From Candidatus Thiosymbion oneisti (GTDB lineage: Bacteria; Pseudomonadota; Gammaproteobacteria; Chromatiales; Chromatiaceae): a stretch of DNA of 32,666 nt. The position numbers and the translations under genes were made by a program. The stretch lies in NCBI RefSeq assembly GCF_900092655.1, contig NZ_FLUY01001691.1:1-32666 (forward strand), given 5' to 3'. Every line of letters starts with the position of its first letter. The first letter of the stretch is position 1. This document shows, piece by piece, positions 1 to 32,666 of this stretch. Below the pieces are notes generated by a model, which worked only from the letters and a program-made list of their open reading frames with translations, had not been told where the DNA came from and made no database searches.

Positions 1-618
1 CTCATCGGGGGGGTAGTAGGGGATTTCTTCGTAGCCGGCAACGGGGTGATGGGCACCGTTGTCGTCGGCCAGGACCAGGGTGTGTTTACCCTCCTCGTGC
101 CGGAAGAAGTAGTGGATGCCTTCCTGTTCCAGCAGCCGGCTGATGAAGGTGAAATCGGTCTCCCGGTACTGGACGCAGTAGTTCCGGCGGCGGTGGGGCT
201 CGACCAGGAATTCCTCGAAGTCGATGTAGCCATGCTCGCGGAAGATGTCCTTGACGATGTCTGGCACCGTCCGGTCCTGGAAGATGCGACAGTCGGTGGT
301 GCAGGAGAGCAACCAGAACCAGGGGACCAGGGTGGCCTGGTAGATGGCAACCGCCCCGTCGAAGCCGGTGTGGGAAAAACGGCTGACGATGCCGTTGAAG
401 TAGCGGGTCTGGTAATCCGGCAGTTCCAGCCGCACGGTGACGGGTTGGCCGAGCAGCGCTTCGTGCTTGATCGGTTGGTAGGATTCACTGATGAGTTCCA
501 GTTGGTACTCGAACAGGGTGCTCAGTCGTTCGCTTCCGCGCATGGAACGCAGCAGCAGGATGTCTTCGCCGAGGGGGGTGGTGACGGCGAGGGTCCGTGC
601 TCGTTGGCTGAGGGGCAT
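1..618 (-). CDS. vgrG: Type VI secretion tip protein VgrG, N-terminal part (runs off the window)
   Basis: VgrG trimers form the spike at the tip of the type VI secretion tube and carry effectors. The reverse strand reads open from an ATG at 618 to the window edge (206 codons). The translation starts MPLSQRARTLAVTTPLGED and contains FEYQLELISES, then FTFISRLLEQEGIHYFFRHE and TLVLADDN, the signature of the gp27-like domain of VgrG/Rhs-type proteins. The gp5-like needle and any C-terminal effector extension lie beyond position 1. Upstream of the ATG there is only a weak purine stretch. Phosphoribulokinase lies 548 bases upstream in the same direction and is functionally unrelated. The family call is firm; whether this VgrG is evolved (effector-bearing) cannot be seen. 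Confidence 0.93.
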   Translation of the reverse strand, partial: MPLSQRARTLAVTTPLGEDILLLRSMRGSERLSTLFEYQLELISESYQPIKHEALLGQPVTVRLELPDYQTRYFNGIVSRFSHTGFDGAVAIYQATLVPWFWLLSCTTDCRIFQDRTVPDIVKDIFREHGYIDFEEFLVEPHRRRNYCVQYRETDFTFISRLLEQEGIHYFFRHEEGKHTLVLADDNGAHHPVAGYEEIPYYPPDE

Positions 619-773
619 GGGTTGATCTCGGAAAGGCAAATGGTGGGGAACGGATTATATCGGTATCAGTTGTCAGGCTGAGCTGCGATGGGGCTGTGGC
701 GATTGGCCGCGGAATACCGTAGGGCGGATCAGGCCAGGGACGGCCGCCATCCGCCGGGCTGCTTCAATGAGCC

Positions 774-885
774 CGTAGGTCGGGTAAGGTCAGGGCGACA
801 TGCCGGCCACCCGGTGTCGGGTGACGGCGCGCCAATCACCGCGGCCAATGCAGCTTCACGGCAGGCGTGCCTTACCCGACCTACG
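774..885. repeat. Inverted-repeat element with perfect 16-bp arms
   Basis: The arm cgtaggtcgggtaagg (774-789) is matched exactly by its reverse complement at 870-885, enclosing 80 bases that are themselves rich in short palindromes. A perfect 16-bp pair at this spacing is not expected by chance in a window this size. It codes for nothing and looks like a REP- or MITE-type dispersed element. Its copy number elsewhere in the genome is not visible here. Confidence 0.7.
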
Positions 886-975
886 CCGGCTCACCACACC
901 ATCGATGCGGTTCGCGGCCTGCCTGCCCCGTCCCTGGGGCGATCGGCAGGCGCTCACCGCATCCTACGGGCTGGA

Positions 976-1030
976 TCGAGATCGGGATCGCAATCGGAAT
1001 CCCGACTTCGATCCCGATCCCGATTTCGGG
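976..1030. repeat. Degenerate ATCGGG/CCCGAT hexamer tract forming alternative hairpins
   Basis: Copies of atcggg and its complement follow one another. The 10-base arm 981-990 pairs with 1009-1018, and an alternative stem pairs 982-988 with 999-1005. It sits downstream of cbbP and could form structure at the end of that transcript, but no T-run marks it as an intrinsic terminator. Confidence 0.55.
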
Positions 1031-1166
1031 CATGACGCATCCCTATCTACCTGGCTGACACGGTTCGCTAAATGTCAACACAACCCATGTAGCTGGTGGG
1101 ATCTTTCAAGATTTTTTCCCAGGAATAACGTCCGGCGGCGGATTGCCACCGGGGTAAGCGAAAGGA

Positions 1167-2057
1167 TCACTTGTTGCGTGTGTCCATCAGCCGTTCGATG
1201 ATGGGCTGCAGGATAATCTCCATGGCGAAGCCCATCTTCCCCCCGGGCACGACCATGTTGTTGCGGCGGGTCATGAAGGAATCGTGGATCATGGACAGCA
1301 GATAGGGGAAGTCGATGTCGAGTTTTTTCGGGTCCTGGAAACGGATGATGACGAAGCTCTCGTCCGGGAGCGGGATATCCCGAGCGATGAAAGGATTGGA
1401 TGTATCGACCGTCGGCACGCGCTGGAAATTGATGTCCGTCAGGGTGAATTGGGGCACGATGGTGGTGATGTAGTCCGGCATGCGGCGCATGATGGTGTCC
1501 ACGATGGCCTCGGCGGAGTAGCCGCGCTCCAGGTTGTCGCGGTGGATTTTTTGAATCCACTCCAGGTTGACGATGGGAACGACCCCGACCCCGAGATCCA
1601 CATGCTGGGCGACGTTGTTCTCTTCGGTCACAATCAATCCATGCAGACCTTCGTAAAAAAGCAGATCCGTACCTTCGGGAATATCCTCCCAAGGGGTGAA
1701 CTGGCCGGGGGCGAGGTTGGTACCGAGGCGCGCGTTGAGCTCCGCCGCCTCCTCGTCACTGTGAATGTAGTATCGTTTCTTGCCGGTACCCGTCTTGCCA
1801 TAGCTCTTGAACAGCTCCTCGAGCAGGTCGAAACGGTTCGCGTCTGACCCGAAGTGGCTCAAGTTGCGATGTGCTTCCGCCGCCTTGGTCATTTCGGCTT
1901 TCATCTCGGCGCGGTCGTAGCGATGAAAGCTGTCGCCTTCGATGATGGCGGCGTTGAAGCCATCGCGGAAAAAGATGTGCTCGAAGGCCCGCTTGACGGT
2001 CGTAGTGCCCGCGCCTGAAGAGCCGGTAACCGCAACGATCGGGTGTTTCTTGGACAT
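1167..2057 (-). CDS. cbbP: Phosphoribulokinase, class I (Calvin cycle)
   Basis: Phosphorylates ribulose 5-phosphate with ATP to make ribulose 1,5-bisphosphate, the Rubisco substrate, in the cytoplasm. The 296-residue product matches the usual length of the octameric proteobacterial class. The N-terminal P-loop variant GSSGAGTTT spans residues 12-20, with Thr where most P-loops have Lys, which is normal for this family. Further on are EGDSFHRYDR, HFGSDANRFDLLEE, FYEGLHG and a conserved C-terminal MVVPGGKMGFAMEIILQP. I chose the ATG at 2057 because MSKKHPIVAVTGSSG fits the family and a GGGAGA lies just upstream. A start at 2093 would add 12 residues read from the tandem repeat. No Rubisco or other cbb genes are in the window, so the gene stands alone here. 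Confidence 0.96.
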   Translation of the reverse strand: MSKKHPIVAVTGSSGAGTTTVKRAFEHIFFRDGFNAAIIEGDSFHRYDRAEMKAEMTKAAEAHRNLSHFGSDANRFDLLEELFKSYGKTGTGKKRYYIHSDEEAAELNARLGTNLAPGQFTPWEDIPEGTDLLFYEGLHGLIVTEENNVAQHVDLGVGVVPIVNLEWIQKIHRDNLERGYSAEAIVDTIMRRMPDYITTIVPQFTLTDINFQRVPTVDTSNPFIARDIPLPDESFVIIRFQDPKKLDIDFPYLLSMIHDSFMTRRNNMVVPGGKMGFAMEIILQPIIERLMDTRNK

Positions 2058-2076
2058 GGGTCTCTCCCGTTCTCTT

Positions 2077-2106
2077 AAGTTATCTCTCGTCAAGTTATCT
2101 CTCGTC
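2077..2106. repeat. Perfect 15-bp tandem repeat in the cbbP leader
   Basis: The 15-mer aagttatctctcgtc occurs at 2077-2091 and again, without a gap, at 2092-2106. It lies 20-49 bases upstream of the chosen cbbP start, in the 291-base gap between cbbP and the divergent sensor kinase. It could be a paired binding site or a simple slippage product. Nothing else in the gap is convincing as a promoter. Confidence 0.8.
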
Positions 2107-2348
2107 TCCGAGCCGCATTGTATACCGATCCGTCTTCATGTCTGCGTTTTGTGTATGACGACGAGTAATTTCAGGTACGCTTGGGAGGACGAGCTCGATA
2201 GGCTTCGTGGGGCTACAATGACTGTAGATATCAGACCGGAAGGCGCGGCAGGAGAAGACAAACATGGCCTTTCGGTGCAGTGCCGCCAGCAGGCAGGGGA
2301 AGCGGGCATCGCGGCGGAAAATCCATGTATGACAGGTAGCTTGGGACC

Positions 2349-4436
2349 ATGATCAAGTGGGATCCGGCCTTGCGTGCCAACCAAGAGTTTCAGTCCGCCC
2401 TGGTGCGTATGGGATTTTGGGTGTTCGGAGTAATTTACGTCGGTAGTGCCGCGTACACCGGTTACTACCGGATCAATTCGGTTTATTTCTTCCTTCTGTT
2501 CGGGGTCTATTTTTTATTCTTCGCCGGTATACTGATCAGCGTACTGATACGCCCGGAATGGACGGCCCGCCAGTACCTGGGACTCGTCTTGGACATCACG
2601 GCGGTCGGTTTGGCCACCCTTCTGACCGGCGATGTCAGTCCCTTCTATCTCATCTATATTTGGATCCTCATCTACGCGAGCACCCGATACGGGCGTGGCC
2701 ACCTGATCTTCGCCTCGATACTGAACCTGCTGACCTGCACCCTGACCATTGTGGTCCTGGACGCCTGGTGGACCCATCCCTACGAGGTCGTCTTCATTCT
2801 GCTGCTCCTGGTGGTGCTCCCGATGTACCAATACTCCCTCCTGCGCAAGCTGCAGCAAGCCCGGCGTGAGGCGGAGGTGGCGAACCAGGCGAAGGGGGAT
2901 TTCCTGGCGGTCATGACCCACGAGCTGCGTACGCCCTTGACCGGGGTGGTGGGGATGACCAACCTGTTGCAGTCAACGCGGCTCGACGCCGAGCAGCGCG
3001 AGTACGTCGATTCCATCGTCAGCTCCGCGGAGGTGCTACAGGCCCTGATCGGTGATGTGCTGGACCTGTCGAAGATCGAGGCCAAGAAGCTCCACCTGGA
3101 GTCCGTCGCCTTCGATCTGCGCGGCGGTATGAGGGAGGTGTGCGCCGCCCTGGAGACCCAGGCCCTTGCCAAGAGACTGGAGGTAATCCTGCGCATCGAC
3201 CCAAAGCTTCCGGACCGGATGATCGGTGATAAGCTCCGGATACGCCAGATCCTGTTCAATCTGATCGGCAATGCCATCAAGTTCACCGACCGAGGTGAGG
3301 TGAGGGTCCATGCAAGTTTGTGTCCGTCCGACGAACTGATGCACCGCCCTCACCTGCTCCTGGAGGTCTTGGACACGGGAATTGGGATACCAGCGGACCG
3401 GTTGGAGGAGATCTTCGAGGGCTTTCGGCAGGCGGACGATTCCACCACCCGGCGTTATGGCGGAACCGGGCTGGGTACTACCATCGCCAGTGACCTTACG
3501 CACCTGATGGGGGGGCGTATCGGCGTCGACAGCCAGGTCGGGAAAGGCAGTCGCTTCTGGGTACGGCTGCCACTACAGAAGGAAACAAGGCCGCTGGTCT
3601 CGGAGGAGAGGCAACGACAGCTCGAGGGTCTGCGAGCCTGGGTGTTCGAGAACAATGCCACGAGCAGGGAGCTCATCATGGAGATCCTGCGCGGCGCGGG
3701 TATGGCGTGTGAGCCGGTGCTCGATATGGACCACCTCGGCTGCATGACCGACCGGACCCGGAGGTTGGACCTGCTCATCGTCGCCGACTCGCCCGCTTGT
3801 CAGGACCTGCTGGCGTTGCTGGATCTATTCCAGCGCGGGCTCGGTGCCAAGGTGCCTTATCTGCTGCTCACATACAGCACCCGCCGCGCCGGTCAACGGA
3901 TGGCCCGCGGGAATTGCCTGAGCAAACCCTTTCTTGCCGAGGACCTGGTCAGTCGGGTGCGCCAGATACTGGGGAAGGAGCGCCCGCAATCGGATCGGCA
4001 GGAGGAAAAGGAAGACAGGGTGCAACCGGTAGCAGTGCATGGGTTGCGTATTCTTGTAGCCGAGGACAACGCTATTGCAGGGAAGGTTGTCAGGGTACTG
4101 CTCGAGAAACAAGGTTATGAGGTGATCCTGGTCGATGACGGGGAGCAGGCCTTGAGCCGCATCCGGGCCGACCCCTTCGCCCTGGCCCTCGTCGATGTGC
4201 GTATGCCCAAATTGGACGGGATAGCCCTTACTCAGGCCTTTCGTGCGAGCGAGGAGCAGGGGGCACGGCTGCCGATCATCGCCTTGACCGCCAACGCATC
4301 GGAGGAGGTCAAACACCAGTGTCTCGAGGCGGGGATGGACGATTTTCTCAGCAAGCCCGTGAACCCGCGGGACCTCAGCACAATGGTCGAACGCTACACG
4401 GGTCAGCGGGAGGGGGATGGTCCATCGCGTTCCTGA
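2349..4436 (+). CDS. Membrane hybrid sensor histidine kinase, RpfC-like, without an Hpt domain
   Basis: A two-component hybrid kinase of 695 residues in the inner membrane. Residues about 22-165 are five to six hydrophobic segments with little periplasmic sequence, like the input region of RpfC-type kinases. Then come a HisKA domain with phospho-acceptor His191 in MTHELRTPL and a HATPase domain with N box (NLIGNAIKF), DTGIGIP and GGTGLG boxes. A degenerate receiver-like segment follows (about 425-540; FENN replaces the acidic pocket, but CLSKPF keeps the Lys). The C-terminal receiver is good, with EDN near 572 and Asp616 in LVDVRMPKLDG. RpfC has a C-terminal Hpt; here the protein stops after the receiver. 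It converges with the PHP phosphatase gene (48-base gap). What it senses is unknown, and control of the EPS locus is only suggested by position. Confidence 0.9.
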   Translation: MIKWDPALRANQEFQSALVRMGFWVFGVIYVGSAAYTGYYRINSVYFFLLFGVYFLFFAGILISVLIRPEWTARQYLGLVLDITAVGLATLLTGDVSPFYLIYIWILIYASTRYGRGHLIFASILNLLTCTLTIVVLDAWWTHPYEVVFILLLLVVLPMYQYSLLRKLQQARREAEVANQAKGDFLAVMTHELRTPLTGVVGMTNLLQSTRLDAEQREYVDSIVSSAEVLQALIGDVLDLSKIEAKKLHLESVAFDLRGGMREVCAALETQALAKRLEVILRIDPKLPDRMIGDKLRIRQILFNLIGNAIKFTDRGEVRVHASLCPSDELMHRPHLLLEVLDTGIGIPADRLEEIFEGFRQADDSTTRRYGGTGLGTTIASDLTHLMGGRIGVDSQVGKGSRFWVRLPLQKETRPLVSEERQRQLEGLRAWVFENNATSRELIMEILRGAGMACEPVLDMDHLGCMTDRTRRLDLLIVADSPACQDLLALLDLFQRGLGAKVPYLLLTYSTRRAGQRMARGNCLSKPFLAEDLVSRVRQILGKERPQSDRQEEKEDRVQPVAVHGLRILVAEDNAIAGKVVRVLLEKQGYEVILVDDGEQALSRIRADPFALALVDVRMPKLDGIALTQAFRASEEQGARLPIIALTANASEEVKHQCLEAGMDDFLSKPVNPRDLSTMVERYTGQREGDGPSRS

Positions 4437-4483
4437 CCGCGCCCACCGACCTGCGGCTCCTCGGTGACGTCGGGAGCTGCGGA

Positions 4484-5302
4484 TCAGCCCCGGGACAAGA
4501 GCCGGGTAAACCATCCTTTCCTGAATTTGACGGCATTGCTCCGGTTTTCGTTCGGGCCGAGTGCCGGTGGAGGCGGAATCTCCCTTGGCTCGCGATTTTC
4601 GATAACGGCTTGCGGGCGGCCGGTTACCAGCAATTCCGCTTCGTCGGCACCGATATAAGGTTCCGCCGCCGTGCGTCCTTCCGCCAAGAGTGGCGGTCGG
4701 TGTTCAGGATCGTGGGCATCCGTCGCCAGGATATGGACGAGCCCATCACCGAGGAATTTCTGTGACCAGTATTTTGGATGGGGGCCGAAACGGCCTGTTA
4801 CCGCCCCGGCCGTGAGCTGGATCCAAGCGCCGCTCCGGGCGGCGTCGACGAACCAGCCGTAATGCTCATCGTCAAGCCAGGTAAGCCGTTCGGGGTGAGT
4901 GATGACCGGTTGGTAACCGGAAGCCAGCAGGTCGAAAATCAGACGCGAGAAGCCGACGGGAACCATATGGTGAGGTGGTTCAAACAGAAAATACCGGGTG
5001 CCGTGAAGGGTCGGCATATGTCCGGAGCGGAGACCATGCACCAGCTCCGGGACTAGTTGTATGTCTGCGCCATAGGTGATTTCGAGCGGAATGTCGGCCT
5101 CTTGTATCCGGGTGCGAAGCGCCTGTACTTCCTGCATGATTTGGGCGCCTGTATTATCGTACAGGCCAGGATAGATGTGCGGCGTACAGGCGGTCATCCT
5201 GATGCCGTCCCTGACCGCAATCTTGGCCATCTCCAGGGCGGTGTGGAGATCGGGTGCCCCATCGTCGATACCGGGAAGCATATGGCAATGCAGGTCGATC
5301 AT
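4484..5302 (-). CDS. PHP-family protein-tyrosine phosphatase, CpsB/YwqE type
   Basis: Metal-dependent phosphatase expected to remove phosphate from the tyrosine tail of the Wzc-type kinase (9920-12313), the on/off cycle needed for polysaccharide assembly. The 272-residue product shows PHP metal ligands: DLHCH at residues 3-7, TPH at 40-42, then GADIQL, THPERL and ATDAHDPEHR. Length is close to CpsB (about 250). I chose the ATG at 5302 because MIDLHCHMLPGIDDG is the typical family N-terminus; the longer frame upstream to 5461 is unlike the family. The last 45 or so residues are basic and proline-rich and may be a tail. Many proteobacterial EPS loci use a low-molecular-weight phosphatase (Wzb) for this job. 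The 297-base gap to gspA (5303-5599) shows no other gene. Confidence 0.9.
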   Translation of the reverse strand: MIDLHCHMLPGIDDGAPDLHTALEMAKIAVRDGIRMTACTPHIYPGLYDNTGAQIMQEVQALRTRIQEADIPLEITYGADIQLVPELVHGLRSGHMPTLHGTRYFLFEPPHHMVPVGFSRLIFDLLASGYQPVITHPERLTWLDDEHYGWFVDAARSGAWIQLTAGAVTGRFGPHPKYWSQKFLGDGLVHILATDAHDPEHRPPLLAEGRTAAEPYIGADEAELLVTGRPQAVIENREPREIPPPPALGPNENRSNAVKFRKGWFTRLLSRG

Positions 5303-5599
5303 CGAGAGAACCGTTCGGGTTGGGATTGGAGCACGCATCAACAAGATGCAGGTCACCATCTTTATGGGGTGACCGGCGCCTTGAATCAAGAGACACCTTG
5401 AGGAATTCAAGTATCCGTTTCCGCTTGTCCATGTCGTTCCTGACGATCGACACCGATTCACTGTGATCTTGACCGGAGTACCTCGACTATTGACGCCTAT
5501 TCCGAATTCTACCTATCTTGATCCCGGCGGTGAGGCACCTTGTGCAGCGCAAATCCGAACGATCGATTTCTGTCCGACCGATAATGGCAGCGGCCTAGC

Positions 5600-7291
5600 T
5601 TGCAGAACCTATACTCCAACTATTTCGGCCTCAAAGAGGCGAGCTTCTCCATTACCCCAGACCCCCAGTATCTGTTCCTCAGCGAACAGCACCGGGAGGC
5701 GTTGGCGCATCTGCTCTACGGGGCAGGGACGAGTGGCGGCTTCGTACTGCTTACCGGGGAGGTGGGTACCGGCAAGACGACCATCTGCCGGGCCTTTCTC
5801 GAGCAGCTGCCCGATGGTGTGGAGGTTGCCCTCATCCTTAATCCGACCACGACGGTAACCGAACTCTTGCGCACCGTCTGTGACGAGCTGCGCATCGAGG
5901 TGTCGGAGCAGGAACGCACCGTCAAATGCCTGGTCGACCGCCTCAACGACTACTTACTGAGGGCGCACGCCGAAGGCCGGCGGGCGGTGCTCATGATCGA
6001 CGAGGCCCAGGACCTGCGCCCGAAGGTGCTGGAACAGGTCCGGTTGCTCACCAACCTGGAGACCACCAAACACAAGCTGCTTCAGATCTTCCTGGTAGGT
6101 CAACCGGAGTTGCGTACCCTGCTCCAGCGCGAGGGTCTACGCCAGCTCAATCAACGCATTACCGCCCGTTATCACCTGCGGCCGTTCAATGCGGCCGAGA
6201 CGGCGGAATATATCCGGCACCGTTTGATGGTGGCGGGTGTGGAGCGGCAGCTGTTCACCCGTGACGCCATTCGCCTTGTGCATCGCGTTTCCGGTGGCGT
6301 TCCGCGACTGATCAATATCCTCTGTGACCGCTCGCTACTGGGGGCCTGCGTTACGCCTAGTCCCCTGGTGACCAAGTCGATCGTCAAGCGGGCCGCGCGC
6401 GAGGTAAAGCATTCAACGCCGAGAGGATACGGCTTCGGTCTTGGATGCCTTGCCATGGCTACCGCCGCCCTGATGCTTGCCGTTGCCGGCGGCTGGATGA
6501 CTCGCTCCTGGCTGGCCGAGGTTCCCGTAGCAACACCCCAGGTTCCGGCCTTCCTGGCGCGCTGGCTGCCATCACGCCAAACCGAACCGCGGGTCCCGGT
6601 CTCCCCGACGCCCAAAGCAGCCCTGGAGCAGGCCCCCGGCCTGGCCTTGGCCGAACCGGAGGCAGCTGGGCCTGGCGAGGATCTGATACTCGCTGACATC
6701 GCTATGGACCGGGTATCGGCCATGCGGGTGTTACTGCGCCGCTGGGGTGTCGAGCCCGCGGGCCTGGGGCCAGGAGATCCCTGCGTGCGCGTGATGGATT
6801 ACGGTCTGCGCTGCGAGCTCGATGGGGGCGGCTGGAGCCGCATGCGCTTCTTCGACCGGCCGGCATTGATCGAGCTGGTGACCGAGGACCTTTCCGAGCG
6901 GTACCTGGTGATTGGTGGCCTTGATGCCGAGGCCGCGGTTTTGGACCTGGACGAGGGGAGTCGGCGTGTGAGTCTTGCGACCCTGGACGATGTCTGGGAT
7001 GGGGATTACCTCCTGTTGTGGCAGCCGCCCCCGGTGGGCGGTGCGATAATAGGCCCCAGCTCCCGAGGCGAATCGGTACGCTGGTTGCGAAAGCTCTTGT
7101 CACAGGTCCCGGATTTAGCTGTTGAGGCCATCGGCTCGGGTGTTTTCGACCCGGCGTTGGATGAGGCAGTACGCAGGTTTCAGAAGCGGGAGGGCCTTAA
7201 GATCGACGGTATTGCCGGTCCCAAGACACTGATTCGGCTCCATAATGTGGTGGGGATGCCGGAGATCCCCAAACTCGCCCCGGTCCCCTGA
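5600..7291 (+). CDS. gspA: GspA/ExeA-type AAA ATPase with peptidoglycan-binding domain
   Basis: ExeA-type ATPases, with GspB, help insert secretion complexes through peptidoglycan. The 563-residue product has an AAA+ domain with Walker A GEVGTGKTT (53-61) and Walker B VLMIDEAQ (DE at 134-135), a sensor region NQRITARYHL, one membrane segment (about 279-299) and a Pro/Ala linker. A periplasmic module resembling the C39-peptidase-like domain of ExeA follows, then a C-terminal PG_binding_1 domain (AVRRFQKREGLKIDGIAGPKT). The start must be the TTG at 5600: an in-frame TAA lies at 5582-5584 and the family motif YSNYFGL begins right after. No strong ribosome site is visible. gspB follows after 5 bases. 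No other type II secretion genes are near. An XrtA-locus ATPase of the same superfamily is the main alternative, but the gspB partner argues for GspA. Confidence 0.92.
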   Translation: MQNLYSNYFGLKEASFSITPDPQYLFLSEQHREALAHLLYGAGTSGGFVLLTGEVGTGKTTICRAFLEQLPDGVEVALILNPTTTVTELLRTVCDELRIEVSEQERTVKCLVDRLNDYLLRAHAEGRRAVLMIDEAQDLRPKVLEQVRLLTNLETTKHKLLQIFLVGQPELRTLLQREGLRQLNQRITARYHLRPFNAAETAEYIRHRLMVAGVERQLFTRDAIRLVHRVSGGVPRLINILCDRSLLGACVTPSPLVTKSIVKRAAREVKHSTPRGYGFGLGCLAMATAALMLAVAGGWMTRSWLAEVPVATPQVPAFLARWLPSRQTEPRVPVSPTPKAALEQAPGLALAEPEAAGPGEDLILADIAMDRVSAMRVLLRRWGVEPAGLGPGDPCVRVMDYGLRCELDGGGWSRMRFFDRPALIELVTEDLSERYLVIGGLDAEAAVLDLDEGSRRVSLATLDDVWDGDYLLLWQPPPVGGAIIGPSSRGESVRWLRKLLSQVPDLAVEAIGSGVFDPALDEAVRRFQKREGLKIDGIAGPKTLIRLHNVVGMPEIPKLAPVP

Positions 7292-7296
7292 GCGCC

Positions 7297-8139
7297 ATGT
7301 CCTATATCCTGGAAGCATTGAAGAAGTCCCAACACGAACGTGAGCTGGGTCAGGCACCGACCCTGGTGCCACCCAATTTTCCAAGCGAGGAAAAGCGTGC
7401 TCGCCCCAACCTGTGGATCCTGGTGGCATTGATCCTGGCGACATCGGCTGTGGTCATCGCCCTCTACTCGGCCTTGCGCGGTGGTCCACCGGTCGCAACG
7501 GTGGCCCAGACCGCCCAAACGGCAACCCGTGAGACAAGAGATCGGGACCCTGCCACGCCCAAGCAACCGGCGACCAAGCCGTTGCCGAGACAGGCGTCGC
7601 TGCGGCAGCCCGGGCCTGTTGCATCCGGTCCTCGAGGGTCGGCGAATCGGTTTCCGGCGCATGCTCCGGTTGCGCCTGAGACCACTGCCTCATCCGTCGC
7701 CATGGGGGCACCTGCTCCCCACGTGCCCCCACCTCCGCCGCAACGCCGGATGCATAAGGGCCCGGTCGCGGCAGAGGAGCCGCCGATGGCCCCAACGCAG
7801 GAGCGGGACGGCAAGATTCCGCCGGATTTGATTGCCGATATCGAGGCCTTCAAACGCGAGGTTCGTGAGGGACAAGCGGGCATGACCGAAGCCTCGCGGG
7901 TCGAGGAGGAGACTGCGCCCCGAGATTTGCGTCTACCCAAAGCGGTACGCAACCGTTTACCCAGGTTCGTCATGTCGGCGCACATCTACGACAGCGAGCC
8001 GTCCAGGCGTTTCGTTTTGATCAACGGCCTCAAAACAGGGGAAGGGGAGGTGTCGCGCGAGGGGATTGCCGTAGAGCGGATCCTTCCCGACGGTGCCGTT
8101 TTAAGCTTTGAGGGACACAGATTTTTCCGGCGGCGTTAG
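7297..8139 (+). CDS. gspB: GspB-type general secretion protein
   Basis: Inner-membrane partner of GspA. The 280-residue product begins MSYILEALKKSQHERELGQ, the strongly conserved GspB N-terminus. One membrane segment follows (about 45-65), then a long Pro/Ala/Thr-rich periplasmic linker (about 70-170). The C-terminal globular domain includes PRFVMSAHIYDSEPSRRFVLINGL and ERILPDGAVLSFEGHRFF, the T2SSB domain implicated in handling the outer-membrane secretin. It starts 5 bases after gspA and is surely co-transcribed. It ends before a long hairpin repeat. Confidence 0.92.
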   Translation: MSYILEALKKSQHERELGQAPTLVPPNFPSEEKRARPNLWILVALILATSAVVIALYSALRGGPPVATVAQTAQTATRETRDRDPATPKQPATKPLPRQASLRQPGPVASGPRGSANRFPAHAPVAPETTASSVAMGAPAPHVPPPPPQRRMHKGPVAAEEPPMAPTQERDGKIPPDLIADIEAFKREVREGQAGMTEASRVEEETAPRDLRLPKAVRNRLPRFVMSAHIYDSEPSRRFVLINGLKTGEGEVSREGIAVERILPDGAVLSFEGHRFFRRR

Positions 8140-8183
8140 GGTATGTTGACAGTTATCCGGTATCTGGGCGACGTCCTTTTTGT

Positions 8184-8250
8184 CCGCAGATTACGCCGAT
8201 TTTCACAGATTAAAAATGAAATAATCTGCGGAAATCGGCGTAATCTGCGG
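8184..8250. repeat. Long inverted repeat (28-bp arms, 26 matches, 11-base loop)
   Basis: The arm at 8184-8211 pairs with 8223-8250 with two mismatches that would be G-U pairs in RNA. The core is ccgcagattacgccgattt. It stands 44 bases after the gspB stop. It could stop or stabilise the gspAB transcript, or be a dispersed palindromic element. There is no T-run after it, so it is not a classical terminator. Confidence 0.75.
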
Positions 8251-8386
8251 ATTCAAAATGCGAATTTGCAAAGGGACAAAGGTGCGGTAAGCGTGGCAGG
8301 TCTTACAGGATGGCAGCATGCTCCGTCGGGACCAGGATTTCTCGCTGCGCTCGAAATGACACCAAATGTCAACACGACCTGGAGGC

Positions 8387-8414
8387 TTGACATCCCTGAA
8401 CCAGGTCGTAAACT
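8387..8414 (+). promoter_or_regulatory. Sigma-70 promoter of tRNA-Gly with GC-rich discriminator
   Basis: A perfect -35 TTGACA (8387-8392), a 16-base spacer and a -10 TAAACT (8409-8414, four of six consensus bases) stand 13 bases before the mature tRNA 5' end. The bases between -10 and the expected start include GCGCC, the discriminator typical of stringently controlled stable-RNA promoters. A 9-bp dyad (8374-8382 with 8401-8409) encloses the -35 element. Confidence 0.7.
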
Positions 8415-8427
8415 CATGCGCCTCAAT

Positions 8428-8503
<76 letters not shown>

Positions 8504-8504
8504 G

Positions 8505-9827
8505 CTACTTGACCGCTCTCGCCGCGGTAGGGCGGGCCTTTACCGGGGGTGGCCTTTTGTGGATGGCCAGGCGGTCGAACCAGGCATCGCCTGTGATCTG
8601 GTGCTTCCCCCCCCGGTGCTTCTCCACTGAGACCAGGTGAATTTCTTGGAGCTTACAGGCTTCGGGAACCTGGAACTCAAATCCGAAATTTCGCCATTCG
8701 TTGGCACCCAAAAAGCGCTCGCTTTCCCCCAGCTCCTCCGGCTGCGGCAGCAGACAGCGTATGACCCACTTGAGTCCCCCTTGCGTATCCAGGCTGGTAT
8801 GGACTCTACCCTCTTGCGTATCCGTATCCAGGCTGTCGGTATGGACTCTACCCCGCAGTTGGTAAGTACCGGCAGCGAGGAAGAGTTTTTGGTATAGGCT
8901 ACCACTGAAGTGGCCCTGGTAATGATTGAACCCTATATGCAGCGATTTGCTTTCGTCGCTGCCGTAGGTGTACAGCCTGTCGATTAGGGCGTTGCGGGGG
9001 GTGTGGATGTGCCAATCGAATCCCCAGTTACCGGGCTCAAGCTCGAAGCTGCCGTCGTAGAGCGGTCCCAGCCGCTTCCGTTGATCGTCGGTAAGACCAT
9101 TGAGCCAAACGCTATAAGCCCGGGCGGTCAATTCGTCCTTCATGAGCCGGGCGACATAGCTTTTGCGTTCGGACAGCGTGATTGGTGCCTGCCCCGACTT
9201 GCGCCGCAGGGAGTAGAGTTGCCGAACGGTTTCGATCTCTGTTGCGCGTTTAGCGACCTCGGAGAAAAAGGAGTCCCACCAGGCTGGGGGTGAGGTCGCA
9301 AGGATCTCATAGGCGGGCCGAGTGTGCGGATTTTCCGCGAGCTTGAGTAGAGGTGGGAATAGCTTACTCCATGCCCCCTGGGTGATTTCCAGGGTGCGAG
9401 AATAATGGGAAATTGCCCGTCTGACGTCATTGCGGCGGAGCCAGTAGTCGCCTGCTTGTCGCTGGATGCGCGGATCTGCCGGCTTCAACCGCAGGGCCAT
9501 CTCAACCAGGGCATCGGCGCGCGCCTGGTTACCCCGGGTAAGCGCGGCCCTGGCCGCGGCGAAAAACGGGCGTGCATCCGCCATGTCGTGGGTGTTGGCC
9601 TGGGCCAGAAGGGTGGCAGCGGTATCCGGGTCGTCGTTGTGCAACGCGACGGCTTGTCGATACAAGGCCTCCGGTTGGCGCTTATCCCAGGCGAGGGCCT
9701 TACCCACCGCGTCGCGCTCACCCTCGATGATCGCTTGGGCATAGTGAGACGATATGCCGACAACACCGATGCGCCAGATGAGCAAGGCAGCGGCGATCGA
9801 GATTAAAACTTGACGCAGGATGATCAA
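8505..9827 (-). CDS. Membrane-anchored TPR protein with C-terminal carbohydrate-binding-like domain
   Basis: A 440-residue protein of unproven function. Residues about 1-20 are a hydrophobic anchor (MIILRQVLISIAAALLIW). Helical repeats with TPR character follow to about 180 (for example PEALYRQAVALHNDDPDTAA and ADALVEMALRLKPADPRIQR). The C-terminal half, starting near LYDGSFELEPGNWGFDWHI, looks like the beta-sandwich module often found in TPR proteins beside O-antigen ligases. It contains an internal duplication (see 8780-8853). The start is a TTG at 9827 with AGGA seven bases upstream; no ATG is close. It is the last gene of the minus-strand block after wza- and wzc-like genes, so it probably acts in periplasmic polysaccharide assembly. 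Confidence 0.8.
   Translation of the reverse strand: MIILRQVLISIAAALLIWRIGVVGISSHYAQAIIEGERDAVGKALAWDKRQPEALYRQAVALHNDDPDTAATLLAQANTHDMADARPFFAAARAALTRGNQARADALVEMALRLKPADPRIQRQAGDYWLRRNDVRRAISHYSRTLEITQGAWSKLFPPLLKLAENPHTRPAYEILATSPPAWWDSFFSEVAKRATEIETVRQLYSLRRKSGQAPITLSERKSYVARLMKDELTARAYSVWLNGLTDDQRKRLGPLYDGSFELEPGNWGFDWHIHTPRNALIDRLYTYGSDESKSLHIGFNHYQGHFSGSLYQKLFLAAGTYQLRGRVHTDSLDTDTQEGRVHTSLDTQGGLKWVIRCLLPQPEELGESERFLGANEWRNFGFEFQVPEACKLQEIHLVSVEKHRGGKHQITGDAWFDRLAIHKRPPPVKARPTAARAVK
8780..8853. repeat. In-frame imperfect tandem duplication inside the TPR protein gene
   Basis: A 32-base unit (8780-8811) is repeated as 41 bases (8813-8853) with insertions of 6 and 3 bases, all frame-preserving. 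In the protein the result is GRVHTDSLDTDTQEG followed by RVHTSLDTQGG. The duplication lies in a likely surface loop of the C-terminal module. Confidence 0.8.
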
Positions 9828-9919
9828 CCTCTGTTCCTGTTAGCGGTATCGGAATCGGTCCCTACCGTGTGCTCCGGTTTGAGGGCCAGGCGTCGGAACC
9901 ATACCGCTCGCTCACCTGA

Positions 9920-12313
9920 TTACGCCCGTTCCGGCAGCTTTGCCGCCTGGTCGTGAGTACCGTAATCGTAGCTATAGTGGTAATCGTAACTATACCTGTA
10001 TCCATATCCGTATCCGGAGCTTCTACGAGTCTGGTCAAACCGGTTGACGACGGCACCGACGATATTGGCATTCGCGGTACGGAGACGCTTTACCGCACCC
10101 TCGAGATGACCGTAGCGCGTCTGTCCAACCGTCGCCACAAGGATGGTGCTCCGTGCCAGCTTGGAAAGCACAATGGCATCGGCCAGCCCGATGACGGGCG
10201 GACCATCGATGATGGCGAAGTCGAACCTTTCAGTAGCCAGGCTCATGAGATCGAACATCTTGGTGCTGGCCAATAACTCCACCGGGTTCGGCGGTAAGGG
10301 TCCGCTGGTGATAACGACCAAGCCGGCGATTCGTGTCGGTTGGGCGATATGGGTGGTCCTGGTGTTGCCGGCGAGGTAGTTGGTGAGCCCTGATGTGTTA
10401 GGGAGATCGAACACATGGTGAAGGCTCGGGGAACGCAGGTCGGCGTCTATTTGAAGCACCATCTTCCCGGCATTCGCCAAGGCAATCGCGATGTTCGTGG
10501 CGATCGTCGTCTTCCCTTCGCTGGGGCTCGCGCTGGTGACATACATGGTCTTCGGCGTACCTTCCACGGTCGAAAAGCTGAGCGAGGTTGCCAGTGATCT
10601 GGCCGCCTCGGCGAGTGGGCTCCTGGGATTGTCGGCGGCGGATAAGGCAATATGTCCTGCTTTGGAGGCAACGGGCGATCTGGATATAACCAATGGGACA
10701 ATGCCGAGAACCGGGGCCTGGATGCGGTTTTCCACCTCCTCGCCGGTCTTTATGGTGTCGTCCAGGTATTCGAACAGGAATACCAGCAGGAGGCCTCCGG
10801 CCAGACCCACGCCGAGGGCGATCGTCAGATTCCTGGACAGATTGGGTTTGAAGGGGTGCCGCGGAGCCAGTGCCCGGTCGATGATCGAGATGTTCGAGTT
10901 GTTGTTATTGTCGTTGTTATTGTCGTTGTTATTGTTGTTCTTGGTGGGGTCGATGGAGGCGACGTCCACCTCTTTTATGCGCTGGAGCAGGTTCTCATAG
11001 ATTTTGCGGTTGGTATCGACTTCCCGCTTCAACACCTGGTAGTCAGTGCTGCGGTCACGCAGGGCGAGGATATCGCTTTCGATTTTTCTGATAAGCGCCT
11101 GCAGTGACGCCTCTTCTCGCTGCTTTGCCGCATGGCCGGCCTTGATCGCCTCGGTTACCGCGGCGACCTCCGCTTTGATCTGCTGGTCGATCTCGGTAAT
11201 CTGACGCCGGAGTTGGCGCTTAGCGGGGTAGTCCGCCTTATAGATTTTAGGCTGTCCTTCATATTCCAGCGCCAGCTCACCCTTGCGCCTTTTCAACGCC
11301 TGGATGACCTCGCTGTTCATGATCTTCAGGACCGCAGGTCCCTTGCCCTTCAGGGACTGCGCGTATTCGGACTCCATCGCAATCCGGTCCGCCTCGGCGT
11401 GGGCGAGTTTTTGGTTCAGTGTGTCGAGTGTCTGCATGAGGGTATCGAGCTTGTTGTCCAGGTCGACGATCTTGCGTTCTCGTGCATAGGTAATGAGTCG
11501 CTGCTCGGAGTCTTCGAGGTTGGCGCGAACCTGTACGATGCGTTCGTTGAGGAACCGGTCGGCGTAAGACATGGCATCGTATCTTCGCTCCTTTTTCATC
11601 TGGATGAAGTTATCGGCAAAGGCGTTCACGATGGCCGCGGCCTTCTGGGGATCGGAGTGGACGTAACTGAGACGCGTGATCTGGGATTTCTTCGGATCGG
11701 AATAGACCCTTAAACCGGCGGCGAGCGCCCCTGCCCGACGCGACTTCCACTCTACTGGATTGATAGGTTGCTGGGTTGTACGCTCGTCGGCGCCTTTAAT
11801 CCACGCCTTAAGGGTGTTTTCCAACTCCTCCAGAAAGGAGGGAGTACGCTTAATCGGCGGTTTGCGCGGCGCTGTCAACAACCCCTCGTCCTCGAGCTGG
11901 TCGACAACTCGCTTCGCCACGGCCCGGCTCTTTAGCACACTTTCCTGGGTTTTATGGTAGCGCATCGCGTTCATAAAGGATGCGCTGAAGGCGGCTTCGC
12001 CTTTGAGCCCCGTCAATCGAAGGGATGGTAGCTCAATCTGCAAACTAAGCGAACTTCGGTACAGGGGGATGGTGTTATAGGTTTCCACCAGCCCTACGAT
12101 TAAAGCGATTGCAGTGGTGACAACCAGGGTCCACTTTCTGCGCAGCAGGACACTCCAATAGTAGTGCAGATCGACGACATCGCTGGTGTTCCGGTTGCGG
12201 GCTACCGGTTCGGCAGCCAGACTGGCCAGTCGACGCAATTCCTGCTGCCGGTCGGTGGGCTCCAGTGTGCGATCATGCGCGGTTGCGCTTTCAAGGCTAA
12301 GAGCGTGCGTCAT
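9920..12313 (-). CDS. Polysaccharide co-polymerase and tyrosine autokinase (Wzc/BY-kinase)
   Basis: Inner-membrane protein that sets chain length and drives export by cycles of tyrosine phosphorylation. The 797 residues hold a Wzz domain with a first membrane segment near 60-80, a long coiled-coil periplasmic part (about 230-450), a second membrane segment (LTIALGVGLAGGLLLVFLF) and a cytoplasmic BY-kinase. The kinase has Walker A SPSEGKTT (Lys601), A' DADLRSPS and B IIDGPP (Asp703). The C-terminus has nine tyrosines at every second residue (768-784), the phospho-acceptor cluster. An Asn/Asp-rich run encoded by a 12-bp repeat lies before the second membrane segment. The ATG at 12313 has GGTGGAG about 6 bases upstream. 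The Wza-type gene lies 46 bases upstream. Confidence 0.95.
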   Translation of the reverse strand: MTHALSLESATAHDRTLEPTDRQQELRRLASLAAEPVARNRNTSDVVDLHYYWSVLLRRKWTLVVTTAIALIVGLVETYNTIPLYRSSLSLQIELPSLRLTGLKGEAAFSASFMNAMRYHKTQESVLKSRAVAKRVVDQLEDEGLLTAPRKPPIKRTPSFLEELENTLKAWIKGADERTTQQPINPVEWKSRRAGALAAGLRVYSDPKKSQITRLSYVHSDPQKAAAIVNAFADNFIQMKKERRYDAMSYADRFLNERIVQVRANLEDSEQRLITYARERKIVDLDNKLDTLMQTLDTLNQKLAHAEADRIAMESEYAQSLKGKGPAVLKIMNSEVIQALKRRKGELALEYEGQPKIYKADYPAKRQLRRQITEIDQQIKAEVAAVTEAIKAGHAAKQREEASLQALIRKIESDILALRDRSTDYQVLKREVDTNRKIYENLLQRIKEVDVASIDPTKNNNNNDNNNDNNNNSNISIIDRALAPRHPFKPNLSRNLTIALGVGLAGGLLLVFLFEYLDDTIKTGEEVENRIQAPVLGIVPLVISRSPVASKAGHIALSAADNPRSPLAEAARSLATSLSFSTVEGTPKTMYVTSASPSEGKTTIATNIAIALANAGKMVLQIDADLRSPSLHHVFDLPNTSGLTNYLAGNTRTTHIAQPTRIAGLVVITSGPLPPNPVELLASTKMFDLMSLATERFDFAIIDGPPVIGLADAIVLSKLARSTILVATVGQTRYGHLEGAVKRLRTANANIVGAVVNRFDQTRRSSGYGYGYRYSYDYHYSYDYGTHDQAAKLPERA
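10901..10939. repeat. Coding 12-bp tandem repeat (about 3 copies) in the wzc-like gene
   Basis: The unit gttgttattgtc (plus strand) occurs at 10901-10912 and 10913-10924, then once more with one change at 10925-10936, followed by gtt. On the coding strand it gives the run NNNNNDNNNDNNNN. Gain or loss of a unit keeps the frame and changes the linker by four residues. Confidence 0.9.
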
Positions 12314-12359
12314 TTATCTCCACCTATTACGGGTTTCGTATAGGTACAGTATCCGCGGA

Positions 12360-13247
12360 CTAATAGGGTAAGGGGATGCGCAGTATCCAATTGGTAAGGA
12401 CATGTCCCACGGTTCTTTTCACAACGGCGGTCCCCGATTTTGGGACCACGACCCGATCGTCACTGATCATTACCGGATCGGTTAGCTGCCCCTTCTCGAT
12501 CAATGCGAGATTTACGACGTAGGCATTGATGTCACCGCGTTCTTGCTTTCGAAAAACGACGATTTCTTCTTTTTTGGCGATCTCGTCCAGACCACCGGCC
12601 ATCGCGATGGCCTGCATCAGCGTCGTTTGGCCCCCCACCAGGGGAAACACGCCCGGGCTCTTGACGTGCCCGAGGATGGTGACCTTGTGTCCCGTGGACT
12701 CGGCAACCAAGACGCTGACTTGCGGATCATTGAGGTAACGCTCGCCCAGCCGGTCGGCGATGACCTGCTCCGCCTCGCGCGGCGTGAGCCCCCTGACTTT
12801 CAGGTTACCGATCAGCGGCATGATGATCGAGCCTTCTTCACTAACCCGTTGCTCGGTCGCCAGTTCGTCGACTTGAAAGACCTCGATTTTGAGCAGGTCG
12901 TACGGACCGATCCGGTAGGCACGTACCGGTCCGCGATCCGCCGGAATGCCGATAATGGCTGGTACGAAGGTAGCGGACGTCTCCGTGCGGAGAAGCGATT
13001 TATCCTCGCGCGACGGGTTTTCTTCTGCAATGCCGAACATGTCGGCGCGGGGCGAGGGGTTGTCTCCACGCGTCCGGTTTTCTCCCTGAGCGCCGTGTGC
13101 ACCCTGGCGCGGAGGAACACCTTGGCCCGCGGTGGGATTAGCAGGCAATGCGTTTGCCCCCGACGGCGGGCCACCCGACGTCGTACAACCCTGAACGCCC
13201 AAAACCAGCAAGAACAGGGCGCAGCGTTTGATGAGCCTATTCATCAT
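12360..13247 (-). CDS. Polysaccharide export lipoprotein, Wza/Poly_export family
   Basis: Forms the outer-membrane channel for polysaccharide. The 295-residue product has a lipoprotein signal peptide ending LGVQGC with the acylated Cys at 21. A long low-complexity Gly/Pro/Arg-rich linker (about 24-95) is longer than usual for the family. The Poly_export domain begins YRIGPYDLLKIEVFQVDEL and includes PLIGNLKVRGLTPREAEQVI. One SLBB domain follows (KVTILGHVKSPGVFPLVGG), then a C-terminal segment ending NWILRIPLPY that may be the membrane-spanning helix. The start is ATG-ATG at 13247/13244 with no clear ribosome site. It heads the minus-strand block, divergent from the ligase-like gene across 105 bases that should contain both promoters. 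Confidence 0.93.
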   Translation of the reverse strand: MMNRLIKRCALFLLVLGVQGCTTSGGPPSGANALPANPTAGQGVPPRQGAHGAQGENRTRGDNPSPRADMFGIAEENPSREDKSLLRTETSATFVPAIIGIPADRGPVRAYRIGPYDLLKIEVFQVDELATEQRVSEEGSIIMPLIGNLKVRGLTPREAEQVIADRLGERYLNDPQVSVLVAESTGHKVTILGHVKSPGVFPLVGGQTTLMQAIAMAGGLDEIAKKEEIVVFRKQERGDINAYVVNLALIEKGQLTDPVMISDDRVVVPKSGTAVVKRTVGHVLTNWILRIPLPY

Positions 13248-13352
13248 TTTGGAAGATTTCGCTAAAGGTTAGGCTTTCCAGCCGATTCTACTCTGGTAGG
13301 ATGGGAACTTGCCAACCACAGTGATCACCTACGAGTTCGCCGACTCAACGAG

Positions 13353-15473
13353 ATGTCCCCGTACCGAAAGCGCTCGGCCTTCAAGGTTTCGCCCGCCCCT
13401 GACCTAAGTAACACCACCCTATTTTGGTTGCTTGGGGGCATCCTCGTCTTTGCACCGCTGTTCCGCTCCGGCCAGCCCGCACTTGCCGTGTTGGTCCTCG
13501 AGTTACTCTCGGTTTTTTTGTTGGCCGTAACCTTGTGGCGACCGCGACGGAACCTCATCACACGCACGGAGACCCTGGCGCTGACGCTGCTTGTTAGCGT
13601 GCCCTTGTTGTATCTGATTCCGTTACCTGCGGAGTTGGTCGAGCGACTCCCCGGCCGGGAGCTCTATCTGGACGGGCGAGCCTTGCTATCGGGTGTGGAG
13701 GAGGGCGAGCCTGCCGGGCTGTCACTCTATCCCCGGGAGACCGAATCCGCGTTGTTGTTGCTGCTCTTACCGATTGCGGTCTTCATCGGCACGCGTGCGC
13801 TTGATGCGTCCCGCGTGCTCCGACTCGTTTTCCTGCTGTTGGCACTGGCGGCCTTACAGTCACTCCTCGGAATCCTCCAGTACAGTGCCAACGAGGGAAG
13901 CCCCCTCCTCTTCGGAATGCAGCTGTCCGCTTCCCACGCGAGGGGTACCTACACCAATGTCAATCATCTTGCCGGCTTGTTGGAAATGCTGTTGCCCGTC
14001 GCCCTCGCGCTCCTGGTTTACTCCATCAGGCGCCGGGATATTTCCAGGGAGCGAAAGTGGAAACGGCGGATGATCTTCTTTGCTTCCGGCCGGGGGCATT
14101 TAGCGTTCGTATATGGGGCGCTCGCATTGTTGCTGTTGGTCGGTATTATCTTTACCCGTTCGCGTACCGGGATCACGCTGAGCATGCTCGCGCTCTTGTT
14201 GTCGATGATGGCATTTGCCCAGCGCATCGGCGGTACCAATGTGTACGGGCCGATGGGGACGATCGTCGCCGTGGCGGTAGGCATGGGAATTACCACAGGC
14301 CTGGTGCCGGTGCTCGATCGGTTTTCTATTGCCGAGACAATCCATGATACACGCTGGTCCATCTTCTCAGCGACACTCGACGGCATCGGCACTTTCTTGC
14401 CGGTGGGAAGCGGACTGGGCACCTATCCTGATATTTTCCCCGCCTTCCAGCCGCCGGAGCTTGGCCAGTGGTTCATCAACCACGCGCACAACGACTACCT
14501 GGAGTGGTTGTTCGAAGGTGGTCTGCTCTTCGCCGCGCTGATCCTGTTGCTGCTCGTGCTCTATGTGCGGCAGTGGAGGTGGGTGTGGACTCGGAACGAG
14601 TGGTCGTGCTTTCAGTTCGTACAGGTCGCCGCGGGGATTGGGCTCCTGTTGCTGCTCCTACATTCCCTTTCGGACTTTAATCTGCACATCCCGGCCAATA
14701 TCGCCTATTTTGCCTTTCTGGCCGCTGTGTTTTTCTCGGCGCCGGGAGGCAGGGTCGAATCCGTCCGCTCCATCCGCTCCAAGAAGCGACGTCGCACCCC
14801 ATCGCTGGGAGAGGGCCGCTCCGCATCTGCGGTACCCGGAGAGGAACAGCCATCGGTGCCGGTTTGGAATGGTAATCGAGGTGTCGGCACGAGCCTCGAC
14901 GATGACCCAAGTCGCATCCGCCAGACCCTCAGCGAGTTGACGCGCTGCATGCCGAGAGTGCTCCTGCTCCAGCTGGGCGGAGCGTCCGCCGAGGAAAAGG
15001 AAAAGTCGGTATCCGAGCTACGCGCGCTTGGGGACCGTTTGGCGGCCTACATCCAGGCAATCGAGCGGTACCTCCAAGATCGGCAGATGCCGGCGGACGA
15101 AAAGTCGGAACCCGGGGACGGTGTTCCCGGTCATCGGGACGATCTCGAGGCGCTACGGATGGATATCGAGGCCGTGATCGCGGCCGTGGATGCCTTCGTC
15201 GACCATCCGGGCCATAGCGGCAACTTCTCGCATCTCGACGCCAGGCTCGGGGATGCCGAGCAGCGGTACCGGGTGCTCACCGGCGAATCTGCCGTGGCGT
15301 CAACCTCGGTGCCGCAGGATACGCGGTTGCAGCGCCAGGTTGCAAGGGAACGCGAGCCGGTGACGACTGCGCAGGGGCCTGGACCGAGCGCACTCGCAGG
15401 CGAGGCGCCTACTGAACAAGTGGGACCGGATTCCTCCCGTGGGGCATCGGGGTCAGGCAGGACACGCGACTGA
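13353..15473 (+). CDS. O-antigen ligase/polymerase-like membrane protein (Wzy_C/WaaL family) with long C-terminal extension
   Basis: Members either polymerise lipid-linked repeats or join glycans to lipid A or other acceptors. The first 460 or so of 706 residues form about a dozen membrane segments. The characteristic periplasmic loop contains NHAHNDYLEWLFEGG (near 375-390), and RSRTGITLSM lies earlier. The remaining 240 residues are soluble, charged and partly helical (SAEEKEKSVSELRALGDRL), with no domain I recognise; normal members end near 400-480. The ATG at 13353 has only a weak purine stretch upstream. The gene overlaps the next one by 35 bases if that starts at 15439. Ligase or polymerase cannot be told apart from sequence. 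Confidence 0.88.
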   Translation: MSPYRKRSAFKVSPAPDLSNTTLFWLLGGILVFAPLFRSGQPALAVLVLELLSVFLLAVTLWRPRRNLITRTETLALTLLVSVPLLYLIPLPAELVERLPGRELYLDGRALLSGVEEGEPAGLSLYPRETESALLLLLLPIAVFIGTRALDASRVLRLVFLLLALAALQSLLGILQYSANEGSPLLFGMQLSASHARGTYTNVNHLAGLLEMLLPVALALLVYSIRRRDISRERKWKRRMIFFASGRGHLAFVYGALALLLLVGIIFTRSRTGITLSMLALLLSMMAFAQRIGGTNVYGPMGTIVAVAVGMGITTGLVPVLDRFSIAETIHDTRWSIFSATLDGIGTFLPVGSGLGTYPDIFPAFQPPELGQWFINHAHNDYLEWLFEGGLLFAALILLLLVLYVRQWRWVWTRNEWSCFQFVQVAAGIGLLLLLLHSLSDFNLHIPANIAYFAFLAAVFFSAPGGRVESVRSIRSKKRRRTPSLGEGRSASAVPGEEQPSVPVWNGNRGVGTSLDDDPSRIRQTLSELTRCMPRVLLLQLGGASAEEKEKSVSELRALGDRLAAYIQAIERYLQDRQMPADEKSEPGDGVPGHRDDLEALRMDIEAVIAAVDAFVDHPGHSGNFSHLDARLGDAEQRYRVLTGESAVASTSVPQDTRLQRQVAREREPVTTAQGPGPSALAGEAPTEQVGPDSSRGASGSGRTRD

Positions 15474-17136
15474 CCCCGTGACCGGATCGCGCTTTACGAG
15501 TCTGCTGGCATACGTGACGCCTCACGGGGCAGTACTCTTGCTGGCCGTGGCATTCATGTTGGGCGAAAGTGCCATCGCGCTGGCGAATCCCTGGATTGCC
15601 GGCAGATTCGCTGACCTGGTAATCCAGCCTCCGACGACCGGGGAGATTGGAATCCCGGAGTTGACGGCGCTGTGGGCGCTGCTGCTGGCGGTTCAGAACG
15701 GTCTCAGCTTCGGCAATCGCTATCTCCTCGGCAGCATGAGCGAAACCATGCTCGCGAATCTGCGCACCCGACTCTATGACCACCTGCAATCATTGCCGCT
15801 GGCCTATTACCATCAGCAACGCCGCGGCGAGGTACTGGCCCTACTGGGAAACGACGCAGCGCAGATCGGCAACTTCGTGACCGGTACCCTGGTCAGCCTG
15901 CTTCCGCTCCTGCTCACCTTTATCGGCGCCTTCTACATGCTCTTCCGAATCAGCCCGACCATCGCCGCCCTGGCGGGGTTGGCGGTTCCCCTGTTCTTCC
16001 TGGTCATGAAGCTGATCGGGCGCCGCATGCGGCCGCTGTCCTCCGAGTGGGTGCGTACCCACGCCGCGATGTTCGCGACCCTGGAGGAGAACATCGGCAT
16101 GCTCCCGGCCATCAAATCCTTTACCCGTGAGGCGCACGAATCGCGGCGTTTCCAACGCAGTAACCGCAAGCTACTCCGTATCGCCAAGGGTCGGCTCTTG
16201 ATCGAGTCGCTGTTGACCCCAACGGTTCAGCTGCTGGCCGGGATAGGCCTGCTCCTGCTCCTGTACCTGAGCGCGTTGCAGGTATACAGCGGGACGCTAC
16301 AGGCATCCGACCTGGTGAGCATTCTGCTCTATGGTATGCTTCTCACGCGACCGGTAAGCGGGCTGGCCGGAGTCTACGGCAGCGTGCAGACCGCGCGCGG
16401 CGCCGCCGGGCGCCTGATCGAGGCGTTTGCCTTGCGGCCGGAGCCGGACGATGTAGGGGCTCCGCCGCTCGGCTCGGTTTCCGGTCATATTTGCCTGGAG
16501 AACGTCCATTTTTCCTACCCGGGACGGCCGCCGGTGCTGACAGGGGTCGATCTGGAGATACGAGCGGGGGAGACGATCGCCCTAACGGGTGAAAACGGCT
16601 CGGGTAAGAGCTCGCTGGTTCATCTGCTGATGCGCTTCGCCGACCCTGACCATGGTCGCATCCTCGTGGATGGTACCGATATCCGCAGTGTGGGCATCGC
16701 GAGCCTGCGCAGCCGGATCGGCGTGGTGGCCCAGCACGTGCTGCTCCTGAACGGCTCCGTACGGGAGAACATCGCCTATGGGCGCCCGGCAGCGGACCAG
16801 AGCGAGATCGAGGCAGCGGCGAGGGCCGCCCAGGCGCATGGATTCATCCAACGCCTACCGCAGGGCTATGCTACCCACATCGGGGATCAGGGTATCCGCC
16901 TCTCCGGCGGTCAGCGCCAACGGATCGCCCTGGCCCGGGCCTTGCTGAAAGACCCACCGATCCTCGTGCTCGACGAGGCGACGGCCATGTTCGATCCTGA
17001 TGGGGAACGCGCTTTCATCGAGGTATGCCGAGAAGTGCTGGCGCAACGCACGGTTATCCTGATTACCCATCGTCCTGCGGGCCTGGCACTGGCAGATCGC
17101 GTGCTGATATTGGAGCAAGGCCGCATTTCCGCATGA
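15439..17136 (+). CDS. MsbA-like ABC exporter (membrane domain fused to ATPase)
   Basis: A half-transporter of about 565 residues. Six membrane helices occupy about 30-320, including the coupling region LPLAYYHQQRRGEVLALLGND. The nucleotide-binding domain has Walker A TGENGSGKSS (Lys390), signature LSGGQ (488-492), Walker B ILVLDEAT and the H-loop ITHR. All catalytic residues are present. The start is uncertain: GTG at 15439, overlapping the ligase-like gene by 35 bases, or GTG at 15478, four bases after its stop and 13 residues shorter. It overlaps the flippase gene by ATGA. Substrate is unknown; a lipid-linked glycan or lipid A precursor is the likely class. Confidence 0.92.
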   Translation: MGHRGQAGHATDPVTGSRFTSLLAYVTPHGAVLLLAVAFMLGESAIALANPWIAGRFADLVIQPPTTGEIGIPELTALWALLLAVQNGLSFGNRYLLGSMSETMLANLRTRLYDHLQSLPLAYYHQQRRGEVLALLGNDAAQIGNFVTGTLVSLLPLLLTFIGAFYMLFRISPTIAALAGLAVPLFFLVMKLIGRRMRPLSSEWVRTHAAMFATLEENIGMLPAIKSFTREAHESRRFQRSNRKLLRIAKGRLLIESLLTPTVQLLAGIGLLLLLYLSALQVYSGTLQASDLVSILLYGMLLTRPVSGLAGVYGSVQTARGAAGRLIEAFALRPEPDDVGAPPLGSVSGHICLENVHFSYPGRPPVLTGVDLEIRAGETIALTGENGSGKSSLVHLLMRFADPDHGRILVDGTDIRSVGIASLRSRIGVVAQHVLLLNGSVRENIAYGRPAADQSEIEAAARAAQAHGFIQRLPQGYATHIGDQGIRLSGGQRQRIALARALLKDPPILVLDEATAMFDPDGERAFIEVCREVLAQRTVILITHRPAGLALADRVLILEQGRISA

Positions 17137-18614
17137 GCATTCGCCGCAACACCACCTATAATCTACTCGGGGCGGCCATTCCCTTTCCAGTATCGTTCGT
17201 TACTGTCCCGATCTACATCGGACTAATCGGAGAGGCGCGTTACGCCGTGCTGGCCATTGCATGGCTGTTGCTCGGCTACTTCGGGTTGTTCGATCTCGGG
17301 CTCGGGCGTGCCACCGCTCAGCGCATTGCCGCACTTGGTAACGCCGCCGCAGAGGAGCGCACGCGAACCTTCTGGACCGCGCTTATTGTGAATCTCGGTC
17401 TCGGCATCATCGGGGGCTTGCTCATATGGCCGGCCGCTGTCTACTTCTTCGAGAACCTGTTCAAGATCGAGGATGTCCTGCGCCCCGAGATCGAAGCCGC
17501 CGTCCCTTGGCTGATACTTGCGGTGCCGATGGCCACCACATCCGGTGTACTCACCGGCGCGCTTCAGGGCCGAGAGCGATTCCTCGAGCTGAACCTGATC
17601 TCTGTCTCGGGCACCGTGCTGTTCCAGCTGCTGCCGCTCTTCGCCGTGGTGGTTTGGGGGCCTGAGCTCGGTGTGCTGCTTCCCGCCGTACTGGCAGCAC
17701 GTCTGTTTACCCTGCTGATGTTGTTCCAACGCTGCCGACGCCACCTCTTTCGCGGGTGCGTCGTGGCCATTTCATCCGAACACGCAGGCCACCTCCTTCG
17801 CTTCGGGGGCTGGGTGACGGTGACCGCATTCGTGGATCCCCTGATGGTGATCTTCGATCGCTTCGTCATTGGGGCCGTGTTGGGGGCGAAGAGCGTTACC
17901 TACTATACCGTCCCCTTTCAACTGGCCGAGCGCGGTACCATCATTCCCAGCGCCCTGATATCCGCCTTGTTTCCCCGTTTCGCCGCTGTCACGCGCAAAG
18001 AGGAAGAACACCTTGCGCAGGAGGGAATGTGCTTGCTGGCGGTGGTCATGACTCCGCTCGTCGCTGCGGGTGTCCTGTTGATGGAGCCCTTCTTGGCGTG
18101 GTGGATCGGACCCGTCTTCGCCGAGCAATCGACCCCGGTGGGCCAGGTTATTTTTCTGGGTTTTTGGGTCAGGAACTTTGTAAGCATCCCCCTTTCACAG
18201 CTTCAGTCACGCGGGCGCCCGGATCTGGTTGCCAAGTGCCATCTGGTCGAGGTACTCCCTTACTTCGGCCTCTTATATCTGGGCTTGAGCGAGCTCGGCC
18301 TGGTTGGCGTGGCGGTGGCTTTTTCCCTGCGCGCCGTAGCGGACTTTGTGCTACTCGCCGGGCTCGCCGGTACCCTGCACCGTTCGCTGCACATACTGGC
18401 CGTGCCCGCATTTCTGCTTGCGGTAGCCTACGGAATCGCAGACCACACCACTGCCGGCCAACCTGAGTGGTATCTCTTGGTTACCGGTTACCAGCTTATT
18501 ACAGTAATCTGGGTGTGGCACCAAGCCCCGTCTTCCCTCCGCCAACTCACTCTTAGGGTGTTCAGGCGGTTAGCAAAGCACGGCCGCACAGCGAAACTCA
18601 AGGTACGCTCATGA
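17133..18614 (+). CDS. Wzx-type lipid-linked oligosaccharide flippase
   Basis: Moves undecaprenyl-linked repeat units across the inner membrane. The 493-residue product has about a dozen hydrophobic segments and starts MSIRRNTTYNLLGAAIPFPVSF, then YAVLAIAWLLLGYFGLFDLGLGRATAQ, the typical polysaccharide-biosynthesis/MATE-like N-terminus. The ATG at 17133 overlaps the ABC exporter stop (ATGA), and its own stop overlaps the next start (ATGA at 18611), so translation is probably coupled. This is the last gene of the GC-rich export block before composition drops. Confidence 0.92.
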   Translation: MSIRRNTTYNLLGAAIPFPVSFVTVPIYIGLIGEARYAVLAIAWLLLGYFGLFDLGLGRATAQRIAALGNAAAEERTRTFWTALIVNLGLGIIGGLLIWPAAVYFFENLFKIEDVLRPEIEAAVPWLILAVPMATTSGVLTGALQGRERFLELNLISVSGTVLFQLLPLFAVVVWGPELGVLLPAVLAARLFTLLMLFQRCRRHLFRGCVVAISSEHAGHLLRFGGWVTVTAFVDPLMVIFDRFVIGAVLGAKSVTYYTVPFQLAERGTIIPSALISALFPRFAAVTRKEEEHLAQEGMCLLAVVMTPLVAAGVLLMEPFLAWWIGPVFAEQSTPVGQVIFLGFWVRNFVSIPLSQLQSRGRPDLVAKCHLVEVLPYFGLLYLGLSELGLVGVAVAFSLRAVADFVLLAGLAGTLHRSLHILAVPAFLLAVAYGIADHTTAGQPEWYLLVTGYQLITVIWVWHQAPSSLRQLTLRVFRRLAKHGRTAKLKVRS

Positions 18615-19603
18615 ACGCACCTGACACCCAAATACTGGTTTCGATACTTACACCGACCTGGAATCGTGCATCCTATATCCGTCGTGTATGGGAGAGTTTG
18701 AAATCGCAAACTTGCAAAAACTTTGAATGGATCATAGCGGACGATGGATCTACCGACGATACGGAAAAAGTCGTCAGAGAATTATCAAATCACTCCGATT
18801 TTCCAATTGTGCTGATTCGTGCCGATTCACATGTGGGAAAAGCCTTTATGGACAACCAGGCAGTCGTGCAAGCGCAGGGGGAATTTATTCTATGGAGTGA
18901 TTCGGACGACTATTTGGCGCCAAATGCGCTTGAACGCTTGTTGGACACGTGGTTTTCTATTCCGCCAGACGTGCGTGACGACTATGTTGGCGTCACCGCC
19001 CTTTGTGCCACGGATGAAGGGGTTGTCGTCAACCCCTTTCCCGATGTAGAACAGACTGATGTCAGTTGGAACGACTTGGCTGGAATGCACAAAGTCACCC
19101 GGGATATGCTGTTTTTCACTCGGGCGAGCGCATTGAAGGCATGTCCGTTCCCGGAGGTCGATCTGGTCATCCCGGAAAGCGTGGTCTGGACGCAAATCGG
19201 ACACCGGAAGACAAGACTGATTTCAGAGGTCTTGATGATCAAAGAATATAAGGCGGACAATCGCATTTCATTCACTGGTTGTATGGCCTACAACCGAGGG
19301 CGTGCCTATGCGTTGGCGACCACTGAGAGAAATTTGCGGTCCTATACTCGGGGATGGAGAATCAGGGCGTGGCATTTGATTACGTTCCTTCGTTATAGTA
19401 TACATGGAGAGCTCGCGATGCGTGAGGTCTTGCGCTTGTGGGGTAATAATACCAGCCGATTTGCATTATGGGCATCACTCCCGGTTGCATGGTTACTTGC
19501 AATCAAGGATATGCGGCAGGGCAAGGTGAAAAAAACGCATCGAGAATTTCTGGCAGTACGAAACACTGTACAAACATATGTGGTTCGACTCGGTAAGGCC
19601 TAA
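18611..19603 (+). CDS. Family 2 glycosyltransferase
   Basis: Transfers a sugar from a nucleotide-sugar to the growing lipid-linked oligosaccharide on the cytoplasmic face. The 330-residue product has the GT-A fold start ILVSILTPTWNRASYIRRVWESL, the nucleotide-binding DDGSTDD (Asp44-Asp45) and the metal-binding DSDD (97-100). A later WTQIGHRKTRLISEVLMIKEY is typical of the acceptor side. The C-terminal 90 residues are basic with one hydrophobic patch. Start overlap with the flippase stop (ATGA) implies coupling. Codon choice is more AT-rich than in the preceding genes. Sugar specificity cannot be read. Confidence 0.92.
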   Translation: MNAPDTQILVSILTPTWNRASYIRRVWESLKSQTCKNFEWIIADDGSTDDTEKVVRELSNHSDFPIVLIRADSHVGKAFMDNQAVVQAQGEFILWSDSDDYLAPNALERLLDTWFSIPPDVRDDYVGVTALCATDEGVVVNPFPDVEQTDVSWNDLAGMHKVTRDMLFFTRASALKACPFPEVDLVIPESVVWTQIGHRKTRLISEVLMIKEYKADNRISFTGCMAYNRGRAYALATTERNLRSYTRGWRIRAWHLITFLRYSIHGELAMREVLRLWGNNTSRFALWASLPVAWLLAIKDMRQGKVKKTHREFLAVRNTVQTYVVRLGKA

Positions 19604-19607
19604 GCCC

Positions 19608-20228
19608 ATGATACGCACGATCATAAGAAAATATCGCACAATGCGTAAGATGATACGTGAAATAGGTTTTCTACGTACCTTGCGTATTACTGTGGACAAG
19701 ATAGCCCTCACATTACTTCAGAAAGTATACGGGTTCCATCCTGTTCATGTAATAACACCTCTTTCCGCAAGACCCTACCGGCATATCGTAGCCGACCTTG
19801 CAAACGGTTTAAAGCCACGCTGTGTAGTCGAGGTAGGATGTGGTCTAGGTATTATCCTATCATTGATAAGAGCTCCGAATCGCTTTGGCTATGATGTGGA
19901 CGAGGGGGCCATCAGGGCGGCTCGTTTACTTCGGCGCGGGGTGAGCTTTACCCATGGCGATATCACGACTGTCTCTCAGCGACCGATCGATGTGTTGATC
20001 CTGGTGAATTGGATACATGAATATAGTCCGGAGCAACTGGACATGTGGCTTTCGCCCATGCTTTCATATACATCGTATCTGCTTATGGATGCTATCGATC
20101 CGGATGGACCTGAGGGTTATCGGTATCGACACGATTTTAAATTTCTGGAAACCCGGGTCCGTCGTGTGGAAACTCGTCCGGTCCCGAACGAAACGCGAAG
20201 TATTATTTTATATGAAGTGACACTGTGA
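19608..20228 (+). CDS. SAM-dependent methyltransferase (class I fold)
   Basis: Probably methylates a sugar of the repeat unit or a precursor. The 206-residue product has motif I VVEVGCGLGI (residues 73-82), an acidic residue after strand 2 (YDVDEGAIRAARLL) and THGDITTV, giving a short Rossmann methyltransferase. After a basic amphipathic N-terminus (MIRTIIRKYRTMRKMIREIG) comes the catalytic core. I start at the ATG at 19608, four bases after the previous stop, with TAAGG upstream; the frame also runs back 10 codons inside the previous gene. Its stop overlaps the next start (GTGA). Substrate unknown. Confidence 0.78.
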   Translation: MIRTIIRKYRTMRKMIREIGFLRTLRITVDKIALTLLQKVYGFHPVHVITPLSARPYRHIVADLANGLKPRCVVEVGCGLGIILSLIRAPNRFGYDVDEGAIRAARLLRRGVSFTHGDITTVSQRPIDVLILVNWIHEYSPEQLDMWLSPMLSYTSYLLMDAIDPDGPEGYRYRHDFKFLETRVRRVETRPVPNETRSIILYEVTL

Positions 20229-21031
20229 ACACCCGGTATCTCATTCGTCTCGATGATGCATGTCCCACGATGGACGCTGTCAAGTGGGATGCATTGGAAT
20301 CCGTATTGGACGAATCCGGTATTAAGCCGTTGGTCGCCGTAGTACCTGACAACAAGGATTCAATGTTGGAGATAGATGGGTATGACCCCGCATTCTGGGA
20401 CCGGGTGCTTGATTGGCAGAAAAAGGGATGGACGATTGCCATGCATGGTTTTCAGCACTTGTTTCATCCGATTGAACGAAGGCGCTTGTTAATACCATTT
20501 TATGACCACAGCGAATTTGCGGGGTTGAGTGAGCAGGAGCAGGCCAAAAAGATTAGAAACTCCTGGCAATTATTTTTAGATAGAGGAATCGAGCCAACTG
20601 TGTGGATTGCACCAGCACATTGTTTCGACTTGGGAACACTTCGGGCGCTCAAAGCAGAAACTCCGATCCGTATTGTCAACGATGGTATTGCCTGCAAACA
20701 ATTCTATGAGCATGGGTTATATTGGATACCACAGCAGCTTTGGGCGCTGTCGAGAAAGCCTTTCGGCCTCTGGACGGTATGTTTGCACCCCAATAGCATG
20801 ACAGTGGAGCAGATCGAAGCGTTTAGAGATAAATTAACGTTGGATATATTTCGTTCACGCATCATCTCTATGGAAGAAGTGTATCTGCGTAAGCGTAAAA
20901 GGTCGCTGCTTGATCGTGCCTATTCAGTCTGGTTCTGGCAACGGGATGGAATATTCCGTGCCCTTTATCTGCTACGTAACCGATTAGGAGCAAGCGTATG
21001 GGAAAAATTGCCATTTTGCTCCCTGGTCTAA
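20225..21031 (+). CDS. DUF2334-like polysaccharide deacetylase-fold protein
   Basis: Likely acts on N- or O-acetyl groups of a sugar, although activity is not proven for this branch. The 268-residue product begins NTRYLIRLDDACPTMD, with the Asp pair (10-11) where carbohydrate esterase 4 enzymes bind metal. HGFQHLFH (His74, His78, His81) follows, with WIAPAHCFD further on. There is no signal peptide, so it would be cytoplasmic. The start is GTG at 20225 overlapping the methyltransferase stop (GTGA). The last 34 bases overlap the next gene, which is more than usual here. Low-GC relative to the flanking export genes. Confidence 0.75.
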   Translation: MNTRYLIRLDDACPTMDAVKWDALESVLDESGIKPLVAVVPDNKDSMLEIDGYDPAFWDRVLDWQKKGWTIAMHGFQHLFHPIERRRLLIPFYDHSEFAGLSEQEQAKKIRNSWQLFLDRGIEPTVWIAPAHCFDLGTLRALKAETPIRIVNDGIACKQFYEHGLYWIPQQLWALSRKPFGLWTVCLHPNSMTVEQIEAFRDKLTLDIFRSRIISMEEVYLRKRKRSLLDRAYSVWFWQRDGIFRALYLLRNRLGASVWEKLPFCSLV

Positions 21032-22101
21032 AATTTGGTGGAACCGAACGGGTTGCGCTCAATCTAGCGCGTGCGCTGAAAGCTGAAGGATTCAAGATCG
21101 ACTTCATCTTGATGAGCTATGAAGGCGAATTTTTGGCGGAGGTTGAAAGCAGTTTCGATGTGTACAATCTTAGATGCAATCGAACCTGGAAACTGCCGAT
21201 GCGGCTTCTGGATTATATTGTTAAGCAGAAACCCAATGCGCTTATTTCGAGTTTTTGGAAGCTCAACGTGTGTGCCTGTCTGACACGGCTCGTCTATCCA
21301 GCATATAATTTAATCTTGTGGGAACATTCCCAGCCCAGCAAAAGTGATAATAGTCCTACCTGGCTCTACAGTATCAGCGCCAGTCTGATTTATCAGCTCG
21401 CAACCAAGGTGGTGGTCGTATCCAGTGATGTATTCAAGGATGTGCAGCGTATCACCCTGGGATTAGGCCGCAAACTGATGATTATTTTCAATCCGATATC
21501 ACCCCCGGCTTTTAAATTATGTATCTCACAGCGAGAAGCTGGGAGCCGTAATATCATCTGGGTCGGACGGCTGGACGAGCCCAAAAACCCAGGTTTAATG
21601 CTGGACACGTTCGTGACGTTGATAAAAAAGGATAAGAATTATCGACTCGACTTTGTGGGGGACGGAAAACTACGCTCTGAGCTGGTACAGCATTCTCTGT
21701 CGTTGGGACTGCAGGATAATGTGCGTTTTTTAGGATTTCAGCCGGATCCCTATGTATTGATGGCAAGGGCGAATTTACTTGTGCTTACTTCGAATCGGGA
21801 AGGTTTTGGTAATGTATTGGTGGAAGCCCTTTATTGCGGGCTGCATGTAGTCAGCACGGATTGCGGAGAGGGTATTCGTGATATCCTGCAGAATAATCGC
21901 TATGGTTCGATCGTGCCCACCAAAGATAAGAACGCCTTAGCTACTGCCATCGAACGCGAATTCGATACCGAACATGACTGGCGTGCCCAAATCGAAGGAG
22001 CGCAACGGTTTCTGCCGCGGAAGATCGCGTTGCAGTTTATTGAAGCATTGGACCTGGGGAGAACATCGATGATATACCCTCGAGGTGATAGCCAAGTTTA
22101 G
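20998..22101 (+). CDS. Family 4 glycosyltransferase (GT-B fold)
   Basis: A retaining sugar transferase of 367 residues. The N-terminal domain begins KIAILLPGLKFGGTERVALNLA, a typical GT4 start with the glycine-rich acceptor loop. The C-terminal domain has IIWVGRLDEPKNPGLML, then NREGFGNVLVEALYCGLHVVSTD, the EX7E donor-binding region. The ATG at 20998 lies inside the end of the deacetylase-like gene. Base use is clearly lower in GC than the export genes (29 G+C of 60 in 21001-21060). A truncated GT2 starts two bases after the stop. Confidence 0.92.
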   Translation: MGKIAILLPGLKFGGTERVALNLARALKAEGFKIDFILMSYEGEFLAEVESSFDVYNLRCNRTWKLPMRLLDYIVKQKPNALISSFWKLNVCACLTRLVYPAYNLILWEHSQPSKSDNSPTWLYSISASLIYQLATKVVVVSSDVFKDVQRITLGLGRKLMIIFNPISPPAFKLCISQREAGSRNIIWVGRLDEPKNPGLMLDTFVTLIKKDKNYRLDFVGDGKLRSELVQHSLSLGLQDNVRFLGFQPDPYVLMARANLLVLTSNREGFGNVLVEALYCGLHVVSTDCGEGIRDILQNNRYGSIVPTKDKNALATAIEREFDTEHDWRAQIEGAQRFLPRKIALQFIEALDLGRTSMIYPRGDSQV

Positions 22102-22102
22102 C

Positions 22103-22537
22103 ATGCGTCCATTAGTTTCTATTATCGTCATTACCTACAATCAGGCGGATATCACAGAAGAAGCCGTAAGGTCCGTGTTTGCGCAGGATTATAGCCCACT
22201 TGAGATTATCCTGAGCGATGACTACTCGACCGATCATACATTCGATATTCTGCGGAGATGTAAGGATCACTATGAAGGCCCTCACGAAGTCACGCTCAAT
22301 AGAAACTCGACTAATCTTGGTATTGGTAAGCATTGGGACACGATAAGTAGGCAAGCAAATGGGGTCCTCATCGTTCATGCCGCAGGAGACGATGTTTCTG
22401 TTCCTTTGCGGTTCATTGTAAATTTCCGAGTCGATCCGCTATCAATTCAGCAACATACTGTGACCCATTATTATTTAAATGAGCAAAGTCGTACATATAG
22501 GCATTATCCTGGGGAACTTCTTTCTCTAAATCTATAA
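22103..22537 (+). pseudogene. Family 2 glycosyltransferase, truncated after the DXD motif
   Basis: The product starts MRPLVSIIVITYNQADITEEAVRSVFAQDY and has SDDYSTDHTF and AAGDDVS, so the nucleotide- and metal-binding parts are intact. Family resemblance ends near codon 102 (about 22405-22412). From there the frame reads the reverse side of the SGNH gene and stops at 22537. The acceptor half of a normal GT2 (250-350 residues) is missing and is not found elsewhere in the window. It is almost certainly inactive. The break coincides with the end of the minus-strand SGNH gene at 22413, which marks a recombination junction. Confidence 0.85.
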
Positions 22538-23534
22538 CTTGCACCTTATTGATTCGCCCTGTCTTTCTTATCGAATCATTCATTTCATCATAGAGGTCTT
22601 TAAACTCGTCATAAGCAATCCCAACATTATTTAGCTTAGGCATCAACGCATTGACTATCACCGCGTCCGGCCTATCCTTAAATCTGCTTGCTTGAGTCAT
22701 TAATATTGGCATGATTTTATGTACCCTGGAAATATTTATAAAATTCAACAAGCTCCTTTCAAATTGTTGAAGTATCTCGTGTTTATTTATGGTTAACTGT
22801 TTTCCGCGTAAATGCGTGAACTCATCGCCAACGAGGAATCTCATTTTCAATACTACCAGTTTATCATATAGTCTTGGAAGTGCAGCCCTTGTGATGGCTT
22901 TTATGCCGCTGGAAAACCCATACACCTTCATTAGAGATTTATTTGGATTTTCATTCCAATAATTCTTTTCATACAGCAATACATTCAAGTCATTAACATT
23001 ATGCATCATAATGGCAACATCAGGATCTAACGCTATTCCCTTGTTCAACAAGATATTATTCGAATGCATCGAGTTATTACCGCTTACTCCGCTATTGAAT
23101 GAGTTTACTTTCCTTCCATTTTCCTCCAACAACCTACCGACCAGATAGGGGAACCTATTATTCTCATCAACATAGAGGCACTCTGTTGTGGAACCACCGA
23201 GGAAAATTATCGTTAAATCCGGTTTATCGTGTATTCTTGAGGGGTACAGGTAACCATCCCTATCAATCTCAAATCTGTACTCTTTTTTAACCAAGCTATC
23301 CGTATTTTCCATATATGCATCAGTAGGAACAAGATACTTCACAGTTGAGGGAATATGCTCTCTGAGTCTGATATTTCTGACTTCAGTACCTATTTTTTCC
23401 ATTGGTGTTACCAGGGACAATAGTATTTCAGCTCCATAAATGGAAAAAAGCAGCGATACCGCCAGAAAAATCACTGACATCTTCTTGGGGTGCTTTTCAA
23501 CTCCAGTGTGTTTCATTTTTCTTATTTTTCTCAT
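22413..23534 (-). CDS. Membrane-anchored SGNH/GDSL-family hydrolase or acyltransferase-like protein
   Basis: Likely adds or removes acyl groups on the polysaccharide in the periplasm. The 373-residue product has an N-terminal membrane anchor (about 19-42), then SGNH blocks: GGSTTE with Ser115, NSGVSGN (147-153), HNVND (178-182) and the C-terminal DFAH pair (Asp349, His352). I chose the ATG at 23534, which has a GAG purine run upstream; an ATG at 23516 and others up to 23594 are possible. It is the only minus-strand gene in the glycosyltransferase run and extremely AT-rich (16 G+C of 60 in 22921-22980), unlike its neighbours. It overlaps the truncated GT2 at its 3' end and faces away from the next gene with a 58-base gap. 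Confidence 0.85.
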   Translation of the reverse strand: MRKIRKMKHTGVEKHPKKMSVIFLAVSLLFSIYGAEILLSLVTPMEKIGTEVRNIRLREHIPSTVKYLVPTDAYMENTDSLVKKEYRFEIDRDGYLYPSRIHDKPDLTIIFLGGSTTECLYVDENNRFPYLVGRLLEENGRKVNSFNSGVSGNNSMHSNNILLNKGIALDPDVAIMMHNVNDLNVLLYEKNYWNENPNKSLMKVYGFSSGIKAITRAALPRLYDKLVVLKMRFLVGDEFTHLRGKQLTINKHEILQQFERSLLNFINISRVHKIMPILMTQASRFKDRPDAVIVNALMPKLNNVGIAYDEFKDLYDEMNDSIRKTGRINKVQVIDLEKEVPQDNAYMYDFAHLNNNGSQYVAELIADRLGNLQ

Positions 23535-23592
23535 AGTTATTTCTCGGACTTGGCTCATAATCACATGGAACTGACATCTAAGGTTATCCCAC

Positions 23593-24705
23593 ATGACTGA
23601 TTCATTGAATCCATCAGCATCTCGCGTTATGCTGGTGACGAAAAAACTGCAGGATTTCCCAGTGGGTGGCCGGGAACAATTGTGTAAGCTGAATTATAAT
23701 GCACTTATGGAAATTTTCGGCGACAGATTGGTAGTGTATGAATTGCCTGGGAATAAATTGCAGGCAAATGTCATCAGGAAGATTTTTAGCGGGCACATCG
23801 ATGGGTTGAATAACGAGGTTATCGGCGAGGCGCAGAAAAAGATCAAAGAAGAGGGTATCGGCATTATTTTTGTGGATGGCTCGAATTTGGGTGAATTCGT
23901 TAAAGTCACCAAGCGAAATTTTCCGGAAATTTCAGTGAGCACCTTTTTCCATAATGTGGAAGCGAGATTTTTCTTGGGGGCGTTGAGACATTCCAAGACA
24001 TTACACGCTCTGGCAGTATTGATTGCCAATTACCTCGCGGAACGTAAAGCCGTGCAATACAGCGACAAGATCATTTGCATGACCAACCGAGACAGCAGTC
24101 TTCTTCAGAGGCTCTATGGCCACCCGGCGACACATCTTTCAGCGCTGGCCATAAGAGACCAACTCCCGCCGGGCAGCGGTGTAACCACGCGTGTGCTGCA
24201 CGGGAAATATGCCCTGTTTGTAGGGGGAGCCTTCTATGCCAATCGTGCGGGTATATCCTGGTTCGTAAGACACGTGGTTCCTCATATTCGGATTAAGACA
24301 TGCATTGTCGGTAAGGGGTTTGAAAAGCTGAAGCACGAGCTGGGGCACGCAGGGAAGGTCGAGATTGTCGGTGTAGTGGACTCGCTTGCCGAGTGGTATC
24401 GGGATGCTCATTTCGTAATCGCTCCGATATTTGATGGTTCAGGGATGAAGACCAAAGTCGCGGAGGCATTGATGCATGGTAAGAAGATCATTGGCACGCC
24501 TGATGCGTTTTCCGGTTATGAAGACGTTGTGGAACATGCAGGCCAGGTATGCACGACAGCCGATGAGTTCATCGCAGCGATCGGTAGCGCCAAGGACGAG
24601 ATTGTAAGTTCGTTCGATCCAGAGTTGCGTATGCTCTACGAGGAAAAGTATTCTCATCCGGCTGCGCGGTCGCGTCTCGCTGGAATTCTTTGTTCAGTCG
24701 AATGA
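23593..24705 (+). CDS. Glycosyltransferase, GT-B fold (group 1/family 4-like)
   Basis: A 370-residue protein starting SRVMLVTKKLQDFPVGGREQLCKLNYNAL, where GGREQL replaces the usual glycine loop. The C-terminal half reads HGKYALFVGGAFYANRAGISWF and IAPIFDGSGMKTKVAEALMHGKKIIGT, close to the GT4 branch that uses a GSGMKxKxxEAL motif. The ATG at 23593 has TAAGG nine bases upstream. Composition is intermediate between the SGNH gene and the GC-rich genes that follow. After it, 140 bases (24706-24845) contain no gene. Sugar donor unknown. Confidence 0.88.
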   Translation: MTDSLNPSASRVMLVTKKLQDFPVGGREQLCKLNYNALMEIFGDRLVVYELPGNKLQANVIRKIFSGHIDGLNNEVIGEAQKKIKEEGIGIIFVDGSNLGEFVKVTKRNFPEISVSTFFHNVEARFFLGALRHSKTLHALAVLIANYLAERKAVQYSDKIICMTNRDSSLLQRLYGHPATHLSALAIRDQLPPGSGVTTRVLHGKYALFVGGAFYANRAGISWFVRHVVPHIRIKTCIVGKGFEKLKHELGHAGKVEIVGVVDSLAEWYRDAHFVIAPIFDGSGMKTKVAEALMHGKKIIGTPDAFSGYEDVVEHAGQVCTTADEFIAAIGSAKDEIVSSFDPELRMLYEEKYSHPAARSRLAGILCSVE

Positions 24706-24845
24706 AGTTACCAAGAGAAACATGGGTTCTTATGGTCGGAGCATTTGCAGACTCGTGTCAAATGCTGATTGCCGGAAAGGTATCGGGTTTCCACCAAGTA
24801 TTGGTATGGCTGGCTTCGAGGTACACTTGAGGCGGAGTTGCCAAA

Positions 24846-25937
24846 GTGAAGATTTGTATTGCGGTCTCGCTATATGACATTTCCGGTGTTCCACTGGCAC
24901 AACTCCGATTTGCACAAGCGTTGGCAAACAAGGGATACGAAGTCGATCTGGTGATTGGCCATATCGATCCTCAGTACGATTTCCCTGAGCTGGCGGGTGT
25001 GACCGTACGCGAGCTGGAGCGACGACATGTCCGAGGGATGCTATTGCCCTTGTGGCGTTATCTGCGGTCGGATCGGCCGGACGTGGTGTTTTCCGCCGAA
25101 GACCATCTCAACGCCGTCGTGTTGCTCGCCGCGATCATTGCCGGCTCGCAGGTGAAGATCAGCGGTTCGTCGCGGGTGACGCCGTTCGATACCTACTCCA
25201 ACGTGCCCTTCACGAAACGCTGGGTGCTGAAGCAGTTCATGCGCGCCGTCATGTGGCGGGCGGATGCGTTGACCTGTGTATCGAAGGACATGGTAGACCA
25301 ATACCGGCGTGTGTTCGATACACCTCCGCACGTCTGTGTCTACAATATCGTAGATGACAAGTTGTCGCGCCTCAGAATGCAGGAGGCGGTGGAACACGGA
25401 TGGCTCATCCACAAGCAGGAGCCGGTACTGATCGCAGCGGGTAGCTTAGCACCCTGGAAGGGTTTTGCGGACCTGATTCACGCCATGAAAGAGCTTTCCC
25501 GCAGCAGGCGTGCCCGCTTGATAATACTCGGGGATGGGCCACTGCGGATTGAACTGGAAGCCTTGATCGCCGAGCTCGACTTGACGAATCTTGTCGACCT
25601 GCCCGGGTATGTCGGGAACCCACTGAAATACTTTGCACGTGCGGACGTCTTTGTGTTGTCTTCCCATGTCGAGGGCCTGCCGAATGTACTCGTCGAAGCC
25701 ATGATGTGCGGGTGCACACCGGTCTCCACAGATTGCCCTACCGGTCCCCGAGAAATCCTTCAGGATGGAAAATACGGATACCTGGTTCCCATGCAAGATC
25801 CGATCGCCTTGGCGGCTGGTATTGAACAGGCCCTAATCAAGCCGATACCAAAGGACCGCCTTGCTGAGGCAGTGCAGCCATTCGACGAGGAAACGGTCAT
25901 TAAAAGGCATCTCGAGATCCTGGGCCTTACCAGATAG
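24846..25937 (+). CDS. Family 4 glycosyltransferase
   Basis: A 363-residue GT-B enzyme. It starts KICIAVSLYDISGVPLAQLRFAQALANKGYEVDLVIG. The donor domain has LIAAGSLAPWKGFADLIHAM, LIILGDGPLRIELEAL, and SSHVEGLPNVLVEAMMCGCTPVSTDCPTGPREIL with the EX7E pair. The start is GTG at 24846, supported by GGAG about nine bases upstream. GC-rich codon use resumes here, so it belongs with the older frame of the locus rather than the AT-rich insert. Confidence 0.93.
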   Translation: MKICIAVSLYDISGVPLAQLRFAQALANKGYEVDLVIGHIDPQYDFPELAGVTVRELERRHVRGMLLPLWRYLRSDRPDVVFSAEDHLNAVVLLAAIIAGSQVKISGSSRVTPFDTYSNVPFTKRWVLKQFMRAVMWRADALTCVSKDMVDQYRRVFDTPPHVCVYNIVDDKLSRLRMQEAVEHGWLIHKQEPVLIAAGSLAPWKGFADLIHAMKELSRSRRARLIILGDGPLRIELEALIAELDLTNLVDLPGYVGNPLKYFARADVFVLSSHVEGLPNVLVEAMMCGCTPVSTDCPTGPREILQDGKYGYLVPMQDPIALAAGIEQALIKPIPKDRLAEAVQPFDEETVIKRHLEILGLTR

Positions 25938-25958
25938 GGTCTAGAGCACTACCCTTTT
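25936..25958 (+). terminator. Weak hairpin followed by T-run after the GT4 gene
   Basis: AGGGT (25936-25940) pairs with ACCCT (25951-25955), followed directly by TTT and AA. The stem is only 5 bp with a 10-base loop and overlaps the stop codon of the glycosyltransferase. It may attenuate rather than end transcription; the next gene starts 62 bases after the stop. Confidence 0.3.
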
Positions 25959-25999
25959 AATCAGAACAACTTGGTGAGCGTTTAGTACTCCGTGAAGGA

Positions 26000-27148
26000 A
26001 TGCAAGTGCAATCCGGTTCCAAGATGCTGATTTTGCATATTATTACTACGATCGACCGGGGCGGCGCGGAGAACCACTTGGCGGAACTGGTCTCAGGTCA
26101 GATCGCTAAGGGGCATGCTGTCGCTGTCGCCTATCTGAAGGGCAACGGTTATTGGGCAGAGTATTATCGTAAGCTCAGCGTCGAAGTGTTTCCGCTCGGG
26201 TTGAAGCGGTATGGTGATATCAAGCCACTCCTGTTGTTACGCAAAGCAATCTCCGTTTTTCGTCCGGACGTGGTTCACGCGCATATGCCGCCCGCCGAAC
26301 TGTATGGGAGGTTGTCTTTGATCGGGGCGTCGAGTTCGATCGTCTTCATTATTTCGAAACACTTGGATGGGGGGTTTTTCCACGGCTCGGAAGGGCAAAC
26401 GGAGTCGCTCCTCGGCGCCGCTTCAGCACGACTCGTGGCCAGGCGCGCGAAACACGTCATTGCAGTCTCTCAGGCCGTGAAGAATTTCGTAACCTCGGAG
26501 CTGGTCGGTTTGCCCACGGACGAGGTCACGGTCGTCAGGCACGGCATCGGAACCGATGCTTACGAGGGGGTATCGGCCGGCGCGGTAGCAGACATTCGGC
26601 GCCGGTTTGGAATCACCGACGATGAAATCACGATTGGCACCGTCGCAAGGTTGGTACCCCAGAAGTCGCTTCATATCCTGCTCGCAGCATTCAGCCGATT
26701 TCATGCCCGGGCGGCCTGCAAGTCCAAGCTGCTTATCATAGGAACCGGACCGCTCGAGGCCGATCTACGCAAGTTGGCCGACGACCTCGATATCTCCGAA
26801 AGCGTCGTTTGGGCCGGGTTCCGGGAGGATATCCCGGTGCTCATGAAGGCGATGGATGTCTTCGCGCTTACGTCGGAATATGAGGGGTTCGGGGTGGTCC
26901 TGATCGAAGCGATGGCGGCTGAAAAACCGGTCATCGCCAGCTGCATCAGTGCCATTCCGGAGGTTGTCGAGGATGGTGTCTCGGGAATCCTATACCCATA
27001 CGGGGATGTGTCCGCGCTGGTGGACGGCTTGGAAAGACTGCTTGACGCATCGGTGCGCAAACGCTATGGAGAGGCCGGAAAGGCGCGCGTGTATGAGTGC
27101 TTTTCGCCGGGCAGAATGGTCGCGCAAACCTTATCCCTGTATGGCTGA
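26000..27148 (+). CDS. Family 4 glycosyltransferase
   Basis: A 382-residue GT-B enzyme. MLILHIITTIDRGGAENHLAELV gives the acceptor-side glycine loop, and DVVHAHMPPAELYGRL and HVIAVSQAVKNFV are classical GT4 N-domain segments. The donor domain has IGTVARLVPQKSLHILLAAF, LLIIGTGPLEADLRKLA and SEYEGFGVVLIEAMAAEKPVIAS (EX7E). The start may be the ATG at 26000 or, eight codons on, the ATG at 26024 that lines up with the family; GAAGGA touches the first one too closely to be a good ribosome site. Specificity unknown. Confidence 0.93.
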   Translation: MQVQSGSKMLILHIITTIDRGGAENHLAELVSGQIAKGHAVAVAYLKGNGYWAEYYRKLSVEVFPLGLKRYGDIKPLLLLRKAISVFRPDVVHAHMPPAELYGRLSLIGASSSIVFIISKHLDGGFFHGSEGQTESLLGAASARLVARRAKHVIAVSQAVKNFVTSELVGLPTDEVTVVRHGIGTDAYEGVSAGAVADIRRRFGITDDEITIGTVARLVPQKSLHILLAAFSRFHARAACKSKLLIIGTGPLEADLRKLADDLDISESVVWAGFREDIPVLMKAMDVFALTSEYEGFGVVLIEAMAAEKPVIASCISAIPEVVEDGVSGILYPYGDVSALVDGLERLLDASVRKRYGEAGKARVYECFSPGRMVAQTLSLYG

Positions 27149-27195
27149 ATCGAATTAGACCTTAACCACTACCCAAGAGGAGTTTCTAGCGGCAG

Positions 27196-29217
27196 ATGTG
27201 CGGCGTCGCGGGCGTTTTTTTCCGCACGGCTACCTCGGTGGATGCTGCAGTTCAGGCTGCGAGGCGCATGGCAGGTGCATTGGTTCACCGGGGTCCCGAC
27301 GACGGTGGGTACTGGGTCGACAGGGATGTGGGGATTATCTTGATCCACCGGCGTTTGTCGATCTTGGATCTCTCCCCGACCGGCCACCAGCCGATGGTTT
27401 CGGCGAGCGGGCGCTTTGTGTTGGTCTTTAACGGCGAGATCTACAACCATTTAGAGTTACGCAAGGAGCTGGAACGAGAGGGGGTTCAAGCCCCTCTGTC
27501 CGGTCCTCTCCCGGAGGAAGAGGGGGTGTATGCGCCATGGCGGGGGCATTCGGACACGGAGACCTTGCTTGCGGCCTGTGAGCGGTGGGGATTGGAGGAA
27601 ACGTTGCGCCGCGCGGTGGGTATGTTTGCTATCGCCTTGTGGGACCGGGCCGAGCGGCAATTGCATCTGGCGCGCGACCGGTTGGGCGAGAAGCCCCTCT
27701 ATTACGGGTGGTGCAGGGGTGGGTTCGTCTTCGCCTCCGAGCTCAAGGCGCTGCGTCGGTTTCCAGGTTTCGATAACCCGGTCGATCGGAATGCGTTGGC
27801 GGCCTATCTACGCTTCCTCTATGTGCCTGAACCCTGGTCGATCTATCAGGGGATCTACAAGCTGGAGCCCGGCTGCCGACTGACGCTGATGGGAGAGGGC
27901 GTTACCAACCTACCATCCGCTCCACCACACGCACCGATGGATGCGCGAGGGCTGTCGTTGCGGCGTTGGTGGTCCCTGCATCGAGTCACGGAGGCGGGAA
28001 ATGCCGCTCCGCCGGGGGACGAGACGACAGCGGTCAGCGCGCTCGAGGAGCGGCTGCGCGAGTCGATCCGGCTCCAGTCCGTCGCCGACGTACCCCTCGG
28101 GGCCTTCCTTTCCGGCGGGGTGGATTCGTCCACCATCGTCGCCTTGATGCAGTCGGAGGCGGTGGCGCCGGTCAGGACCTTCACCATCGGGTTCGAGGAC
28201 GCCGCATACGATGAGGCCATTTACGCCCGCGCCATCGCTCACCATCTGGGCACGGATCACACGGAGCTCTCCGTGACTCCTCATGAGACCCTGGATGTCA
28301 TACCGCAACTGCCGCGCATCTACGACGAGCCGTTCGCCGATTCTTCCCAGATCCCAACCCTTTTGGTCTGTCGGCAGGCACGGCGGCATGTCACCGTGGC
28401 GCTTTCCGGCGATGCCGGCGATGAGCTGTTCGGAGGCTACAACCGCTATCTCTGGGTGCAACGCATCTGGACTAAGCTCGCCTGGATGCCATGGCCCGTT
28501 CGCCAGGCTGCGGTGCGATTGATCCTGAGCCGGTCCGTGGACCGTTGGGATACGCTCGGTGCCTGGTTGAAAATCCGTGTGAATCTCCTCGGTGACAAGG
28601 CCCATAAGCTGGCGGAGGGGTTATCAGGCGTGCATGACCTCGACGATCTCTACCATAACCTGGTTTCCGAATGGAAACAGCCGACGACCGTCGTGCTAGG
28701 TGCACGAGAAGTATCGACCCTGTTGGCCCATCGTGATGAATGGCCTGTGCTGCGCGAGCCTGAACACCGGATGATGTATCTCGATGCCATGACCTATCTC
28801 CCGGGCGATATCCTGTGTAAGGTCGATCGGGCAGCCATGGCGGTCTCATTGGAGACCCGGGCGCCTTTTCTGGATCATCGGGTGGTGGAGTTCGCGTGGC
28901 GGATGCCGTTGGCGATGAAGATCCGCGGCGGGGTGGGTAAATGGCCGCTACGCCGGATCCTCTACAAGTATGTGCCGCGGGAGCTGATCGAACGGCCCAA
29001 GCAGGGTTTCGGCATTCCGCTGGCGGAGTGGCTGCGTGGTCCCCTGCGGGACTGGGCCGAAGACCTGCTGGATGAGCGACGCCTGAATGATGAGGGCTTC
29101 CTCAATCCCGTTCCTATCCGCCGGTACTGGCGGGAACACCTGGGCAGGCGGCGTAACCGCCAGCATGCGCTCTGGGCGGTACTGATGTTCCAGGCCTGGT
29201 TGGAAGCGCGAACCTAA
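27196..29217 (+). CDS. asnB: Glutamine-hydrolysing asparagine synthase family amidotransferase
   Basis: Uses glutamine-derived ammonia and ATP to amidate a carboxyl group. The 673-residue product begins MCGVAGVF, so Cys2 can act as the glutaminase nucleophile, followed by HRGPDDGGYW, RRLSILDLSPTGHQPM and FNGEIYNHLELR. The synthetase domain has the PP-loop SGGVDSS (306-312), SGDAGDELFGGYNRY and CKVDRAAMAVSLETRAPFLDH. Between LRKEL and HSDTETLL about 20 extra residues are encoded by a palindromic sequence (27491-27525). Initiation at 27196 is fixed by the Cys2 rule, although the nearest GAGGAG is about 14 bases away. In EPS loci such paralogues may amidate uronic acids instead of aspartate; that is inference. 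Confidence 0.93.
   Translation: MCGVAGVFFRTATSVDAAVQAARRMAGALVHRGPDDGGYWVDRDVGIILIHRRLSILDLSPTGHQPMVSASGRFVLVFNGEIYNHLELRKELEREGVQAPLSGPLPEEEGVYAPWRGHSDTETLLAACERWGLEETLRRAVGMFAIALWDRAERQLHLARDRLGEKPLYYGWCRGGFVFASELKALRRFPGFDNPVDRNALAAYLRFLYVPEPWSIYQGIYKLEPGCRLTLMGEGVTNLPSAPPHAPMDARGLSLRRWWSLHRVTEAGNAAPPGDETTAVSALEERLRESIRLQSVADVPLGAFLSGGVDSSTIVALMQSEAVAPVRTFTIGFEDAAYDEAIYARAIAHHLGTDHTELSVTPHETLDVIPQLPRIYDEPFADSSQIPTLLVCRQARRHVTVALSGDAGDELFGGYNRYLWVQRIWTKLAWMPWPVRQAAVRLILSRSVDRWDTLGAWLKIRVNLLGDKAHKLAEGLSGVHDLDDLYHNLVSEWKQPTTVVLGAREVSTLLAHRDEWPVLREPEHRMMYLDAMTYLPGDILCKVDRAAMAVSLETRAPFLDHRVVEFAWRMPLAMKIRGGVGKWPLRRILYKYVPRELIERPKQGFGIPLAEWLRGPLRDWAEDLLDERRLNDEGFLNPVPIRRYWREHLGRRRNRQHALWAVLMFQAWLEART
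27491..27525. repeat. In-frame palindromic element inside asnB
   Basis: Arms cccctct (27491-27497) and agagggg (27519-27525) enclose a further near-palindrome around ctcccggag (27508-27516). It falls where the protein has an extra GVQAPLSGPLPEEEGVYAPW compared with ordinary asparagine synthases. Its make-up resembles CCCTCTCCC-type dispersed palindromes of gammaproteobacteria, so it is read as an inserted repeat that kept the frame. Confidence 0.6.
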
Positions 29218-29218
29218 G

Positions 29219-30259
29219 ATGCTTGCTTACTGGTTTCTCTACGTACTCCCCGCGATCCCGGCGTTCGTTGGGGTGAGACGGCCTAACATGTTCTCTCTGC
29301 CCTGGATTGCCGTTGGCCTGCTGTTCATCCTCGCAATCGGTTTCCGCGAGCAAGTCGGTGGGGACTGGGACAGCTACCTCATACGCTACGACAGCCTCAT
29401 CGAAGCGCCTGTGGACCAGGTCCTCGCTTCGGATCCCGGGTACAGATTGCTCAACCGGCTCATGGCCAAATGGGACTGGCAGATCTATGGGATCAACACC
29501 GTCTGCGGGGCGATCTTCATCCTGGGGCTGTTCGCATACTGTCGACAGTTGCCCGCACCTTGGCTGGGTTTTGCGGTAGCGGTGCCCTATCTGATCATCG
29601 TTATGGCCATGGGCTATACCAGGCAGAGCGTTGCCCTCGGCTTCTTCCTTCTCGCCCTGGCTGATATAGAGCGTGGTCACTTCCTGCGGTATATCCTTTG
29701 GGTGGCCCTAGGTACGACCTTTCATAAGAGCGCGGTGCTGCTTGTGCCGCTGGGTATCTTTACTACTCAACGGAAAAGTTGGTTCTGGCGTGTCATCGCG
29801 GTAGCGACGGCGGCTTACGGCCTGTGGGACCTTTTTCTGGAAGAACACCAGGAAGATCTCTGGAAGCTATATTATGTGGACCAGAAAATGGAATCGCAGG
29901 GGGCGAGGATCAGGGTCCTGATGAACCTGGTACCGAGCCTGTTGCTACTCTTGTACGCGAAGCGGTGGAAGCAGCTGTTTCCTGCCTACCAAGTTTGGTT
30001 TTGGCTATCCATTGCCGCGCTGATCAGTGTTGTCTTCGTCGATTTCGCAACCACCGCGGTGGATCGTATTTCCCTCTATTTCACACCCTTGCAGGTCGCG
30101 GTCTTTGCACGCTTGCCGGTGCTGCTGGGCGATCGGTTTCCGCCACCGTTCCTGCGCCTCGGTATCCTCATGGGATACGCCGCAGTGCTCTTTGTCTGGT
30201 TGAATTATGCGACCCATGCCAAGTATTGGCTGCCGTACCGGAACATTCTGTTGCAATAG
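29219..30259 (+). CDS. EpsG-family membrane protein, likely polysaccharide polymerase
   Basis: A 346-residue inner-membrane protein with about ten hydrophobic segments. The EpsG signature REQVGGDWDSYLIRYDSL lies at about 43-60, and GYTRQSVALGFFLLALADIERG and ALGTTFHKSAVLLVPLGIF are typical of the family, thought to be Wzy-like polymerases. The ATG at 29219 is one base after the asnB stop codon, so the two are co-transcribed. The locus therefore has a second polymerase candidate besides 13353-15473. Confidence 0.87.
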   Translation: MLAYWFLYVLPAIPAFVGVRRPNMFSLPWIAVGLLFILAIGFREQVGGDWDSYLIRYDSLIEAPVDQVLASDPGYRLLNRLMAKWDWQIYGINTVCGAIFILGLFAYCRQLPAPWLGFAVAVPYLIIVMAMGYTRQSVALGFFLLALADIERGHFLRYILWVALGTTFHKSAVLLVPLGIFTTQRKSWFWRVIAVATAAYGLWDLFLEEHQEDLWKLYYVDQKMESQGARIRVLMNLVPSLLLLLYAKRWKQLFPAYQVWFWLSIAALISVVFVDFATTAVDRISLYFTPLQVAVFARLPVLLGDRFPPPFLRLGILMGYAAVLFVWLNYATHAKYWLPYRNILLQ

Positions 30260-30285
30260 CACGGCCGATATTGAGAACCGAGCAA

Positions 30286-31407
30286 ATGAAGGTCCTATTT
30301 TTTGCCAACACGGACTGGTATCTCTACAACTTTCGGCTCGGACTTGCGCGCTTCCTGCGTGAGCGAGGGATGGAAGTCGTGATGATGTCGCCGCATGGAG
30401 TCTATGGCCCCCGTATCAAAGCGGCAGGTTTTCGCTGGTTTCCGCTGCCGATGGACCGGCGTAGCCTGAACCTGATCAGCGAACTGACACTGCTGAGGCA
30501 GATTTCGGAGGTCTTCCGAACGGAAAAGCCGGATGTGATCCACAACTTCACCATAAAATGTGTAGTGTACAGCTCGCTCGTGGCCCGGTGGCTTGGGATC
30601 AGTCGGCGCATCAATGCGGTTACTGGGCTCGGTCATGTGTTCACCAGCGATTCCCTGCAGGCGAGGCTGCTCAGACCGCTGGTGAAATTGCTCCTCAGGT
30701 TCGCGCTCAGCGGTCCTGGAAGCCGGTTGATCTTACAGAATCCGGACGATGTGCACCTTTTTGCCGCGCTCGGCTCAGTCGAGGACGAACGGATTCGCCT
30801 CATCAGAAGCTCCGGCGTTGATACCCTCCGTTTTACCCCGTTCGAACGGGAGCGGGACGGACCTTTCCGGGTTCTTCTCGCTTCGCGTCTGTTGTGGGAG
30901 AAGGGTATCCGAGAATATATCGATGCCGCCGAGCGACTGGGTTCGAGGGTGAGGGGAGTGGAGTTCCTATTGGCGGGCGTATCGGACCCGGGCAACCCTG
31001 CCGCGGTGCCGGAAGCGGACATCGCCCAGTGGGACGAGGCGGGAGTGGTCAAGGTACTCGGACATGTGGAGGACATGGCGCGCTTGATGCACACCGTGGA
31101 TCTGGTTGTACTACCGAGCTACCGGGAGGGTGCCCCCAAGGGTCTGATCGAGGCGGCGGCCATGGGGTTGCCTATTATCACCACGGATGCGCCTGGGTGC
31201 CGGGAGGTGGTGGACGACGGGGTCAACGGATTTCTGGTTCCCGTCGGGGATGCGACGGCATTGAGCGACAGGATCGAGTACCTGCTCAACACCTCGGATG
31301 TGTGCCGGCGGTTCGGTGCCGCCGGGCGCAAGAAGGTGCTGGAGGAGTTCGATGAGCGGATCGTGTTCCGAAAGACCTATGCCGTCTACCAGGAATTGAG
31401 GGGTTGA
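30286..31407 (+). CDS. Family 4 glycosyltransferase (last gene of the EPS run)
   Basis: A 373-residue GT-B enzyme. It starts MKVLFFANTDWYLYNFRLGLARFLRERGMEV, like the PglA/bacillosaminyl-acceptor branch of GT4, then has KPDVIHNFTIKCVVYSSLVA, NAVTGLGHVF, LLASRLLWEKGIREYIDAAE and REGAPKGLIEAAAMGLPIITTD (EX7E), followed by GCREVVDDGVNGFLVP. The frame also runs far upstream inside the previous gene, but that part is not protein-like; I start at the ATG at 30286. The gene ends 40 bases before the IS end. Confidence 0.92.
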   Translation: MKVLFFANTDWYLYNFRLGLARFLRERGMEVVMMSPHGVYGPRIKAAGFRWFPLPMDRRSLNLISELTLLRQISEVFRTEKPDVIHNFTIKCVVYSSLVARWLGISRRINAVTGLGHVFTSDSLQARLLRPLVKLLLRFALSGPGSRLILQNPDDVHLFAALGSVEDERIRLIRSSGVDTLRFTPFERERDGPFRVLLASRLLWEKGIREYIDAAERLGSRVRGVEFLLAGVSDPGNPAAVPEADIAQWDEAGVVKVLGHVEDMARLMHTVDLVVLPSYREGAPKGLIEAAAMGLPIITTDAPGCREVVDDGVNGFLVPVGDATALSDRIEYLLNTSDVCRRFGAAGRKKVLEEFDERIVFRKTYAVYQELRG

Positions 31408-31447
31408 CCGGTTGGGTTTCCACCGCTTTGAATCGCTGTTAGGCAAA

Positions 31448-32446
31448 TGTCAGGTCCCGGATGATTGCGAGGATTTTTTTTAATAAAGTTGGGGTTGCTG
31501 TGGGTACCATTGTTGGAGCGTCTGGAGAGGCGTTTTGTAGTGCAAGTTTTGCTGCGGGATATGGTGATTATACAGGTAGACGAAGTGTCTGAGGGTTGCC
31601 TTCAGGGAGGCGGCAGAGTCGAAGCGGTTGGTGCGCAGCACGTCGGCGATGCGGCCATTGAAGCGTTCGATCATGCCGTTGGTGCGCGGGGTTGTGGGTT
31701 TGATCAGGCGATGCTCGATGCGGTTGTCGGCACAGACCTGATCGAAGACCTGGGCGCCGGTTGGTGGCGCTCGCCGGTGGCGCAGAAGCGGTCGGTAAAT
31801 TCCTTGCCGTTGTCGGTGAGGACGGTGTTGATGGTGAAGGGTGCCTTCGCGATCAAGCGTTTCAAGAAGCCGCTGGCGGCGGTTGCTGACTTGTCCTTAA
31901 GGATCTCCACGTAGCCCCAGCGGGTGGCGCGATCAAATGGCCGCGAACAGGTAGGTGCGTTAGTCTTGGTCCGGCATTTGGGGCCGGTACTTGACATCGA
32001 CATGCACAAAGCCGGGCGGGTAATCCTTGAAGGTTTTGTAGGGGGGCGTCTGGGCGCCTTCCTCCTGCGGCAGCAGGGCCTTGAGGTTGGAGACGCCATG
32101 GCGGCGCAGACAGCGGTCGAGGCTGGAGCGGGAAACTTCGGGGTGGATGAACTCCCAAGTCACCACCAGCCGGTCATCGAGCGGCAGTAGCAGCGTCTTG
32201 CGCAGCTCCACGACCACGGCTGCCTGGTCGGGGTCAGGGTGGTCTGCAGGCGGTGCGGCGTGTGCGAGCCATCGGCAACACCGTCCCGGCGCTTCCAGCG
32301 GCGGATGGTATCCTCACTCACGCCCAACTCATCGGCGAGCTGGGTGACGGACTGGTGGGACACCTGAATGTACTGGCGGGTTTTCGGAGTCGTCGTCGCA
32401 TTGGTATACAAGTGGATATTCATGGTGCATTCTCCGGTACAGACGT
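31448..32446 (-). mobile_element. Degenerate IS481-type insertion sequence
   Basis: The element encloses a broken DDE transposase on the minus strand. The left end tgtcaggtcccggatgattg (from 31448) has an imperfect counterpart on the opposite strand near 32424-32446 (about 16 of 23 positions agree with gaps). No target-site duplication could be recognised. It inserted between the EPS locus and an antitoxin gene. The exact ends are approximate. Confidence 0.7.
31480..32423 (-). pseudogene. IS481-family transposase, broken by frameshifts and a stop
   Basis: Pieces in two frames make one DDE transposase. They are an N-terminal helix-turn-helix (MNIHLYTNATTTPKTR, QLADELGVSEDTIRRWKRRDG), then FVHVDVKYRPQMPDQD, DRATRWGYVEILKDKSA, VLTDNGKEFTDRF and IERFNGRIADVLRTNRFDS. 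The D, D and E residues are visible. The frame changes near 32235, near 31938 (an extra T in ATTTGAT) and near 31770, and an in-frame TAA stands in QD-stop-RTYLFAAI near 31965. It cannot make active protein. Start taken at ATG 32423 with GGAG upstream. Confidence 0.85.
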
Positions 32447-32448
32447 GG

Positions 32449-32628
32449 CTACCAGCAACTCCATGACCTCTCGGGCACGCAACAATGCCCCATTCTTTCC
32501 TCAAGAACATCCCGATGCCATTCAGGAGACTCAATCTCGATCTCATCATAAAGAAGGGTATCCCATATAGCCTCCATAGTTTGGAGACACTCAATAGTGC
32601 TCATTTTTTTAATTTCAGATGTATTCAT
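32449..32628 (-). pseudogene. Addiction-module antitoxin (TIGR02574-like), truncated
   Basis: The product begins MNTSEIKKMSTIECLQTMEA, then IWDTLLYDEIEIESPEWHRDVLEER, the N-terminal two thirds of small RelB/ParD-like addiction-module proteins. Family resemblance stops at about residue 45 (near 32494); the rest reads MGHCCVPERSWSCW from other DNA, so the usual C-terminal toxin-binding tail is missing. The ATG at 32628 has AAGG about nine bases upstream. The toxin gene would be expected downstream (to the left), where the IS now lies. Confidence 0.7.
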
Positions 32629-32666
32629 AGGTATCAACCTTATTGTTTTAGGAGTTTTCCATTGAA

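Follow-up and report, generated by a model that had tools for sequence, protein, structure and literature searches.

Genes of the exopolysaccharide locus

The window, the whole stretch of 32,666 nucleotides that was analysed, is one entire contig of Candidatus Thiosymbion oneisti, the assembly of which (4.33 Mb, 1891 contigs) is fragmented yet near-complete. Profile scans identify the window as an exopolysaccharide locus, with family matches for export, chain-length, polymerase, flippase, and amidotransferase proteins. As in XrtA/PEP-CTERM-associated exopolysaccharide loci, genes matching the XrtA-associated ATPase and amidotransferase models occur together with export and chain-length families. 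However, the XrtA-specific scores lie below the curated cut-offs, and no exosortase was identified among the scanned ORFs of the window. A phosphoribulokinase gene was also detected in the Pfam scan, as would suit purple sulfur bacteria. Base composition varies along the locus, with a GC content of 0.56-0.64 (about 0.60) in the backbone genes, 0.46-0.49 in the glycosyltransferase block at 18611-24705, and 0.376 in the SGNH gene described below. The block also contains a DUF2334 gene (20225-21031), which is polysaccharide-deacetylase-like and has a weak PF01522 match. The features under discussion are as follows.

18611..19603, plus strand: GT2a, left backbone gene, common to genome G316 of the same family (48% identity)
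20998..22101, plus strand: GT4up, GT4-type glycosyltransferase, with its stop 1 base upstream of the GT2 start
22103..22411, plus strand: 5′ remnant of the GT2 gene, 103 codons, GDD motif kept (Pfam profile positions 1-90 of 168 and alignment with seven homologues)
22411..22415, no strand: left junction, with the last GT2-homologous codon at 22409-22411 and the SGNH stop codon at 22413-22415
22413..23594, minus strand: SGNH/GDSL-family gene, 393 aa as the longest ORF (Pfam PF13472, E 8.9e-12; alignment, hydropathy, and motifs)
23593..24705, plus strand: GT4dn, GT4-type glycosyltransferase, intact, 57% identical to its G316 counterpart
24739..24840, plus strand: probable FkbM methyltransferase remnant, about 34 codons with one internal stop, intact at the equivalent place in G316
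24846..25937, plus strand: GT4c, right backbone gene, common to G316 (64% identity)

Genome searches used a sample with one genome per species, comprising, with the genome under study excluded, 54 relatives, 209 family genomes, 273 class genomes, and 397 phylum genomes.

The truncated GT2 gene and its left junction

As judged from profile and alignment, the GT2 gene is truly truncated. The Glycos_transf_2 profile (PF00535) matches residues 6-98 with 60.2 bits against a cut-off of 23.3, covering only positions 1-90 of its 168. The DXD-like GDD motif at residues 95-97 is present, so the nucleotide-sugar-binding N-terminal half is retained, as the original prediction had stated. The C-terminal acceptor/catalytic half is absent, since homology stops at R103 (codon 22409-22411), well inside the ten or so bases from the SGNH stop codon that had been predicted. 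The open reading frame itself has 144 residues and extends to 22537, its last 41 residues being encoded by DNA antisense to the SGNH gene.

The end point was located with homologues. Relatives of GT2 were found in 112 plasmid records, from which seven proteins of 282-352 aa were fetched and aligned with the window GT2. The nearest, carried on plasmids of other bacteria, show 39-49% identity across about 95-124 residues. R103 is invariant in all eight rows, the common stretch ends there, and every one of the seven full-length homologues continues past this point. When the homologues were compared with the window by tblastn, the alignments ended at 22411, 22399, 22411, 22411, 22492, 22399, and 22414, which places six of the seven ends at 22399-22414. 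GT2 homology runs without a frameshift to within 1-2 bases of the SGNH stop, and the left junction, as read from these alignments, is sharp. Since the homologues are variable just past R103, a few further GT2 codons could hide in the 3′ end of the SGNH gene, placing the junction at 22411 to perhaps 22430.

A profile built from the C-terminal parts of the seven homologues found no GT2 C-terminal remnant in a six-frame search of the window (best E 3.7), and in a leave-one-out control all seven held-out homologues were recovered at E 1.1e-13 or better. A missed frameshift, with the GT2 tail continuing in another frame, was rejected on the basis of this search and its positive control. At the sensitivity of a search with the full alignment, which gave seven matches, no orphan GT2 C-terminal half was seen in the assembly either.

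It might be supposed that unrelated pieces were joined at 22411-22415 during assembly, an error that the original prediction had named as one way in which it could fail. In favour of such a chimera, the assembly is in 1891 contigs, and the junction, present in no other genome, is known from the assembly alone. Nevertheless, the junction sequence has a single match in the whole assembly and neither side is repeated on a second contig, giving no sign of a mis-join caused by repeats. The junction is not bridged by any repeat, the missing half of GT2 was not found elsewhere in the assembly, and the edge coincides with a stop codon within a compositionally variable locus, all of which make a chimera very unlikely.

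The other way in which the prediction could fail, an intact homologue of the short GT2 with the same end in another genome, was also not encountered. At E 1e-9, 24 of the 273 other class genomes have a GT2 match, and in all 25 of the other matches the frame is 286 aa or longer. Among the 55 relatives searched with the genome under study included, three listed frames are shorter than 200 aa, namely those of G003 (150 aa), G054 (171 aa), and G026 (168 aa, with an internal stop). The closer comparison covered the G003 frame, which was rejected as a counterpart because it is a different GT2-type stretch, 31% identical over residues 3-76 only, and its own frame ends later. It is hardly credible that the 144-residue product is a working short enzyme or regulator. 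The frame is indeed open and begins 1 base past the upstream stop; against this, it is missing the acceptor half that is present in all seven fetched homologues, the class-wide matches are uniformly long, and its last 41 residues are antisense to another gene. Being without the acceptor half, the fragment is most likely dead and its sugar would no longer be added. One glycosidic addition has thus probably been lost, as the original prediction had proposed.

The proposed alignment of the junction with an intact GT2 could be carried out with the full-length homologues, while an intact orthologue was not found. No intact GT2 orthologue or arrangement was recovered among relatives, class genomes, plasmids, or named genomes (five distant matches), the neighbourhoods covered being those of the fetched loci. 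Searches with GT4up in the family and with GT4dn in the family and class likewise revealed no orthologous arrangement, and the backbone is common to G316 only.

In three of the seven fetched GT2 homologue loci, all on plasmids (L029, L030, and L031), FdtA/QdtA-type cupin and DegT-type aminotransferase genes lie nearby. Such neighbours would presumably suit a 3-amino-3,6-dideoxy sugar as the donor. In the window itself, no gene of the FdtA/QdtA or DegT type was noticed.

The SGNH gene, its edges, and its probable function

The SGNH gene has a foreign base composition and a reversed orientation, in agreement with the original prediction. It lies on the minus strand with a GC content of 0.376 (GC3 0.40), compared with 0.463 in the GT2 fragment and 0.491 in the next gene. 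Its product scores 46.3 bits with PF13472 (cut-off 32.9). G133, S135, D369, and H372 are invariant in 10 of 10 aligned rows, which accounts for the catalytic Ser of block I and the Asp-x-x-His of block V; with Ser135, Asn201-Asp202, Asp369, and His372 in place, the triad is intact. A hydrophobic stretch at about residues 41-59 in the hydropathy profile suggests an N-terminal membrane anchor. For the five top-scoring homologues the alignment reaches residues 389-392 of 393, past which they continue for 7 to 28 residues more, indicating that the C-terminus is natural or has lost at most a short unconserved tail. A sequence search against solved structures produced no significant hit (best E 0.28), and a single-sequence structure model was too poor for use in assessing the flavodoxin-like SGNH fold (mean pLDDT 34.9).

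The right edge is less tightly placed than the left. It had been claimed that the SGNH gene occupies the space precisely as far as the next gene, and this holds for the longest ORF, whose start at 23594 overlaps the start of GT4dn at 23593. However, the homologues begin nearer residues 13-27, making ATG 23534 or 23516 as likely a start; with either, the divergent genes would stand 58-76 bases apart, and the exact fit is thus partly a product of ORF calling. The G316 counterpart of GT4dn aligns from window residue 12, and ATG 23629 is thus possible for GT4dn as well. With these alternative starts, the right boundary falls within about 23517-23628. Neither edge is placed tightly by GC segmentation, the solutions within 2 log units starting at 22110-22476 and ending at 23536-24082. 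Repeats in 22000-24000 are short only and at chance level, including a 10-base direct repeat (23473/23570) that by our own estimate is close to the chance expectation in 2 kb. No insertion sequence or target duplication was recognised at the edges in the repeat listing for 22000-24000 and the Pfam matches of the listed ORFs. The insert carries one ORF, the SGNH gene, and a promoter scan gave 5 matches where 5.2 were expected from shuffling.

A homologue and a donor had been proposed as objects of search, of which the first was found and the second was not. The closest relative found (L094, genome G711) shows 28% identity across 363 positions (E 4.6e-36), and its neighbourhood, read by eye, does not resemble a polysaccharide locus; identity to the aligned relatives is 18-28% throughout. 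At E<=0.001, with the genome under study excluded, relatives occur in 0 of 3 other genus genomes, 2 of 54 relatives, 8 of 273 class genomes, and 17 of 397 phylum genomes. As these are few and all distant, the gene appears to be sporadic. Plasmids gave two matching records at 25-27% identity, and no close donor was found among plasmids, named genomes (which held no relative), relatives, class genomes, or phylum genomes.

On the strength of its predicted features, the SGNH protein is probably a membrane-anchored protein of the periplasm that acts on O-acyl groups. It would most likely trim or shift such groups on the exported polymer or on a lipid-linked unit, as suggested by its family, its anchor, its complete triad, and the gene surroundings of some relatives. 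These relatives are found in a capsule locus (L095) and beside carbamoyltransferases (L096 and L100), and the domain also occurs fused to a sulfotransferase (L034:5161-6855) and, with an MBOAT gene next to it, to an AMP-binding domain (L097:5601-8267). Such settings support work on glycans and are silent on the direction of the reaction.

The original prediction had the enzyme adding an acyl decoration, so that a single event would have dropped a sugar and gained an acyl group. One published account has SGNH and AT3 domains taking part in glycan O-acetylation, the membrane AT3 domain being thought to hand the acyl group to the SGNH domain (PMC9833829). This background, the intact triad, and one AT3 gene elsewhere in the genome are consistent with acylation. 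However, a Pfam scan of 21 window ORFs gave no match to AT3 or MBOAT, leaving the SGNH gene without an adjacent or fused partner among them, and a search of the genome for MBOAT was negative. The one AT3 match is in a 713-residue frame on a different contig (contig 1815); from its length, this frame may hold an SGNH domain of its own. The window protein resembles the SGNH/GDSL hydrolases of surface glycans (PF13472; AT3-SGNH domain PF19040) in its Ser, Asp-x-x-His, Gly, and Asn motifs and its N-terminal anchor. Unlike the AT3-SGNH proteins, it has no AT3 fusion, reaches only 20.6 bits with PF19040 (cut-off 27), and is as divergent from its relatives as given above. Removal of acyl groups is equally possible for the enzyme, and the absence of a partner from the window, of MBOAT from the genome, and of AT3 from anywhere near ranks removal or rearrangement ahead of addition. 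A combined switch of sugar for acyl group is thus quite improbable; the lost sugar is its inferred half, and the added decoration finds no support.

Probable recombination and gene turnover in the locus

The truncation, the foreign and reversed SGNH gene, and the sharp junction together give good support to the recombination scar that had been predicted. We favour, with a probability of about 0.75, the explanation that illegitimate or short-homology recombination in a variable part of the XrtA-type exopolysaccharide locus introduced one AT-rich gene, that of the SGNH protein, and that the last two-thirds of the GT2 gene were lost at the landing site, as part of gene turnover in the locus. The truncation, the composition, and the intact SGNH gene are observed directly, and their origin in one event is inferred. 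The GT2 fragment left behind would be inactive, while the SGNH protein would edit O-acyl groups in the periplasm, and the sugar coat was probably changed by the event.

A less likely, though still credible, history involves two or more events, in which the 3′ part of GT2 was first deleted or decayed and the SGNH gene arrived later, or the AT-rich stretch was trimmed later. Slow decay of GT2 before the arrival of the SGNH gene would leave an identical picture, and neither an intact orthologous locus nor a donor was found. The absence of a GT2 C-terminal remnant from the window fits this history, as does the FkbM remnant at 24739-24840, which is a gene cut down in the same locus without replacement. 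On the other hand, GT2 homology that reaches 1-2 bases from the SGNH stop without a frameshift is most simply explained by one junction.

The FkbM remnant came to light through G316, the only one of the 209 other family genomes with a close GT4dn; at E 1e-15, GT4dn was found in 0 of 273 other class genomes. The G316 contig (L062, G316:C347) carries GT2a, GT4dn, and GT4c at the identities listed above and in the same order as the window. In G316, a single hexapeptide transferase separates GT2a from GT4dn, where the window has five other genes; the space from GT4dn to GT4c holds two FkbM methyltransferases in G316 and measures 140 bases in the window. Of these 140 bases, a run of 34 codons, interrupted by one stop, matches the beginning of the second G316 FkbM protein at 25.4 bits, compared with 20.0 for the best of 500 shuffles. 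No other site in the window scores as high (whole-window E 0.039). The G316 gene is intact at L062:3531-4337, with a PF05050 match. The single score is modest, and it is the syntenic place that makes a remnant likely. A further scar is thus probable from this comparison, giving a locus with more than one. This suggests continuing gene turnover between fixed backbone genes rather than a designed switch. The cut GT2 is absent from the G316 contig, and no traces of G316 genes were found beneath the SGNH gene.

Events of such a kind are ordinary in surface-polysaccharide loci, and the present one is a clean example: a glycosyltransferase cut after its donor-binding half adjoins an intact, foreign, reversed carbohydrate-esterase-like gene. 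In common with the serotype-switch type of turnover in capsule, O-antigen, and exopolysaccharide loci, it has a foreign AT-rich modification gene, a truncated glycosyltransferase, a conserved backbone with variable slots, and gene-content differences from a relative. It differs in being known from one genome rather than from a strain pair. A capsule acetyltransferase gene interrupted by a transposase gene is described in one earlier study (PMC4994043). Within the open-licence literature, nothing specific to this exact event was found, only general papers. Nothing points to a new mechanism. Together with the nearby second remnant, the scar illustrates that surface-polymer structure can drift in environmental bacteria through lost additions and gained edits.

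A broader proposal, which we consider doubtful, is that the place to the left of GT4dn serves as a slot for polymer-decoration genes (a hexapeptide transferase in G316, an SGNH hydrolase in the window), where gene-sized swaps trim the flanking genes (GT2 on the left, FkbM on the right) and GT4dn with its neighbours would serve as anchors for modular exchange. If so, sugar additions, methyl groups, and acyl edits would be exchanged as modules in environmental exopolysaccharide loci.
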